Assembly (NCBI GenBank): GCA_002696035.1
Contig: NZQV01000016.1
Span: forward strand, 1 to 64,000
Direction of reading: 5' to 3'
DNA from: Balneola sp.
GTDB lineage: Bacteria; Bacteroidota; Rhodothermia; Balneolales; Balneolaceae
Length of the DNA: 64,000 bases
Below are positions 1-64,000 of this stretch, one piece after another. Under the pieces are notes generated by a model, which was not told the origin of the DNA, made no database searches, and saw only the letters and a list, made by a program, of their open reading frames with translations. Position numbers and translations under genes: made by a program. The stretch's first letter is position 1, and each line of letters starts with the position of its first letter.

Positions 1-2307
1 AACCGTATCGTCAACGGCATTGGTGTTTCCACCCACACTGTCATCTCTCCAGGACGTAAATACGATCGGATCTGTGGCTGTACCTTCTGCAATGATCATT
101 CCGTCAATAGTGCCAAAGGCTCCATCTGAATATCGCCCATCCCATGCCTTGATAAGCACTCCGGGCTGTATCTGCAACGTGTCATTCGGGGAAACCGCAG
201 GACTCCACCCTGAATTACTATATACACGCTGAAACATATACGCCCCAGAGGTGATGGCTTCAGGAAAAACAGTACTCAGTGTCCCTCTCAAAAAGTACCC
301 TTCCAGCCCTACTACATTATTGTAGGTGTTGTCTACAAAAGTATTACCGTCTACTCCCGCACCATCGGTGTAACTATTGCCTAATCTGCCCCAGGCACTG
401 ATTCCAATTTCGTTGCCTTCAAAAATGTTAGCATAGATCTGAGCAGCTGTGGTTCTGACTCCTGAATAGCCGTTATTCTCAAATGTATTTTCGAAAATAG
501 TAGCATTTTCTTCGTAAGCGGTAGTCAGATACAAAGAGGCACCAAACTCCCCATTTCCGGAAAAAGTGTTGTTATTGATGGTGATTTGATCTACGTCATT
601 CTCATCAACAAGTAAACCATTCTGTACATTGTTTGATATGGTAGAATTTGTGAGCGAAGTGAGGCCAAAGCTTCTTCCTGTGCCACCATCCCCAAAATAG
701 ACACCATTTTCGCCGTTATTGGTAGCCATTAAACTGTCAATTGATACATCCTCAGTTAGATCATAAAGTTCAACAACTACCCCATCCCGATCGTTAAAAC
801 TTGCAGTCAGGTTATTTAGCTCCGTTCCTGTAGACTGCACATAAATTCCGTCATACCTGTTACTGTTGGAGGTGATGTTATTGAAGGCGATGGGCTTATT
901 ATCAACAAATATTCCATGGTGATTACTGTTAGTGACTAGAACATTGGTCACAGATACGGTCAGCGACCTGAGATATAACGATTGCGTACCAGAGCCACCA
1001 AAACGGATATCTACATAATCCAGTACCGTGTTTTGTGAATTCCCTTCAATTAAAATCTGCCTCCAGTTTCCGCGAGCAGGTTGAGTATTTCGGGCATCTT
1101 CGTTTGAGTCGCCCCCGATGGCATCATCATACTGAGAAGTAAAGTAGATCTTGTCTTGCTCAGTACCGTCTGCTATGAGTGTTCCGTTTACCGTAAAAGT
1201 TACATTGTCAACAAATTTCACCACAGCGCCGGGCTGAATGGTAAGGGTATAGCCCAAAGGAACTGAAATATTGTTTTGCACATAGTACACCGAATCAGCA
1301 AACCAGATGTCTCCGTCAGCTGGGTTTGTTGATATCTCACGAACCGGCAAAGTAGCGCCAAACAACCAAGGTGTGAAATCAACATTGGCGGTAACGGCAT
1401 CACCAGTTCCAGATGGATTTGCAAAGTTTTCCGGCCCCGATTTATCACCCCAGAAATTGTAATCAGCCGTTACTTCTCCTCCCCCGTCGTTTTGAAGACC
1501 AACGGAATTCCCTGAAAGGGTATTATCAGAAATGGTTGGAGTAACGGAACCCGCTTCTATAACCCGAATACCGATGTTGTTATCCAGGATATCGTTATAT
1601 GTGATAGTTGGAATAGCACCGTTATCAATATAGATCCCCGTACCATTTTCGGTGATGGTTGTAGCATTAATAGTTGGGGTGGAGTTAATAGGCACGCGAA
1701 TACCACCCTGTCCGTTCCGGGTTACAGTAGATGAATCGACTTCAAAATTCAGCGCAAGATCTGAAAAAATTCCATATCCATTGTTATCACGGAAAGTAGA
1801 GTGTTTTATAAGAGGACTTGAAGCTCTCAGATCGATCCCATGCCCGGCACTAAACCGAAATTCAGAATGTGTAACTGGTATCCCCAGGGCTCCGGTACGG
1901 TAGGTTATCAATGCACCAGCCTCTCCGCCACCGCCATATTCCATTATAATAAAGCTCATTTCTGAGCCAACACTTGAACTATTGTTGAACCGGATACTTC
2001 CCCAATCTCCATTCGCAGGACTTCCGGCATCCGAGGTAAAAACAATTTGATCGGCTTGTGTACCATTGGCAACCAAGGCTCCGTCAACTATCATTGAAGT
2101 TCCGGAGGAAAACCGAATTTCTGCTCCAGGTTCTATGGTTAAAGTTACCCCTTGAGCCACAACAACGTCTTCTGTTATTGTATAGGGACTATTTGCCTGT
2201 GTCCATGTGACGGAGGTCGCCAAAGTATCTGAAGTTTGAGCAAATAATACACCTTGAGATACAACAATGGCTAGAATTGCTGAGAGTACCGAGAATAGAT
2301 ATTTCAT
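1..2307 (-). CDS. Secreted right-handed beta-helix protein, C-terminus beyond window
   Basis: An open frame starts at an ATG at 2307 and has no stop before base 1 (769 codons), so the gene is cut by the window edge. Residues 1-24 form a signal peptide ending in LFAQ. The mature part repeats a module three times, at about residues 45, 345 and 700: a TLTIxPGAxIKF strand, then a G(A/T)LxAxGTxxDxIxFTS stretch. Between them lie Asn-rich ladders (DNNIGIRV, SDNTLSGNSVG) and one YNFWGDKSGP motif near residue 282. These are typical of PbH1/NosD-type parallel beta-helices that bind or cleave polysaccharides or act as surface adhesins. No catalytic residues can be assigned. A sorting tail like that of its upstream neighbour may lie beyond the edge; that is inference. 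Confidence 0.85.
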   Translation of the reverse strand, partial: MKYLFSVLSAILAIVVSQGVLFAQTSDTLATSVTWTQANSPYTITEDVVVAQGVTLTIEPGAEIRFSSGTSMIVDGALVANGTQADQIVFTSDAGSPANGDWGSIRFNNSSSVGSEMSFIIMEYGGGGEAGALITYRTGALGIPVTHSEFRFSAGHGIDLRASSPLIKHSTFRDNNGYGIFSDLALNFEVDSSTVTRNGQGGIRVPINSTPTINATTITENGTGIYIDNGAIPTITYNDILDNNIGIRVIEAGSVTPTISDNTLSGNSVGLQNDGGGEVTADYNFWGDKSGPENFANPSGTGDAVTANVDFTPWLFGATLPVREISTNPADGDIWFADSVYYVQNNISVPLGYTLTIQPGAVVKFVDNVTFTVNGTLIADGTEQDKIYFTSQYDDAIGGDSNEDARNTQPARGNWRQILIEGNSQNTVLDYVDIRFGGSGTQSLYLRSLTVSVTNVLVTNSNHHGIFVDNKPIAFNNITSNSNRYDGIYVQSTGTELNNLTASFNDRDGVVVELYDLTEDVSIDSLMATNNGENGVYFGDGGTGRSFGLTSLTNSTISNNVQNGLLVDENDVDQITINNNTFSGNGEFGASLYLTTAYEENATIFENTFENNGYSGVRTTAAQIYANIFEGNEIGISAWGRLGNSYTDGAGVDGNTFVDNTYNNVVGLEGYFLRGTLSTVFPEAITSGAYMFQRVYSNSGWSPAVSPNDTLQIQPGVLIKAWDGRYSDGAFGTIDGMIIAEGTATDPIVFTSWRDDSVGGNTNAVDDTV

Positions 2308-2377
2308 TTGTATAAATTTTAGCGGGCCGAAAAGCCTTGTTTAATAGGAATGGCCAACAATAGGTAATTACGATCAC

Positions 2378-2390
2378 TCAGACACTACCC
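2378..2390 (-). promoter_or_regulatory. Shared 13-mer upstream of the beta-helix gene
   Basis: Minus-strand GGGTAGTGTCTGA begins 83 bases before the ATG of the beta-helix gene. The same 13 bases occur upstream of the neighbouring secreted-protein gene at a similar distance. It may be an operator or promoter-proximal site shared by the two genes, or the relic end of a mobile element. Its function is not known. Confidence 0.4.
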
Positions 2391-2467
2391 AAACAGGTGG
2401 TTTTTAAAATAAATAAAGAGGAGACACTTATTCTGCCTCCTCTTGATATTTAGATATTTAAAGACGC

Positions 2468-4771
2468 TTATTTTATTAAGGTGAGCTTCTTGGTTTGCGT
2501 AAATGAACCCGAAACTATTCTGTATATGTAGATTCCTGACGATAACGAACCGGCATCAAATTGAATGGTGTGGTTCCCAGCCGATCTGCGCTCATTTACA
2601 AGATTAGCCACATTTCTTCCCAAAAGATCATACACGTTTAATTTCACTTCTGCTGCATGAGGTAAAGAAAAGCTGATGTTCGTGGTTGGATTAAATGGAT
2701 TGGGGTGATTTTGATTTAACTTAAACCCCTGAATTTTAAAGTCTTCCTCTATTATATCAGTAGAAGTTTGCACTATTGTTTCGTAGAAAACCAGAGAGTC
2801 TACCATTACAGGAAGTCCAGTTGTTATCATATCTGCTTGTAATCTAAATCCAAATTGGATACTGTCTTCAGTTATCAGATTATCAATATTCAGATCTATA
2901 TGATCCGTATTGAAAAGTTCTTCGATATTTTTTGAGCCGTAATATTCATTTATGTTATCCGGCATTTCTTGCTCAGAAATCACTTCATGTAAACTGATCC
3001 ATTCCTGATCTCCTGATCGTAGCAAAAATTCAAACTTCACTGTGTCGATCAAAATGGATAGTGGCTCATAGGGCAAATTTGTTTTCACCCTCAAACCTTC
3101 TTTTTCAGCTACAGGAATTTTAGGAGAGACTATTATTTCATTATATGGCACATCTTCACCCTGTATAAACCCGTTTATTCCTAAAAATCCTTCTGGAAAC
3201 AGAGTAAACTCCTCCCCATTTTCCATCATACCAAGAATAGGAGGATGCATTCTCCATGAATAAAACGGGATTAAGGAATCAGCTTGTTGTGAAGTAAAAA
3301 AACCATTCTCATCAATCGTTGTTTGCTCTAAGATCCAACCTTCAGGGTATGCTAATGCTGATAGAGAATCTACAGAAGGTTGGTATTCAAATTTCATTTT
3401 ATAGGCAACTACTTCTTCAGGTTGAGGATCGTTGTTGTCATCATCGTTACCATTTCCTTCATCATCACTATTGTCATTGTCATCTTCTCCACCATCATCG
3501 CTGCCGCCATCATCATCCCCACCATTCCCGCCACCATCCCCATCAGTTTCGATGATTGAGTAATGTGCATATCCCACAGGGTAGTCGTCTCCCCTGTCAA
3601 AAGAAATATCAATAGTTACAGAGTTATTATAGATAAGTACATCACCATCCGGGTACCCGAAATCTTCAGAGACAAGATTTGTTCCTCTCGCAGCCAGCAT
3701 CAGTGTATCTACTCCGCTATCCAAAATAGATGGCGCTTGCCGATACCTGTATACATCTGAGGTAAAGCTGTCAAAATTAACCATAGTAATTCGATCTCTC
3801 CCCTCATAGGTCCCAATGGAAATATTGTTGTAGTATGGCAGTTCAGCACTTGAGACCTCCTCTAAGGTGGCCGCTCTGATCATATGCATGGTTTCAGGTC
3901 CAAAAAATTCCCGGGTAAATCCGTATGCATAATTTCCGGCAATAACCCGATTAAAATCATACCCTTCAAATTTCTTTTGGCTTATCAATTGGGGAAACGA
4001 TGGTGTGCTGATATCGAGAACTACCATGATGTCATCATCGGCAATAACAAGACGGTTTTCATCCATAAACGTAATATTTGAGGACTCCAGGCGGTTTGGA
4101 AATAGTTCATAGATAGGATCTTCAGGTTCGATCTCTTCTCTCTTTTCTAAGTCTTCAAAGAGGTTTGAAACAATATTGAAGCCTTCATTTCCCTCTGGCC
4201 CAACTTCTTGTATACTTATATCATCAAAGTTTTTTCTGATCATATACCCCCTTTCGTTGGGAGCTGTCCCCCTGGTAAAAGTACCTAACACATCAAACGG
4301 CGCAACCTGTATATCCTGTAATCCAACGGGATCAAAATAAGCTTCGTCATCGGCGTTATCAGGATTATCATCATCTGCTGCATTCCTTCTGGCAAAAATT
4401 CGTCCAAAAAACTGGGATTGACTTCCATCTGTTTCTCTGAAATAATAAACCAAAAGTCTGTCACTGCCTATTCTGAATAATCCCTCAACAGATGCTTCCT
4501 GGTCATCAATGTTTAAATTTATATCGCCTACCCAATTGGGTACATAATCGTCGGGAGTTTCATTGTAGCGATAAATTCGCAATCCACTATTTTCATAATT
4601 TCTAACATATAAGTACGGGTATTCCTGGAACAACAGCTCGCTGCCACCATCCTCTTCAATATATTTTTGATAAAATGTATTCAGTTTTAAACTGAGTGAA
4701 TCCTGAGCTTGAAGGGGAACTGCTATCAAAATGCCTATTATCAATACTATGGAATTGCTTGCTAACTTCAT
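2468..4771 (-). CDS. Secreted sorting-tail protein with propeller-like N-terminal part
   Basis: A 767-residue protein with a signal peptide (cleavage after VPLQA). The first 400 residues contain short beta motifs such as [16 protein letters not shown], typical of LVIVD/beta-propeller-like secreted proteins. A very acidic Gly/Asp/Asn linker follows at about residues 410-450, then a beta-sandwich-like region. The last ~85 residues are a type A sorting domain ([41 protein letters not shown]), which predicts export by the type IX secretion system and surface attachment or release. The acidic linker could bind calcium. The substrate is unknown. It lies 160 bp upstream of the beta-helix gene on the same strand, and each has its own copy of a shared upstream 13-mer. 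Confidence 0.8.
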
Positions 4772-4832
4772 TTTACCAACTCTGTTTTCACTTTAAATTA
4801 TTGAAGTAGCCATTATACTGCCCCTCCACGCT

Positions 4833-4845
4833 TCAGACACTACCC
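4833..4845 (-). promoter_or_regulatory. Shared 13-mer upstream of the sorting-tail gene
   Basis: Minus-strand GGGTAGTGTCTGA begins 74 bases before the start codon, identical to the copy ahead of the next gene downstream. Flanking bases differ between the two copies, so only the 13-mer is conserved. Co-regulation is inferred. Confidence 0.4.
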
Positions 4846-5061
4846 GTTTATGTAGATTTTTTTAATGCTATAGCTACACATACGGATAAGTTTATAATTT
4901 CAAATTCAAGGAAAGCACTCTTAGGCAGCTCGGAATCTTGTTCAATTCGATCTTTATCCAACATAACCCACCAGAAATTGAACCCTTTTTTTAGACTTTG
5001 GTATTGATATTGAAGCCAAAAACCTTCGTCAAATTTCATACCTTTAAAAGAAAAACCCGCT

Positions 5062-6222
5062 ATGCCTCGTACATCTCTCCCCGCCAACCTCAAACTTGGA
5101 TTTTTAGGTGCCGGTCAGCTGGCCCGCATGAGTGCCCTGCAAGCTTTTCGATTTGGAATACAGGTAGCTGTTTTTTCGGACCGAACCGAGAACGAGCCTG
5201 TTCAATTTATGACGCCGTTTTCTGCTTCAGGATCCTTCGATTCGGTAGATGATATGGTGGAATTTGCCAAAGGCTGCGATGTCATCACCCTGGAGAATGA
5301 ATTCATCAGCTCCGCCATCCTTAAAGAAGTACAAGAAAGAAGCGGAACGCCGATCTTTCCTTCGCCGGATAGTTTTGCCCTTATCGAAAATAAACTCATC
5401 GAAAAGCAAACTTTCGAAGCGGCTGGAATTCCAGTCACACCTTATAAGCTTGTGAAAAACGATATGGATATCGAAGCTTTTGGAGAGGAACATGGCTGGC
5501 CTTTCCTGCTGAAATCATCCAAAGGCGGTTATGATGGATATGGAAATGAAACTGTTAAGAATCTCGATTCTGCCAAAGAAGCTTTTGACAAACTGGGAGG
5601 CAACAAAGGCCGCGATACTGTTGCAGAAGCCTTCGTGGATTTCACGAACGAAATTGCGGTACAGGTAGCCCGTAATGAAACCGGAACCGTGGTTTATCCT
5701 TGTTGCGAAACCGTTCAGGAAAACCATATTTGTGTGGCGGTACTTTCGCCGGCTCCTGTGGAAGAACGGTTTCAGAAAAAGGCACAGGAACTAGCCCTTA
5801 AGGCAACAGAGACCATTGATGGAAAAGGGATTTTTGCCTTCGAGTTTTTCCTCACTAAAGATGGTGAAGTATTGCTGAATGAATCCGCTCCACGTCCCCA
5901 TAATTCCGGCCATTATACTATTGAAGGCACCGTGGCTTCTCAGTTTGAAAATCACGTGCGGGGCGTGCTTGGACTTCCTCTCGGCTCAACCCAATTGAAC
6001 AAGCCGGCGGTTGCTATGATCAACTTGTTGGGTACACATAAACGTCCGGCCGAAACAGACCACCTCTCCGAAGCGCTGGAAACCGAAAACGGACATCTTC
6101 ACGTGTATGGAAAGATCGACAGTAAAGTAGGCCGCAAGATGGCGCATTATACCCTGCTTGGAGAAAATCTGGAAAAGACCTATAAGAAGGCGATGCACGT
6201 AACCCGAAATATCGAAATTTGA
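5062..6222 (+). CDS. purK: 5-(carboxyamino)imidazole ribonucleotide synthase
   Basis: PurK carboxylates AIR to N5-CAIR using ATP and bicarbonate in de novo purine synthesis. The 386-residue ATP-grasp protein begins with the nucleotide-binding strand [12 protein letters not shown]. It contains the ATP-grasp lysine/glycine segment [15 protein letters not shown] and the metal and substrate region [19 protein letters not shown], all diagnostic. Length is normal for the family. It is followed 64 bp downstream by purE, whose product converts N5-CAIR to CAIR, so the two form a functional operon. An ORF on the opposite strand over its 5' end is not credible. Confidence 0.96.
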
Positions 6223-6286
6223 TGTTCTGAATTCAGAATTCAGAATTCTATATTTCAATCAAACCAAATTCAGAGATAAGAAAATA

Positions 6287-6772
6287 ATGAGCAATCCAAC
6301 CGTCGGCGTAGTAATGGGCAGCGACAGCGACTGGCCCACCATGAAAGAAGCCACTGAAATTTTAGATCACTTTAAAGTCCCTTACGAAAAGCGCGTGGTT
6401 TCGGCCCATCGTACTCCCGATGTGATGGCCAATTATGGAAAGGAAGCACGCGATCGGGGAATCAAAATAATTATTGCGGGTGCGGGTGGTGCTGCTCATC
6501 TTCCGGGTATGCTTGCAAGTCACACTACCTTGCCGGTGATCGGTGTTCCTATAAAAACTTCTGCTCTTGGCGGAGTGGACAGCCTTTACTCCATCGTGCA
6601 AATGCCAAATGGAATACCGGTTGCAACAGTCGCCATCGATAAAGCGAAAAATGCAGGATTACTTGCAGTTAGAATGCTTGGCATGAATGATGAAAAGCTC
6701 ACCAAAAAGCTGCAAGCTTATCATCAGGAGATGGCAGAAGAGTCTATGAAGAAGACACAGAATTTGAAGTAA
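6287..6772 (+). CDS. purE: N5-carboxyaminoimidazole ribonucleotide mutase (class I PurE)
   Basis: A 161-residue class I PurE that rearranges N5-CAIR to CAIR immediately after PurK in the purine pathway. Diagnostic motifs are the N-terminal [10 protein letters not shown] loop, SAHRTPD with the catalytic His, and [11 protein letters not shown] near residue 65. The 64-bp purK-purE gap holds tandem AATTCAG units but no terminator, so co-transcription is likely. The gene converges on the esterase gene downstream with about 30 bp between stops and no visible hairpin. Confidence 0.97.
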
Positions 6773-6803
6773 AGAAAAGAAACTCCCATACTTCATTTTA
6801 CTT

Positions 6804-9161
6804 CTACTTGATCAAACTCAATTTTCTTGTTTGAAGGAATTCTCCGGCTTGTAAAGCATAAAAGTACAATCCGCTGGAAAGATTACCCGCATCAAAAACA
6901 ACGGTGTGATTCCCTGCCACCACTCTTCCGTTGATCAAGTTTTCCACTTTCTGTCCCAGCATATTATACACATTCAGCTGAACATCAGATGCTTCCGGTA
7001 TCGAAAACTGTATGTTAGTAGTTGGATTGAAAGGATTGGGGAAGTTTTGAGCAAGGGCAAATTCAGTGGGAAGTAAACGATCGGTTTCATTACTCACTGC
7101 AGTCAGGCTTGCCTCGTTGCTATAACCAGAGACAAATTCGCCCTGATACGCTTTCACCCTATATATTCCGGATTCATCTGCGGTCCCTGAATCCACAAAT
7201 TCAACTACGTCTGTTTCAACTGTATCTATAGTCACAAAACCGGCCTCTTCTGAGGTCTTTCTTTCTATGATGTAGCCATCCTCAGCATTGGTTCGATCTC
7301 TCCAATTCAGCGTAATCTCATTATCGTTGTTCTGTGTGATCTCCAAAGCTGTGGGAGGAGCAAGGATCACAAAAGTAGAAACTTCACTCCATTCCGAATT
7401 TCCTGTAGTATTTACAGCACGCACTCTCCAATAATATGTTTTACCCTCATCAACACCATTCATCACTGCTGATGTATCTCTCCCTTCGTAGGTGTCTGTC
7501 ATGGAGCCGAACGCCTCATCCGCAGAAAGCTCGGCACGGTATTCCCTTGCGTAGATCGCTTGTCTCCATTCCATATTCACGAAATCCAGTCTATTACGAT
7601 AGGTCTCAACCGAACCCAAAAGCGGAGCTCCTGGCAATGGAATGTATGTGGTGAAATTATACGGATCGGTCCACGGACCTGTCTCCCCTTCCTGATTTTC
7701 GATCTGAATTCGCCAAAAATATTTCTGGCCTTTTTCAAGACCATCGATGGTGGCTGATGTATCAGAAGCAGAACTTTCATGTATCACATTCTGAAAAGAG
7801 GCACCGGGTGATACTTCTATATTATAGCTGGCAGCATCATCACTTCCATTCCATTTTAAGGTGATGGTAGTATCCTGATCTTCTTCATTATTGGCAGGGG
7901 CAACCAAACTTGTTTTGCCGAAGTATGAGGAATCATTTCCTAAAACCGGTGTTTCCCAGGTGATCCAGGGTGTAAGATCTGTGTTATACGGACTTGCAGC
8001 TACATCAGTGTCTACACTATCAACGCCAACCAGGAATTTATCCACATAATTTTCTATAACCACGCGTTTTTCTGCTGTAAGTGCACAGTGATTATGCCCG
8101 CCCATGTTATAATATCCAAACCGATCGGGTACGCCTAAAGCATCCCATACCTTCTCAGCGGCATTACTTGCAACATATCCGGATTCATCTGCCAGCCAGG
8201 TCCAGCCATCGTTTCCAGTTACCAACAAAGCCCTCGGTGCAACCATAGCCATCAGTTCGTGGTGGTCGAATGGGAGTTTGGTGGCTGCATTCCCAAATGC
8301 ACCTTTAAAGCCTTCACGGAACCATGCTGCATTAGTGGCAGCAAGTGTTTCAACTCCATCCATGGTATCAGAAAAACGCCAGGATGTATATCCTCCGCCC
8401 CCTGATTCTTGTGAAATAGTCAATGCAATTCGTTCATCAAAAGCACCGGCAAACAACGCCATTTTCCCGGCAAATGAACAACCGGTGACTGCGAGTTTAT
8501 CTGTATCAATATTCAGATCATCTGATACCATTTCCAATCCATCAATCAAACGGCTTACGCCCCATGGCCATGCTCCATATGCTCCAATATCTGTTCTTTC
8601 TGGATACAGATCATTGATCGGTTCACTCCCTCGGGTTTGTGTATGCGCCATCACCTGACCGAAGTTAAACGAGATCTGTGCAATATCTCTGCTGCTAAAA
8701 ATTTCTCCCGGTAAACTTCCGGATGCCCCACCCATTCCGATCACAGCAGGAAACGGCCCTGTACCCTCCGGTAAAGTGACGGGAGAAGTCAGCGTAAGTG
8801 TATTGTCATTCACGGTAACATGAACGGTTAAAACACCATCAGCATAAGTTGCCTCAATTGCATCGGGATCCTGAGGTACCCCCCCGGTTTCATAATGCTC
8901 GATCTCGGCGCCAATCTCAGCCCGGCGGTGTTTCCAGTCCGAATAATTCGAGATCACCCCTCTGCCATCTGACCACTCAAAAGGGTTAGTCAATGCCTGT
9001 ACATTTGGGAGCTCGTTTACCGATGGCATATAAGGCGCCTGACAATCGTCACAGGTTTCCTCCTCCTGATACACGAAAGGAATTTCCTGAGCGGTAACAT
9101 CAAATGAACCACATAGTTGAAATAATAGCACAAAGGTCAAAATAGTACACGTTCTCAGCAT
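6804..9161 (-). CDS. Secreted CE15-like glucuronoyl esterase with Fn3 domains and sorting tail
   Basis: A 785-residue protein with an N-terminal signal peptide. Residues ~55-390 match the carbohydrate esterase family 15 fold: an SDWKHRRAEI-type start, the nucleophile motif GCSFAGK, QESGGGGYTSWR, HHELMAMVAPRALL, KVWDALGVPDRFG and the catalytic-His motif GGHNHC. CE15 enzymes cleave ester bonds between lignin and glucuronoxylan. Two or three fibronectin type III-like domains follow (YFWRIQIEN, YYWRVRAVN, YIIERKT), then a type A sorting tail ([10 protein letters not shown]...TRKLSLIK) indicating type IX secretion. The family usually has R or another residue where this protein has F/A in GCS-x-x-GK, so substrate preference is uncertain. 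It is monocistronic, with a 340-bp intergenic region upstream. Confidence 0.85.
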   Translation of the reverse strand: MLRTCTILTFVLLFQLCGSFDVTAQEIPFVYQEEETCDDCQAPYMPSVNELPNVQALTNPFEWSDGRGVISNYSDWKHRRAEIGAEIEHYETGGVPQDPDAIEATYADGVLTVHVTVNDNTLTLTSPVTLPEGTGPFPAVIGMGGASGSLPGEIFSSRDIAQISFNFGQVMAHTQTRGSEPINDLYPERTDIGAYGAWPWGVSRLIDGLEMVSDDLNIDTDKLAVTGCSFAGKMALFAGAFDERIALTISQESGGGGYTSWRFSDTMDGVETLAATNAAWFREGFKGAFGNAATKLPFDHHELMAMVAPRALLVTGNDGWTWLADESGYVASNAAEKVWDALGVPDRFGYYNMGGHNHCALTAEKRVVIENYVDKFLVGVDSVDTDVAASPYNTDLTPWITWETPVLGNDSSYFGKTSLVAPANNEEDQDTTITLKWNGSDDAASYNIEVSPGASFQNVIHESSASDTSATIDGLEKGQKYFWRIQIENQEGETGPWTDPYNFTTYIPLPGAPLLGSVETYRNRLDFVNMEWRQAIYAREYRAELSADEAFGSMTDTYEGRDTSAVMNGVDEGKTYYWRVRAVNTTGNSEWSEVSTFVILAPPTALEITQNNDNEITLNWRDRTNAEDGYIIERKTSEEAGFVTIDTVETDVVEFVDSGTADESGIYRVKAYQGEFVSGYSNEASLTAVSNETDRLLPTEFALAQNFPNPFNPTTNIQFSIPEASDVQLNVYNMLGQKVENLINGRVVAGNHTVVFDAGNLSSGLYFYALQAGEFLQTRKLSLIK

Positions 9162-9501
9162 AATTTACTCCAGAGTCGTTGTTGGATTTGGGGTGCGATA
9201 ATTTTGCTCAAATAAGAGCCAATTTCTTGAATTCAATTCTTACCTAAGAAATGCAATTCGAGTCCAATATGCCATCAAAAGATTGTGTAGGTGTAATATT
9301 TTACAATATGTTGGGCAATTTTTGCTCACTTATTATGATATCCAGTTCAATCCTTCAGATCACTCAGAATGTCAGATCACAAATAAAAGCACCAGAGGCT
9401 TTGTGAAAGTCTTAAAATAGCGTACTTTTGATTTTGGAATCACGATTCATTGTTGTGATGTATCCTTTTTCCAATTTCAATTTTAAATAGATTTAGACAT
9501 T
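9162..9501. other. Intergenic region between divergent esterase and RRM genes
   Basis: This 340-bp stretch carries no convincing ORF. It is AT-rich and must hold both divergent promoters; only the RRM-side promoter is recognisable (TTTG at 9400, TACTTTTG at 9423). Confidence 0.6.
9400..9430 (+). promoter_or_regulatory. Bacteroidota-type promoter for the RRM gene
   Basis: TTTG at 9400-9403, 19 bases, then TACTTTTG at 9423-9430. This fits the Bacteroidota housekeeping consensus TTTG(-33)/TANNTTTG(-7). The start codon lies about 72 bases further on, leaving room for a 5' leader. Confidence 0.55.
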
Positions 9502-9747
9502 ATGAATATTTACATCGGAAACCTGAGTTATGACGTTTCCAGCGAACAACTTCAAGAAGTTTTTGAGGCTTACGGTACTGTAAGTTCTGCAAAAGTAATT
9601 ACCGACCGAAATTCGGGGCGTTCCAAAGGTTTCGGTTTTGTGGAAATGGATAACAAAGCCGAGGCAGAAGCTGCCATCGAACAATTGGATGGAGCTGAAA
9701 TTGATGGCCGTCCGGTTAAAGTGAATGAGGCTAAGCCTCGCAACTGA
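9502..9747 (+). CDS. Small RNA-recognition-motif protein
   Basis: An 81-residue single-RRM protein. RNP-2 (MNIYIGNLSY) is at the N-terminus and RNP-1 (KGFGFVEM) near residue 43, both complete with aromatic residues for RNA stacking. Such small RRM proteins in Bacteroidota and cyanobacteria bind single-stranded RNA and are linked to cold response or post-transcriptional control. There is no Gly-rich tail; the protein ends in NEAKPRN. It has its own promoter and a strong terminator, so it is a single-gene unit. A specific RNA target cannot be deduced. Confidence 0.93.
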   Translation: MNIYIGNLSYDVSSEQLQEVFEAYGTVSSAKVITDRNSGRSKGFGFVEMDNKAEAEAAIEQLDGAEIDGRPVKVNEAKPRN

Positions 9748-9767
9748 TCATTCTTTTGATTTGATTT

Positions 9768-9802
9768 AAAAGCCTTTCTCTTTCCGGGAAAGGCTTTTTT
9801 TA
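9768..9802 (+). terminator. Intrinsic terminator after the RRM gene
   Basis: An 11-bp stem, AAAAGCCTTTC paired with GAAAGGCTTTT, with a 9-base loop and an uninterrupted T run. It begins about 20 bases after the RRM stop codon. Confidence 0.9.
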
Positions 9803-9867
9803 TTTCAGTAACTTTTTTAGCTAAACTCAGTATCAGTGACCTGAATATTAAACAAAGATTTTTTGCT

Positions 9868-10188
9868 ATGATAATGACCACCACACATTCCATCGACCAT
9901 AAAGAGATCAAAACGTATAAAGGTATTGTAACCGGAGAGGCTATACTGGGAGCAAATATCTTCCGTGATTTTTTCGCAGGAATTCGTGATATCGTTGGAG
10001 GACGTTCCGGTGCTTACGAAAAGGAATTGCAGTCTGCCCGTAAGATCGCGTTTGAGGAAATGGAAATGAAAGCCAATAGTGTAGGGGCCAATGCCATCGT
10101 TGGCATCGACATTGACTATGAAACCATAGGTGCCAATGGCAGTTTGTTGATGGTTTCCGTTAGCGGAACCGCAGTTTTAGCGGAATGA
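9868..10188 (+). CDS. YbjQ/UPF0145 family heavy-metal-binding-domain protein
   Basis: A 106-residue cytoplasmic protein matching the YbjQ (UPF0145) family: [21 protein letters not shown] at the N-terminus, [21 protein letters not shown] in the middle and [12 protein letters not shown] near the C-terminus. The family forms pentameric rings; its in vivo role is unsettled, and the heavy-metal-binding name is historical. Two in-frame ATGs lie six bases apart. It stands alone between the RRM terminator and the converging dnaJ. Confidence 0.92.
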
Positions 10189-10195
10189 TTTGTTG

Positions 10196-10336
10196 ATTAG
10201 GTTTTAGGGTCGAGGTATTAGGTGTTAGCGCTCCTAATCATAAACCAGTAATACTATGTACAGAAGTATAAGTTTTATTCGAGACTTTTCATTTCAGCAT
10301 ACTTTACCTAAAACCTCGCCCTTAACTACTAAAACC
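10196..10336. repeat. Imperfect inverted repeat between ybjQ-like gene and dnaJ
   Basis: TAGGTTTTAGGGTCGAGGT near 10199 is imperfectly complementary to ACCTAAAACCTCGCCCTTA near 10307, enclosing about 90 bases. It lies between convergent genes and could act as a long-loop terminator, or be a degenerate dispersed palindrome like others in this window. Confidence 0.35.
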
Positions 10337-10339
10337 TAT

Positions 10340-11527
10340 TCACCCAAACATATCCTTCATCCGAGAGAAGAAATTCTTGGCGTTATCATTGGCATTAGAG
10401 GCGTCAAAATTATCCGAGCCTTTGAGTGATTCAATGGCCTTCTTCTCTTTATCGGTCAGGTTTTCAGGAATATATACGTTCAACCGCACATATTGATCCC
10501 CTTCTCCGGCATTGTTCAACCCTTTAATGCCTCGTCCCCGCATTCGCAGCATTTTTCCTGGCTGTGTACCGGGATCGATCTTCAATTTCGCTTTTCCTTT
10601 AAGGGTAGGTACCTGAACTTCAGTACCAAGAATTGCATCTGGCAAGCTCAGGGTAAGGTTATAATAAATATTATTTCCCTCTCGCTGGAAATGCTCATGC
10701 TCTTTTTCTTCGATCAACACGATCAGGTCGCCGGCGGAACCTCCTCTTCGTCCTGCATTTCCCTGCCCTCTTAAAGTGATGTAATTTCCATTCGAAACAC
10801 CGGATGGAATATTCACTTTGATGGTCTCTTCGCCTTTCACACGGCCTTCACCGCTGCATTTTTTGCATTTATTTTTAATGATGCGACCATCACCATTACA
10901 CGTTGGACATGCCTGCACATTCACCATTTGCCCAAGCATAGTCCGGGTTACCTGCCGGACTTCCCCCATACCATTACAGGTGGAGCAAGTTTCAAAATCA
11001 GAGTTTGTTTCAGCGCCGGTGCCTTCGCATTCATCACATTTTATCTGCTTTTTGATCTTTAGTTTTTTATCAGCTCCAAAAGCGATCTCCTCTAGCGTCA
11101 ACGGCATTCGGATCTTCATATCAGAACCGGGCTGACCAGGCTCTCTTCTGCGGCGAGATTGCCCGCGACGTCCACCGCCAAAGGCCTCCTCACCAAAAAA
11201 TCCGGATCCGAAAATATCCCCAAAACGGCTGAAGATATCTTCAAAGCCCATGTTATCGAAATCGACTCCGGCTCCACCGCCATAGCCTCCGCCTTGTCCA
11301 TTTACACCGGCGTGGCCAAACTGATCATAACGGGCTCGCTTATCCTGATCTTTGAGTACCTCGTAAGCCTCAGATGCCTCTTTGAATTTCTTTTCGGCAT
11401 CATCATCCCCTTTATTTCTGTCAGGGTGAAATTTCATCGCTTTCTTGCGATAGGCCTTTTTTATTTCAGCCTCTGATGCACCTTTATCGACTCCAAGTAT
11501 TTCGTAATAATCTTTCTTAGTTGACAT
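10340..11527 (-). CDS. dnaJ: Chaperone protein DnaJ
   Basis: A full-length type I Hsp40 (395 residues) that stimulates DnaK ATPase and delivers unfolded clients. The J domain carries HPD at about residue 35, followed by a Gly/Phe-rich segment. Four zinc-binding CxxCxGxG repeats ([32 protein letters not shown]) occupy ~165-235, then the two C-terminal substrate-binding domains. It starts 9 bp after grpE ends, so the two are co-transcribed. dnaK is not in the window. An RRREPG insertion after the G/F region is a minor lineage feature. Confidence 0.98.
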
Positions 11528-11536
11528 ATATATGAA

Positions 11537-12109
11537 TTACTCGCTTACAATTACTTTTGCATGACGAATGGTTCTATTTCCAATTTTGTAGCCGTTTTCC
11601 AATATCTGAAGCACAACATCGCTGTCTGTATCTTCATCCGGAGCAGCTTGCTTCATCATAGCATCGTGGAGATTTACATCAAAAGGGACGCCGGTTTCAT
11701 CAATGCGCTCAACTCCATGTTTCTCAAGTACATTTTTGAACTTATCAGCCACCAGCTGAACGCCTTCAAGGAAACTATTTTCGATCTTCGATTCTTCAGC
11801 TGCCTTCAAGGTTCGGATCAAGTCATCCGCAATGGGCATAAAGTCTTCCAAAGCACCCGCTTTTGCTTCTTCAAATAACTGAACTCGTTCACGCTGCACT
11901 CTCTTGCGAACGTTGTCAAGCTCAGCCGCTTTTCTCAAGAGGCTGTCTTTAGTGGAGGCAAGCTCATTCTCAAGCTCCTCAATTCTGATATCCTTCTCGT
12001 CTTTTTCGGACTCCAGCTCCTGTTCTGATTCTATCTCCTGAGCAGCTTTTTCCGTTTCCTCAACTTCTTGCTGAGTGGTTTCGTCTTCCTGAATCTTTTC
12101 TTTACTCAT
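11537..12109 (-). CDS. grpE: Nucleotide exchange factor GrpE
   Basis: GrpE releases ADP from DnaK. I choose the ATG at 12109 (MSKEKIQEDE) because the upstream extension to 12217 has no GrpE-like character. This gives 190 residues: a very acidic N-terminal region, a long coiled coil (~45-100, LASTKDSLLRKAAELDNVRKRVQRER), and a beta domain ending in VLQILENGYKIGNRTIRHAKVIVSE, which is diagnostic. It is the first gene of grpE-dnaJ. No CIRCE element is visible upstream, so heat control is not evident from the sequence. Confidence 0.96.
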   Translation of the reverse strand: MSKEKIQEDETTQQEVEETEKAAQEIESEQELESEKDEKDIRIEELENELASTKDSLLRKAAELDNVRKRVQRERVQLFEEAKAGALEDFMPIADDLIRTLKAAEESKIENSFLEGVQLVADKFKNVLEKHGVERIDETGVPFDVNLHDAMMKQAAPDEDTDSDVVLQILENGYKIGNRTIRHAKVIVSE

Positions 12110-12236
12110 GTATTCTTGTTGATCGGTGTTTTTTTCAATTTTGATATGATTGAAGCAAATAGCATGCCACCAAGATGTATAAACCACTGAAATGACAAAG
12201 TTACTTTCCCATGACATTTTATTGATCGAGTGGCAT

Positions 12237-12271
12237 AAAAAAACCCTGTCCGAAATAAATCGGACAGGGCT
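12237..12271 (-). terminator. Intrinsic terminator of the TonB receptor gene
   Basis: A perfect 10-bp stem (CCCTGTCCGA/TCGGACAGGG) with a 6-base loop, followed on the minus strand by seven T. It ends the receptor transcript and insulates grpE-dnaJ from it. Confidence 0.92.
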
Positions 12272-12295
12272 TGAAATTTAAGTCGTCTGTTTTCC

Positions 12296-15196
12296 TTAGT
12301 TCAGGAACTCATCAAATGTAATAGATACATAATAGATAGCACCAAGATTTGGGCCACCATAGTTCAGAACATGACGGTTATTGGTGATGTTACTTCCACC
12401 CATTTTAATGATGGAGTTAAGATCAGACAGTTTGTAAGATACCTGTGCATCCACAGTAGAAACAGCAGGAACAGTTCCGCTTGCAAAAGAAGAAACCCAT
12501 TCAAATTCATCCTGCCATCTGTAGGTTACGTTGAAGCCTAAGTTCTGCACCAGGTTTCGGTTGCTAAAGCTTACATTGAATTTATGCTCCGGAGTGTTGT
12601 AATCAAAAATGTACTCACCTTCACGATCTGTAATAAGTTGATTCCAGTTGTAGTTGGCGCCCAGCTTAAAGTTGCTTGGCAAGCTATAGTCGAATCCAAA
12701 TACAGCTCCCTGAGATTCAACCGTCTCATCAACGTTAGTGTAAATCTGGAAGGTATTGGAGGCGTCTCCGGAAAGCAGAGAAGCAGCAATTTGCTGATCC
12801 TGAGCTGGGTTTCCTGTAAAAGCTGCAGCCGCTTTTCTGATGCGGAACTGTGCGATGAAATCATTATAAATGTTGTAATAGTAAGCCATATCAAAGAACA
12901 GCTTATCGCCTAACAAGCCTTTATAACCAACTTCAAAGGACTGGATCTGCTCTGGTTTAACCGGCTCAAATTCAGTATATGCCTCCAATACTCCTGGGTT
13001 TGGAGTTCCGGCCAGCACAGTGTTCGTAAACTGATTTACACTTTCAAGCGTGAACGCATTTTCAGTAATGCTATACTTCTCTGCCAGGAACGGAAGTCCA
13101 CCAAGCAAACGTGCAGTCAATACGTTCAGGTCAATATACTGCCCCTGTGTAGTTGGATTTCGGAAACCGGTTTGATAAGAGGCACGAATGTTCTGATTCT
13201 CCGCAACATTGATCACCGTTGACAAACGAGGATTAAACTGTCCGTCAAAGTTTTCATTCTTATCGTAGCGGAGCGATGCTGTCAGGTCTACCCGATCATC
13301 AAAAACTGACTTGGAACCTTGTACATACCCACCGAATTCGTTGATCTCAACGCCTCCGTCATCATCAAAAATGGTACCGTTTGAGCGCAACTGATACTGT
13401 CGGAAACTCAAACCTGCTTGCAGGTCCATGAAATCGATCTCATTTTTAAAATCGTATTGACCTTCGGTGTGAAAGAATCTTGATTTATCGTCAAAACGGG
13501 CACCGGCAGGAACAACTCCCTCCAAGGCGCCTTCTTTGGCCGCTTCAAATGCTGCCGTACCAGGCTGATAGCGGTTGGCATCTGCTGCTCCCCGAGCTGC
13601 TATATGAAATTGATTTACAAAATTGGGATTACTCAGGATAGCATTCACGGTAGCTTCGTTGTATGACGGATCTCCACCTTGAGCTTGAGCCGCAGCTTGA
13701 ATCATTCCGCCTACAAAAGTACCACCATAGGCACCATACCACTGTGATGTTGGCATATAAGCATCATTTACAGCAAAGCCGACAAAATCAGCAATGTAAG
13801 AATCTCCGGAATTTTCAAATGTTCCATAAGCTCTAACCATAAAGTTGTCGCCGTCTAACTGCAACTTATGTTGGGAAATATTGAAGTTACTGAGACTGTA
13901 GCGCTGCGCACCACTATATACCGATGTACCGTACCCAAAATTTAATGTATAGCTGGCTTCTATTTTGTCATTGATGCGGTAGTTCAATGAAGTTCCAAAT
14001 TTTAAATTTTGAGCATCATGATCTACTAAATATTCTTCCCGATAACCTGTTCTGGCAACCGGCTGAGAAGGAAGTGCAGCCACATACTGCTCTACTTCTG
14101 ATTGAGGAACACCGGTTTGAGCTGACACAGCTTGTGCAATTTGCTGGCGTGTTGCGGGGTTAATTCCTAAAAGACCAATATTGAAAGTTCCATCATCACC
14201 ATAAGTATGGACACCATCATAAGCCGGGTTACTAGCCAATCCGCTGCTTAATGAAGCATTCTTATCAGCATAATTAATACCTACCCAATCCTGAGCCTGT
14301 GAATAAGAAAAATTCACTTTGAAGGCGAATTTGTTGTTAAAAGATTTGGCGTACCGAATAGCTGTTTCGTACAACGGTTGTGGACTTCCCGGTTCCCCTA
14401 AAGTCTCATTTCCGTCAAGATGGTTAATTCCTGATTTCACCATCACACTTAACCCGGGATAGCGGAATGGATCTTTACTGTTCACCAGTAAAATACCGTT
14501 GAAAGCGTTGGGACCGTACAGTGCTGAAGAAGCACCGGGTAGAAATTCCATGCTCTCCACATCAAGCTGAGAAGGTCCGTTCAGGTTTCCGATAGGGAAG
14601 TTCAGCGCCGGAGCCTGAGTGTCCATACCGTCGGTAAGCTGAACCATACGTGTATTTCCTGTTGAGTTAAAACCACGCGCATTCACGATCTGAAAGTTGA
14701 TACTACTTGTGGTCATATCCACACCCTTAAGGTTTGCAAGGGTTTTGTAGTAATCATCAGAAGCAGAAGTACGCAACTGAATAACATCTTGTCGTTCGAT
14801 GGTTACCGGAGCTTTTAGAATGCTCTCTTCCACACGAGAAGCAGAAACTACGAAATCACCACCGGTAATAGTTTCTTCTTCTAGTATGATCTCAAGATCA
14901 TCAACCACAGCATCTGTGATCTCAACCCGTTTTGATTGGAAACCGACGATCGAAACGATCAATGTTAGAGGCGGATCTTGCCGTACGGATAGGCTAAAAG
15001 TACCATCAGGTGAGGTTGCCGTTCCAATAACCCGGCCTTGAACGCGTATATTCACCCCTGCAAGAGGCTCTCCATTCACGTCTTTAACTATTCCCGATAT
15101 CTCGGTTTGATCTAAACTTGTTGCATTTGTGATTCCACTGAACATAAACGTGAAAATCAAACAAGCACAAAAAATGCGTTGTATCATGTAACTCAT
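12296..15196 (-). CDS. TonB-dependent outer-membrane receptor with CarboxypepD-reg-like domain
   Basis: A 966-residue outer-membrane receptor. A signal peptide is followed by a carboxypeptidase-regulatory-like beta-sandwich at ~30-115 (ISGIVKDVNGEPLAGVNIRVQG). The plug domain (~120-240) has VVSASRVEESILKAPVTIER and the motif MEFLPGASSALYGPNAFNGIL. A 22-strand barrel follows, ending in a C-terminal aromatic-type residue pattern (YYVSITFDEFLN). The ligand is unknown. The absence of an adjacent SusD lipoprotein argues against a classical SusC glycan importer. It is monocistronic with its own terminator. Confidence 0.9.
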   Translation of the reverse strand: MSYMIQRIFCACLIFTFMFSGITNATSLDQTEISGIVKDVNGEPLAGVNIRVQGRVIGTATSPDGTFSLSVRQDPPLTLIVSIVGFQSKRVEITDAVVDDLEIILEEETITGGDFVVSASRVEESILKAPVTIERQDVIQLRTSASDDYYKTLANLKGVDMTTSSINFQIVNARGFNSTGNTRMVQLTDGMDTQAPALNFPIGNLNGPSQLDVESMEFLPGASSALYGPNAFNGILLVNSKDPFRYPGLSVMVKSGINHLDGNETLGEPGSPQPLYETAIRYAKSFNNKFAFKVNFSYSQAQDWVGINYADKNASLSSGLASNPAYDGVHTYGDDGTFNIGLLGINPATRQQIAQAVSAQTGVPQSEVEQYVAALPSQPVARTGYREEYLVDHDAQNLKFGTSLNYRINDKIEASYTLNFGYGTSVYSGAQRYSLSNFNISQHKLQLDGDNFMVRAYGTFENSGDSYIADFVGFAVNDAYMPTSQWYGAYGGTFVGGMIQAAAQAQGGDPSYNEATVNAILSNPNFVNQFHIAARGAADANRYQPGTAAFEAAKEGALEGVVPAGARFDDKSRFFHTEGQYDFKNEIDFMDLQAGLSFRQYQLRSNGTIFDDDGGVEINEFGGYVQGSKSVFDDRVDLTASLRYDKNENFDGQFNPRLSTVINVAENQNIRASYQTGFRNPTTQGQYIDLNVLTARLLGGLPFLAEKYSITENAFTLESVNQFTNTVLAGTPNPGVLEAYTEFEPVKPEQIQSFEVGYKGLLGDKLFFDMAYYYNIYNDFIAQFRIRKAAAAFTGNPAQDQQIAASLLSGDASNTFQIYTNVDETVESQGAVFGFDYSLPSNFKLGANYNWNQLITDREGEYIFDYNTPEHKFNVSFSNRNLVQNLGFNVTYRWQDEFEWVSSFASGTVPAVSTVDAQVSYKLSDLNSIIKMGGSNITNNRHVLNYGGPNLGAIYYVSITFDEFLN

Positions 15197-15408
15197 AATA
15201 TGATTTGTTTGGTTTTGGTTAGTGTGGCAGGTATTAGCTTAGTTTCCGCCAAATGTACTTTGCCTTCTCAAAAAGGGCTCCGTTAAATTATTAACCAAAT
15301 AAACGCCTGTTTCAAGGTTAAATGCAAGCGCTTTCATAATATAATTCTGCATGTATCTTATGTATATAGTATTCTTCATTCTCACTATTAAATGATTATA
15401 CAGAGGTC

Positions 15409-16131
15409 ATGAAATCACACTTATTCCAAATCAAATTTTTCGCTTTCATAACGCTGCTGCTATTTATTTGTGCATCCTGTGCCCAGGATCCTGATCCATC
15501 AGGCACTCTACCCGACTCCTCGCCAGTAAGTTACCTCGCTCTTGGCGATTCCTATACTATTGGAACAGGAATCGATACAGTAAGTAATTATCCACATCTG
15601 CTTTCTGATTCACTTGCCAGCAGAGGCTTTACCGTAGACACCACTGCCGTAATTGCAACCAATGGCTGGACCACCACCGATCTTAAAACCGGTATTGATT
15701 CTCAAGATCCTGATTCCTCCTATAATTTAGTCTCTCTCCTTATTGGAGTGAACAATCAGTATCAGGGGCTGGATCTCGAACTCTACAGAACTGAATTCCG
15801 TGAATTACTCGACCAGGCTATCGCTTTTGCCGGTGGAAACAGATCGAATGTGTTTGTGATCTCCATCCCCAATTATGGCGTTACTCCCTTTGGCCAGTCC
15901 CGGAATCCGGTCATCATCCGGCAGGAGCTTCAGGTGTACAACGATATTGCCAAAGAGATCACCACAGAATTCAATATTCCATTTGTTGATGTAACCCCTA
16001 TTTCTGAACTTGGCGCTGAGGATTCCTCTTTAATAGCTCCAGACAACCTTCATCCCTCTGCCAAAATGTATGCGATGTGGGTGGATGAGATGTTGCCAAC
16101 AGTAACCCAAATTCTTGACCAAAATGACTGA
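15409..16131 (+). CDS. SGNH/GDSL-hydrolase lipoprotein
   Basis: A 240-residue lipoprotein: the N-terminal hydrophobic stretch ends in ICASC, a lipobox. SGNH blocks are visible: block I ALGDSYTIGTG with the catalytic Ser, LIGVNNQYQG resembling block III, and PDNLHPSAKMY carrying the Asp/His pair. Family members are esterases or lipases acting on acyl chains or acetylated glycans. Its stop overlaps the next gene's start by 8 bases (ATGACTGA), so translation is probably coupled. The substrate is unknown. Confidence 0.88.
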   Translation: MKSHLFQIKFFAFITLLLFICASCAQDPDPSGTLPDSSPVSYLALGDSYTIGTGIDTVSNYPHLLSDSLASRGFTVDTTAVIATNGWTTTDLKTGIDSQDPDSSYNLVSLLIGVNNQYQGLDLELYRTEFRELLDQAIAFAGGNRSNVFVISIPNYGVTPFGQSRNPVIIRQELQVYNDIAKEITTEFNIPFVDVTPISELGAEDSSLIAPDNLHPSAKMYAMWVDEMLPTVTQILDQND

Positions 16132-16741
16132 ATTTGACCTGCTTAAAATCGGCTCCAAAAAAGACCCGCTGACGGGTAAAGTTTCATTTACGGAGTCCAT
16201 ACAGTTTAAAATATCAATGGGAATTGCTGTAGCTGCAATCCTGAGTATTTTTACACTGGATTTCCTGGATTTTGATGTTCCCGATTGGGCCAGTTTCTTG
16301 ATATCTATGGGAATCGTTTTTGGTTACACTTTTGCATTCATAGCCTTGTTGTTCAGCCAAAATGAAGGAGCTGTAAAAATCGGGACAGATAAGATCATCC
16401 TCAGTCCAAAGAGAAACCCTGACAAATTTCCTGAGTCCCCTATTCATATTGATCATGATTCACAGATCGGGATCAGTGTGATACAGGGCGCCCGTTTTCC
16501 CATAAGCCGAACATTGCTTCATATTGAAATTACGAATGACGATGAGACCTCTGAATTTGGACTGCTACTCAAAAACAAAAAGAAACATCAGCAATATTTT
16601 GAAGTATTAGAGAGTTGGTACAGAAGCGGTTACGATATTCACGAATTTGACCAGCTGGGAAGCAGGGTCTTTAAATTAAATCAAGGAAAAAATTATGCAG
16701 ACGTTCAAAAGATCAAACAAGAATATGGTATCGAGTGGTAA
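16124..16741 (+). CDS. Two-helix membrane protein of unknown function
   Basis: I use the ATG at 16124 rather than the TTG at 16115. The ~205-residue protein has two predicted transmembrane helices (about residues 28-48 and 54-76: VAAILSIFTLDFL, SFLISMGIVFGYTFAFIALLF), followed by a cytosolic beta-rich region (IGTDKIILSPKRNPDKFPE, LLHIEITNDDE) reminiscent of small PH-like domains. No family is firmly recognised. It overlaps the lipoprotein upstream and the SIMPL protein downstream, suggesting a three-gene operon with an envelope role. Confidence 0.75.
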   Translation: MTEFDLLKIGSKKDPLTGKVSFTESIQFKISMGIAVAAILSIFTLDFLDFDVPDWASFLISMGIVFGYTFAFIALLFSQNEGAVKIGTDKIILSPKRNPDKFPESPIHIDHDSQIGISVIQGARFPISRTLLHIEITNDDETSEFGLLLKNKKKHQQYFEVLESWYRSGYDIHEFDQLGSRVFKLNQGKNYADVQKIKQEYGIEW

Positions 16742-17456
16742 TAAATTGAGTAAGATCACTTTAACGATCAGCCTTCTCTTTTTTGGAATGAGCTGTACCA
16801 CGATGGCTCAACAACCGGTATCGGAGCGAACCATCACCATCAATATGAGCGCTTCTGAATTGCTGCCCGCCGATCAGATCATCTTTAATGTGAACATTAA
16901 TGCGGAAGGGAAAACCCCACAGGAAGCGTATGAGTTACATCGCGAACGAGAATCGCTGCTGGCCGGACTCCTCAAAGATCTTGACATCAAGGAAGAAAAC
17001 ATTGATTACGAACCAATCAAGATGAATCGCCGCCAAATCAACGGAAATCGCTACAGTACGGAAGATCCTCAATACATCACCTCCACCAATCAATCTGTAA
17101 GTATTACTTTTGAGGACTTTTCCATGTACGAAGAAATTCAGCTTACCCTCATCGAAAATGGATTTGATTCCTTTAACGGACAGTTTTCATCTTCCAAAAT
17201 TGCCGAAGGAAAAGAAAAGGCACTCATCTCTGCTATTGAAGCCGCAAAGGAACGCGCCGAGCTGATCGCGAAAACGTCCGGAGTGGAATTGGGTCCTGTA
17301 GCAACTATCAACCACTCTGATCACCATGTTCGCGCTCTTCAAAAATCATCTAACTCCATGGAAATGATGTCGATGGCGAGAGATGCTTCCATGATGGATT
17401 TTTCTCAAACCGTGGAAGTGCGAGCCAATGTAAACATCAGCTATTTTATTGAGTGA
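16725..17456 (+). CDS. SIMPL-domain (DUF541) periplasmic protein
   Basis: The chosen ATG at 16725 (MVSSGNKLSK) gives a signal sequence ending near CTTMAQQ. An earlier in-frame ATG at 16695 would overlap the previous gene by 47 bases. The mature part shows the SIMPL/DUF541 pattern: RTITINMSASELLPADQIIFNVNINAEG at the start, a heptad-like ALISAIEAAKERAELIAKTSGVELGPV segment, and a final strand VEVRANVNISYFIE (quoted in parts, family known for oxidative-stress or signalling-related periplasmic proteins). The biochemical role is unknown. The mature N-terminus is followed by a His/Met-rich stretch, HHVRALQKSSNSMEMMSM. Confidence 0.82.
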   Translation: MVSSGNKLSKITLTISLLFFGMSCTTMAQQPVSERTITINMSASELLPADQIIFNVNINAEGKTPQEAYELHRERESLLAGLLKDLDIKEENIDYEPIKMNRRQINGNRYSTEDPQYITSTNQSVSITFEDFSMYEEIQLTLIENGFDSFNGQFSSSKIAEGKEKALISAIEAAKERAELIAKTSGVELGPVATINHSDHHVRALQKSSNSMEMMSMARDASMMDFSQTVEVRANVNISYFIE

Positions 17457-17575
17457 TTTTGGTATTGAGCTTTTCTCAATCGTAGAAATTTCATGGTTTT
17501 TTTGTAATGATCTCGATTAGTCACAATTGATTGATAGTACACCGTATCACCAAGTCACCATATCACTATATCATC

Positions 17576-18466
17576 CTAAGGTTGAGCTGTATTCACTGCT
17601 TCAAAAAATTCAGCCGCTTTTTCCAAACCCTCTACCCCGTTGATCTCGTTGTACCAATATTGCTCTATCACCGATTCGCCGGTTTGCATGAGCAGTTGCA
17701 TGGTTCCCTGAGATTTGTGCTCAGCAATCACCCAGTTGGAAATGATGTTATAATTTAGCCGGTCGTTGACACCAAAAGTCTGACTGCGATCAAATTCAAA
17801 AACCTCACCTTCCATAACTTTCGTATCGGGATAGCCTTCCAGCTTTGTGAATGAAACGCTTGGGTTATCGCCCCGGCGGATGAAGCCCTGTAACGCAATC
17901 GGACGATCTTCTTTTGGGAGCTCCTTCATAGCCTGCAAACCCAATACCGCAGAAGCTTTATGATGGCCATGGAATTCTTCAAAAGGCAGCATCAGGAATA
18001 AGAAATCGTACTCACCCTCTTTCAGGATCTCCACCATCCGCTCGTGCACCCAATCGGTATTCCATTTTTCCAGCGTTTCCTCTACATCCTCGGTGTAATA
18101 AAAATCGGGCTGATCAAAGAAAAAATAGTTTCGGATGCCCACAATTTCCCCGCCGGCCATCAGCTCTTGCTTACGTATCCCCGGCAGATATTCTCGACCG
18201 ACTTCTTCCTTATCCAGTTCCTTATTGTAGATATAATTCCCAAGGGTTGAATAGGTATAACCACCTTCGCCGTTGGTCAAAAGTGCAAGATCCACCATAC
18301 CACCTAATAATTTTGTGGTCTTGAACACCGTGGCCGAAAACAGGGCATCGTCATCCGGGTGAGCCGTAACCAGAAGTACTTTGGGCTCATAATTCAGCAG
18401 TGAATCTTGCGCAAAAGATGAAATTGTAAAAAAGGATAACAGAAAGAGAAGCAATAGTCGTTTCAT
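17576..18466 (-). CDS. Secreted PIG-L family deacetylase
   Basis: The ATG at 18466 (MKRLLLLFLLSFF) is preferred because it starts directly with a signal peptide ending in SFAQ. The 296-residue protein has the PIG-L/LmbE zinc motif AHPDDDALF near residue 35 and the third ligand region FHGHHKAS near 155. The family removes N-acetyl groups from GlcNAc-type substrates. A signal peptide implies a periplasmic or outer substrate such as cell-wall or exopolysaccharide sugars. It converges with the SIMPL operon across a 120-bp gap without a clear terminator. Confidence 0.9.
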   Translation of the reverse strand: MKRLLLLFLLSFFTISSFAQDSLLNYEPKVLLVTAHPDDDALFSATVFKTTKLLGGMVDLALLTNGEGGYTYSTLGNYIYNKELDKEEVGREYLPGIRKQELMAGGEIVGIRNYFFFDQPDFYYTEDVEETLEKWNTDWVHERMVEILKEGEYDFLFLMLPFEEFHGHHKASAVLGLQAMKELPKEDRPIALQGFIRRGDNPSVSFTKLEGYPDTKVMEGEVFEFDRSQTFGVNDRLNYNIISNWVIAEHKSQGTMQLLMQTGESVIEQYWYNEINGVEGLEKAAEFFEAVNTAQP

Positions 18467-18652
18467 GGTACATTCATCATTTAAATTTAAGTCTTCCAAA
18501 AGGTAGCGTTGATTTGGGAGATAGGAAAGGTTGTTGTAATGATCGGCAATATTATGATTTACTTTTAAGCGCCGTACTTTAATTGTAACTAAAACTTAGT
18601 ATTACTACTATATCTCAACTTAATACCCGAGTAAATAGTCTCTGCATCTTTT

Positions 18653-20425
18653 ATGGAAATCACCTTAAATATCTACTCCATCGTTCTGTTTTTCGTAGGC
18701 AGCATTGCTGGATTGATATCCACTCTTTTGTTTTTTAGATCTGGACGGGCTATCCGGTCTTTTTCTTTTTTGATGCTTGGAATCACCATATGGTGCCTCG
18801 CTTACGCCTTCGAGCTCGCTTCCTCTTCTTTAAGCCTCATGCTTTTCTGGATCAACATCGAATACATCGGTATCGCACTTATGCCGGGGTTTTGGTTACT
18901 TTTTTGCATACAGTTTACCGGATATGATTCACTCCTCACCAAAAACAAGATATTCCTGATTTTCCTGCTTCCGGCGATCACTCTTCTGCTGGTATGGACC
19001 AACGACTTTCATCAGCTTCATTATGCAGCTACCACCATTGTAGAGGTACAGGGATTGAGCCTCTTAAAGCTTGAAACCGGAATTTGGTACATCATTCATA
19101 CCATCATATTCTATTCGTATCTGTTAACCGGGATTGGTTTTCTGCTAAAAAAATATGCCAACACCAACCACCTCATCCGAAAACAAATTAGTATGATCCT
19201 TCTGGGTGCCTCAGTTCCATGGATCGCAAATGCCACCTACTTACTGGGCTATCGCCCTTTGCAATACATTGACGCTACACCCTACGCATTTGCAATTACC
19301 GGGATCTTTATTTCTGCAGGGCTGGTCTGGTATAAATTATTTGAAGTTCTTCCGGTTGCCCGGGAAAAGATCATAGAACAGACCAAAGATGGCATCATTA
19401 TTCTGAATAACGACTTTCAGATCTTAGATCTGAATGCTGCTGCTATTCAAATCATACATAAGGTATTTGATGGTACTGTGATCGGTGAGCTTGCTACGGA
19501 TATATTTCGGGATGAAGATGAGGTCCTGAATCTGCTCAACTACTCGGAACAAAGCAGCTCCGAATGGAGTATTCATGCCAAAAATAAGCAGAAGCACTTC
19601 GAAATTTCCATCAACCCATTTCTAAACAATCTCGGGGCACAGTCGGGTTATTTTATGGTGTTCAAAGATATTACCGTAAATAAACGCAATGAGGCTGAAT
19701 TGATAGCAGCCCGACATCAGGCAGAGGCCGCAAGCAAAGCAAAATCGGAATTTCTCTCGCATATGGGGCACGAAATCCGCACTCCTCTTTCTGGTATAAT
19801 TGGGTTTGTGGACCTGATGGAATTAGAAGACCTGAGTGAAGAGATACAAGAATACGTTTCTATTGTGGGCACTTCTTCTAGATCACTGTTACACATCGTA
19901 AATGAAATTCTGGATCTCACTAAAATTGAATCCGGCAGCTTAAAACTATTGCCTGAGGCTACACAAATTGAACAGCTTTGCAAAGAAGCCATGGACCTTT
20001 TTGCATGGCAGGCAAATACAGATGGCCTGAACATGCAATATAGTATCTCTTCTGATGTCCCTGAATCCATCATAGCAGATAAAACTAAACTCCGGCAGGT
20101 TATTATTAACCTCTTGGGAAACGCTGTGAAGTTTACCGAAGAGGGAACGATCACGCTTGAGGTTTCTTCCCTTAATTCAGACTCTCAGCTCATCCGCTTT
20201 TCCGTATCCGATACTGGAGTTGGTATTGCGGAGAAAGATCAGGAAAGAATATTTGAATCTTTTACCCAGCTACAGCCTCAGAATGGAACAAAGAAAAATG
20301 TAACCGGCACCGGACTGGGACTTACCATCTGCAATAAGCTGCTCAACCTTATGGGAAGTAAACTACAGCTAGACAGTGAACTGGGAAAAGGCAGTACGTT
20401 TTATTTTGATGTGAAGGTTAAATGA
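18653..20425 (+). CDS. Membrane sensor histidine kinase, HisKA-7TM type
   Basis: A 590-residue kinase with seven N-terminal membrane helices (~1-225) of the histidine-kinase 7TM type. A PAS-like segment follows (~240-345, IEQTKDGIIILNNDFQILDLNAAA). The HisKA domain has phospho-acceptor His in HMGHEIRTP near residue 372. The HATPase domain has N box LLGNAVKFTEEG, G1 DTGVGIAEKD and G2 TGTGLGLTI. No receiver domain is attached and no response regulator is adjacent, so it is an orphan kinase. The signal is unknown; 7TM types often sense small lipophilic or membrane signals. Confidence 0.93.
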   Translation: MEITLNIYSIVLFFVGSIAGLISTLLFFRSGRAIRSFSFLMLGITIWCLAYAFELASSSLSLMLFWINIEYIGIALMPGFWLLFCIQFTGYDSLLTKNKIFLIFLLPAITLLLVWTNDFHQLHYAATTIVEVQGLSLLKLETGIWYIIHTIIFYSYLLTGIGFLLKKYANTNHLIRKQISMILLGASVPWIANATYLLGYRPLQYIDATPYAFAITGIFISAGLVWYKLFEVLPVAREKIIEQTKDGIIILNNDFQILDLNAAAIQIIHKVFDGTVIGELATDIFRDEDEVLNLLNYSEQSSSEWSIHAKNKQKHFEISINPFLNNLGAQSGYFMVFKDITVNKRNEAELIAARHQAEAASKAKSEFLSHMGHEIRTPLSGIIGFVDLMELEDLSEEIQEYVSIVGTSSRSLLHIVNEILDLTKIESGSLKLLPEATQIEQLCKEAMDLFAWQANTDGLNMQYSISSDVPESIIADKTKLRQVIINLLGNAVKFTEEGTITLEVSSLNSDSQLIRFSVSDTGVGIAEKDQERIFESFTQLQPQNGTKKNVTGTGLGLTICNKLLNLMGSKLQLDSELGKGSTFYFDVKVK

Positions 20426-20477
20426 TGCAGTATATCTGGTGATAAAAGATCTTGTTCCTTCCAAATCGAAAGACCTT

Positions 20478-21095
20478 CTATTCCAACATCGGTTGTAGTT
20501 TTTCCCACACCGTTTCCGCAATTACGCGGTGTCCTTTTGGGGTAGGATGAATCCCATCTCCCTGCATCAGATCTTCACTGCCTCCAATTTTATCCATGAT
20601 CATGGGGATAAGTGGCAAGTCGTTTTCTTCCGCCAGCTCAGGATACATGGTTTCAAACTGTTGAGTGTATTCCTGCCCCAGATTCGGTGGCACCTGCATT
20701 CCCGCCAATATGATCTCTGCATCAGGATATTTGGCTTCTACTTTATCAATGATCTGCTGAAGATTGCGTTTCGTGTCTGCCAGGTCAATTCCGCGCAGGC
20801 CATCATTTCCTCCCAGTTCCAGCACCATTATGTCAATTTCACGCTGCATCACCCAGTCGATTCTTCGTAACCCTCCGGCTGAAGTCTCTCCACTCAATCC
20901 CGCATTCACGGCTTCGTAATTCAATCCCAATGAATCTATTTTTTGCTGTATAAGCGCAGGGAATGCCTGGGATTTATCCACTCCCAATCCTGCTGTAATA
21001 CTATCTCCAAAAAAGAGGATCGTTTTAGTTTCGGCTTGTTGTCCCTGCGCCGAACTGAACAGGAAAATGGAGAAAATTAGTAATAAGAATTTCAT
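20478..21095 (-). CDS. tesA: TesA-type arylesterase / lysophospholipase
   Basis: A 205-residue periplasmic SGNH hydrolase with signal peptide (SSAQGQ). All four blocks are present: FFGDSITAGLG (Ser), GLSGETSAGG (Gly), LELGGNDGLRG (Asn) and GDGIHPTPKGH (Asp, His). TesA proteins hydrolyse thioesters, aryl esters and lysophospholipids. It is divergent from the ABC ATPase/permease pair, the same neighbourhood as E. coli tesA-ybbA-ybbP. That synteny supports the assignment and a shared lipid-related role. Confidence 0.93.
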   Translation of the reverse strand: MKFLLLIFSIFLFSSAQGQQAETKTILFFGDSITAGLGVDKSQAFPALIQQKIDSLGLNYEAVNAGLSGETSAGGLRRIDWVMQREIDIMVLELGGNDGLRGIDLADTKRNLQQIIDKVEAKYPDAEIILAGMQVPPNLGQEYTQQFETMYPELAEENDLPLIPMIMDKIGGSEDLMQGDGIHPTPKGHRVIAETVWEKLQPMLE

Positions 21096-21127
21096 AGAAA
21101 TTTTTTGTGTTTAAAGTATTTTTGTCC

Positions 21128-21205
21128 GCTCCTACGCAGAGCGTGCCGAGCGAGATTCTGGAGTTATAGATTTACTGACTTACTCCTGACGCTCTGCGTC
21201 GGAGC
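21128..21205. repeat. Inverted repeat in the tesA/ybbA divergent region
   Basis: Arms GCTCCTACGCAGAGCG (21128-21143) and CGCTCTGCGTCGGAGC (21190-21205) pair at 15 of 16 positions around a 46-base loop. No T run follows. The GC-rich arms contrast with the AT-rich surroundings and resemble REP-like dispersed palindromes rather than a terminator. It lies between two divergent starts, so it may influence both promoters. Confidence 0.6.
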
Positions 21206-21318
21206 ATATTTACTACAACTTTAATCCGATTGAATCGTAAATCTTTCTCAACATTTAAAGGAATGTTTGTGCAATAAACCGTTGTTTGTGTCGGTATCAT
21301 TCAAAACAAAAGAAGAAC

Positions 21319-22038
21319 GTGTCAAATATACTCGAAGTACATCAGCTTTACCGCAAATTTAAAAGCGGCGATAAGATCCTCACCGTGGTTGACGATATTA
21401 ATTTCTCCATCCCAAAGGGAATTTCCTGCGCTATCGTGGGACCTTCCGGTTCCGGAAAAACGACTTTGCTTGGGTTGTGTGCAGGATTGGACAGACCCAC
21501 TTCCGGTAGCATCTCTCTTAACAACATTCCTTTAAATCCCCTGAGTGAAGATGAACGGGCTGAAGTTCGGAATAAACATGTAGGATTTGTGTTCCAGACC
21601 TTCCAACTCGTGCCTACGCTTACGGCTTTGGAAAACGTGATGGTTCCACTGGAATTGCGCGGTGAAGGAACGAAAGATGTCCGCAAGCGAGCACTTTCTT
21701 TACTTGAAAGTGTAGGCCTTGGCGATCGATCCCACCATTACCCAACGCAACTTTCGGGAGGAGAACAGCAGCGAGTAGCCATCGCCCGGGCATTTATCAA
21801 TCAGCCCAAGATCTTGTTTGCGGATGAACCGACCGGAAATCTTGACACCGAAACTGGTGAATATATCGAGAAATTGATCTTTGACCTGAACGAACAGCAG
21901 GGCACTACCCTCGTTTTGGTAACACACGATCTGGAGCTGGCTAAAAAATGTGATCGCATTATCAAGCTGAAGAATGGTCAGGTTTTTGAAGACTCTCATG
22001 CGGAATCCCAACCCGAAAAGACGGTTGAATCTGTATGA
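21319..22038 (+). CDS. YbbA-like ABC transporter ATPase
   Basis: I choose the GTG at 21319 (SNILEVHQLYRKF); the longer frame from a TTG lacks family character. The 239-residue ATPase has Walker A GPSGSGKTT, Q-loop VFQTFQLVP, signature LSGGEQQRVAIARA, Walker B ILFADEPTGNLD and switch VTHDLELA. It belongs to the LolD/MacB/FtsE-like group working with FtsX permeases. Its stop overlaps the permease start (ATGA), so the pair is translationally coupled. In E. coli the equivalent YbbA-YbbP pair sits next to TesA; its substrate is unsettled. Confidence 0.93.
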   Translation: MSNILEVHQLYRKFKSGDKILTVVDDINFSIPKGISCAIVGPSGSGKTTLLGLCAGLDRPTSGSISLNNIPLNPLSEDERAEVRNKHVGFVFQTFQLVPTLTALENVMVPLELRGEGTKDVRKRALSLLESVGLGDRSHHYPTQLSGGEQQRVAIARAFINQPKILFADEPTGNLDTETGEYIEKLIFDLNEQQGTTLVLVTHDLELAKKCDRIIKLKNGQVFEDSHAESQPEKTVESV

Positions 22039-24590
22039 GCAAGCAATCCAATTCGTGGCTGTGGACCTTCAAAATGGCCTGGCGCGATTCCCGATCCAAC
22101 CGTTCGAAACTATTTTTATTTATGGCGGCCATCATCGTTGGTGTTGCCGCCCAGGTTGCCATTACTTCCTTCCGGGCGAATCTTAACGAAAGCATAGAGA
22201 GTCAGGCTAAGGAACTGCTTGGAGCCGATCTTGAGGTTGAACGAAATGCTCCCCTTCAGGAGGAAGTACAGGCTGTTTTAGATTCCTTAGGTGGAGATGT
22301 TTCTACCGCTTTGGAATTCAACTCAATGGCCCTTTTTCCAAAAAATGGGAATACACGGCTTTCACAGATCTCAGCCATCGAAGGGGATTTTCCTTTCTAT
22401 GGAGATCTGATCACCGAGCCGGCATCAGCAGCCAAAGACTTTCAACAAAAAGGAACAGCGCTTGTTGATGAACCGGTAATGCGGCTTTTTGAACTGGAAC
22501 CCGGCGATTCCGTTAAGATCGGACAGGTTACATACGAGATCGGCGGAACGCTTATCGAGATACCCGGACAGCCCGTGGCGGCTTCTTTTTTCGGACCAAG
22601 GATCTTCATCCCAAAAGCCAACGTGGAAGAAACAGGATTGCTGCAGCGAGGAAGCCGGCTTGAATACGTCTCATGGCATAAATTTCCCGAAGGCACCGAT
22701 ATGGCCTATGTGGATGACCGGCTCGATCAGCTTCGCGATGATCAGGGATTACGCTTTGGTTACGATACCGTAGAGGAGCGAGAGGAAGAAGTCGGCGAAG
22801 CCATTCTCTACCTCTCCAATTTCCTGAATTTGATCGGTTTTATTGCTTTGCTGCTGGGTGGAATTGGCGTTGCCAGCTCCATTTTTGTCTACATCCGTCA
22901 AAAAATAAACACGGTTGCAGTATTACGTTGTGTAGGCGTTTCCTCTAATCAGGCGTTAATGATCTACCTGATACAGGCCGTAGCTATGGGACTCACCGGT
23001 TCTGTTCTTGGAGCCATATTGGGCTCTGCCATACAGTTTTATTTACCAGTTTTAGTTCAGGACTTCCTCCCGGTAGATATTGAATTATTTATTTCATGGG
23101 CGTCCATTGCCATCGGAATTGGTACCGGACTTGTCATTTCGATCTTATTTGCCCTGTTCCCATTATTAGCTGTTAAGAAAATTTCGCCACTGTATTCATT
23201 GAGAAGCATCAATATTAACCTGACCGAGCTCCTTACCGCCAACACTAAGATCATTCTTTCTGCAGTATTGCTGATCTTTATTACTGGCTATGCCTGGCTC
23301 ATGATCGGTGAACTCTTGCCTGCCCTTTGGTTTACACTGGGTTTGGTAGCCTGTCTTGGACTCCTTACCGGATTTGCAAAACTCATCATGAAAGGCTCTA
23401 GAAAATTTCTGCGCGCCGGATTTTCATATGAATTACGTCAGGGCCTGGCCAATTTGTACCGACCGAACAATCAAACCACTACACTTTTACTCACATTTGG
23501 GTTAGGTGTAACCATGATCAGCTCGCTCTACCTAACCCAGGATATGCTGCTCGACCAAATTGACTTTGGTAATCAGCGTGATCTTCCGAATCTTGCATTG
23601 TACGACATTCAATACGATCAAAATGATGGCGTAAATGAGATCATCACCTCCAACGGACACGAGATCCTCCAGAATGTGCCCATCGTCACTATGCGCATTC
23701 AATCCATTAACGGGATGAATGCGGAGCAGCTCCGGGCAGATACCACCCAGGATGTAAGTGGATGGGCGCTTAATCGCGAATACCGATCTACTTACCGCGA
23801 CAGCCTGTTGCCCTCCGAAGAGCTGGTATTGGGAGAATGGATCGGCGAGGCAGATGGATTCAATGAGATCGTCCCCGTGTCCATTGAACACGACCAAATG
23901 GACAATCTCGATGCTTCTTTAGGAGATACTTTAACCTGGGACGTGCAGGGAATTCCGATCCAAACTTATATTGCAAGCACGCGCCGGGTGAAATGGGATC
24001 AGCCTTCACCAAATTTCTTTGTGGTATTTCCGGCAGGAGTTCTGGAAAATGCACCTCAGTTTTTTGCCACCACCATCAACACCGAAGACCGGGAAGCCTC
24101 CCTCAGACTTCAGCAGGAACTGGTTCAGCAGTACCCAAATGTCTCTGCCATAGACGTGGGATTGGTAGTTCAAACCGTTCGTAATTTCCTGGATAAAGTA
24201 ACTTTTGTGATTCAGTTCATTGGCCTGTTCAGCATTATCACCGGGTTGATCGTACTAGCAGGATCGGCTGCAACTTCCCGATTTCAACGAATACGTGAGG
24301 CTGTTTTGCTGAGGACACTTGGCGCTGCTAAAAAACAGGTCATCAAGATACAGGTGATCGAATATGCTTTACTTGGGATCATGGCTTCCATCACTGGACT
24401 TATTCTCTCCCTTGGCGCCAGCGTACTGATCGGCTACTTCTATTTTGAGATCGAATTCGTGCCGAATTTTTACATCATCGGAGTCGAGATCCTGATCCTG
24501 ACAGCACTGGTTCTCCTTATTGGGTTACTGAATACACGAGGTGTTCACAATAAACCACCCCTTGAGGTTTTACGAGCTGAGGTAGCATGA
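22035..24590 (+). CDS. YbbP-like FtsX-family ABC permease
   Basis: An 851-residue permease with the long two-domain YbbP architecture. The first helix is near residues 25-45 and is followed by a periplasmic MacB-like domain. A first FtsX helix group lies at ~260-400 (LIGFIALLLGGIGVASSIFV). There is a middle pair near 420-450, a second periplasmic domain, and a final FtsX group at ~715-845. It pairs with the overlapping ATPase gene. Proposed roles in the family include moving lipids or hydrophobic compounds across the envelope. The neighbouring TesA lipase supports that idea but does not prove it. Confidence 0.92.
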   Translation: MSKQSNSWLWTFKMAWRDSRSNRSKLFLFMAAIIVGVAAQVAITSFRANLNESIESQAKELLGADLEVERNAPLQEEVQAVLDSLGGDVSTALEFNSMALFPKNGNTRLSQISAIEGDFPFYGDLITEPASAAKDFQQKGTALVDEPVMRLFELEPGDSVKIGQVTYEIGGTLIEIPGQPVAASFFGPRIFIPKANVEETGLLQRGSRLEYVSWHKFPEGTDMAYVDDRLDQLRDDQGLRFGYDTVEEREEEVGEAILYLSNFLNLIGFIALLLGGIGVASSIFVYIRQKINTVAVLRCVGVSSNQALMIYLIQAVAMGLTGSVLGAILGSAIQFYLPVLVQDFLPVDIELFISWASIAIGIGTGLVISILFALFPLLAVKKISPLYSLRSININLTELLTANTKIILSAVLLIFITGYAWLMIGELLPALWFTLGLVACLGLLTGFAKLIMKGSRKFLRAGFSYELRQGLANLYRPNNQTTTLLLTFGLGVTMISSLYLTQDMLLDQIDFGNQRDLPNLALYDIQYDQNDGVNEIITSNGHEILQNVPIVTMRIQSINGMNAEQLRADTTQDVSGWALNREYRSTYRDSLLPSEELVLGEWIGEADGFNEIVPVSIEHDQMDNLDASLGDTLTWDVQGIPIQTYIASTRRVKWDQPSPNFFVVFPAGVLENAPQFFATTINTEDREASLRLQQELVQQYPNVSAIDVGLVVQTVRNFLDKVTFVIQFIGLFSIITGLIVLAGSAATSRFQRIREAVLLRTLGAAKKQVIKIQVIEYALLGIMASITGLILSLGASVLIGYFYFEIEFVPNFYIIGVEILILTALVLLIGLLNTRGVHNKPPLEVLRAEVA

Positions 24591-24637
24591 TTTAATTAGT
24601 CTGTCACGATTTATTTACATTCTATTGGAGGAAAATT

Positions 24638-24880
24638 ATGAAAGCTATAGAATTAAAAGCGAAAACAGACGAACAAGGATCTCTCAAAATAGATCATCAG
24701 GTTGGGGTAAAAGATCAGGAAGTAAGGGTTTTAGTTTTGATCGACGACCAAAACTTTTCTGATAAAGAACAAGAGGAAGAATGGGTTCGAAATATTGCAA
24801 ACAACCCATCTTTCGATTTTCTAAACGATCCTGCCGAAGAAGTTTATTCCATTAAAGATGGCAAGCCAATCGATGATTAA
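24638..24880 (+). CDS. Antitoxin of a PemK/MazF-type pair
   Basis: An 80-residue protein with an N-terminal beta segment (MKAIELKAKTDEQGSLKI) like small DNA-binding antitoxins and an acidic C-terminal tail (DFLNDPAEEVYSIKDGK) typical of the toxin-wrapping part. An unusually good Shine-Dalgarno (GGAGG) stands 10 bases before the ATG. The toxin frame begins inside its 3' end, the standard overlap for such pairs. The toxin is frameshifted, so this antitoxin now appears to be an orphan. Confidence 0.8.
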   Translation: MKAIELKAKTDEQGSLKIDHQVGVKDQEVRVLVLIDDQNFSDKEQEEEWVRNIANNPSFDFLNDPAEEVYSIKDGKPIDD

Positions 24881-25224
24881 GCACTCAATTGTTCTTGTGC
24901 CCTTTCCTTTTGATGATTTTTCTTCCACTAAAGTAAGACCAGCTCTTTGCTTAACGAATTCCATCGGCAAATTCGATCATATTATTATAGCATTCATATC
25001 GAGTAAAATTCCCATAAACTAAAGATATTTCGGAAAGTGATATCTTAATCGAAAAGAGCACAGAAATTTGGCAGGAAACCGGCCTCCATGTCGATTCAAT
25101 AATACGCCTTCATAAAATTGTTACCATCCCAAAATCACTGATCAAAAGAAAATTGGGGATAGCAAATAATGAGCTTAAAGAGGCAACACGAACAAAATTA
25201 AAAGCTCTGTTTGATCTGTATTAA
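24873..25224 (+). pseudogene. Frameshifted PemK/MazF-family toxin
   Basis: Frame one encodes MIKHSIVLVPFPFDDFSS..KVRPALCLTN..., the N-terminal signature of PemK/MazF endoribonucleases, but hits TAA at 25020 after FISSKIPIN. One base over, the frame continues with DISESDILIEKS...VTIPKSLIKRKLG...LFDLY and a proper stop at 25222. Joining the halves gives ~117 residues, normal for the family. A single-base change near 25019 has therefore inactivated the toxin, unless recoding or a sequencing error is involved. A start at 24858 is also possible. Confidence 0.82.
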
Positions 25225-25277
25225 TATTTGCTCAGCACTCTATTCTGCATTAACCTTAGGCAAAAATAAACCACACT

Positions 25278-26378
25278 ATGGTTAAAAAGATCACAAAACG
25301 ACTTCCGGTCCCTCATTTCCTAAAACACCGCAGAACTTCCAAGAAACCAGGTCAGGCGCCGGGTACACTGCATTTCACCGGAGAAAAACGGCTCGAAAAT
25401 ATCACTATGCACCTCTACGATTATGATGTAGAGCAACTTGGAGAATATGACATCACCGAAATTGAAGAGAGCAAACCGTACCTGGAATCTCCCTCCAAAA
25501 CCTGGATCAATGTTTGTGGTCTGCATGATGTGGAAAGGTTAAAGCACATTTGGAATTATTTTGAGCTTCATCCACTCATTCAGGAAGATATCATCAATAC
25601 CAATCAGCGGGCCAAGATCGAGCAATATCCCGAGCATATGTTTTTTGTACTTCGCATGATGAGCTTTAAAGAGGATACCGGAGACCTGAATGTGGGGCAA
25701 GTCAGTATCGTGCTTTCCAAAAACAGCGTTTTATCGTTTCAGGAAGATGATTTTCCCATTTTTGATCCAGTGCTGCACAGACTCCGAAACAACGCACCGA
25801 GGCTCAGAAAAGAAGACCCGGATTATCTCGCCTATGCGCTTATCGATACTATTGTAGATCACTATTTCAAGGTAATGGAAAAATTCGGGGATGAAATTGA
25901 GGCCCTGGAAGATAAAATACTGGAAGGGTTTGATGATGATATCCCTCAACATATTCACGCCCTACGCCGAAAACTCATCTATTTCAGAAAAGCACTCTGG
26001 CCGCTGCGTGACAATTTGAACACCTTGCTTCGGGAAGAATCACATTTAGTGAATGAGGAAAACAAGATCTACTTCCGCGATGTGTATGATCACGTGGTGC
26101 AGATCATCGACGGTGTGGAAAATTACCGGGATATGATCCTGGGTATGCTGGACATGTATATGAGTCAGGTAAGCAACAAAATGAATGAGGTTATGAAAGT
26201 GCTGACCATCATTGCCACCATATTTATTCCACTGACCTTTGTTGCCGGTATTTACGGAATGAATTTTGAGTACATGCCCGAACTCTCTGTTCCCTGGGCG
26301 TATCCTGCGGTGTGGGGGTTTATGATCATCGCCACACTTGGCATGATCTATTATTTCAGGAAAAGAAAGTGGTTATAA
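25278..26378 (+). CDS. corA: CorA-family magnesium/cobalt transporter
   Basis: A 366-residue CorA channel subunit. The large N-terminal cytoplasmic domain includes a long helix region (~180-300) that forms the funnel. Two C-terminal membrane helices follow (~305-325 and 338-358). The YGMNFEYMPEL loop between them carries the GMN selectivity signature, and the tail is basic (YFRKRKWL). These features are complete. The family imports Mg2+ and sometimes Co2+ or Ni2+. It is monocistronic and converges with a CMD gene after 9 bp. Confidence 0.96.
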   Translation: MVKKITKRLPVPHFLKHRRTSKKPGQAPGTLHFTGEKRLENITMHLYDYDVEQLGEYDITEIEESKPYLESPSKTWINVCGLHDVERLKHIWNYFELHPLIQEDIINTNQRAKIEQYPEHMFFVLRMMSFKEDTGDLNVGQVSIVLSKNSVLSFQEDDFPIFDPVLHRLRNNAPRLRKEDPDYLAYALIDTIVDHYFKVMEKFGDEIEALEDKILEGFDDDIPQHIHALRRKLIYFRKALWPLRDNLNTLLREESHLVNEENKIYFRDVYDHVVQIIDGVENYRDMILGMLDMYMSQVSNKMNEVMKVLTIIATIFIPLTFVAGIYGMNFEYMPELSVPWAYPAVWGFMIIATLGMIYYFRKRKWL

Positions 26379-26387
26379 CCGCCTGAA

Positions 26388-26756
26388 TTATTCTGCGTTC
26401 AGAGTTCCTTCCTCTTCCAAAAACTCAAGCGTTTCCGTGGCATGACGTAAATGCGGGATCACGATACTTCCACCTACTGTCAGCGCAACATTAAGCGCAT
26501 CCACGATCTCCGCTTTGGTTGAACCACTTTTGGCACATTGTTCCAGGTGATAATCTATACAGTCGTTACATCTTAAAACAGCTGAGGCTACCAGTCCCAA
26601 TAACTCCTTGGTTTGAGTGGGAAGCGCTCCATCGCGGTAGGTATTGGTGTCCATATTAAAAAAGCGCTTGATACCCAGGTGATCCAGGTCCATCACTTTC
26701 TCATTTTGGACTTCACGTTCTTCTCTGAATTGCTGTAATCGGTTTTTTGCTGGCAT
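26388..26756 (-). CDS. Carboxymuconolactone-decarboxylase/AhpD-like protein
   Basis: A 122-residue all-helical CMD-domain protein. The redox motif CNDCIDYH near residue 62 matches the AhpD-like CxxC-x3-H signature of alkylhydroperoxidase-type proteins, so a thiol-based peroxide defence role is likelier than muconolactone decarboxylation. The rest fits the fold (LLGLVASAVLRC, EIVDALNVALTVGG). It is a single gene next to a repeat-bearing intergenic region. Confidence 0.9.
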   Translation of the reverse strand: MPAKNRLQQFREEREVQNEKVMDLDHLGIKRFFNMDTNTYRDGALPTQTKELLGLVASAVLRCNDCIDYHLEQCAKSGSTKAEIVDALNVALTVGGSIVIPHLRHATETLEFLEEEGTLNAE

Positions 26757-27117
26757 AATTGGATTGGTTTAATTGCCTCTAATAAATCTCGAAAGCTCAA
26801 AATAGGGAGTTTTTGCCGGATTGGTGGATTAATTTGTAACTACTTACGACCCTCCCCGCAAGTAACAGCAAGCTGTTCTTGCTGTCCCTCCAAAGGGACA
26901 CAGGTTCTAAATTTTAGCAGTATTGTTGAACTAAAACTAGAATTGTTTACGGTGGCACGAACCTATCTCTCTTTGGAGAGAGACCGATTTCAGCTTTGCT
27001 GGAAATCAGAGAGAGGACAGTGCTGTAACTGACAAAATTTTTAATTCCACCTATTCTCATTTTGAATCCACATACACTTGATTATCTTTTTGGGGCTTGG
27101 AGATTAAGTAGCAAATC
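26757..27117. other. Intergenic region carrying dispersed-repeat copy A
   Basis: This 361-bp divergent region contains no supported gene. About half of it (26844-27025) is the first copy of the structured dispersed repeat. The remaining AT-rich flanks must hold the two promoters. Confidence 0.7.
26844..27025 (+). repeat. Structured dispersed repeat, copy A
   Basis: Order of parts: CCCTCCCCGC..., hairpin TGTCCCTCCAAAGGGACA (26883-26900), AGGTTCT, a ~50-base variable core, GAACCTAT, hairpin TCTCTCTTTGGAGAGA, then GACCGATTTCAGCTTTGCTG and GAGAGAGGACAGTG. AGGTTC and GAACCT can pair and close the core. Copies B and C at 49.8 and 50.9 kb have the same order on the minus strand. The core length differs from the other copies so any reading frame is not kept, which favours a DNA or RNA element over a protein. 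Confidence 0.85.
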
Positions 27118-28617
27118 ATGTTCTGGAATAAAAAGAATTCGAAACATAGACTGGTGGTAGTTGGAGATAGTCTTTCCCAGGGCTTCAACAATGGAGGGGT
27201 ATATCGTACGGATATGAACTTTCCAGCTATGCTTCACCGGTGTTTTGATCCCAAACCCGATTTCGATCAGCCACTTTTTACTGCTCAGGCCGGAATCCCT
27301 CTAAATATTGAAGTCTTGGTTCGGGGGCTTTCCGAAGAATTTGGTGATGGTATTGAATGGAATGAAGTATTGCCGGCAGCCACACACATGGTTAAAACGC
27401 TGAAGCGTATCAAAAAATACTGGGAAGGCGGTTTTAAAGACCTTTCTGTTGATCGATCTGCCCCTTATCACAACCAATCGGTCTGGGGCTTTAATATCAG
27501 CGATTCATGGAAAGTGAATGAGGAAAACAGCAGAGAGTATATCAACAATAACCGGGAACAGTTTACGGTATTCAATATGCTTCCCGAACATGCTAAATTC
27601 ACAACAGCCCGGCTCGTCCTCAACCCATCACTACAAAAAGAATATCAGACTCGTACCCAATTCGATAACGCAAAAACTTTGGCTGACGATGGGGGAATTG
27701 AAAACCTGATCGTTTGTCTGGGGCACAATAACATGATCGCCACGGTAACCGATCTGAAGCTGATATGGACGGAAGAAGATGACCTGGAAGTTTTCCCCGG
27801 ACAACGAAAACACACCGTTTACCGACCGGAGCATTTTGAGCAGCAATACCGTAAAATGGCTGAAAAGGTAAAGAAACTTGGAGCTGAAAGGGTTTTTGTA
27901 CCGACACTGCCCTATGTAACCATTCCCCCCGTGATGCGAGGTGTGAATTCAGACCTTTCAAGTAAGCGTCTTGGGTATTTCGATTATTACACGCGTTTCT
28001 GGATCTGGGATGAGGATTTTCATCCCGACAAACATCCCCATCTTACCAAAGATGAAGCCATTCAGCTGGATCTGACTATGGACGAGTATAATGCCATCAT
28101 CAAAAAAGTAGCCGATGAAAATGGCTGGCACGTGGTTCCTATTGCAAAAAACGTAGCCGGAATGGCACGGCGCAGATTAGGCGGCGAGTTGGTTCGGGAT
28201 TTTCCTAAAGGGCTCGCCGACGCGCTCAAATCTCATGAAAGCACATCACACTTAGTTGATGAACAGGGCGATGTAAACCTATCTACCGATTTCATCCGAC
28301 TGAATGACGAAGGTAAACTCTACAAGGGAGGTATTTTCAGTTTAGATGGCCTTCACCCTACAACTATTGGCTATGGTTTGATGGCCAACGTATATCTGAA
28401 AACAATGGCCCGGGCTGGAGTAAATTTTCAGCATTCTATAAACTGGGAAGAAGTGGTTCGGGAAGATACGCTCATCAGCAACCCACCTAAATTACTGGCA
28501 GAACTCCGGGTAGTACTGCGCTTCCTTGCCATGAATCATCAGGAAAAAATGTTCAACATCAGCAAAAATGTATTGAGCCAGGTGCTGGAATTGGTCTCCC
28601 CTCGTCATCAGCAATAG
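27118..28617 (+). CDS. Large cytoplasmic-type SGNH hydrolase
   Basis: A 499-residue protein without a signal peptide. SGNH blocks are spread widely: VVVGDSLSQGF at residue ~13 (Ser), LIVCLGHNNMI near 200 (block III-like Asn), and DGLHPTTIGYG near 413 (Asp/His). The ~200-residue insertions between blocks are far larger than in TesA-type enzymes. No specific substrate is known to me for this arrangement. It is transcribed divergently from the CMD gene and is probably a single-gene unit. Confidence 0.82.
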   Translation: MFWNKKNSKHRLVVVGDSLSQGFNNGGVYRTDMNFPAMLHRCFDPKPDFDQPLFTAQAGIPLNIEVLVRGLSEEFGDGIEWNEVLPAATHMVKTLKRIKKYWEGGFKDLSVDRSAPYHNQSVWGFNISDSWKVNEENSREYINNNREQFTVFNMLPEHAKFTTARLVLNPSLQKEYQTRTQFDNAKTLADDGGIENLIVCLGHNNMIATVTDLKLIWTEEDDLEVFPGQRKHTVYRPEHFEQQYRKMAEKVKKLGAERVFVPTLPYVTIPPVMRGVNSDLSSKRLGYFDYYTRFWIWDEDFHPDKHPHLTKDEAIQLDLTMDEYNAIIKKVADENGWHVVPIAKNVAGMARRRLGGELVRDFPKGLADALKSHESTSHLVDEQGDVNLSTDFIRLNDEGKLYKGGIFSLDGLHPTTIGYGLMANVYLKTMARAGVNFQHSINWEEVVREDTLISNPPKLLAELRVVLRFLAMNHQEKMFNISKNVLSQVLELVSPRHQQ

Positions 28618-28696
28618 CCTGCCCTTCTTTAGTTTACAACCGGCTGCCCCTGCTCATCAGCTGAGTGAAGTTTATTTAGATTTATTCCATATAAGT

Positions 28697-28739
28697 TTTG
28701 ACTCCGCTTAAAATCCTCCTTAACTTAGAATTGTTCTAA
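28697..28739 (+). promoter_or_regulatory. Promoter overlapped by a Fur-like palindrome
   Basis: TTTG at 28697 and TAACTTAG at 28721 (20-base spacer) resemble the Bacteroidota -33/-7 promoter with one mismatch. The palindrome TTAGAATTGTTCTAA (28725-28739, 6+3+6) starts within the -7 element and covers the expected start point, as expected for a repressor site. Its sequence is close to the TTAGAATnATTCTAA type bound by Fur-family iron regulators. The imelysin/FecA content downstream makes iron repression the natural reading, but it is inferred. Confidence 0.6.
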
Positions 28740-28777
28740 ATAAAAATAACAACCAAAATCTTAGTTATATCCTTCTC

Positions 28778-29971
28778 ATGAGGCTTTCTAAAATAGTATT
28801 ACTCCCACTTTTAGCTGTTGCACTAATTTCTTGTGATAATAATAATGATCCTACTGTAGAACCTCCTTCAACCTATGAGTTTTCCCGAAACGGAGAATCT
28901 TCAGTTTCTTTTACCGGGCAAACCACCCGTATCCAAATGGCTGCTGAATTGACTTTCGCCATGATGGATTTTGATAATTCTACTGAAGAATCACTTCTAA
29001 ACATGTACCGGAATGAAGGCACGGATCCTTTTGATAGCGCTGATCTAAACGAAGCCACTAAAAACATTAAAGGTAAAGTAGCTGCTTCCACAGATTATTT
29101 TTCTTCCAACTCCCAGCTTAGTGCTGAGATCAAAAATCAGTTTGAAAACTGGCTTGTTGCCCAGGTTGAAGAAGTTTACCCAAATGAAAACATGGTTGCC
29201 GCTCCTGGTCAACCCGGACAAATTGCAGATGGTGAAGACGTACGCTACGTGAACGGAAAAGGATTCGAATACAACCAAATGGTAGGCAAAAGCCTCATCG
29301 GAGCCCTGATGGCTGACCAAATGCTGAACAACTACCTCAGCACTTCTGTGTTAGATGCCGGAACTAATCGCGAGGACAACAACGATGGCACTCTGGCTGA
29401 AGGTTCTAACTACACCAATATGGAACACAAGTGGGACGAAGCTTACGGATACTTATTCGGTAATGCTGACAATCCCGCTAACCCAACTTTTGGGGAAGGA
29501 AACGGATTCTTAAATACCTACTTAGGTCGCGTTGATGGCGATGAAGACTTTGCAGGAATTGCGCAGGAAACATACGAAGCTTTCATCTTGGGACGAGCCG
29601 CTATTGAAGCCGGTGCCTATGATGTACGCGACGAGCAGGCTCAGATCATCCGTGAAAATATTTCTACCGTAATTGCAGTGCGTGCCATATACTATCTACA
29701 ATCCGGAAAAAATGGTCTGGACCAATCCACACCTGATTATGGAGCTGCTTTCCATGACCTTTCTGAAGCCTATGGGTTCATGTACAGCCTGAAGTTTAGC
29801 CGTGTTCCAAATTCCGACAGCCCTTATCTTACTGCTCAGGATATTGATGAAATGCTGGCTCAATTAACCGCCGGAGAAGGACTCTGGGACGTAGAAACAA
29901 GTTTATTAGACGAAATGTCTGAAACGATTGCGGCACAATTTGATTTCACAGTAGAGCAGGCCGCTAACTAA
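28778..29971 (+). CDS. DUF4856 lipoprotein of the iron cluster
   Basis: A 397-residue lipoprotein (lipobox ALISC) matching DUF4856, a family usually found next to imelysins in Bacteroidota. Internal pattern: YEFSRNGESSVSFTGQTTR at the N-terminus, then mostly helical with GKSLIGALMADQMLNNYLS, HKWDEAYGYLFG and ALGRAAIEAG-like repeats, suggesting two related helical bundles as in imelysin. It is probably a surface or periplasmic iron- or haem-related binding protein; no enzyme motif is visible. First gene after the Fur-like site. Confidence 0.88.
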   Translation: MRLSKIVLLPLLAVALISCDNNNDPTVEPPSTYEFSRNGESSVSFTGQTTRIQMAAELTFAMMDFDNSTEESLLNMYRNEGTDPFDSADLNEATKNIKGKVAASTDYFSSNSQLSAEIKNQFENWLVAQVEEVYPNENMVAAPGQPGQIADGEDVRYVNGKGFEYNQMVGKSLIGALMADQMLNNYLSTSVLDAGTNREDNNDGTLAEGSNYTNMEHKWDEAYGYLFGNADNPANPTFGEGNGFLNTYLGRVDGDEDFAGIAQETYEAFILGRAAIEAGAYDVRDEQAQIIRENISTVIAVRAIYYLQSGKNGLDQSTPDYGAAFHDLSEAYGFMYSLKFSRVPNSDSPYLTAQDIDEMLAQLTAGEGLWDVETSLLDEMSETIAAQFDFTVEQAAN

Positions 29972-29988
29972 ATTACTTTTTCACTCTG

Positions 29989-30022
29989 AAGCTGGCATCA
30001 TATCCTGTTGCCAGCTTTTTTG
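29989..30022 (+). terminator. Terminator or attenuator between DUF4856 and imelysin genes
   Basis: A 9-bp stem AAGCTGGCA/TGCCAGCTT with an 11-base loop and a T run, 18 bases after the stop. Inside an apparent operon this should reduce downstream expression relative to the first gene. Confidence 0.85.
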
Positions 30023-30040
30023 CTTTAAACTTTATTCATC

Positions 30041-31150
30041 ATGAAGAAATATTTCGCATTAATTTTAACAGTCTTCTTAGTGTGGAGCTGTACCGATAAT
30101 GGTCCTTCAGGGCCTGATCCCGACGATTTTGACCGCGAAGCTATCCTTGTAAACTGGGCCGATAATATCATTATTCCGGCTTTTACCCATTTTTCGGAGA
30201 CCACAGCTCAGCTTCATACTTCAGCTGAAGACTTTTCCTCTGCCCCGACTCAGCAAAATCTTGAAGAACTTCGCAATTCCTGGGAATCAGCTTATCTCGC
30301 CTTTCAACATGTTTCAATGTTCGAGATGGGTGAAGCCATGCAGCTCCGTTTTCGGGATAACCTGAATATTTACCCCACCGATACCACTCAGATCAACGAG
30401 AATATTGCTGAAGGAAACTACAACCTCGAACTTCCCTCACTAAATGACAGTCAGGGATTTCCTGCTTTGGATTTCCTGCTTAATGGTTTGGGTGAAAATG
30501 ATGCTGAAATTCTGGCTCACTATACCATCAACGCTGATGCCGAAAATTATCAGGTCTATCTTACGGACCTGACCGATCGGATCGATTCCCTCACGAGTCA
30601 AGTGCTGGAAAACTGGACCTCCGGCTACCGGGATGAATTTGTAAGCAATTCGGGTAATGGAGCGAATTCTTCCCTCGATATGATGGTGAATGATTACATC
30701 TATTATTACGAGAAACATCTCCGCGCCGGTAAGATCGGTATTCCGGCCGGTGTTTTTTCCGGATCACCTCTAAGCAGTCATGTTGAAGCCTATTACAGTG
30801 AGGGGCTTTCCAAAGCACTTTTTAATGAAGCTTTGACTGCCAGTACTAATTTTTTCAACGGAACGCATTTCGAAGCAGAAGTGGATGGCCAAAGTCTGGA
30901 TGATTATCTCGATTACCTGAACACCATGAAAGACGGAGCTGACCTGACGTCTATGATCAACAGTCAGTTTCAAACTGCCCGGGAGGAAGCCGAAGGATTG
31001 AATGCCGACTTCGCAGCTCAGGTTAAAAACGACAACCCCAAAATGCTTGCTACTTATGATGAACTTCAGCGAAACGTGGTGAACATGAAAGTAGACATGC
31101 TTCAGGCCCTCAACATCAACGTAGATTATGTGGATGCAGACGGTGACTAA
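30041..31150 (+). CDS. Imelysin-family (IrpA-like) lipoprotein
   Basis: A 369-residue lipoprotein (VWSCTDN lipobox) of the imelysin/peptidase M75 family. Two helical-bundle halves are visible. In place of the GxHxxE signature of classic imelysins the protein has QGFPALDFLLNG, the GFPALD variant common in Bacteroidota IrpA-like proteins; a missing His and Glu would argue against protease activity. Family members are iron-regulated and thought to bind iron compounds. It is followed after 3 bases by the HTTM gene. Confidence 0.92.
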   Translation: MKKYFALILTVFLVWSCTDNGPSGPDPDDFDREAILVNWADNIIIPAFTHFSETTAQLHTSAEDFSSAPTQQNLEELRNSWESAYLAFQHVSMFEMGEAMQLRFRDNLNIYPTDTTQINENIAEGNYNLELPSLNDSQGFPALDFLLNGLGENDAEILAHYTINADAENYQVYLTDLTDRIDSLTSQVLENWTSGYRDEFVSNSGNGANSSLDMMVNDYIYYYEKHLRAGKIGIPAGVFSGSPLSSHVEAYYSEGLSKALFNEALTASTNFFNGTHFEAEVDGQSLDDYLDYLNTMKDGADLTSMINSQFQTAREEAEGLNADFAAQVKNDNPKMLATYDELQRNVVNMKVDMLQALNINVDYVDADGD

Positions 31151-31153
31151 AGC

Positions 31154-32524
31154 GTGAATTCATCTTTCATCCGCACATATTTTTCCGACACAAAGAATGC
31201 TGCTCCATTAGCCGTTTTTCGGATTCTGTTTGGGATCCTGATGCTGTGGAGCATCATTCGTTTTGGGGCCAACGGCTGGATCTCGAAACTCTACATTGAG
31301 CCTAATTTTCACTTTTCCTACCTGGGATTTGAATGGGTTCAGCCCCTGGGTGAATGGACCTATTTGATCTTTGCGATCTGTGGATTTGCCTCTATATTTG
31401 TTGCCTTGGGTTTCAAATACCGCATGTCCATCATCGTTTTTTTCCTCAGCTTTACCTACATCGAGCTGATGGACAAAACCACCTATCTGAATCATTATTA
31501 TTTCATCAGCATCCTCAGTTTTCTGATGATATTTCTCCCGGCTCACGCCTACTATTCCATCGATGCCTGGCGTGATGAAAACCTTCGCTCTGAGGAAGTC
31601 CCAAGGTGGACCATTGACTCCATCAAACTCCTTTTGGGAATTGTCTATTTCTATGCCGGGCTTGCCAAGCTAAACTCCGACTGGCTTTTTGAAGCCATGC
31701 CACTTCAGATCTGGCTGCCTGCTAAATACTCTATTCCGCTGTTGGGAGATCTGCTTCAGCAAACCTGGACGCACTATGCCTTTGCATGGGGCGGCGCTAT
31801 TTATGACCTGACCATTCCCTTTCTGCTACTCTATAAAAGAACCCGGATCTTTGCTTTCGCTTTGGTTATCATTTTCCATGTCCTCACCCGTGTACTGTTT
31901 CCCATTGGGATGTTTCCATACATCATGATCGCCAGTGCACTCATCTTTTTTGATGCCGGATTGCATAACAAGATCCTTGCTAAAATTTCTGAGTGGCTGA
32001 ATATCAGTAAGTCAGCTTTTGATAATGGAAAATTCTATCAGTTCCCTAAAACCTGGCTTAGAAAGACTTCCATCGGCATCATTACGCTGTTTTTTATCCT
32101 ACAACTTTTGATCCCTTTTCGATACCTGCTGTATCCCGGAGAACTATTCTGGACGGAAGAAGGCTACCGGTTTTCCTGGCGAGTAATGTTGATGGAAAAG
32201 GCTGGCTACGCCAATTTCAAAGTAGTGAATCCTGAAAATGGACAGCGTTTTTATGTAGACAATACCGAATTTTTGACACGGTTCCAGGAAAAGCAAATGT
32301 CTGCACAGCCCGATTTCATACTGGAATATGCGCACTATCTCGAAGACCATTATCAACAGCAGGGCATCGATGATCCCGAGATCTATGTGGAAAGTTATGT
32401 GGCTTTGAATGGACGGCGAAGTCAGCCTTATGTAGATCCTGAAGTGGATCTCACCGAAATAGAACCCTCACTCAAACACCGAACGTGGTTACTCTCTTTC
32501 AATGATGAAATTAAAGGCCTTTAG
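31154..32524 (+). CDS. HTTM-domain (gamma-carboxylase-like) membrane protein
   Basis: Starts with GTG 3 bases after the imelysin stop. The 456-residue protein has about eight membrane helices in the N-terminal two-thirds and the HTTM pattern (FRILFGILMLWSIIRFG, DKTTYLNHYYFISILSFLM, LLLGIVYFYAGLAKLNSDWL). The soluble C-terminal ~120 residues include GYRFSWRVMLMEKAG. HTTM proteins are distant relatives of vitamin-K-dependent gamma-glutamyl carboxylase; bacterial forms are often paired with imelysins. A role in modifying the neighbouring lipoproteins is plausible but unproven. Confidence 0.9.
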   Translation: MNSSFIRTYFSDTKNAAPLAVFRILFGILMLWSIIRFGANGWISKLYIEPNFHFSYLGFEWVQPLGEWTYLIFAICGFASIFVALGFKYRMSIIVFFLSFTYIELMDKTTYLNHYYFISILSFLMIFLPAHAYYSIDAWRDENLRSEEVPRWTIDSIKLLLGIVYFYAGLAKLNSDWLFEAMPLQIWLPAKYSIPLLGDLLQQTWTHYAFAWGGAIYDLTIPFLLLYKRTRIFAFALVIIFHVLTRVLFPIGMFPYIMIASALIFFDAGLHNKILAKISEWLNISKSAFDNGKFYQFPKTWLRKTSIGIITLFFILQLLIPFRYLLYPGELFWTEEGYRFSWRVMLMEKAGYANFKVVNPENGQRFYVDNTEFLTRFQEKQMSAQPDFILEYAHYLEDHYQQQGIDDPEIYVESYVALNGRRSQPYVDPEVDLTEIEPSLKHRTWLLSFNDEIKGL

Positions 32525-34991
32525 CATTTTACTTATTCTTTTTGGATGGTTCTCAATGCCGGCTCAGGCCCAGCATCAGATCTCCGGCTATGTGATAGAT
32601 GCAGAAACCAAAGCCCCCATCGAGATGGTGGAGATCTATGATAATAACGCCGGAAGGTCATTCCGCACTGATGAGGAAGGCTATTTTGAGATCAATGACA
32701 TTCCCTATGGCACCTATTTTCTGTATTTCTACAAACTGGGATATGAGGTGGAACAGCGGCCTATTGTGTTAGATACTAAAAATTCGACGATCTACATTGA
32801 GTTGAGAAAATTATCGCGGGAAATGTCAGAAGTGGCGATCACGGAACAGCGAGAACAGGTTTTTGCCATGCAGCGGCTTCGGGAAGTGGAGGGAACTTCG
32901 ATCTTTGCCGGAAAGAAGAATGAGGTCATCAACCTGGATAATATGGTGGTGAATACCTCTTCCAATAACGCAAGGCAGATCTACAGCCAGATCTCCGGAT
33001 TGAATATCTTTGAGTCAAATGATGCTGGTCTGCAACTTAATATCGGCGGTCGTGGGCTCGACCCAAATCGCTCTTCCAATTTCAACACGCGCCAAAATGG
33101 TTACGATATCAGCGCGGATGTATTGGGATACCCGGAAAGTTATTACACCCCTCCTGCCGAAGGGATCGAGGAAATTCAGGTGATCCGCGGAGCAGCTTCC
33201 CTCCAATACGGAACACAGTTTGGTGGCCTCGTTAATTTCAAGATGAAAAAGCCGGTTCAGGATCGGAATATTGAATTCACAAGCCGACAATCTCTGGGTT
33301 CGAACGCGCTTTTCACCTCCTTCAACAGTTTGAGCGGCTCCACAGGAAAAGCTGGTTATTACGGATATTTCAATTACAAAAAGGGAGATGGGTTCCGTCC
33401 CAATTCGAATTTCGATTCCCAGAATGCCTACATCTTCGCAGATTATGATCTCGGTGAAAACACAACCATAAGTGCCGACTTCACCTACCTTTACTACCTT
33501 GCTCAACAGCCCGGCGGACTTACCGATGCCCAATTCTATCGCGATCCCACCGTCAGTAACCGAAGCCGAAACTGGTTTGAAGTAGACTGGAAGCTGGCTT
33601 CTGTAAAACTCGAGCATCGTTTTTCTTACAAGACCCGATTGAGCGTTTTGGCTTACGGGTTGAATGCCTCCCGTAAATCCGTTGGTTTTCGTACCAACCG
33701 GGTTTCACAGGAAGATGACCTGAATGCCCCTCGCGATCTCATCCTCGGAGATTTCAACAATTGGGGCACCGAAGTTCGGTTTCTAAATCGTTACCAGATC
33801 GGTGACATGAATTCTGTCTTCCTGATCGGTTCAAAATATTATCAATCCAGAAATGAGTCGATTCAAGGCCCCGGTTCAGCGCGTGCAGAAGCTGATTTCA
33901 CGCTGGCCGATCAACAGTTTCCCAACTACCCCAACCAATCCGATTTCACCTTTCCAAACCGAAATGTTGCTGTTTTCGGAGAGAATATCTTCTACTTGAT
34001 GGATAACCTTTCCATTACACCGGGCTTTCGCTTTGAGTACATCAACACCCGAAGTGAAGGAACTTTTAAACGCGTGAATTTTGACCTGGCCGGGAATCCA
34101 ATTCAGAATCAGACCTTCGAAGACAATCGTGAGTTTGAACGCAGTTTTGTATTATTGGGAGCCGGAATCAGCTATCTGCCAGATTCCAGAACGGAGTTGT
34201 ATGGGAATTTCTCCCAGAACTATCGCTCCGTCACTTTTAACGATATTCGCATCGTAAATCCATCCTTCCAGGTTGATCCCAACATCACCGACGAAAGTGG
34301 GTTTACAACTGATTTTGGTTTAAGAGGCCGAGTCGGAGAATCCATCTCATACGATATCGGCGGTTTTGGGCTGATGTACGACAACCGGCTTGGAGAAGTA
34401 CTGCGGGCTGAAACCCGTATCAATGCAGATGGTCAGCGCGAAGAAACTGGCCGGGTTGTTCGGTTTCGGGGGAATATTGGGGAAGCCTTTATGTATGGCA
34501 TCGAAAGCCTGGTTGAGTTAAACCTCCTGCCTCTTCTTGGAAAAGACCCTCGTGACCTTAAATTCAGTGTATTTGCCAACACAGCCCTCACCCGATCGGA
34601 ATATCTTGATTCTGATATTCCAGGTGTGGAAGGTAATGAAGTAGAATTCGTCCCTTTTCTGAACTTGAAATCAGGGTTCAATTTTGGATATAAAAACCTG
34701 TTGGGAAGTCTGCAATACACTTATGTTTCTGAACAGTTTACGGATGCCTCCAATGCTCAGCAAAACCCTTTTGATAACCAAAGTGGCATCCGGGGCGAGA
34801 TCCCGGCTTATGATGTATTGGATCTCTCGGCCTCCTATTCCTGGAAGAATTTTACATTGGAATCTGGCATCAACAATCTGCTGAATGACTGGTATTTCAC
34901 ACGTCGTGCCACTGGGTATCCCGGCCCCGGCATCATTCCCTCCCCTCCGCGCACCTTTTATCTGACCCTGCAATTTAAGATCGGGAATTGA
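32502..34991 (+). CDS. FecA-like TonB-dependent receptor
   Basis: An 829-residue receptor whose start overlaps the HTTM gene by 22 bases; ATGs at 32502 and 32505. A signal peptide ends in AQAQ. A CarboxypepD-reg-like domain lies at ~27-110, then the plug with LNIGGRGLDPNRSSNFNTRQNG and GIEEIQVIRGAASLQYGTQFGG, closest to Fe(III)-dicitrate receptor FecA. The barrel ends in FYLTLQFKIGN. It should import a ferric chelate across the outer membrane. It ends the four-gene cluster governed by the Fur-like site. Confidence 0.92.
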   Translation: MMKLKAFSILLILFGWFSMPAQAQHQISGYVIDAETKAPIEMVEIYDNNAGRSFRTDEEGYFEINDIPYGTYFLYFYKLGYEVEQRPIVLDTKNSTIYIELRKLSREMSEVAITEQREQVFAMQRLREVEGTSIFAGKKNEVINLDNMVVNTSSNNARQIYSQISGLNIFESNDAGLQLNIGGRGLDPNRSSNFNTRQNGYDISADVLGYPESYYTPPAEGIEEIQVIRGAASLQYGTQFGGLVNFKMKKPVQDRNIEFTSRQSLGSNALFTSFNSLSGSTGKAGYYGYFNYKKGDGFRPNSNFDSQNAYIFADYDLGENTTISADFTYLYYLAQQPGGLTDAQFYRDPTVSNRSRNWFEVDWKLASVKLEHRFSYKTRLSVLAYGLNASRKSVGFRTNRVSQEDDLNAPRDLILGDFNNWGTEVRFLNRYQIGDMNSVFLIGSKYYQSRNESIQGPGSARAEADFTLADQQFPNYPNQSDFTFPNRNVAVFGENIFYLMDNLSITPGFRFEYINTRSEGTFKRVNFDLAGNPIQNQTFEDNREFERSFVLLGAGISYLPDSRTELYGNFSQNYRSVTFNDIRIVNPSFQVDPNITDESGFTTDFGLRGRVGESISYDIGGFGLMYDNRLGEVLRAETRINADGQREETGRVVRFRGNIGEAFMYGIESLVELNLLPLLGKDPRDLKFSVFANTALTRSEYLDSDIPGVEGNEVEFVPFLNLKSGFNFGYKNLLGSLQYTYVSEQFTDASNAQQNPFDNQSGIRGEIPAYDVLDLSASYSWKNFTLESGINNLLNDWYFTRRATGYPGPGIIPSPPRTFYLTLQFKIGN

Positions 34992-35013
34992 TCTGTTTTG
35001 CCTTCATGATCAT

Positions 35014-35565
35014 TCATCTATCCCAGTTATGAGGATTCATATTGATGTATTGCCGAATACTATCCAACGATTTTTGATTGCGGATGATGTGATCGTAAAA
35101 CCGAGGTTGCCATTCGAATTTGTAATTTTTACGATTACACCAACGTGTTACGGCGGATTTATATGATCGAACCACCGCAGACAATGATTTTGGTTTTGGT
35201 GATATTTCCGCCATTCTATTTTTCGAATCGGTTTTCTGTAGGGACGTTGCATACAACGTCCCTACAGAATGATTGCCATTTTCATCTGGGATTATCTGAA
35301 TAATTCCATGAACATGATCCGGCATCACCACAAATTCATCCAATTTTACATTATCAAAATGATTGGGAATCTCATTCCAAAAATACCATGCGGCACATCC
35401 CTGCTCTGTTAACCCCATCATTCCATTTCGGATCTCACCAAAATAATGCCGGCGGTCCATGGTGCAGATCGTTACAAAATAATACCACGGATTCCGGTAA
35501 TCCCAACCATCTAACCGAATTGATTTTCTCCAATATTCCATATGCACATTCCTTTTACCATTCAT
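35014..35565 (-). CDS. REP-associated tyrosine transposase (RAYT) with in-frame palindrome
   Basis: A Y1-family HUH single-strand transposase/endonuclease. The N-terminal RKSIRL.GWDYRNPWYYFVTICT motif, the HUH motif VVMPDHVHGI, and the catalytic Tyr in SIRQYINMNPHNW are all present. RAYTs act on REP palindromes. Between the HUH and Tyr parts lies a perfect 16-bp-arm palindrome of 36 bases adding 12 codons (SVGTLYATSLQK region) in frame. I take ATG 35565; ATG 35541 (MEYWRKS) is also good. The gene looks intact. Confidence 0.9.
   Translation of the reverse strand: MNGKRNVHMEYWRKSIRLDGWDYRNPWYYFVTICTMDRRHYFGEIRNGMMGLTEQGCAAWYFWNEIPNHFDNVKLDEFVVMPDHVHGIIQIIPDENGNHSVGTLYATSLQKTDSKNRMAEISPKPKSLSAVVRSYKSAVTRWCNRKNYKFEWQPRFYDHIIRNQKSLDSIRQYINMNPHNWDR
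35234..35269. repeat. Perfect REP-like palindrome inside the RAYT gene
   Basis: TTCTGTAGGGACGTTG, loop CATA, CAACGTCCCTACAGAA: 16 paired bases with no mismatch. Length 36 keeps the reading frame. The GTAGGGACGTTG...CAACGTCCCTAC type is a known dispersed palindrome in diverse bacterial genomes. Confidence 0.95.
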
Positions 35566-35654
35566 GAGTAAGAGCGATTTCAAACCCAATCCTTACAAAT
35601 AATTTTTCGTATCTTTTTTCTCAAATTTTTTAAAAATCATCTATTGACTATTCA

Positions 35655-36740
35655 ATGAAATACTTGGCTCTACCCCTGATATTTTTGATCACGATTTCCT
35701 GCAATTCCAAGATTGAAAAAACCACCTACGATCCTGCTGCCGATACGCTTAAATACGAGCAGGAAATCCACCTCCAGAATGTGCGTCAGCTTACCTTTGG
35801 CGGTGACAATGCCGAAGCCTACTGGAGTTACGTCAGCGAAGAACTCATTTTCCAATCCAACAATCCTGAATGGGGTGTAGAATGTGATCAGATCTTCACC
35901 ATGGACATTTCCGAAAAAGAACCGGGGTTTGAACCACCCATGATCAGCACCGGAAACGGGCGTACAACCTGCGCCTACTTTCTGCCAGGTGATTCTACCT
36001 TTGTATATTCTTCAACCCACGAAAATGGAATGGAATGTCCAACTCCTCCTGAACGTGGAACCAGCGGAGCCTACGTATGGCCGATCTATGATACCTACGA
36101 TATTTATAAAGCCGATATGGATGGAAATATCATCGCCAAATTAACAGATGAATCCGGTTATGATGCCGAGCCTACTGTTTCTCCCAAAGGCGATAAGATC
36201 GTGTTTACCTCAGATCGCAGCGGAGATCTGGAATTATATATCATGGACACCGATGGCTCGAATGTAATTCAGGTAACTGACAAGCTCGGCTATGACGGGG
36301 GTGCTTTTTTCTCTCCCGATGGATCGCAATTGATCTTCCGTGCTTCCCGACCTGAAACCGAGGAAGAGATCAATAAATACAAAGGATTATTAGCGGATGG
36401 TCTGGTGGAGCCAACCAATATGGAACTGTTTATTGTGAATGTAGACGGTACCGGACTCCGACAGATCACCGACCTCGGCAATGCAAACTGGGCGCCCTAC
36501 TTTCATCCTTCCGGAGAGAAGATCGTGTTTTCATCGAACCATCAATCCCAGCGTGGATTTCCGTTTAATATTTTCATGATCAACGTGGACGGAACCGGAC
36601 TGGAGCAGATCACTTTTGACGGACAATTTGATTCCTTCCCCATGTTCTCTCCTGATGGCAAGAAGATCGTATTCTCATCCAACCGAAATAATGGTGGAGA
36701 TCGGTCTACCAATGTATTTGTGGCAGATTGGGTGGATTAG
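35655..36740 (+). CDS. TolB-like PD40 beta-propeller lipoprotein
   Basis: A 361-residue lipoprotein (lipobox ITISC). From about residue 170 it has repeated PD40/WD40-like blades: PTVSPKGDKIVFTSDRSGD, FSPDGSQLIFRASR, HPSGEKIVFSSNHQ and MFSPDGKKIVFSSNRN, with DxDGTGLxQIT connectors. Such TolB-like propellers are surface or periplasmic binding or scaffolding proteins. An N-terminal ~130-residue part has extra Cys residues (GVECDQIF, TTCAYF, MECPTPP) that may form disulfides. It is monocistronic with no partner identified. Confidence 0.9.
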   Translation: MKYLALPLIFLITISCNSKIEKTTYDPAADTLKYEQEIHLQNVRQLTFGGDNAEAYWSYVSEELIFQSNNPEWGVECDQIFTMDISEKEPGFEPPMISTGNGRTTCAYFLPGDSTFVYSSTHENGMECPTPPERGTSGAYVWPIYDTYDIYKADMDGNIIAKLTDESGYDAEPTVSPKGDKIVFTSDRSGDLELYIMDTDGSNVIQVTDKLGYDGGAFFSPDGSQLIFRASRPETEEEINKYKGLLADGLVEPTNMELFIVNVDGTGLRQITDLGNANWAPYFHPSGEKIVFSSNHQSQRGFPFNIFMINVDGTGLEQITFDGQFDSFPMFSPDGKKIVFSSNRNNGGDRSTNVFVADWVD

Positions 36741-37091
36741 ATTTTCTTGTTTTATAGCATTCCTGTTCAAAGTTTTCAATCTGAGCTTCTAATTTTCGCG
36801 TAGTTAAGCATCACTATTGAAGACTTTACAACACGTGCTATTATTATCTCATATATAAGCAAAAAAGACTCGTGTAGATACTTCGGAAGTATCCTCAGCA
36901 TGACCTAATTGAGAAAATGGTTGATTGAGGAATGCGAAGTCAATCAAAGATTCGTCCTGAGGGTACCTCCGAAGGATATGCAAAAGTGGAAAATATGCCG
37001 ACCTTTGTGTTCCACTTTTCTATCAATAAATACTTTGAATCAATTTTCCTTTTAAGTACTATTCAAATACACCCTAACAGCACCGAAGGGT
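36741..37091. other. Intergenic region with a REP-like cruciform
   Basis: This 351-bp stretch holds no gene. Its middle (36878-36977) is a nested inverted repeat; the rest is AT-rich and includes the promoter region of the lipoprotein gene that follows. Confidence 0.65.
36878..36977. repeat. Nested inverted repeat, REP-like
   Basis: Outer arms ATACTTCGGAAGTATCCTCAG (36878) and the complement of 36957-36977 match at 18 of 21 bases. Inside is a perfect 7-bp hairpin TTGATTG/CAATCAA (36921, 36941). The CTTCGGA...CCTCAGcATGACC wording is typical of dispersed intergenic repeats in Bacteroidota-like genomes. Confidence 0.7.
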
Positions 37092-37718
37092 ATGATTCAA
37101 TCACTTAAATATCTCCTTCTGCCTTTCATGGGATTGCTTGTGATAAGCTGCTCATCTACCCAAAATTTGCCCGTCAAATCTGTCTTTCAGTTTGATCACA
37201 ATGAACAGACCTATCAGATCATAAGTATCAGTTCACCTGATGGCGAAGGCCGAAATTTTTTAACAAAAATGGAAGGAGATCTTACCACTCTTAAGTATCT
37301 CGATATGGATCAGGACGGTATACTTGAAGTCATTCAATTTGGAGGTCTTGGTCTGACAGAAGCAAATTTGATCTATGCCGCAGGTATCCAAAAAGCGATG
37401 GAGGCCGGAAAGTTCAGAAATCGGGAGGGTTCTAGGAAGTTTGAGTTTGCAGAAAATGATACTCTGTTCACGATCGAGACTATTGGCCACTATGTTGACC
37501 ATATCTATAACAAATTCACCATCGTTGATCTCCGGAATAAAACCAAAACTACTTTTTTGGATCATGATTCGGATGGACAACTCGATGCCGCTGAAGCAGA
37601 AAAAGCTAACCTGCAAAGGGCTCAAAATGTATATTCCCGAATGTTACAACGGGGAATAGATCAAGCTCAAATTTACCGAAGCGACAAAAAGTACATGGTA
37701 AAGTTTAAAGCTGTTTGA
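37092..37718 (+). CDS. EF-hand-like calcium-binding lipoprotein
   Basis: A 208-residue lipoprotein (lipobox VISCSS). Two EF-hand or dockerin-like loops are visible: DMDQDGILEVI near residue 71 and DHDSDGQLDAAEAE near 157, with Asp at positions 1, 3 and 5. The rest (FDHNEQTYQIISISSP, EFAENDTLFTIET) is beta-rich. No named family is recognised. Calcium binding is inferred from the loops only. It has its own promoter region and is not obviously linked to the ABC genes 97 bp downstream. Confidence 0.82.
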   Translation: MIQSLKYLLLPFMGLLVISCSSTQNLPVKSVFQFDHNEQTYQIISISSPDGEGRNFLTKMEGDLTTLKYLDMDQDGILEVIQFGGLGLTEANLIYAAGIQKAMEAGKFRNREGSRKFEFAENDTLFTIETIGHYVDHIYNKFTIVDLRNKTKTTFLDHDSDGQLDAAEAEKANLQRAQNVYSRMLQRGIDQAQIYRSDKKYMVKFKAV

Positions 37719-37814
37719 CCCAAAAAGTTTATTATGCAGTAAACATTACCTGCAACAAAGAAGTTGAAAATACTTATACTCATGCTCGGAATTCAACAAT
37801 AAATAAACCGGGCT

Positions 37815-38705
37815 ATGAAACTTACGCTTTCCAACATTTCAAAAACGTATAAAAACGGGGTGAAAGCCCTTGATAATGTATCCATCGAAATTGAATCGGG
37901 CATGTTTGGTCTGTTGGGACCAAACGGAGCGGGGAAATCCACTCTGATGCGAACCATCGCCACCTTACAAGCACCCGACAGCGGCTCTGCTTTTCTGGAT
38001 GACATCAACATCCTGGACGACAAACAAAATCTCCGAAAAGTGCTGGGATATTTGCCGCAGGAATTCGGGGTATATCCCAAAATGTCGGCCGAAGATCTGC
38101 TTCATTATTTTGCCCGGTTAAAAGGCATTGCCGATAAGAATGAACGAGTAGAAATGGTGAATACCGCCCTGGAAGTAACCAACCTGTTTGAGGTGAAAAA
38201 CAAAAGTGTGGCAGGCTACTCAGGCGGAATGAAACAGCGTTTCGGAATTGCACAGCTATTATTGAACGACCCAAAACTCATCATTGTAGATGAACCCACC
38301 GCCGGCCTTGATCCTTCCGAACGGCACCGATTCCTGAACGTACTCCGGGAAATTGGAACCAACCATATTGTCATCTTTTCTACCCATATTGTGGATGATG
38401 TCAAAGAACTTTGCACCGATATGGCGATCATGAATGGCGGACGAATTTTAAGTCATCATACCCCAAAAGAAGCAGTTCAAGCCCTAAAAGGACAAATTTG
38501 GACAAAGGTTATTGAGCGCGATGAACTGGAATCCTATGAAGAACAGTTCAACATCATCTCCTCCAACTTCAATCAGGACAACACGCTGAACATTCGTGTT
38601 CACGGCATGGAACAACCCAATGAAACTTTCCAGGCCAAAGACCCTGATCTCGCGGATGTTTACTTCGTGACCTTACGAGAAGAGAAAGAAATAGCCGCCG
38701 CTTAA
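37815..38705 (+). CDS. ABC transporter ATPase partnered with permease/M1 peptidase
   Basis: A 296-residue ATPase of the CcmA/NatA type. Walker A GPNGAGKST, Q-loop LPQEFGVYP, signature YSGGMKQRFGIAQ, Walker B LIIVDEPTAGLDP and switch His in STHIVDDV are intact. A C-terminal ~70-residue extension after the ATPase core is typical of this subfamily. The fused permease-peptidase follows 18 bp downstream, so they form one export machine. Confidence 0.95.
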   Translation: MKLTLSNISKTYKNGVKALDNVSIEIESGMFGLLGPNGAGKSTLMRTIATLQAPDSGSAFLDDINILDDKQNLRKVLGYLPQEFGVYPKMSAEDLLHYFARLKGIADKNERVEMVNTALEVTNLFEVKNKSVAGYSGGMKQRFGIAQLLLNDPKLIIVDEPTAGLDPSERHRFLNVLREIGTNHIVIFSTHIVDDVKELCTDMAIMNGGRILSHHTPKEAVQALKGQIWTKVIERDELESYEEQFNIISSNFNQDNTLNIRVHGMEQPNETFQAKDPDLADVYFVTLREEKEIAAA

Positions 38706-38723
38706 TCCAAAAATTTGTCCGTT

Positions 38724-41700
38724 ATGTTCTATTCTATTTTTTCTTTTGAAATTCGGTACTGGCTGCGTAAACCGTCGTTCTATGTATATGCCGGCATCAT
38801 GTTTGCCCTCTCCTATTTTGTGATGATCAGCGCTGCAGGCATTTTCGAAAGCCTGACGGTGAGTATGAATACTATTACCATTGTCAATTCACCGGTGGCC
38901 ATAAACGGGCTACTAAATGAGATGGCGATCATCCTGTATTTCTTTCTTCCGGCCCTGATAGGCGGAACCATTTACCGGGATTATAAACACAACATGCATT
39001 CAGTCTTGTATTCTTATCCCTTCAAAAAATGGGAATACCTGCTGGGTAAATTCATGGCCGGACTCACAGTTTCCACCTTTGTGATGATGGCTGCCGCTTT
39101 GGGTATCATCCTGGGAACCATCACTCCCGGTACAAACGCAGATGTTCTGGGGCCTTTCAGCCTGATGAGCTACATTCAGCCTTTCGTGTATTATCTCATC
39201 CCCAATATGATCTTCTTCGGGGCGATGGTTTTTGCTGTTGTTGCCTTCACAAGGAACATCAACGTGGCTTTTATTGTGATCCTCGCTTTTTTCCTGATTC
39301 AAATATTTGCTCAAAACCTCACTTCCGATCTTGATAATAAAATGCTGGCCGCCCTCCTCGATCCTTATGGAGCCCAGGCCAATGCCTACTACACGGAATA
39401 CTGGACGGTTTTTGAGCAAAATGAAAATCCGCTCCCATGGGGAGAAGTGATCCTCTACAACCGCCTGATCTGGGCCGGACTTGGTCTCCTCTTATTTGGT
39501 TTGGTATATCGAGCCTTCAGTTTTAGTCAGCAGGCATACAGCTTTAATTTCTTCCGTAAGAAAAAAGGTGCCGCTGTTACCAAGAAAAATTTCGGCAGTA
39601 TTCTGACAGTGAACATGCCGGACGTACATATGGATTTCTCTTTTGCTGAAAACCTGAAACTCGCCTGGCAGATGGCCAAAGTTGATTTCCGTTATATCGT
39701 AAGTGGATGGGCCTTTATCATCATAGCGCTGATCGGACTGCTGATCTCGCTGAGTGTGATCCTTTTAGGTGGCGAGATCTTTGGCACCGATACCCTCCCC
39801 GTAACCTGGCAAATGTTGCAGTTGCCCGGCACCTTCTTCAGTCTGTTCATCAATATCCTGACCTTTTTATATGCGGGTATGCTTATCCATCGCAGTCGCG
39901 GTGACAATATGGATCAGTTGATCCATGTAACGCCGACTTCCAACTGGACGCTCCTGTTTTCTAAATTCCTGGCATTGGTACTCATGCAAATGGTCTTGCT
40001 TTCCATCATCATGGTAGCCGGACTTGGTGTTCAGATCTTCAACGGATATTACAACTTTGAGATCGGTCAGTATCTATTCGACCTGTATGCCATTTCGCTT
40101 ATCCATGTGGTTATCTGGGGATTGCTTTCCATCTTTATTCACAGCCTGTTCAAAAATTACTACATCGGGTTTATCCTGTTGCTTATCGTCTCCATTGGTA
40201 TCACCTTTTTGGGTGAAATTGGGATCGAGCAAACCGTTTTTAAATTCAATCAGGCTCCCGGTACAGCCTATTCCGACATGAACGGATACGGCACATCACT
40301 TGCTCCTTACTTTGTGTATAAAGGCTACTGGCTATTGCTGGGAATTGCGTTTTACGTGCTCGCCATTTTGTTTTTCAGAAGAGGATTACCCGGCAGCATC
40401 AAAGAACGATTTCAGAATGCAGCAGAAGCCTTCACCCCAAAACTGAAGCTTATATTTACACTTTCGCTGATCGGTTTTATCGGAATGGGAAGCTGGATCT
40501 ATTATGTGAATAACATCGAGAACGAGTACATCACCTCTCAGGAATGGGAACTCCGTTACGCTAATTTCGAGAAGAATTACGGTAAGTTTGAAGACGCTCC
40601 ACAACCTCGGATCGTTTCAAGTTCTATCAACCTGGATCTATATCCTGAAAGCCGTGATATTGAAGTGGCAGGAAGCTACATCCTGAAAAATAAAACCGAT
40701 GTAGCCATCGACTCCATCCACATCGAACACAACAATTTGATCAGTGTTTTTGAATTTGACCGGGACTTTGAACTGGTTTTGGAAGACGATTCCATGGACT
40801 ACGACATCTACCGGTTGGCTGAACCCATGATGCCGGGCGATTCTGTTTTGTTCACCTTTGCCCTTTCCAACAAGCCCAATGAGATCCTGCGAAATAATTC
40901 GCCGGTGCGGAATAACGGAACGTTCATCAACAACTCCCTTTTTCCATCCATCGGGTATCCTGAATCCATAGAATTGAGCAGCCGTGAAGCCCGGGAACGG
41001 TATGAACTGCCTCCCAAACAGCGTATGGCTCCGCCTACCGACAGCACCGCACGAATGGATAACTACATTTCCAGCGACGCAGACTGGATCGATTTTGAGA
41101 CCACGATCTCTACTTCCCCCGAGCAGATCGCCATCGCCCCGGGCTACCTTCAGGATGAATGGGAAGAAGATGGCAGGCGCTATTTCCATTACAAAATGGA
41201 CAGCACTATCGTGAATTTTTACTCTTTTATATCAGCTGAATTTGAAGTGGTTCGGGATGAATGGAATGATGTGAGCATCGAGATCTACCATCACCCTGAG
41301 CATACTTATAACCTGGATTATATGATCGATGGAGTGAAGAAATCGCTGGATTATTACACCGAGAATTTTAGTCCGTACCAGTTCCGTCAGCTTCGTATCA
41401 TCGAGTTTCCAAGAACCGGTGGTAGCTTTGCGCAATCCTTTGCCAATACGGTTCCCTATTCTGAGGGCGTCGGTTTTATCGCTGATGTAGATACTACGGA
41501 TGAAGAAGCCGTGAACTATCCCTTCAGTATTACCGCACACGAAGTGGCGCATCAGTGGTGGGCGCACCAGGTAATTGGGGCAAATGTGCAGGGAGCAACT
41601 ATGTTATCCGAAAGTCTTTCGGAATACAGCGCCCTGAAAGTACTTGAAAAAGAATATGGCGTTCACCAGATGCGCCGGTTCCTGAAAGATGCTCTCGACA

Positions 41701-42386
41701 GTTATCTGATCGGAAGGACCATGGAATCACAAAAAGAAATGCCGCTCATCTACAACGAGAATCAGCAGTACATCCACTACAACAAAGGCTCCCTCGTCTT
41801 TTATGCGCTGAGTGATTACATCGGTGAGGACAAACTGAATGGCGCCCTGAGTGATTATATTGACGATGTAGCTTTTCAGGAGCCCCCTTACACCACCTCA
41901 CTTGAACTTGTGGAGTACCTGGAAGAGGCTACCCCCGATTCGCTGCAGTACCTGATCAAGGATATGTTTGAAACCATCACGCTGTACGATAATCGCGTGG
42001 AAGAAGCCACATATACGGAAGTTGACAGCAGCACCTATGAAGTGAATATGACGCTGCAAGCTTCGAAATACCGGACAAGCGAAACCGGAGAACGCATCTA
42101 TAAGAACGAAGCCGGAGATAGTCTTTCTGTGGAAATTGAAGATCGGCGCCGGCCGGTGGAATCGCTGCCCCTTAACGACTGGATAGAAGTAGGCGTATTT
42201 GGAGTGGATGAGGAAGGAAACGAAACCGTGCTCTATCTTGAGAAACGGAAGTTCACCGATATCATGAATGACATTACCATCACGGTAGATGAAGAACCCG
42301 TTTCAGTCGGCATCGATCCTTACAACAAACTCATTGACACGATATCGAATGATAACCGAAGGCCGCCTTCACGGGAGGATGAATAA
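38724..42386 (+). CDS. ABC permease fused to an M1-family aminopeptidase
   Basis: Starting at ATG 38724 (a TTG nine bases earlier is less likely) gives ~1220 residues. Residues 1-~570 hold two sets of about six membrane helices separated by a linker near 275-300. Residues ~600-1200 form an extracytoplasmic M1 peptidase with HEVAHQWWAH near 938 and the third zinc ligand Glu in TMLSESLSEY near 963. The aminopeptidase signature GxMEN is replaced by a GGSFAQSFANTVPYSE stretch, so substrate positioning may differ. The fusion is a known Bacteroidota architecture. Transported and processed substrates are unknown. Confidence 0.92.
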   Translation: MFYSIFSFEIRYWLRKPSFYVYAGIMFALSYFVMISAAGIFESLTVSMNTITIVNSPVAINGLLNEMAIILYFFLPALIGGTIYRDYKHNMHSVLYSYPFKKWEYLLGKFMAGLTVSTFVMMAAALGIILGTITPGTNADVLGPFSLMSYIQPFVYYLIPNMIFFGAMVFAVVAFTRNINVAFIVILAFFLIQIFAQNLTSDLDNKMLAALLDPYGAQANAYYTEYWTVFEQNENPLPWGEVILYNRLIWAGLGLLLFGLVYRAFSFSQQAYSFNFFRKKKGAAVTKKNFGSILTVNMPDVHMDFSFAENLKLAWQMAKVDFRYIVSGWAFIIIALIGLLISLSVILLGGEIFGTDTLPVTWQMLQLPGTFFSLFINILTFLYAGMLIHRSRGDNMDQLIHVTPTSNWTLLFSKFLALVLMQMVLLSIIMVAGLGVQIFNGYYNFEIGQYLFDLYAISLIHVVIWGLLSIFIHSLFKNYYIGFILLLIVSIGITFLGEIGIEQTVFKFNQAPGTAYSDMNGYGTSLAPYFVYKGYWLLLGIAFYVLAILFFRRGLPGSIKERFQNAAEAFTPKLKLIFTLSLIGFIGMGSWIYYVNNIENEYITSQEWELRYANFEKNYGKFEDAPQPRIVSSSINLDLYPESRDIEVAGSYILKNKTDVAIDSIHIEHNNLISVFEFDRDFELVLEDDSMDYDIYRLAEPMMPGDSVLFTFALSNKPNEILRNNSPVRNNGTFINNSLFPSIGYPESIELSSREARERYELPPKQRMAPPTDSTARMDNYISSDADWIDFETTISTSPEQIAIAPGYLQDEWEEDGRRYFHYKMDSTIVNFYSFISAEFEVVRDEWNDVSIEIYHHPEHTYNLDYMIDGVKKSLDYYTENFSPYQFRQLRIIEFPRTGGSFAQSFANTVPYSEGVGFIADVDTTDEEAVNYPFSITAHEVAHQWWAHQVIGANVQGATMLSESLSEYSALKVLEKEYGVHQMRRFLKDALDSYLIGRTMESQKEMPLIYNENQQYIHYNKGSLVFYALSDYIGEDKLNGALSDYIDDVAFQEPPYTTSLELVEYLEEATPDSLQYLIKDMFETITLYDNRVEEATYTEVDSSTYEVNMTLQASKYRTSETGERIYKNEAGDSLSVEIEDRRRPVESLPLNDWIEVGVFGVDEEGNETVLYLEKRKFTDIMNDITITVDEEPVSVGIDPYNKLIDTISNDNRRPPSREDE

Positions 42387-42586
42387 CGACTACCGACAGC
42401 CATTGAATTGATTGATCTATAAGTAAAAAAAAAGTAAGAGATTGGTGATTTTTTTTCTCTTGCAGTAGTTAGCAGAGATTTCATCTTACAACTTAACAAC
42501 TTGATGTTAGACGAACGACGTTTCGGATAATATTATGTTATACAGCATTAGAAACGCAATTATAAATGCTCTAACTAATCTAACCT

Positions 42587-43210
42587 ATGAATCCCGAAAC
42601 AATCGAGAATCTCCTATATATTTTAGCAGGTTGGATATTGTCCTCAATGACAACATTTATAGCATATTTAGTAAATGAAAGAAGAAAAACCAGAAAGACA
42701 TTCACAGAATTAAGAAGAGTATTAGAAGATCTAATTATTCACATTGAACTTTCAAAAGCATGGAGAAATGCAGGGCTAATTGAAACAGTTCAAGGTTTAT
42801 TTGAAATTGACGAATCATGGAGATCAGAAATACCAATAAATCCACCAGAGTTACCTGATCAATTTGATTCCATTGTTTCTTCAGTTTCAGAATGGGAAGC
42901 CGAAAAGGGAGAATATTTTCTCACTAAAAAGTTATATGGTATTAAGGATAGTTTAAAAATATTGGATAGCCTTTATTCAGGATTTGTTGTTTATGCAAAA
43001 GAAGATAATGTTGAAAATATTCCTGAAAGAACATTGACTGTCTATAACAACAATCTGAAAGAATTTGATGAGAATATCAGATCTTTAATTTCAAAAATTA
43101 ACCCACTTCATAAAACTTGGTTATTCAGAAAAAAAGATAGACTAATTACCAAAGTTAAAATGCTGTATAGCAAGCGTTTCAAGTCGGACGCAGGAAAGGT
43201 TGGCACTTAA
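42587..43210 (+). CDS. Orphan membrane-anchored protein, AT-rich module
   Basis: A 207-residue protein with one N-terminal membrane helix (~8-28, LLYILAGWILSSMTTFIAYLV) and a mostly helical charged body (RRKTRKTFTELRRVLEDLI, DSLKILDSLYSGFVVYAKED). I recognise no family. The DNA is visibly richer in A/T than its neighbours, suggesting acquisition. It ends next to the first attC-like sequence, so it may be the gene of an integron-cassette-like unit. Confidence 0.7.
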   Translation: MNPETIENLLYILAGWILSSMTTFIAYLVNERRKTRKTFTELRRVLEDLIIHIELSKAWRNAGLIETVQGLFEIDESWRSEIPINPPELPDQFDSIVSSVSEWEAEKGEYFLTKKLYGIKDSLKILDSLYSGFVVYAKEDNVENIPERTLTVYNNNLKEFDENIRSLISKINPLHKTWLFRKKDRLITKVKMLYSKRFKSDAGKVGT

Positions 43211-43225
43211 GCTTGTGGGCATGAA

Positions 43226-43288
43226 ATTAATTCAGTTACTTCAATTAAAACCGAGAACCCGCTCCGTTTAAACGCCAGGTCGTTATTG
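43226..43288 (+). other. attC-like sequence 1
   Basis: ATTAATTCAGTTACTTCAAT...CCGTTTAAACGCCAGGTCGTTAT. By my alignment about 44 of 61 positions match copy 2, with the ends most conserved and the middle variable. The right end (AAACGCC-n-CGTTAT) resembles L'/R' boxes of integron attC sites. Upstream GCGTTTCAAGTCGGACGC (43171) is partly complementary to it, as attC folding requires. Confidence 0.5.
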
Positions 43289-43307
43289 TTCTTTGAGTCA
43301 TCACTCC

Positions 43308-44015
43308 TTAACTAACTAAAGAAGTGAAATATTCAGGGATATTGGTTTCAAAGGTCATTCGTTCTTTGGTAACCGGGTGATTTATTGAAAGTTTTGCGGC
43401 ATGAAGACAAAGTCGCTTAATGCCCTTTTCTTTCTTCCCATACATTTTATCGCCCACAACAGGGTGTCCGGTTTCGGCAAAATGGACACGAATTTGATTT
43501 TTACGACCGGTTAAAAGGTTGACCTCTATCAAACTGTAATCATCTGATTCCTTTAGAACCTTGTATTCTGTTTTCGAAAGTTTACCGTCTTCTGAATCTT
43601 CTCCCACGGAATATACCCGGTGAATCGAATTCTGAGCAAGGTAAGAGCTTAGTATTCCTTCCTTTTTTCTAAGTTGACCATTTATAACCGTGTAATAAGT
43701 TTTGGTCGCTTTCTTCCAATTATCCTGAAGGTATTTTTTCGACTGCTCGCTTTTAACAAGGATTAAAATTCCTGAGGTGTCTTTGTCTAGACGATGTACA
43801 ATAAAGACTCTCTTTCTGGACTTTGGATTTCCTTTTCGGACATAGTTGCCAAGCAAAAATTCTACGGTATTATCCCTCTCTTTGTCATTGGGGACCGTTA
43901 ACAAGCCATGTGTCTTTTCGATGACGATGATGTCATAGTCTTCATACAAAATAGTAATGCCATTGGGGTGATACCTTTTTGGAGACCCTTTAAATTTTTT
44001 TCTCTTTTTCTTCAT
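43308..44015 (-). CDS. RluA-family pseudouridine synthase
   Basis: Starts at ATG 44015; the TTG at 44030 is less likely. The ~235-residue enzyme has the RluA catalytic motif HRLDKDTSGILIL with the catalytic Asp near residue 80. Family strands TVNDKERDNTV-like and GRKNQIRVHFAETGHPVVGD are also present. It lacks an N-terminal S4 domain; short RluA proteins modify rRNA or tRNA. The N-terminus is very basic (MKKKRKKFKG). It is oriented opposite to its neighbours and bracketed by two attC-like sequences. Confidence 0.92.
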   Translation of the reverse strand: MKKKRKKFKGSPKRYHPNGITILYEDYDIIVIEKTHGLLTVPNDKERDNTVEFLLGNYVRKGNPKSRKRVFIVHRLDKDTSGILILVKSEQSKKYLQDNWKKATKTYYTVINGQLRKKEGILSSYLAQNSIHRVYSVGEDSEDGKLSKTEYKVLKESDDYSLIEVNLLTGRKNQIRVHFAETGHPVVGDKMYGKKEKGIKRLCLHAAKLSINHPVTKERMTFETNIPEYFTSLVS

Positions 44016-44126
44016 TATTAAGGGTAGCAAATTTTGTAATGGAAAAAAGCTCTAACCTTTGAATAATTTAATACCAACCAAATTGCCGGTTCAGGACGGG
44101 GTGTGATGGAAACTTGATTGCCAAGA

Positions 44127-44192
44127 ATTAATTTCGCTACTTCAATCAAATTATAATCTCCGCGTCGTTTAAACGCTGGGACGTTATATAAC
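44127..44192 (+). other. attC-like sequence 2
   Basis: ATTAATTTCGCTACTTCAATC...CGTCGTTTAAACGCTGGGACGTTATAT, homologous to copy 1 ~900 bases upstream, with the RluA-family gene between. Conserved ends and a divergent middle are the pattern expected for recombination sites in one array. Confidence 0.5.
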
Positions 44193-44238
44193 CTACCTTC
44201 CCCCTTGTTCCCAATAGTGGAACTTTCTATATTCACCT

Positions 44239-44925
44239 ATGCGAGTATTTGCCCGAAAAACATTACGTGAGTTTTGGATTAATCATTCGGACAGTGAAGA
44301 TGCTTTAAAGGCATGGTTTTCTGAAGCAGAGAATTCCCAATGGGAATCACCTTCTGATATCAAGAATAAATATCCACACGCCAGTATTCTTCCTGACAAC
44401 CGGGTGGTTTTCAATATCAAGGGCAATAACTATCGGCTGGTAGTCAAAATTAATTATGACTATGGACAAGTATTCATCCGTTTTGTAGGTACTCATGCTG
44501 AATACGATCCCGAAAGCGTTCGGGAATGCAACGACAATTTAAAGCGGATACTAATTATGCAGATTCAACCCATACATACCGAAGATGATTATCAAAGGGC
44601 ACTAGATCGTATTGAAGAAATCTTTGACGCCAAACCTGGAAGTGAGGAAGGCGACGAATTGGAAATATTGGGAATTTTAGTGGACGAATACGAAAAAAAA
44701 CATTTTCCTATTGAAGCTCCAAAACCCGTTGAAGCTATTAAATTCCGCATGGATCAATTAGGAATGCAACAGAAAGATTTGGCCAAAGTGCTGGGATCCA
44801 AATCACGAGCAAGTGAAATACTCTCAGGGAAACGCTCTCTCTCTCTCAGACATATTAAATTGCTGTACAAAAAACTTGGGATTCCAGCAGAAGTATTAAT
44901 TCAAGAACCGGAGCCTGTTACATAA
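44239..44925 (+). CDS. higBA: HigB toxin - HigA antitoxin fusion in one ORF
   Basis: Residues 1-90 are a complete HigB-type mRNA interferase (MRVFARKTLREFW..., NYRLVVKINYDYGQVFIRFVGTHAEYD). Residues 107-228 are a HigA/XRE antitoxin starting at an internal Met (MQIQPIHTEDDYQRALDRIEEI) with helix-turn-helix at ~170-215 (GMQQKDLAKVLG.KSRASEILSGKR). They are normally separate. A palindrome at 44508-44525 entered the 3' end of higB; GCAACGACAATTTAA at 44528-44542 still spells the usual HigB ending ATTI-stop in another frame. HigA could also be made from the internal ATG at 44557. Likely inactive or cis-neutralised toxin. Confidence 0.92.
   Translation: MRVFARKTLREFWINHSDSEDALKAWFSEAENSQWESPSDIKNKYPHASILPDNRVVFNIKGNNYRLVVKINYDYGQVFIRFVGTHAEYDPESVRECNDNLKRILIMQIQPIHTEDDYQRALDRIEEIFDAKPGSEEGDELEILGILVDEYEKKHFPIEAPKPVEAIKFRMDQLGMQQKDLAKVLGSKSRASEILSGKRSLSLRHIKLLYKKLGIPAEVLIQEPEPVT
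44508..44525. repeat. Palindrome inserted at the higB-higA junction
   Basis: TCCCGAA-AGCG-TTCGGGA, a perfect 7-bp-arm hairpin. Related CCGA...TCGG palindromes occur at 50031, 50129 and 50943. Its arrival shifted the higB frame and removed the stop. Confidence 0.85.
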
Positions 44926-44927
44926 AC

Positions 44928-44953
44928 AGCGTTTCAACGCTAGGGCCTTTATC
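44928..44953 (+). other. attC-like sequence 3, partial
   Basis: AGCGTTTCAACGCTAGGG...CTTTATC directly after the higBA stop shares the CGTTTxAACGCT(A/G)GG-n-TTAT right-end pattern with copies 1 and 2. The left half is not recognisable, so this is the weakest of the three. Confidence 0.35.
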
Positions 44954-44972
44954 CCCTCTTTCATACTCAACA

Positions 44973-45010
44973 AAAAAGCCCGCTGGTATTAACCCATCGG
45001 GCTTTTAATT
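44973..45010. terminator. Bidirectional terminator between higBA and DoxX gene
   Basis: AAAAAAGCCCGCTGG...CCCATCGGGCTTTT forms a stem of about 12 pairs with one mismatch, with A and T runs on opposite sides. It serves the convergent genes on both strands. Confidence 0.85.
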
Positions 45011-45027
45011 AACGAATTGCGGCTCAT

Positions 45028-45411
45028 TTATTCCTCTGTGGAATCCTCTTTATCCGAATATACACCGGAAACAAAAAATGCTGCTCCGGATAAAGCCAGG
45101 TCTTTCAACATGCTCGACATCGAACTTTGCATTCCTTCCCCTCCGCTTATTACACCGGGCAAGTGAATAGAAAGGGCAAAGATCAGTAGCATGATCCCTA
45201 ATAATAAGGCTACAAGCTTTACCTTTTTTTGAATGATAAGTGAAAAAGAAGCACCAATTAAAGCAACTCCTGTCAGGTACACCCAAAAGACCCCACCTGG
45301 AAGTGGTACCATTCCGGCCATTGCGTTTGCGTTCATAAAATGAAACAGACCAAAAATGGCAAATGGTGTAGCGTATACGAATCGTCCTATTTTACCTATT
45401 GTAGAGTTCAT
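45028..45411 (-). CDS. DoxX-family membrane protein
   Basis: ATG 45411 is chosen because GGTGAT, a good Shine-Dalgarno, lies 4-9 bases before it. The ~127-residue protein has four membrane helices (YATPFAIFGLFHFM, WVYLTGVALIGASFSLII, LVALLLGIMLLIFAL, LALSGAAFFVSGVY), as in the DoxX family. Some relatives are subunits of quinol oxidases or form thiosulfate- and redox-stress membrane complexes. A short acidic tail follows. No strong functional inference from neighbours. Confidence 0.88.
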   Translation of the reverse strand: MNSTIGKIGRFVYATPFAIFGLFHFMNANAMAGMVPLPGGVFWVYLTGVALIGASFSLIIQKKVKLVALLLGIMLLIFALSIHLPGVISGGEGMQSSMSSMLKDLALSGAAFFVSGVYSDKEDSTEE

Positions 45412-45511
45412 AACATCACCTTTTTTTAAGTTAACATGACTCAATTATTATATATAAAAATATTCAATATTAAAGTAAATATACCCGGATAGTTGGGACT
45501 GTCTTCTTAGA

Positions 45512-45679
45512 TCAATATATCCACTTCACCCTAAATCAAAACAAATTAGGTGTTTCACTTAGTTCCGAATAGACAGCCCCTTTCAAAAATTGGGCCAGGA
45601 TCAGCAGATCTAATTGATAGGCTGCATTCACAAAATACCCCGTTTCTGCAATAAATAGATCTGAGCCGCTGGTTGGCCT
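45512..45679 (-). pseudogene. Decayed fragment of the outer-membrane barrel gene
   Basis: The minus strand reads RPTSGSDLFIAETGYFVNAAYQL, then ILAQFLKGAVYSELSETPNLF-stop-FRVKWIY-stop. The intact barrel at 48681-50075 has RPPSASDLFIAETGYFVNAAFQL...LLAQLLKGSVFSDLTDTSNLFFFRLKYSY. The fragment is thus the last part of a paralogue with a ~35-residue internal deletion and a nonsense change. It starts one base after the thioredoxin stop. Confidence 0.88.
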
Positions 45680-46231
45680 TTATCTTAAATGTCTCTCCGC
45701 CCCATCCAAAGCCACATAATCCAGAATCTCTCCCAGCTTGTCTGCTTCAGTAAACCCTGAAATATGAAACAGATATTCCCCTTCCGGAGAAAGCAACACC
45801 ACGGCCGGCACATTCTGCACATTGAACTTTTGGGCTAACCGTAATGGAGTGAGAGAAAACTGCTGATATTGTTTTCGGCTTTCGTTGTCGTCCCGGTTCA
45901 GACGGGTGAGGATAAAATCTTCATTCAACGTAGCCACAAGCTCGGGATAGACTCCCTTCTCCATTTTCTTGCACCAGCCGCACCATGGCGCCCACACATC
46001 CACAAAGATCGGTTTTTCTTGTTCTTTCGCGAGTTCTATTGCTTTTTCAAACGAATTCCAATTCAGTTCTTTTTCTTGAGCTGATAATGGGGGCGAAAAA
46101 AGCATTCCGATCAATATAAAAATGCTTACAAAGACGGCGAGTTTGTTAGCTGGATTTGAGGCTTTTATCCGAACGCTGCGAGGACCGTTGGACGATCGCA
46201 GGTTCTCTATTTTTTTGTTTTTGAACTTCAT
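45680..46231 (-). CDS. Secreted thioredoxin-fold protein
   Basis: 183 residues: a basic N-terminus, a signal-anchor or signal peptide (~30-52, VFVSIFILIGMLFSPPLSAQ), then a thioredoxin-like domain with redox centre WAPWCGWCKKME near residue 87 and cis-Pro segment NVQNVPAVVLL near 140. The CGWC site and the ELAKEQEKPIFVDVW pattern match the thioredoxin_7/DUF255-like group. It follows the TonB receptor by 2 bp, so one operon. It may keep the receptor's plug cysteines (CGVC) or its metal ligand reduced; this is inference. Confidence 0.9.
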   Translation of the reverse strand: MKFKNKKIENLRSSNGPRSVRIKASNPANKLAVFVSIFILIGMLFSPPLSAQEKELNWNSFEKAIELAKEQEKPIFVDVWAPWCGWCKKMEKGVYPELVATLNEDFILTRLNRDDNESRKQYQQFSLTPLRLAQKFNVQNVPAVVLLSPEGEYLFHISGFTEADKLGEILDYVALDGAERHLR

Positions 46232-46233
46232 AA

Positions 46234-48456
46234 CTACCTCAGGTTTAAGCGGGCTCCAATGGAAAACGTACGTCCCAGGATTGGTCCCCAGGTGTAGATG
46301 GTATCAAAGTTTGGTCCGAAAGGGTTTCCAGCATCCACCAATGGACTTCCTTGTGTGTAATTAAAAATATTTTCTGCCGATGCATAGACCTCAAACCCAA
46401 ATCCATCTTCACTGTTTACGCTGGTGAATTCTTTGGTGATCTTGAGGTCATGGGTGCTATACGAAGGTGACCACGGCTCACGACCAAAGTTCTCCACATA
46501 CCCATCCGGCATGCGTTTTGGCCCCACTAAATTACCGTTGTATCCAAGAGAGAGATCCAAAGAACGAATATTATAGGTTGCGCCAAATACGCCTGTGAAT
46601 TCCGGAGCGTACGCAAGCGCTTGTTTCTGTCCATTCTCTTTGGTGTATACGTCCATGATCGTAACACTTGCATTGTACGTGATGGGTAGTGCGGTAAAAT
46701 TCTGCTCCAGTCCCACCGAAAATCCACGGGTAACCGAAAATCCATCCAGGTTTTCGTAAACGATCAGGTTTGGATTCTGATCATAATCCGGAATGATCTT
46801 ATTGGAGAAATGGGTGTAAAAACCATCAAGGTTTAGAGTCATAGGATTTGTACCAAAAGAAATGATCTGCTCTAGGCTTATGGTGATACTTCTTGACTCC
46901 TCAGGCTCAAGATCTTCATTGAATACCACATCACGTGAACCGGTCAAAGCCGCATGATCTTCTGTGAATACATTTACAACACGAAATCCTGTTCCGGCAC
47001 TTATTCTAAATGTTGTCAGGTCTGTGGGACTGAATTTAGATGATAATCTCGGAGCTGTAACAATACCGTGCTCAGAATGGTGATCAAACCGAATCCCACC
47101 CAGAAAAGTGAAGTCACCGGCTTTTAGTTCTCCCTGTGAAAAGATCCCAGGAATCCATCTTCGGTCGGTTCCCGCGGACGTCGCAGGCGTATTGTCGTCG
47201 TACGTTTCATAGCGAAGTGTTGCGCCTGCCAATAACTGGAAATTATTGCCAATTGGCTGATCCCACGTAGCCTGACCAAATAAAACGCTCTGCTGTGCAT
47301 CGTACCACTCCGTTCCATAGTAACTGTCCTGATCGTGATAGGTGACGGCGCCGCTAAATCGAAGCTGTTCATTTAATCCAGCTGGCCGATGTTCCGTCAT
47401 CAGTTCAAACCGATTCGTGTAAATAGACTCCCCATACGTTTGATCCGATCCCCGCAGATTATCAGAATACTGCTCCGTTCCACCTGTACGGTTTTCAGAG
47501 TAAAACTTCGCAGCCACATTAAGTCTTTGTTCCATATTCTCGCCAAGTAGCGTTCCTTTCCCAAAAAGAGAAATCCTCGATTGCTTCACCAGGTCGTTGA
47601 AGTTGTCCCCATTTTGGTCGAAGTAATTTTCAAGACGAACCAAATTCCCGCTTATAAATCCTTCAAATCGTCCAAATGAGGGAGCATAGGCCACATTTAT
47701 ATTTCCCTCCTGAGTACTTTTAGCATACGCATCAGCCGAAAAGGTGGGCGTTAAGGCTGGATTTTTGGTAATTATATTAACGACTCCGCCCAGCGCCTGC
47801 GTGCCATACAATGTGGATTGGGGTCCTTTGATCACTTCCACCTGATCAATAATAGACGGACTGATCCCATTCAATCCATACACAGAAGCCAGCGCTCCCA
47901 TGATGGGCATACCGTCAATCAACACTGCCGTATTGGGTCCTTCTACTCCATTGATGCGAATGGCATTGGTTCCGCAAACGCCACAATTTAATTGGGTTGA
48001 AAGTCCATTTACACTACTGATCAGGTCCATGATGTTGGAACTGGTTCTCCCCTGCTGAAGCTGTTTCGCTTTCACTACATTCACTTGTACCGGAGAGTCT
48101 TTCAAATAGGTTTTCCGCATCGTTCCGGTTACGACCATCTCATCCTGAATTTCATCAGCTTCTAATTCTATGTTGATGGTTTGATCCTGACCATTTACTA
48201 TTTCCAATGCCTGTTCATGTGTTTTGAACCCAATATAGGTCACCCGAAGTGTGTACTTCCCCGGACGTAAATTTGTGATCTTATAGACTCCATGTTCATC
48301 GGTAGTGGTTCCTTTCTCTGCCTCCACTACATAGACATTCACAAATTCGACCGGTTCATCATTATGAGAGATCTTTCCCTCAATGTTGCTAAACTGAGCC
48401 TGCAAACTCATACCATACAGAACACAGATCAAAAGCAGGTAGAAATGCTTCATCAT
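46234..48456 (-). CDS. BtuB-like TonB-dependent receptor with CGVC plug motif
   Basis: A 740-residue receptor: signal peptide, CarboxypepD-reg-like domain (~20-100, IEGKISHNDEPVEFVNVYV), and a plug with MVVTGTMRKTYLKDSPVQV and VEVIKGPQSTLYGTQALGG. An unusual LNCGVCGTNAIRING segment brings two Cys into the plug near residue 157. The barrel ends in RTFSIGARLNLR. The CGVC-bearing subgroup is common in Bacteroidota; its ligand is not established. Two TTAGTC/GACTAA palindromes sit upstream and a thioredoxin gene follows, suggesting metal or redox regulation. Confidence 0.9.
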   Translation of the reverse strand: MMKHFYLLLICVLYGMSLQAQFSNIEGKISHNDEPVEFVNVYVVEAEKGTTTDEHGVYKITNLRPGKYTLRVTYIGFKTHEQALEIVNGQDQTINIELEADEIQDEMVVTGTMRKTYLKDSPVQVNVVKAKQLQQGRTSSNIMDLISSVNGLSTQLNCGVCGTNAIRINGVEGPNTAVLIDGMPIMGALASVYGLNGISPSIIDQVEVIKGPQSTLYGTQALGGVVNIITKNPALTPTFSADAYAKSTQEGNINVAYAPSFGRFEGFISGNLVRLENYFDQNGDNFNDLVKQSRISLFGKGTLLGENMEQRLNVAAKFYSENRTGGTEQYSDNLRGSDQTYGESIYTNRFELMTEHRPAGLNEQLRFSGAVTYHDQDSYYGTEWYDAQQSVLFGQATWDQPIGNNFQLLAGATLRYETYDDNTPATSAGTDRRWIPGIFSQGELKAGDFTFLGGIRFDHHSEHGIVTAPRLSSKFSPTDLTTFRISAGTGFRVVNVFTEDHAALTGSRDVVFNEDLEPEESRSITISLEQIISFGTNPMTLNLDGFYTHFSNKIIPDYDQNPNLIVYENLDGFSVTRGFSVGLEQNFTALPITYNASVTIMDVYTKENGQKQALAYAPEFTGVFGATYNIRSLDLSLGYNGNLVGPKRMPDGYVENFGREPWSPSYSTHDLKITKEFTSVNSEDGFGFEVYASAENIFNYTQGSPLVDAGNPFGPNFDTIYTWGPILGRTFSIGARLNLR

Positions 48457-48476
48457 TATCGCGATTAAATTAATTA

Positions 48477-48490
48477 TTAGTCACGACTAA
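48477..48490. promoter_or_regulatory. Palindromic operator 1 of the receptor-thioredoxin operon
   Basis: TTAGTCACGACTAA, 21 bases before the receptor ATG. Six-base arms TTAGTC/GACTAA are perfect; only the centre is asymmetric. Confidence 0.6.
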
Positions 48491-48536
48491 ATATATAGGT
48501 TAAGCGCACAACTATTCAACATGAATAATAAATTAT

Positions 48537-48550
48537 TTAGTCATGACTAA
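48537..48550. promoter_or_regulatory. Palindromic operator 2 of the receptor-thioredoxin operon
   Basis: TTAGTCATGACTAA, a perfect 14-bp palindrome exactly 60 bp from operator 1. Two sites on roughly the same helix face suggest cooperative dimer binding or looping. The regulator family is unknown; TTAG half-sites occur in DtxR/MntR-type boxes. Confidence 0.65.
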
Positions 48551-48680
48551 TAATTTAATGTTCATAAAATTTATTGTCATGAATGCATTAAAAAAGATGA
48601 GTTAGAATATGATCCGACTTTTGTTGACTCTCTGCAGATACTATGAAATTCGATGACGAAACTAATTCCCAAATTCCCGT

Positions 48681-50075
48681 TCAATACGAATATTTAAGCC
48701 GAAAGAAGAATAGATTCGAAGTATCAGTCAGGTCAGAGAAAACCGATCCTTTTAGCAGTTGTGCAAGTAGTAAGAAGTCGATGTTTTCGGTTACGGACCT
48801 TGTGAATTGAGGGATGAAAATGACCATTTCACGGTCAAAGCTGCCCATCACACCTCCGTTGATACTGGTAAGCGGATTCAATTGAAAGGCCGCATTCACA
48901 AAGTACCCCGTTTCCGCAATGAATAGATCTGAGGCGCTGGGTGGCCTTGTTAATTGTCCGAGGGGATTTGCAGACCGATTCCATCCACCATTATACAGCA
49001 CTTCTGCAGAAGCATACACGGCATTTGGGAACATGTAATCACTTCCGAGGGCCGCAGTGAAATGTCCGGTTTCATCGAAGAAATTATCTTTGGGATGAAA
49101 GTATGTGAGTTCTCCTTTAAACCCTGCCGTTTTTAAATACCCGCTCCATCCGGCTCCCAGAGCCAACTGTTCCAAATAATTACCGACTATGAGCTGGATA
49201 TCATATTCTCCGATATTTCCTCTGTACATCCCGGCAATCACCGACTCATCCAGAGATCCCCCAATGCGGTACCCGGCTTCCACGCTGGAGGCATAGCTCC
49301 ACGAATAGGAAGCATATAGCGCATCGGTGCCCGGGCGTTCCTCATAGTCAAAATCCAGGTAGGCATATGCGTTGAACAGATCATTCGGATTCCACACCAT
49401 CGTCTTTCCCCAGTTGATCCGCTGCCTTCCTGCATGTACTTCCCAAGGCCCGTTGAAGTAGGAAAGATGCAGGCGGTCGATGGCCGAGTTCAATACGGTA
49501 TAATCCGTATCGATCCAGGTATGACTCAGGTCAAAATAGCCTGGATCGTTTTCAAGGAAATCCCCATAATTCGGAGTGTTGTTAACCGTCCAGCCGTTGA
49601 ATAGACGTGTTCGTACATCTCCCCGAAACTCAAAATGAGATCCAATATGAATTTCTGATTCTAAACGCTGATGTAAGATGTTGTCATATCGTATGGTTTT
49701 CAGGTCGTTGCTCAGGCTCACACTCCCCAACTCTTTTACATATCCGCCCAGATCTGCCTCGATGTTTTGGGATTGGATGGATGTTGGGAGGAGTAAAATC
49801 AGGATCAGAAAAAGTAAACCAAATCTAACACTTTCCTCTCTCTGATTTCCAGCAAAGCTGAAATCGGTCTCTCTCCAAAGAGAGATAGGTTCTGGCTCGT
49901 GCTTACAATCTAGTCCTAAGAAATAACGGTCTTTATCTGCCAGAACCTGTGTCCCTTTGGAGGGACAGAAAGAACGGCTCGCCGTTTCATTAGGGGAGGA
50001 GCGTAAGCTTTGATTACCAGCTTCGATATTCCCCGAATTCTCGGGGCAGGCTAATATTCCTTGTTCAATGTTCAT
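48681..50075 (-). CDS. Outer-membrane beta-barrel with repeat-derived N-terminus
   Basis: From about residue 83 the protein is normal: signal peptide (FGLLFLILILLLPTSIQSQ), then ~360 residues of alternating strands resembling DUF1302-like barrels (HVGRQRINWGKTMVWNPNDLF-type segment near 190), ending in FFFRLKYSY. The first ~82 residues come entirely from dispersed-repeat copy B. No ATG, GTG or TTG exists in frame between the repeat and the signal peptide; where ATG AGA TTT would be expected the sequence is GTT AGA TTT. Either an internal signal peptide is used or the gene is crippled. Last gene of the Lol-like set. Confidence 0.8.
   Translation of the reverse strand: MNIEQGILACPENSGNIEAGNQSLRSSPNETASRSFCPSKGTQVLADKDRYFLGLDCKHEPEPISLWRETDFSFAGNQREESVRFGLLFLILILLLPTSIQSQNIEADLGGYVKELGSVSLSNDLKTIRYDNILHQRLESEIHIGSHFEFRGDVRTRLFNGWTVNNTPNYGDFLENDPGYFDLSHTWIDTDYTVLNSAIDRLHLSYFNGPWEVHAGRQRINWGKTMVWNPNDLFNAYAYLDFDYEERPGTDALYASYSWSYASSVEAGYRIGGSLDESVIAGMYRGNIGEYDIQLIVGNYLEQLALGAGWSGYLKTAGFKGELTYFHPKDNFFDETGHFTAALGSDYMFPNAVYASAEVLYNGGWNRSANPLGQLTRPPSASDLFIAETGYFVNAAFQLNPLTSINGGVMGSFDREMVIFIPQFTRSVTENIDFLLLAQLLKGSVFSDLTDTSNLFFFRLKYSY
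49824..50060 (-). repeat. Structured dispersed repeat, copy B
   Basis: Same layout as copy A, on the minus strand: CTCCCC..GGCGAGCCGTTCTT, hairpin GTCCCTCCAAAGGGAC, AGGTTCT, 48-base core, AGAACCTATCTCTCTTTGGAGAGAGAC, GATTTCAGC, ending in GTGTTAGA. The outer end is the palindrome CCCCGAATTCTCGGGG (50031-50046). It is fused to the start of the barrel gene. Confidence 0.88.
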
Positions 50076-50121
50076 TATTCAATATTCACAATATAACGGC
50101 TCGCTGAGCCGTGCTACGTTT

Positions 50122-50844
50122 TTAATTCTTCCGAGAATTCGGAACTTGTTCGTTGTTGGATATTCGTTCCTCATCCGAATCTACTCTTCCATCAACTAAG
50201 GTTACTATGCGCCGGGCACGATCTACTACACGCTGATCGTGTGTCGAAAAGATGAAGGTGATGTTTTCTTCTTCGTTCAGCCGTAGCATCATATCCAGTA
50301 AATTTGCGGTTGATGCAGAATCAAGGTTGGCGGTGGGTTCATCAGCAAGCACAAAATCCGGTTTAGAAGATAGTGCTCTGGCAACGGCTACCCGCTGTTG
50401 CTGTCCTCCCGAAAGTTCTGACGGTCGTTTATCTATTTTGTCTTCCAACCCAACCATTTTCAGTAATTCCATACTTCGCTGATTGCACTCTTTTTGGGGA
50501 CGTCCCTGCATCTGCAAAATAAAAGCGATGTTTTCTTTTGCTGTCAGTACTGGTATCAAATTGTATGCCTGAAATACGAATCCAATGTGATGCAGCCGGA
50601 AATCGATCAGCTCTCGCTCCTTCAGCGAAAACATATCCGTATCGTGGATATACACCTTGCCTTCAGTCGGCTCATCCAGGCCGCCAATCACATTCAAAAG
50701 CGTAGTCTTTCCTGAGCCTGACGGCCCCACAATAGCCGTAAACTCTCCCTCATTGATATCCAGATCTACCCCATTCAAAGCATGAACAGGAACCTGATCC
50801 TTGTTGTATACTTTCTTGATATCACGAACCTTAATAATAGACAT
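50122..50844 (-). CDS. LolD-like ABC transporter ATPase
   Basis: A 240-residue ATPase of the LolD/MacB group: Walker A GPSGSGKTT, Q-loop VFQAYNLIPV, signature LSGGQQQRVAVARA, Walker B FVLADEPTANLD, switch STHDQRVV. It works with two FtsX permeases encoded upstream. The last ~11 residues (NNEQVPNSRKN) come from a repeat-derived palindrome (50129-50144). Repeat copies B and C flank the gene on both sides. Confidence 0.95.
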   Translation of the reverse strand: MSIIKVRDIKKVYNKDQVPVHALNGVDLDINEGEFTAIVGPSGSGKTTLLNVIGGLDEPTEGKVYIHDTDMFSLKERELIDFRLHHIGFVFQAYNLIPVLTAKENIAFILQMQGRPQKECNQRSMELLKMVGLEDKIDKRPSELSGGQQQRVAVARALSSKPDFVLADEPTANLDSASTANLLDMMLRLNEEENITFIFSTHDQRVVDRARRIVTLVDGRVDSDEERISNNEQVPNSRKN

Positions 50845-50924
50845 TGGATTTATGATTTATGATGGATGATTGTTGATTGGGGGCTTCATTGCTGGATAGT
50901 TTTTATTTTAACTTTCCTGCCCTT

Positions 50925-51170
50925 TCTAACACGGTCCTCTCTTCCCGAGTAATTCGGGACAAAGCTGAAATCTATCTCTCTCCAAAGAGAGATAGGTTCT
51001 TGCCTGTTTATACAATTTTGTCCTAAAAGAAGATTATAACCAACAGTAAGAACCTGTGTCCCTTTGGAGGGACAGAAAGAACGGCTCGCCGTTACTTTCG
51101 GGGAGGACAGTAAGCTGATGTAATCTCCTACTTCACTATTCCCCAAATTCTCGGGCCAGGCTAATATTCC
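50925..51170 (-). repeat. Structured dispersed repeat, copy C
   Basis: Shares with copy B both hairpins, the AGGTTCT/AGAACCT stem, a 48-base core of different sequence except TTAGGAC...ATTGTA, and the ends GTGTTAGA and GGAATATTAGCCTG. In place of CTGGAAAT after CAGCTTTG it carries a TCCCGA-GTAAT-TCGGGA palindrome (50943-50959). A 97-codon ORF over it matches the barrel's N-terminal extension but is not considered a gene. Confidence 0.88.
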
Positions 51171-51227
51171 TTTATTCATTATTCGATATTTAAACTGTTC
51201 ACTGCTTACTGTTCACTGCCTCCTGAA

Positions 51228-52451
51228 CTACACTTTTCTTATGGCTTGAACCGGATTTAATCTCAGCGCTTTGATGGCCGGGTAGATCGCAGCCAATAGC
51301 GTTGCCACTACCATCAGCAGTCCGATATTTATGAAATATCCTTCCGGCAATTCCGGGTATATCATTGTGCTCATTCCATATTCTTCGAGGCCCTGGGCAA
51401 AAGCACTTAGGTCAATTCCAACTTCTCCAACCCACAAAATAGTAAGCCAGCTTAGCAACATACCCACCGGCACTCCTACCATCGTCAGGAAAAAAGTTTC
51501 CAGCATCACCATAGAAAAAGTTCGGATTCGGTTCACTCCTATTGCCATCAGCATGCCGAGTTCCTGAGTACGTTCAAGTACCGCCATCAGCATAGTATTG
51601 ATGATCCCAAAAACCAGTGCAATAGCTATGATGGTCATGAAGATGTATAGCATGAAATCCACATTGGAATCGGTATATCGCAGTGAAGGAGACACATCAC
51701 CCCAACTCCGGATTTCCAGGTTCGTAGCATGAGCAAGAGAATCCCGGTATTGATCCGCATTCTTGAAATTATCTACCATGATCGCAATTTCATGAACCGT
51801 GTTTTTCCTTCCCAGCAGGCGATTCAGGTCTTCCCGGTTCACAAAAACTGTGCTCTCATCAAAAGCGGAGTTAGGCGTATCAAAGATCCCGGTCACCCGG
51901 AAAGCACCTGCAGTAATATTTCCTTCCACATCCTGAAAGTTAATGACCAGTCGGGAGCGAACTTCAAGTTTCAGCCGCTTGGCCAGGTCATCCCCGATAA
52001 GCACCGGATTTCGGGCTGATTGGCTCAAATATTCTCCTTCCGCAAGGTACGTATGTACATTAGACACCGTTGAATCTGTTTCAGTATCAATTCCTTTTAC
52101 GGTCACCCCAAAAGTATTGGTCGCGCTGGTAGCCAGTCCCTGAATAACGCTTCTCGCCGTTACTGACTGTGTAAAATCATAGCTAGTCAACTCCTTCACC
52201 AAAGAATCCGGATTGGGGAGATAATACTTTGGCAGATATTCTTCGCTGTATTTGGGGTGGTGAATCTGAAGATGGGAAACTGAAGTTTCAAGCTGATTTG
52301 TTATATACTGCATACTGAGTCCATTCATCAATCCTGTAGAGAAAATTCCCGCCCAGGTTCCCAGCACTACCGCCAGGATCACCACTCCACTGCGGGTAGG
52401 ATTACGCCATACATTTTTCCAACTCAGTTTTAAGATCGACCAAAATTTCAT
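51228..52451 (-). CDS. FtsX-family permease 2 of the Lol-like exporter
   Basis: 407 residues: one N-terminal helix (~20-42), a MacB-like periplasmic domain, and three C-terminal helices with FtsX pattern (ELGMLMAIGVNRIRTFSMVMLE, LNPVQAIRKV ending). Resembles LolC/LolE. Its start overlaps the stop of permease 1 (TAATG), so the two are translationally coupled and likely heterodimerise. Confidence 0.94.
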   Translation of the reverse strand: MKFWSILKLSWKNVWRNPTRSGVVILAVVLGTWAGIFSTGLMNGLSMQYITNQLETSVSHLQIHHPKYSEEYLPKYYLPNPDSLVKELTSYDFTQSVTARSVIQGLATSATNTFGVTVKGIDTETDSTVSNVHTYLAEGEYLSQSARNPVLIGDDLAKRLKLEVRSRLVINFQDVEGNITAGAFRVTGIFDTPNSAFDESTVFVNREDLNRLLGRKNTVHEIAIMVDNFKNADQYRDSLAHATNLEIRSWGDVSPSLRYTDSNVDFMLYIFMTIIAIALVFGIINTMLMAVLERTQELGMLMAIGVNRIRTFSMVMLETFFLTMVGVPVGMLLSWLTILWVGEVGIDLSAFAQGLEEYGMSTMIYPELPEGYFINIGLLMVVATLLAAIYPAIKALRLNPVQAIRKV

Positions 52452-53671
52452 TAGTGTCGCATGGCCTCCACCGGTTTTAGTTTACGCATGTGCAGCAGCG
52501 GATATAATCCAATTATGAGTGTTATGATCAGGATGATCGTCCCCTGCTGGATCAGAATAGCCGGGTCGGTAGAAAATTGAACATATGGCTCCATACCGTA
52601 TTCTTCGATAGCCATAGCTGCTTCACCTGAAAACCTCAGTGGATTAAAATTGAAATAATACATAACGGGAAGGCTAAAAAGCATTCCTAAAGCCGTCCCC
52701 ATAAACGTGATAAAGATCATTTCAAGGATCAGCATTATAGCCATTCGCATTCGTGCCGTGCCAATTGCGATCATCACACCCAACTCGAATTTTCGCTCAG
52801 CGGTCATCATCAGAATGGTTCCGAAGATCCCAAAACCGACGATCATGTATAAAATCAGTAACAGGATAAGCCCACTTCCTCGGTCGGCTTCGATAGCTTG
52901 AACCAGCTCAGGGACCAATGTTTGCCATCCCAGAACGGCATACTCTTCTCCCAGTTCTGCCTTTAGCTCACGCACCACTGTTTCTACTTCTTCGGGATCA
53001 TGGAGAAGGATCACTAAGGAAGTCACCCGGTCATCTACGGCATAAAAATCACGGGATAATTCCATGGGCAAATAGACCATATTCTTGTTCATGTCTGGAA
53101 GTCCAAATTTCATAATCCCCATCACAGGATAAGCTGCTGCTGCACTCATTCCACGAAAACCCTGCCCCAGCAGCACCAAAGTATCGCCTACCCCAACATT
53201 TAAAAACTCCCCCAATCCCTGTGCGATCAATGCGCCATTTGCGGCGTTGGACCCGAAATATTCTCCTTCCACTATTTTTTGATCCGGCTCGCTTAGTTGT
53301 TTTTCACTATCTACATCAACTCCAATGACCATGGCTGCTTTGCTTCGTTCATCTCCGGCCGAAAGGGCATAAGAATCGATTCGAGGGATAACGCTCTTTA
53401 TTTTGGGGTGATCATTGAGTGTATTGAGAAGTTCTTGATTTACCTGCAGAGAATTATCGAGAGTAGATTCCTCAAAATAATCGGGATGCTGAACCTGCAA
53501 ATGCCCCGTAAAAGAGCCCACCGTATTTTCGATCATCTGATCGTACTGACCCTGTTGCATGGAACTCATCACAGAAGAAAGCAAAACCGCCATCACCACA
53601 GATGCCATCGTGATGAGCGTCCGCCGCTTATTACGCCAAATATTTCGCCATGCGAGTTTTAAATACAGCAT
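52451..53671 (-). CDS. FtsX-family permease 1 of the Lol-like exporter
   Basis: 406 residues with the same four-helix FtsX/MacB layout. N-terminal LAWRNIWRNKRRTLITMASVV precedes the first helix, and a periplasmic domain follows. ELGVMIAIGTARMRMAIMLILE precedes the last helices, and the C-terminus is KLKPVEAMRH. It is related to permease 2. Together with the LolD-like ATPase it should extract or move a lipidated or hydrophobic substrate from the inner membrane. Confidence 0.94.
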   Translation of the reverse strand: MLYLKLAWRNIWRNKRRTLITMASVVMAVLLSSVMSSMQQGQYDQMIENTVGSFTGHLQVQHPDYFEESTLDNSLQVNQELLNTLNDHPKIKSVIPRIDSYALSAGDERSKAAMVIGVDVDSEKQLSEPDQKIVEGEYFGSNAANGALIAQGLGEFLNVGVGDTLVLLGQGFRGMSAAAAYPVMGIMKFGLPDMNKNMVYLPMELSRDFYAVDDRVTSLVILLHDPEEVETVVRELKAELGEEYAVLGWQTLVPELVQAIEADRGSGLILLLILYMIVGFGIFGTILMMTAERKFELGVMIAIGTARMRMAIMLILEMIFITFMGTALGMLFSLPVMYYFNFNPLRFSGEAAMAIEEYGMEPYVQFSTDPAILIQQGTIILIITLIIGLYPLLHMRKLKPVEAMRH

Positions 53672-53791
53672 TCGTAATCGTTAGAATTTACCTTTTATAA
53701 AGATCCCCATCTTTTTCCATAAGTAAGCAGAAGGCAGTAAGCAGTAAATCAGCATCCTGCCTTCTGTTACTGCTTACTGCTTTCCGAACAC

Positions 53792-54547
53792 TCAATTCAC
53801 TCTACGCATATTCTGCACACTAAAAAAGCTTTCCGGGATGCCTACATTGAATTCCATGGATTCATATTCCAACACCGTTTTGTGGCCTTCTTTATCCTGA
53901 GGTATCATTTCCATTTTAGAAGGGATCATTCTTCCGTCAAACTCCTTCACGTTCATTCCTTTCATCACGTTAATAAGCTCACCGAATTCGTCGTAAAACT
54001 CAGATCTCAATTGCAGGTATTCCTCTTTGGAAACCCATACATCCACCCGATCCCAAACAACAGGGGCATCCGGTTTTGGAGTCATTTGGATCTTATAGCA
54101 TTCTCGCCCATCGATACTGTCTTCATCAACCAGCTCATGTTCATAATCGGTGACTACGGATGACTCCCGAACCAGGTCATCATTGGTGAAATCGGAGCCC
54201 ATCCAGGATTGCATCATCATAGATGGTGGCATTTTGATGGTTCTTCCTACACTGGGCACCCAGTTCCAGATCTCGTTTCCCCGTTTCAAATAGGCCGTGC
54301 CTTCATCCCGGGCAGGAGCAGTAATTAAGATCAGGGAATATTCGGTGTCTTTGCTCCAGCTTGTCATAGACACAGTACGTTCCCAGGTTGGGCGCACGAT
54401 CGTCATACTCATTTCGGCTTTCAGTGATTCTCCCCGCATTTTCTCATCCATTTGCCGGATGATCTCGGTGGCATCTTGCCCGTAAAGTAAGCCCGAACAA
54501 GAAATCAGTAAAAAAATAAAAAGTGCAGCTAAATTCTTACAGCGCAT
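53792..54547 (-). CDS. LolA-like periplasmic carrier (outer membrane lipoprotein-sorting type)
   Basis: 251 residues with signal peptide (SGLLYGQ). The body matches the LolA_like family annotated as outer-membrane lipoprotein-sorting: MSMTIVRPTWERTVSMTSWSK, AYLKRGNEIWNWVPSVGRT, MMMQSWMGSDFTNDDLV and MIPSKMEMIPQDKEGHKT. An open half-barrel would shuttle a hydrophobic cargo between the permeases and the outer-membrane barrel. First gene of the set, 120 bp ahead of permease 1; that gap holds repeated AGTAAGCAG units. Confidence 0.93.
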   Translation of the reverse strand: MRCKNLAALFIFLLISCSGLLYGQDATEIIRQMDEKMRGESLKAEMSMTIVRPTWERTVSMTSWSKDTEYSLILITAPARDEGTAYLKRGNEIWNWVPSVGRTIKMPPSMMMQSWMGSDFTNDDLVRESSVVTDYEHELVDEDSIDGRECYKIQMTPKPDAPVVWDRVDVWVSKEEYLQLRSEFYDEFGELINVMKGMNVKEFDGRMIPSKMEMIPQDKEGHKTVLEYESMEFNVGIPESFFSVQNMRRVN

Positions 54548-54650
54548 AATTTTCCTCCAAAATCTTTCAGGTATTTAACCAAAAGATCTGTGAAAAGAAA
54601 ATAGCTGTTGTAGGTGAAAATGATAAAAAGCAGGGAAAGCGATTACCCGT

Positions 54651-55268
54651 TTATTCAGATTTTGCCTGCACTTCTGAATACACCATCTCCAAAAAATTCT
54701 GAAGTACCATAGAACCAACCGTGCCGGATTTTTCGGGATGAAACTGAACACCCGTATAATTGTCTTTAGCTACGATAGCAGTAAAATCATGAATGTAATC
54801 GCAGGAAGCCAGGGTATTTTCACTCACAGGAGCATAATAACTGTGCACAAAATACAGATAATGCTTAGGGCTCAGATTTTTCAGAATTGGATGATTTGAG
54901 CCGTTCATCTTTATTCTGTTCCAGCCCATATGCGGAACTTTGGCTTCTTTCTCATCAAACTTTTGGAGAGAACCGGGGATGATCCCCAAACCAACTGTAT
55001 CACCTTCCGTGGAGGTTTCATACATAAGCTGCATGCCTACACAAATTCCCAATACGGGCTTACTGGTTTGCTTCAACCAGTCGGCAACGCCCTGATCTTT
55101 AAGAGATCTCATGGCCGAGCTAGCATGACCAACACCCGGGAATATAATTCCATCAGCTTTTTCCAGATCTTTTGGTGTTTCGGCTAAATAAAATTCGGCA
55201 CCTAATCTCTCCAAAGCATTCGAAACAGATGCCGTGTTTCCTGCTTTATACTTGATGATAGCTATCAT
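54651..55268 (-). CDS. hisH: Imidazole glycerol phosphate synthase glutaminase subunit
   Basis: A 205-residue class I glutamine amidotransferase supplying ammonia to HisF. The catalytic triad is visible: Cys in GICVGMQLMYE near residue 77 and His-x-Glu in VQFHPEKSG near 180. PGVGHASSAM forms the oxyanion/interface part. It is the last his gene here, 6 bp after hisB. Its partner hisF is not in the window. Confidence 0.96.
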   Translation of the reverse strand: MIAIIKYKAGNTASVSNALERLGAEFYLAETPKDLEKADGIIFPGVGHASSAMRSLKDQGVADWLKQTSKPVLGICVGMQLMYETSTEGDTVGLGIIPGSLQKFDEKEAKVPHMGWNRIKMNGSNHPILKNLSPKHYLYFVHSYYAPVSENTLASCDYIHDFTAIVAKDNYTGVQFHPEKSGTVGSMVLQNFLEMVYSEVQAKSE

Positions 55269-55274
55269 AAATAC

Positions 55275-56159
55275 CTACAAAGTTCCTTTCGAACTTGGAA
55301 TTTGGTCTATTATGCGCCCGTTCTGTTCAATTGCCATCTTTAAAGACCGGGCGAGACCCTTAAAGCAGGCTTCTATTTTATGGTGATCATTCTCACCTGA
55401 AAAGCTAACATGCAAAGTCGCCTTCAAGTTCATTGCCAGGCTATAAAAAAAGTGCTTGGCCATTTCGGCAGGAAAGTCCCCAACATATTCTCTTCTGAAA
55501 TTTCCTTCAAAAACTAAATAAGGCCTTCCAGATAGATCAATAGCCACCGTAGCTTGCGTTTCGTCCATGGGCAAAACAAAGCCATAACGTTCAATTCCCT
55601 TCTTATTTCCGAGTGCTTTGGTGATAACTTCCCCCAACGCAATAGCCACATCTTCTATCGTGTGATGCTCATCCACCTCCAAATCACCCTCACAATTCAG
55701 CTTCAGGTCTATCAATCCATGCCGCGCAATTTGATCCAGCATATGGTCGAAGAATTTCAATCCGGTCGAAATCTCAGCTTTTCCCGTTCCATCCAAATTA
55801 ACTTCTATGCTGATATCCGTCTCATTGGTCTTTCGCTCGACAGAGGCTTTGCGGGCCTCCTGAGTTACAAATTTCACCAATGGCTCCCACTCATCAGAAG
55901 CGATCAGCTCTTCTCCTGCTTTGGTTAAAGCCAACTTTCCCTCCACCTCATCGATCACCAAGTCCGGTTCTCCTTCCTCCAGAAAAGCAATTCCTTCCTG
56001 CTCCAGCACGTTTTTTTGTTGGGGTGAAATTGAATCAGATGAAATTTGAAGATCCCGGCCTCCTTTGACTATCTGTTGTAAAGCAAATATTGTTTTTGCC
56101 CTAAACAAGAATTCATCGGACGTATCATTAATTGCTTTTTTAGTGATGGAAATCAACAT
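55275..56159 (-). CDS. hisB: Imidazoleglycerol-phosphate dehydratase with vestigial N-terminal domain
   Basis: I start at ATG 56159 (MLISITKKAIND); the longer frame reads through a palindrome. Residues ~105-294 are a complete HisB dehydratase with both metal motifs (DHMLDQIARHG, DEHHTIEDVA, HFFYSLAMN, NDHHKIEACFK). The first ~100 residues sit where bifunctional HisB carries a HAD histidinol-phosphatase, and the junction VERKTNETDI is like that of bifunctional enzymes, but the DxDGT motif is absent. The phosphatase is thus probably lost. Confidence 0.93.
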   Translation of the reverse strand: MLISITKKAINDTSDEFLFRAKTIFALQQIVKGGRDLQISSDSISPQQKNVLEQEGIAFLEEGEPDLVIDEVEGKLALTKAGEELIASDEWEPLVKFVTQEARKASVERKTNETDISIEVNLDGTGKAEISTGLKFFDHMLDQIARHGLIDLKLNCEGDLEVDEHHTIEDVAIALGEVITKALGNKKGIERYGFVLPMDETQATVAIDLSGRPYLVFEGNFRREYVGDFPAEMAKHFFYSLAMNLKATLHVSFSGENDHHKIEACFKGLARSLKMAIEQNGRIIDQIPSSKGTL

Positions 56160-56174
56160 AATTAAGCCTCGTAG

Positions 56175-56193
56175 GGCGGACAGCCTGTCCGCC
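56175..56193. repeat. Short perfect palindrome between hisC and hisB
   Basis: GGCGGACAGCCTGTCCGCC, two 9-bp arms around one base, preceded by GTAG. It lies 15 bases upstream of the hisB start. Another mini-palindrome of this genome rather than a terminator, since no T run follows. Confidence 0.8.
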
Positions 56194-56332
56194 ATTTTAA
56201 GTTATAGCTTATATTCTTTAATAAAACTATCGAATGGAACGCGGATGACATGGATACAGCAGATATTCGCTGATTTGTTTTAAATTCTTTTCGAATCTGT
56301 AATTCACCGCTTTCCCTACCATATTTTTATTT

Positions 56333-57388
56333 TCACTTTGTGATATTCTCCAGCGCTGTAAAAAAACGGTCGTTTTCAGTTGATGTTCCGACCGTTAATC
56401 GCAGGCAGTTCTCGCAATGTTGCTCATTTCCACGGTAGCGAACAATCACGCCTTGCTCTGCCAATTTGTGGTACACTGCCTCTGCATCAGCGATACGAAA
56501 CATCACAAAATTGGCATCAGTTGGGAATACCTTTTCAACCTGTGAATACGAAACCAATTTTGTGATCACGCGTTCCCGTTCTTCCATTATAGATTCAATA
56601 TTTTTCTTAACGTGATTAAGGTTCGCAAATCCCTCCAGCGCCTTTTGAGACGTCAGTTTGTTCACGTTATAGGGTGCTTTTACCTTCATCATATATGAGA
56701 TCACCTCAGGACTTGCCAGCGCTATCCCTAACCGAATTCCAGCCAGCCCAAATGACTTTGAAAGCGTCTGAAGCACCACCAGGTTGGGAAACTCGCCGAT
56801 GTTATTAGAAAGACTTCCCTGCCGGCTGAAATCAATATACGCCTCGTCTACCACTACCATGCCGTCAAATCCTTCCAGCACGGTTGCGATATCGGTTACG
56901 CTCATACTGTTGGCCGTGGGATTATTGGGCGAGCAAATAAAGATCATCTTTGTTTCGGGTTGAACCGCTGCAAGGATCTTTTCGGGTTGAAGTTGAAAAC
57001 TCTCGGTGAGCAGGACTTCATCCACTGCCACATCATTTATGTTGGCCGATACTTTGTACATCCCATAGGTAGGCGGGTTGATGATCACACGATCCTTGCC
57101 CGGCCGACAAAAGATGCGAAACAGCAGATCTATAGCCTCATCACTGCCCACGCCTACAAAAACATTCTCCCGGTTCACCCCGCGAAAAGCCGCAACCTGA
57201 TCCCGCAATTGCTCCTGATACGGCATCGGGTAGCGATTCAGTTCAAGATCGTCTGCAAAAGGAGCACCAAAACTATTTTCGTTGGCATCCAGCAAAATAC
57301 CGGAATCAAAATCATCCCGTGCACTGCGATAAGGTTTCAGGTTTTGAATATTTTCCCTTACCAGGGAGCTGATGTCTGTTTTTTTCAT
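56333..57388 (-). CDS. hisC: Histidinol-phosphate aminotransferase
   Basis: A 351-residue fold-type I PLP enzyme making histidinol phosphate. Visible: LDANENSFGAP, GVGSDEAIDLLFR, CSPNNPTAN, VVVDEAYIDFS, the PLP-lysine motif QTLSKSFGLAGIRLG near residue 213, and C-terminal RLTVGTSTEN. Normal length. It lies between hisD and hisB; the hisD-hisC gap contains a repeat copy. Confidence 0.96.
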   Translation of the reverse strand: MKKTDISSLVRENIQNLKPYRSARDDFDSGILLDANENSFGAPFADDLELNRYPMPYQEQLRDQVAAFRGVNRENVFVGVGSDEAIDLLFRIFCRPGKDRVIINPPTYGMYKVSANINDVAVDEVLLTESFQLQPEKILAAVQPETKMIFICSPNNPTANSMSVTDIATVLEGFDGMVVVDEAYIDFSRQGSLSNNIGEFPNLVVLQTLSKSFGLAGIRLGIALASPEVISYMMKVKAPYNVNKLTSQKALEGFANLNHVKKNIESIMEERERVITKLVSYSQVEKVFPTDANFVMFRIADAEAVYHKLAEQGVIVRYRGNEQHCENCLRLTVGTSTENDRFFTALENITK

Positions 57389-57419
57389 GTATAACGGTTT
57401 TGGTGTACTGCTTTTTCTG

Positions 57420-57536
57420 GTTTGAGGCAGAGCCTCGCGTTAGTATTCCGCAGCAGAGCTACGAAAAGAGCTTAAAGTCATCGGACGAAATTACCATTTC
57501 AAAATTCAATGTTGAATGTTCAATGTTCAATATTCT
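57420..57536 (-). repeat. his intergenic repeat, copy 1
   Basis: GTTTGAGGCAGAGCCTC...TATTCCGCAGCAGAGC...GAGCTTAAA...TTCAA(T)GTT units ending in TTCAATATTCT. It resembles copy 2 ahead of hisD in the same order of parts. The hisD stop codon lies inside it, so the last residues of HisD (KNIEH) derive from the repeat. A GAGGC-AGA-GCCTC hairpin is included. Confidence 0.75.
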
Positions 57537-58809
57537 TCAGCCGCAGGCTGACCGCGTTTTTATGCGCCTGAAGTTCTTCTAAATCCGCCAACTTTTCCAC
57601 TGCGGGACCGATATTCTTTAAGCCTTCTTCACTAAGCGATTGCATGGTCATCGATTTCTGGAAAGCAGCTAAATTCACTCCACTGTACATTCGCGCATAG
57701 CCATAGGTTGGCAGCGTGTGATTGGTGCCGGAAGCATAATCTCCTACACTTTCAGGCGTCAAAGCTCCTAAAAATACCGAACCTGCATTTGTGATCTTTT
57801 CAGTAAAAGATTCGGCATCCTTCACATTCACAATTAGATGTTCTGGCGCATATTGATTGGAAAAATCAAAAGCTGCATCCAGCGAATCAACGATGAGAGA
57901 GTAACTGTTCTCCAATGCTCCTGCTGCGATCTGCTTCCTGGGAAGTTTATCCAATTGCGATTCCAGCTCAGCATTCAACCCTTCCATATCAAAACCTGGA
58001 GTTGCGACCAACACCACCTGACTATCTTTGCCATGCTCTGCTTGTGATAACAGATCTGCTGCAACAAAGGTTGGATTGGCTAAAGCATCGGCGATAACCA
58101 GCACTTCAGAAGGTCCGGCCGGCATATCAATGGCGATCTGGGCTTCCGAATTCTGAAGGATCATTTTTGCCGCCGTTACATATTGATTCCCCGGACCAAA
58201 TATCTTGTCTACTTTTGAAACTGATTCCGTTCCGAAAGCCATGGCCGCTACCGCCTGAGCTCCTCCGGCCAGCAAGACCTGATCTACTTCGGCTTTTTGT
58301 GCGATATATATAATTTCAGGAGCTACCGTTCCGTCTTTGCGGGGAGGCGTGGCCATCACTTTGGTTGTACAACCTGCGATCATAGCGGGGATGGCCAGCA
58401 TCATAGCAGTAGAAGGAAGAATAGCCGTTCCGCCGGGCACATATAAACCCACTCTTTCGATCGGTCGCGCTACTTTCATGCACCGAACACCGGGCATTGT
58501 CTCCACTTCAAGCGGTTTCGGAAATTGAGCCTGATGAAACCTGGAAATATTTTTAAAGGCAACATCAATGGCTTCCTTAACTTCCTCTTCCAGCGTAACT
58601 TCAACCTCATTTGGGTTGATGATCACCGAGTCTAAATTCACCCCGTCAAATTCCCGGGTATACTTTTTGATCGCTTCATCACCATACTTCTCAACCGCAT
58701 CTAAAATGGGTTGAACCGTTTGGAAGATGGAAGTAAAATCAATTTTAGGCCGCTTCAGCAGCTTCGTAATTTCTTCCGGTGATAATTCTGCGTTCTTGTA
58801 CGTTTTCAT
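57520..58809 (-). CDS. hisD: Histidinol dehydrogenase
   Basis: A 429-residue Zn enzyme that oxidises histidinol to histidine in two NAD-dependent steps. Signatures: [48 protein letters not shown], the catalytic region YAPEHLIV and [15 protein letters not shown]. Length fits. It is second in the operon. The extreme C-terminus is repeat-derived, with no expected effect on the active site. Confidence 0.97.
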
Positions 58810-58822
58810 TTCATTGCCTTAT

Positions 58823-58920
58823 GGTTTGAGACAGAGCCTCTATCAAGCATTCCACAGCAGAGCAGCGGAACGAGCCTTAAAATTCAAAGTTGGATGTTCC
58901 TTGTTCAATGTTCAGTGTTC
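58823..58920 (-). repeat. his intergenic repeat, copy 2
   Basis: GTTTGAGACAGAGCCTC...CATTCCACAGCAGAGCAGCGGAACGAGCCTTAAAATTCAAAG...TTGTTCAATGTTCAGTGTTCT fills the hisG-hisD gap and parallels copy 1 in the hisD-hisC gap. Confidence 0.75.
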
Positions 58921-59801
58921 TACAGGATCATACTTTCGATCGGCAGCATCACAATATCTGAAGCCCCGGCTTCTTTGAGTTCCTCCATTACGATCCAGAA
59001 TTTTTCCAGAGGAATTACAGTATGAACCGCGACCATATCTTTTTCTGCTAAAGGCATAACGGTCGGACTTTTCATGGATGGAATGATGCTTTTGATCTCT
59101 TCAATAGCTGATTCAGGAGCATTCATCATAATATATCGGCTATTGGCTGCCTGCTGATAACCGTCCATTCTCACCAAAAACTTCTCGATAAGCTGCTGCT
59201 TTCCGGGCGAGAGCTCCTGATTGGTTCGGATCAATTGTGTTTGAGATTCCAGAATGGTATCAAGCTCCACTAAACCATTTGCCTTCAGTGTTCCACCGGA
59301 GGATACCAGATCTACAATAGCGTCTGCAACTTCAAGCTGAGGCGCAATTTCCACCGCTCCGGAGATCTCTATAACCTGAATATCAATTCCACGCTCCTCA
59401 AAAAACTTTCGGGTCAAATTCGGATAGCTGGTAGCTACCTTCTTTCCGTCAAAATCTTTTGGCCCATTGATGTCTCCATTTTTTGGTGCTGCAAGTGAAA
59501 GTCGGCATTTGCCATATCCAAGATCGCGAATTGGGGTTACATCGGCACCGGTTTCTTGTGTTTCATTGGCTCCTACAAAGCCAAGATCACAGACGCCATC
59601 TTGTACATATTCAGGAATATCGTCATCCCGAAGCAATAATAGCTCCACATCAAAATTCCGTGTCTTTACAATCAGGTTACGTTTATAGTTGTCGAATTCG
59701 ATGCCAATACCTTCTAATAAAGCAATGGTTTTGTCGGTTAAACGACCACTTTTTTGAATGGCGATACGCAGTGAAGTTGAAGAATCCTTCGTTCGGTTCA
59801 T
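58920..59801 (-). CDS. hisG: ATP phosphoribosyltransferase, long form
   Basis: First enzyme of histidine synthesis, 293 residues, so the long HisG-L form with a C-terminal ACT-like regulatory domain (~220-293, ..VHTVIPLEKFWIVMEELKEAG) that usually gives feedback inhibition by histidine. N-terminal signatures: IAIQKSGRLTDKT, VCDLGFVGANE, ATSYPNLTRKFF, and the PRPP loop ADAIVDLVSSGGTLKANGL. First structural gene, 70 bp after the leader peptide. Confidence 0.97.
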   Translation of the reverse strand: MNRTKDSSTSLRIAIQKSGRLTDKTIALLEGIGIEFDNYKRNLIVKTRNFDVELLLLRDDDIPEYVQDGVCDLGFVGANETQETGADVTPIRDLGYGKCRLSLAAPKNGDINGPKDFDGKKVATSYPNLTRKFFEERGIDIQVIEISGAVEIAPQLEVADAIVDLVSSGGTLKANGLVELDTILESQTQLIRTNQELSPGKQQLIEKFLVRMDGYQQAANSRYIMMNAPESAIEEIKSIIPSMKSPTVMPLAEKDMVAVHTVIPLEKFWIVMEELKEAGASDIVMLPIESMIL

Positions 59802-59871
59802 AGTTTTGATAAATAATAAGTTGGGTTAAAAAGTAAGAATAATCGAGGTAGAAAAAGAGTTGAAATGATGC

Positions 59872-59955
59872 TTAATGCACGTGATGATGTCCGTGATGGG
59901 CATGATGGACATCATGATGAAAACAGTGACTGGTATGTAGCTGATTTTTTTTCAC
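59872..59955 (-). CDS. hisL: Histidine-rich his-operon leader peptide
   Basis: Starting at GTG 59955, a 27-residue peptide contains 12 His, mostly in doublets and one triplet (FHHDVHHAHHGHHHVH-stop), and ends 70 bases before hisG. This is the classic composition of an attenuation leader whose translation speed reports charged His-tRNA. GATGTCC/GGACATC within the codon run can form a hairpin. I see no standard terminator with T run between leader and hisG, so control may be translational or by an atypical terminator. GTG as start is the least certain point; a TTG lies two codons upstream. Confidence 0.85.
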   Translation of the reverse strand: MKKNQLHTSHCFHHDVHHAHHGHHHVH

Positions 59956-60108
59956 GATCAAAAATAGGCATTGTTTTAAGTTAGCACAACCGATTAACAG
60001 TTTTTTAACGTAGTCTGATAACCCTGAAAAAAGTGAGTGCGTTTCCAGGATGTAAACTTTACAGGCTTCGGGATTGTTTGATGGAGTAAATCCAACAAAA
60101 AAAGCCCC

Positions 60109-60561
60109 ATGAAGATCCCTTTCATAACTTTACTCTTATCATCTTTACTTCTAAGTATTATGCCCTTACAAGCGCAGGATTTTAACCTTGACGATCACAA
60201 ATGGAAAGATCGGGTATTACTGGTCTTTTCACCCAATACCTACAATCCGGATTTCAGGGATCAAGCTAAACAACTGAAGAATGCCCGTAAAGGCATAAAT
60301 GAAAGAGACCTTAAGGTTTTTTATGTGCTGCAGGAATCGAGTGCATCTGTAAAAGGCGATGTGCTGGAAGGAGATGAAACGAGTGATCTGCTAACTGAAT
60401 TTGATGTTTCTTCAGGAGATTTTGTTGTGATCTTAGTTGGAAAAGACGGAACAAAAAAACTTCAAACTGAGGAAAGCATTTCTTCTGACCGATTGTTTGA
60501 AGTGATAGACGACATGCCCATGCGTAAACTGGAGATGAAAGAAGATGGAAAAGGGAATTAA
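60109..60561 (+). CDS. DUF4174 thioredoxin-like secreted protein
   Basis: 150 residues, signal peptide ending LQAQ, then a DUF4174-type domain: HKWKDRVLLVFSPN, RDLKVFYVLQESS and GDFVVILVGKDGTKK. The family has a thioredoxin-like fold without the CxxC pair; none is present here. Function unknown. It is divergent from the his operon across a 307-bp region, most of which is the his leader. Confidence 0.87.
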   Translation: MKIPFITLLLSSLLLSIMPLQAQDFNLDDHKWKDRVLLVFSPNTYNPDFRDQAKQLKNARKGINERDLKVFYVLQESSASVKGDVLEGDETSDLLTEFDVSSGDFVVILVGKDGTKKLQTEESISSDRLFEVIDDMPMRKLEMKEDGKGN

Positions 60562-60607
60562 AAATTCAGGACTCAAAACATGAGATGAATCTGTATTCAT
60601 CCTCTTT

Positions 60608-60640
60608 TTTGGTTCCCCTATTTTTTAATCCGTACTTTTG
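60608..60640 (+). promoter_or_regulatory. Bacteroidota-type promoter for the OsmC gene
   Basis: TTTG at 60608-60611, 21 bases, TACTTTTG at 60633-60640. The same -7 octamer occurs ahead of the RRM gene. The OsmC ATG is 32 bases downstream. Confidence 0.5.
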
Positions 60641-60671
60641 ATCCTCAAACGTTCAACTAAAAAAGGTAGTA

Positions 60672-61091
60672 ATGAAAATTGATGTAAACTGGCTTGGTAA
60701 CGACTTTCACTTTGAAGCAGAGAACGAAACCAGCGGTAAGATCCGTATTGATGGCAATAATGAGATCGGCGGATTGGAAGGCGGACTTTCTCCCATGCAA
60801 CTTTTACTGGCAGGAGCAGGTGGATGCAGTGCCATTGATGTCCTTCATATACTTGAAAAACAAAAACAAGAGGTAACAAGCCTAAAAGTTGAAGTAGACG
60901 GGGATCGTCAAGATGTAAAAGGAGAAAAGCATTCTAAATACGAAAGCATTCACATGCATTATATTCTGGAAGGAGATCTGGATCCCAAAAAGGTAGAACG
61001 TGCTTTGGAGCTTTCGATCACTAAGTATTGCTCGGTTTCCAAAGCATTGGAAATGGGATCTGAGATCAGTTATGATTTTGAGATCAAATAG
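60672..61091 (+). CDS. OsmC-family peroxide-reductase-like protein
   Basis: 139 residues matching OsmC/Ohr-like proteins. Both catalytic Cys are present: one in LAGAGGCSAIDVLHIL near residue 56 and one in ITKYCSVSKALEMG near 121. The GGLEGGLSPMQLLL start of the central helix is typical. The YhfA-like branch is likely. A thiol peroxidase role in oxidative stress is expected from the family. Confidence 0.92.
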   Translation: MKIDVNWLGNDFHFEAENETSGKIRIDGNNEIGGLEGGLSPMQLLLAGAGGCSAIDVLHILEKQKQEVTSLKVEVDGDRQDVKGEKHSKYESIHMHYILEGDLDPKKVERALELSITKYCSVSKALEMGSEISYDFEIK

Positions 61092-61138
61092 AACGGGCAA
61101 ATATAAGTCTAGGTAGTCCTTAAGACTCATCAGACGAT

Positions 61139-61157
61139 ACATTGATTCCAAATCAAT
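61139..61157 (+). other. Hairpin downstream of the OsmC gene
   Basis: CATTGATT-CCA-AATCAATG, an 8-bp perfect stem, followed by a second stem GAGGAGA/TCTCCTC (61158-61185). Neither has a clean T run; they may slow or end transcription. Confidence 0.4.
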
Positions 61158-61300
61158 GAGGAGAATTTATTACCTGAGTCTCCTCTTCTTCAGTTCTAAA
61201 ACCTACCCTTCACAACCCTAAAAAGGCATTAGAATTGCTTCTGAGGCACTTTTTAGCTATTTTAAAACTAATTAAATTTCAATAAATCAGATACTTATCT

Positions 61301-61471
61301 ATGGCTAAATGTGAATTATACAAAGACGTTAAGGGCGAATGGAGATGGAGACGCGTTTCTAAAAGCGGAGATATTGAGGCTTTTTCCAGTCAAGGTTTTG
61401 AGAAAGAAGAAGACGCCCGTAAAGACGGAAAAGACTGCAGCGAATGCACCAGTTATCTGAGAAAGTTTTAA
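61301..61471 (+). CDS. DUF1508-like 56-residue protein
   Basis: A short gene with ATG at 61301: CELYKDVKGEWRWRRVSKSG, IEAFSSQGFEKEEDARK, then DCSECTSYLRKF. The N-terminal two-thirds fit the DUF1508/YegP fold (F/C-ELYKDxxGEWRWR, SSxGF, DAR). A CSEC pair near the end is unusual and could bind metal. It is followed at once by a strong terminator, which supports it as an expressed gene. Function unknown. Confidence 0.85.
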   Translation: MAKCELYKDVKGEWRWRRVSKSGDIEAFSSQGFEKEEDARKDGKDCSECTSYLRKF

Positions 61472-61492
61472 CGAATATCGATTTTAAACTTT

Positions 61493-61525
61493 TAAGCCTC
61501 TCCCACACGGAGAGGCTTTTTTTAT
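61493..61525 (+). terminator. Intrinsic terminator after the DUF1508-like gene
   Basis: AAGCCTCTCC-n-GGAGAGGCTT stem of about 10 bp followed by seven T. It also separates the gene from the convergent M28 peptidase. Confidence 0.92.
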
Positions 61526-61529
61526 TCAC

Positions 61530-62447
61530 TTAACTTTTTGAATCAAAAGCCAGTATCGCATTCAAGATCAGCTGTACTGTTCCTTTGTAGAATTCGTGCG
61601 GAATGGTTTTAAACTCATCAGTATGCTTATGGTAGTGTTCGTGATCTGAGACCCCAAAATACACAAAAGGCACGCCTTGCTGATGAAATGGACCGTGGTC
61701 AGATGCATAAGTCCAGTCGTCTAATTCACTGCTTGGATCATCGTGCCCAAACAGGAGTTCTACCTCCCCAGTTTCGATCTCCTCAAGTACCGGCTTTAAC
61801 TCAGGGTAATGATAGGTTCCCACCGCATAGATCTTATTCGAGTCGTTCTGAGCGATCATATCGAGGTTGATGTTCATCTTCACTTTTTCCAGAAATACGG
61901 AATCCTGAACAAAAGCCCGTGCTCCCTGAAGTCCCATCTCTTCGGCATCAAAAGCTGCAAAAACTAGCGTATGGTTGGGTTGAACCTGACTGAAGTAATC
62001 AATGTAGGCGATCAAAGCTGCGGTTCCGGAGGCATCATCATCTGCACCGTTGAAGATGAGAGAATCCCTCTTTCCAAGGTGATCATAATGAGCTGTGATC
62101 ACGATCACAGAATCACTCCGGCCTGAAATTTGTCCGATCACATTTATGCCGGTCATTTCTTCACCCTCCCGACCCGTGAAAACGAATTCATGAGTAAAAG
62201 ATCCCTGAAATGGTTCCGCGCCTTCCTCTTCAAAACGCTCAACCAAATACTCACGCGCAATACGATTTCCTTCCGTTCCCACTTGGCGACCCTCTGTTTC
62301 ATCGGAGGAAATGAAACGGAGGTCTTCAATAAGTTGAACGGTATCAAGAGACGGAGTAACCTGTTCTTCTTGAGCAGTGCAGGAAATAAAAAGGGCAGCT
62401 ATAAAAAACAGGGAGAATAATTTCTTTGCTGTGTTCATTTTGTTCAT
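61530..62447 (-). CDS. M28-family zinc aminopeptidase lipoprotein
   Basis: Using ATG 62447 gives ~305 residues with lipobox LFISC. The M28 zinc ligands are all recognisable: His in VITAHYDHLG, Asp in NGADDDASGTAAL, Glu in FAAFDAEEMGLQG, Asp in NINLDMIAQ and His near the end in FGVSDHEHYHKHTDEF. These peptidases trim N-terminal residues from peptides in the periplasm or at the outer membrane. Single gene. Confidence 0.93.
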   Translation of the reverse strand: MNKMNTAKKLFSLFFIAALFISCTAQEEQVTPSLDTVQLIEDLRFISSDETEGRQVGTEGNRIAREYLVERFEEEGAEPFQGSFTHEFVFTGREGEEMTGINVIGQISGRSDSVIVITAHYDHLGKRDSLIFNGADDDASGTAALIAYIDYFSQVQPNHTLVFAAFDAEEMGLQGARAFVQDSVFLEKVKMNINLDMIAQNDSNKIYAVGTYHYPELKPVLEEIETGEVELLFGHDDPSSELDDWTYASDHGPFHQQGVPFVYFGVSDHEHYHKHTDEFKTIPHEFYKGTVQLILNAILAFDSKS

Positions 62448-62595
62448 TCGTTTTATCAAAGTTCAATAAAGGCTGTTGGGTGATATGATAGAATTTTGAG
62501 CAGAGAGTTGATGTTAAAAATTCAGAATATTTCTGGCTGCGTATCTTTTCTGAATCCGGCATCGTGCCTGTTCAAAGTCATCAGGAATTCACTCC

Positions 62596-63597
62596 TTAAT
62601 CTTTAAAAATGCTCTTTGGCATGTGCATGGAAACCAGCATGTGTGGCACATCCACAACTTCAGCGATCTTGAGGTCCCCGGCCAGCGAGCAAAGTGCATA
62701 CGCATCATTACGGTTCATCCCTTTTTCTTCAACCAGATAATCCACCATATAGCGCGTAGCCTTTTTCGCAGCTTCGTCAATTGTTTCTGCGAAACCGGTG
62801 ACTGCATAATATTCTTCCGTTTCATATTGGGGCTCGCTCATTTCACGGCCGCCTTTAATGACTTCCACTTCATAAATGATATTCATCGGAGCTTCGATGG
62901 CTGTCCCGCATACTTCTCCGTGTCCCTGGGCAGCATGTGTATCACCTATTGAAAACAATGCTCCTTCAACAAATACCGGAAAATAAATGGTAGAGCCTTC
63001 CGTCATATTCGGGTCATCCATGTTGCCGCCATTGGCTCTGGGCGGTATAGTTGAAAGGCTGTCTTCGGTATCGGGAGCAACACCCATCACTCCGGGAAAC
63101 GGCTTAAGTGGAATCTCAATATTCTCTGAAAATTTCGCGGTCTTCTTATCCTTACCAAGTTCAAAGGTTTTTAGCCAGGGCTCATCAAATTCATCGGCAA
63201 GAAATCCAAAGCCTGGGATAATAGCCGTCCAGCCCCAGCCCCCCATTTCCACCTTGTGCAGTGTTACTTTAAGTACATCACCGGGTTGGGCGCCTTCCAC
63301 AAAAACAGGTCCGGTTAGCGGATGAATGGGATCAAAACTCAAATTGGCTAAGTCTTCAATGGTCGAATTTCTATCTAATTGACTGGCGGAAGCTTCCTGT
63401 GTCGAAACTTTCACCACTGAACCTGAAGGAACCGTTAGAACCGGCTCAATGGTATTACTCCATTTTGCGTGCACTTGAGTGTCGTTGAGTTCGTAGTCGT
63501 AGGCAATCTCTTTTTCGGAAGTTTGATCTGTTTGCTGTACACATCCACTTGCCATCATTCCTGAAATAACTACTGATAGTAAAAATATCCGATTCAT
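62596..63597 (-). CDS. Acetamidase/formamidase-family lipoprotein
   Basis: 333 residues with a lipobox (MMASGC). The FmdA/AmdA fold is shown by HAKWSNTIEPVLTVPSGSVV, DPIHPLTGPVFVEGAQPGD, GVMGVAPDTED, PPRANGGNMDD, STIYFPVFVEGALFSIGDTHAAQGHGE in pieces, and MHMPKSIFKD. GDTHAAQGHGE contributes metal-ligand His residues. The lipoprotein location is typical of many Bacteroidota homologues; they hydrolyse short amides, but the natural substrate here is unknown. Confidence 0.93.
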   Translation of the reverse strand: MNRIFLLSVVISGMMASGCVQQTDQTSEKEIAYDYELNDTQVHAKWSNTIEPVLTVPSGSVVKVSTQEASASQLDRNSTIEDLANLSFDPIHPLTGPVFVEGAQPGDVLKVTLHKVEMGGWGWTAIIPGFGFLADEFDEPWLKTFELGKDKKTAKFSENIEIPLKPFPGVMGVAPDTEDSLSTIPPRANGGNMDDPNMTEGSTIYFPVFVEGALFSIGDTHAAQGHGEVCGTAIEAPMNIIYEVEVIKGGREMSEPQYETEEYYAVTGFAETIDEAAKKATRYMVDYLVEEKGMNRNDAYALCSLAGDLKIAEVVDVPHMLVSMHMPKSIFKD

Positions 63598-63902
63598 ATT
63601 TTCCTCCGGTCTATATGCTGATTGACATAATTTTGATGGCTTGAATATACATTCTTTGCAGAAAGAATGGTTGAGGATTTAGGTGGGGAAAAGCCAAATG
63701 CTCAAGACCCATGAATTTGAACTACATGGATCAACCAATTCTCAATCATCCCCTTCAGAAAAAATCACAATTAAGCAGGTGCTTTGGAGTATCCTGTACG
63801 CCGCCATAATTTTTCCCATTAAAAAACTCCTGCCTTCTTTCGAAAACAGGAGTTTTGAATGTGTTTCTAAAATGATTCCTGATAAATCAGGAAAAAATCA
63901 CT
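63598..63902. other. Intergenic region between gap and the amidase lipoprotein gene
   Basis: About 305 bp without a convincing gene. A GTG-initiated frame of 77 codons overlaps the gap terminator and lacks family features. Apart from the terminator at 63818-63858 nothing else is recognised. Confidence 0.55.
63818..63858 (-). terminator. Intrinsic terminator of gap
   Basis: AAAACTCCTG/CAGGAGTTTT, a 10-bp stem with a 14-base loop; on the minus strand it ends in a run of six T. It lies about 45 bases after the gap stop. Confidence 0.88.
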
Positions 63903-64000
63903 TTAAACGATCTTAGTGATCAGATCAACGGTACGGGCAGAATATCCTGCTTCGTTGTCGTACCAGCCGATGATCTTAACCAGCTTGCCATCTACTTTGG
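63903..64000 (-). CDS. gap: Glyceraldehyde-3-phosphate dehydrogenase, C-terminal end only
   Basis: The last 31 codons of a gene entering from the right edge: [20 protein letters not shown], then [10 protein letters not shown]-stop. WYDNE-x-GYS-x-R is the C-terminal signature of type I GAPDH, the glycolytic enzyme. Ala replaces the usual Trp or Thr after NE. The remainder lies outside the window. Confidence 0.9.

Follow-up and report, generated by a model that had tools for sequence, protein, structure and literature searches.

The window, a stretch of 64,000 nt from a Balneola sp. assembly (contig NZQV01000016.1), carries on its minus strand a histidine operon in the order hisG-D-C-B, with all genes in the same direction and hisG first. 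The four genes encode ATP phosphoribosyltransferase (hisG, 58920..59801 (-); TIGR00070, 205 bits, and TIGR03455), histidinol dehydrogenase (hisD, 57520..58809 (-); TIGR00069, 509 bits), histidinol-phosphate transaminase (hisC, 56333..57388 (-); TIGR01141, 371 bits) and imidazoleglycerol-phosphate dehydratase (hisB, 55275..56195 (-); NF002111, 278 bits). Upstream of hisG, whose ATG lies at 59801, we located a short ORF of the sequence GTG-KKNQLHTSHCFHHDVHHAHHGHHHVH-TAA on the minus strand (59955..59872). It comprises 27 codons, 12 of them for His, and ends 70 nt before hisG, as a preliminary description of the window had reported for a His-rich 27-residue peptide; the arrangement of His residues near the peptide end quoted there (FHHDVHHAHHGHHHVH) matches exactly. 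The same description had guessed at Balneolaeota, and the nearest relative of the assembly is indeed Gracilimonas, a genus of the Balneolaceae. The leader peptide has no relevant match in Pfam, NCBIfam or Rfam, and the Rfam family His_leader (RF00514) gave no match at the gathering score, nor at E-values up to 10. The divergent neighbour of the his leader (60109-60561 (+)) encodes a protein of the DUF4174 family (PF13778, 106 bits) whose start resembles a signal peptide.

We compared hisG and its upstream region in Balneolaceae, other Balneolales and more distant groups, which gave 124 distinct upstream regions; candidate leaders with a start codon were found in 97 of them, 74 of these in Balneolaceae. 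Automatic recognition of the leader is imperfect for some loci, among them L017, where it was identified by eye, and L086 and g4, where the start is uncertain. Throughout the Balneolaceae, a His-rich leader precedes hisG in 74 distinct loci, with similar placement (the ORFs end 56-127 nt before hisG) and the same promoter position, which excludes a chance occurrence of the ORF. Several other Balneolales families also carry His-rich ORFs before hisG. Missing conservation in relatives had been named as the observation that would speak against a regulatory leader, and the opposite was found. Non-His positions and length drift freely between genera, with the core DVHHAHHGHHH mostly retained in Gracilimonas and near neighbours. 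No His-rich leader ORF was found before hisG in one family, f3 (L031, L033, L037, L040, L041, L044, L046), in which a sigma-A-like promoter lies directly before hisG in place of the leader. A conserved short ORF that is rich in codons for the product of the biosynthesis operon behind it is what characterizes an amino-acid leader-peptide attenuator. The ORF is a real regulatory leader, of a kind already known and in a variant that is new, and its His-rich peptide very probably senses the His supply and controls the his operon.

The promoter of the leader can be recognized by a -7 element, TATTTTTG (59959..59966 (-)), which follows the Bacteroidota sigma-A consensus TAnnTTTG; this consensus and its distance to the transcription start were taken from PMC6847099. 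A candidate -33 element, TTG (59987..59989 (-)), lies 20 nt before the -7 box, and TTG or TTGG recurs thereabouts in many relatives. A TAnnTT box precedes the start codon in 73 of the 74 Balneolaceae leaders (extended to TAnnTTTG in 28). Of these leaders, 48 begin with GTG and 25 with ATG. Box and start codon are separated by 4 nt in 35 leaders and by 5 nt in another 29, i.e. 64 of 74 altogether, and by 3 nt in the window species. When a fixed gap of 3-6 nt was demanded, the test succeeded for 86% at the start codon and for 1-11% at other offsets. In Flavobacterium johnsoniae the -7 box spans positions -12 to -5, and promoters with a distance of 4-5 nt between box and transcription start were counted as probable promoters (PMC6847099). 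Since the gap in Balneolaceae matches this spacing, position +1 or +2 is predicted for the start codon of the leader. Thus the leader ORF should be leaderless, with a transcript that starts at or near its start codon; for the window species, promoter spacing predicts the 5' end at the GTG or within 1-2 nt of it. A promoter mapped downstream of the leader would have spoken against the preliminary description; instead, in nearly all Balneolaceae the leader start directly follows a conserved sigma-A-type -7 box, and f3 is the only family where we noticed such a promoter nearer to hisG. Leaderless mRNAs are a small minority in the Bacteroidota studied so far: 5' UTRs under 10 nt were reported for 3.7% of the mRNAs of Bacteroides thetaiotaomicron (PMC7366714), and 5.5% of the mRNAs of Flavobacterium psychrophilum are leaderless (PMC9723704). 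A genome-wide pattern search for further leaderless short ORFs gave 83 matches at a gap of 4 nt compared to 53 for the reversed pattern, with no clear further leader among the 60 loci inspected; the trp and ilvD leaders described below were located through their genes.

Two hairpins, P1 and P2, are predicted in the leader transcript. The pairing of GATGTCC with GGACATC within the His codons, pointed out in the preliminary description, was found in the minimum-energy fold, where it extends to 9 bp and constitutes P1 (5' arm ATGATGTCC, 59907..59915 (-), within the His codons; 3' arm GGACATCAT, 59884..59892 (-)). P2 encloses the stop codon: its 5' arm GTGC (59877..59880 (-)) lies directly ahead of the final base pair of the ORF and its stop codon, and its 3' arm GCAT (59868..59871 (-)) leaves the stop codon within a loop of 5 nt. 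The fold stability of the 231-nt region as a whole is not unusual (z = -0.9). The pairing in the hairpins is supported by a swap test among the relatives, the statistics of which ignore relatedness. In Rhodohalobacter-like genera, the P1 arms beat swapped partners with a permutation p = 5e-5, and an outer P2 helix, P2a (GGGCA/TGCCC), does so with p = 1e-3; P2a variants are ACGGA/TCCGT in L028 and TGGATA/TATCCA in L103. For the inner helix P2b, whose 5' arm adjoins the stop codon and which is GTGC/GCAC in most relatives, the test (p = 5e-5) excluded loci of different architecture (the Fodinibius-like g6, g4 and a few others). Compensatory pair types are present for P2b, namely ATGCGC/GCGCAT in L005 (a GCGC/GCGC type), ACGC(A)/(T)GCGT in L060-L063 and, in other families, in L036 and L050-L052, and GCTGCG/CGTAGC in L087. 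At the place of P2, g4 has a 12-bp helix (GGGGATTTGTGC/GCGCAAATCCCC). In the window species, P2b is degenerate and weak (GTGC/GCAT). The non-His residues that the leaders share coincide with the helix arms, DV and G with P1 and the final VH with P2. In L012, L013, L014, L015 and L016 (g5, g10, g13) we additionally observed a long-range helix of 8-11 bp between the start-codon region of the leader and the spacer, with a sequence that differs per genus (e.g. GTGAATTC/GAATTCAC); as a general feature, such a helix was rejected (mean z of 0.2 in the swap test).

No terminator-like site was found in the window between the leader and hisG, in line with the earlier remark that a clear terminator with a T run is missing. 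To all regions we applied a uniform terminator scan. Among the 74 Balneolaceae his leaders it returned no credible intrinsic terminator: 3 gave a match, all low-scoring (9.7-14.0), and the highest falls inside the ORF. A hairpin with a T run was detected in 6 of 14 other Balneolales his leaders and in 8 of 9 outgroup his leaders, the latter with scores of 18-27. Out of 27 trpE upstream regions of the same lineage, 24 contain a strong terminator, and the three misses (L278, L279, L286) are the loci where the automatic search found no Trp leader; 9 ilvD upstream regions were also positive, including all those of Gracilimonas. As the scan detects terminators in the trp and ilvD regions, their absence in the his leaders is not a failure of detection. 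Thus the GC-rich hairpin and T run that define the classic intrinsic attenuator are missing between leader and hisG.

Sister leaders of the same lineage differ in this respect. In the genome of the window species, a Trp leader, MKNEFAQNNNWWWPVIEHNSGTAT, lies upstream of trpE (L272; G000:C14, trpE at ~546101). Its ATG follows the -7 box at a distance of 7 nt, and a strong intrinsic terminator (AAACCCACTGTTC..GAATGGTGGGTTT) separates it from trpE; similar Trp leaders occur in most Balneolales examined. A branched-chain leader, MLSVIIISLVIIPIIGISYQPGKAL, precedes ilvD (L276; G000:C10, ilvD at 277475) and is likewise followed by a strong intrinsic terminator (AAAGCCTTCC..GGAAGGCTTT), with similar arrangements in other Gracilimonas. 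These leaders resemble the his leader in their cognate codons (WWW in the case of Trp), and those before trpE also in being near-leaderless, the gap to the box, where one was found, being 4-8 nt for the trp leaders. Near-leaderless leader peptides thus look general in this lineage. In contrast to the his leader, the trp and ilvD leaders have strong canonical terminators. The earlier suggestion that attenuation of the his operon may use another mechanism gains weight from this contrast within the same genome.

The 70-nt spacer between leader and hisG (59802..59871 (-)) is a candidate Rho-loading region. It consists of 3% G, 24% C and 46% T (70% pyrimidine) and is predicted to be mostly unpaired. 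Compared with 192 upstream regions of its own genome (from genes whose upstream sequence is free over 70 nt, within 431 kb; mean G content 17%), it has the highest pyrimidine content and the highest excess of C over G. Across the Balneolaceae the G content of the spacer is 1-13%, whereas it is 12-21% in seven outgroup leaders with terminators. Together with the predicted leaderless arrangement and the stop-codon hairpin P2, the G-poor spacer is one of three features absent from the preliminary description. The predicted unpaired fraction at the hisG start is 0.63, compared to 0.49 in 187 control genes, and 0.72 in the window. A helix that hides the start of the first gene, as expected for a translational attenuator, was not found, the hisG start being more accessible than in controls. 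The open spacer and the accessible hisG start argue against sequestration of the start site and fit a Rho-loading region. Rho itself is encoded in the same genome (591 bits, C14:344954), so that two elements expected of a Rho-dependent attenuator are present, namely the factor and, behind the leader, a stretch of unstructured RNA that is rich in C and poor in G. A second Rho-like protein (L189, G000:C3:130885-131985) scores 409.6 bits to TIGR00767, below the family cut-off.

We propose that the his operon is controlled by ribosome-mediated attenuation with a factor-dependent effector, probably Rho, a model that on the sequence evidence we consider about as probable as its alternatives combined. 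Where transcription starts, which way the switch turns and that Rho is the effector are inferences within this model. Transcription would start at the leader GTG or within a base or two of it, as the promoter spacing implies, and the ribosome would load on the 5' end and traverse the 12 His codons, its position reporting charged tRNA-His. With sufficient His, the ribosome would reach the stop codon, melt P2 and be released; the spacer would then be wholly single-stranded, and Rho or another factor would terminate transcription ahead of hisG or shortly after its start. Under His shortage, the ribosome would stall within the His codons, P1 would be blocked, P2 would form and sequester the beginning of the spacer, and hisG-D-C-B would be transcribed. 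Fold predictions are consistent with these states. When the footprint of a ribosome on the His codons was masked, most of P1 disappeared and P2 persisted; with the footprint at the stop codon, P2 disappeared, P1 persisted and the spacer reached its most open state (0.85 unpaired). Without a ribosome, P1 and P2 both form, the states being separated by ribosome position alone; the switch would therefore need a terminating ribosome or timing. A spacer shielded by P2 under starvation would be the simplest reading that has the right sign for a biosynthetic operon. Against the model as a whole stands the weak P2 of the window species (GTGC/GCAT), and against Rho as effector the spacer length in Balneolaceae (56-127 nt), which is short for Rho loading alone; the low G content might rather serve to prevent folding of the spacer or to bind the S1 protein. 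In its most specific form, a lineage-wide leaderless His-leader attenuator with Rho as effector, in which the terminating ribosome opens the stop-codon hairpin over a rut-like spacer, we put the model forward only tentatively and as falling short of an even chance.

The main rival to Rho is RNase-controlled decay of the kind known from Salmonella orf34-speF. The same leaderless His sensor could act on a post-transcriptional effector, with the ribosome position selecting between a protected fold (P2) and exposure of the U/C-rich spacer to an RNase, or setting the efficiency of hisG translation. In orf34-speF, uninterrupted translation leads to decay by RNase G, pausing at tandem Arg codons to an alternative structure, and the position of the stop codon matters (PMC6386406); the predicted single-stranded spacer would suit such RNase exposure. 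However, the accessible hisG start renders classic start-site sequestration improbable, and we regard this explanation as unlikely overall, though worth serious consideration. We give appreciably less credit to an intrinsic attenuator in disguise, in which the short stem of P2 and a T run behind it would terminate transcription. In some leaders T5-T6 does come right after P2 (e.g. GTGCA-TTAAT-TGCAC-C-TTTTTT in L007), but P2 stems are mostly 4-6 bp, the few scan matches in his leaders score low compared to the strong terminators of nearly all trp leaders, and P2 would be prevented from forming by a ribosome on the stop codon, which for a biosynthetic operon is a response of the wrong sign. Nor are T runs concentrated behind P2: a first shuffle had suggested such a concentration (27 of 52 versus a mean of 8), and it was dropped because, counted by position, the T runs are spread over the spacer. 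That the leader is a relic, with an unseen promoter or regulator mainly driving the operon, finds a precedent in family f3; it is nonetheless very improbable, as the Balneolaceae have kept the leader, the promoter spacing and both hairpins, with compensatory changes. Finally, a functional His-rich metal-binding micropeptide that lies before hisG incidentally would account for the high His content, but is the least credible explanation of all given the freely drifting length and non-His sequence between genera, the coincidence of the shared residues with the P1 and P2 arms, the absence of a Pfam or NCBIfam match and the parallel Trp and branched-chain leaders before trpE and ilvD.

The proposed ribosome-mediated, factor-dependent attenuator shares features with several known systems. 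Like the enterobacterial his attenuator (hisL, RF00514), it combines a His-codon-rich ORF before hisG with hairpins and an expected response to charged tRNA-His. It differs from hisL by the lack of an intrinsic terminator and of an Rfam match, by a stop codon in a conserved hairpin loop, by an ORF that its promoter spacing implies to be leaderless and by a pyrimidine-rich, G-poor spacer. His codons in a short ORF before hisG are also found in Ignavibacteria/Melioribacteraceae and some Bacteroidetes (L137, L139, L141, L143, L144, L146, L147), where, unlike in Balneolaceae, a strong intrinsic terminator lies right before hisG and the G content is normal. Polycysteine leaderless short ORFs of mycobacteria have reportedly been described, to go by the title of a 2020 study by Canestrari. 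Mycobacterial cys leaders likewise have an amino-acid-rich leader ORF, are predicted to lack a conserved terminator hairpin and contain poly-pyrimidine tracts proposed as Rho-binding sites (PMC1262725). They belong to Actinobacteria and to Cys operons, are not known to have a stop-codon hairpin, and their polyY motifs are not conserved (PMC1262725), whereas the G-poor spacer of Balneolaceae is. In Salmonella orf34-speF, too, the position of the ribosome on a short ORF with tandem cognate codons selects the structure and Rho is involved; the leader, however, is long and structured, its ORF is SD-led, and full translation prevents Rho action, a sign opposite to that of our model (PMC6386406).

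In the open literature, his attenuators are described for Proteobacteria and some Firmicutes (PMC9413887; PMC2965389). Strong clues of leader-peptide attenuation before amino-acid operons were reported for F. psychrophilum (PMC9723704), and leader peptides in Bacteroidota-type bacteria are therefore not new. The arrangement presented here was not found described in the open-access literature searched, a scope outside of which most subscription papers lie. Attenuator searches keyed on intrinsic terminators would overlook the Balneolaceae his class; indeed, one such search misses Rho-dependent cases by its own statement (PMC2965389). If the model is true, an amino-acid-starvation attenuator without an intrinsic terminator would exist beside terminator-bearing trp and ilv attenuators in the same genome, so that the termination module of one operon would differ from the standard module that serves its sister attenuators within the same cell. 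Furthermore, bacteria with Bacteroidota-type promoters, in which leaderless mRNAs are a small minority, would set regulatory leader peptides at the extreme 5' end of their transcripts. Named Gracilimonas strains exist, which makes the model directly testable. Apart from the his leader, the window contains the Rfam whalefall-1 RNA (RF01762) twice, at 26963-27018 (+) and 49833-49888 (-), with 56 and 53 bits; the former match ends ~100 nt before an ORF at 27118 that shows a weak GDSL-like lipase match.
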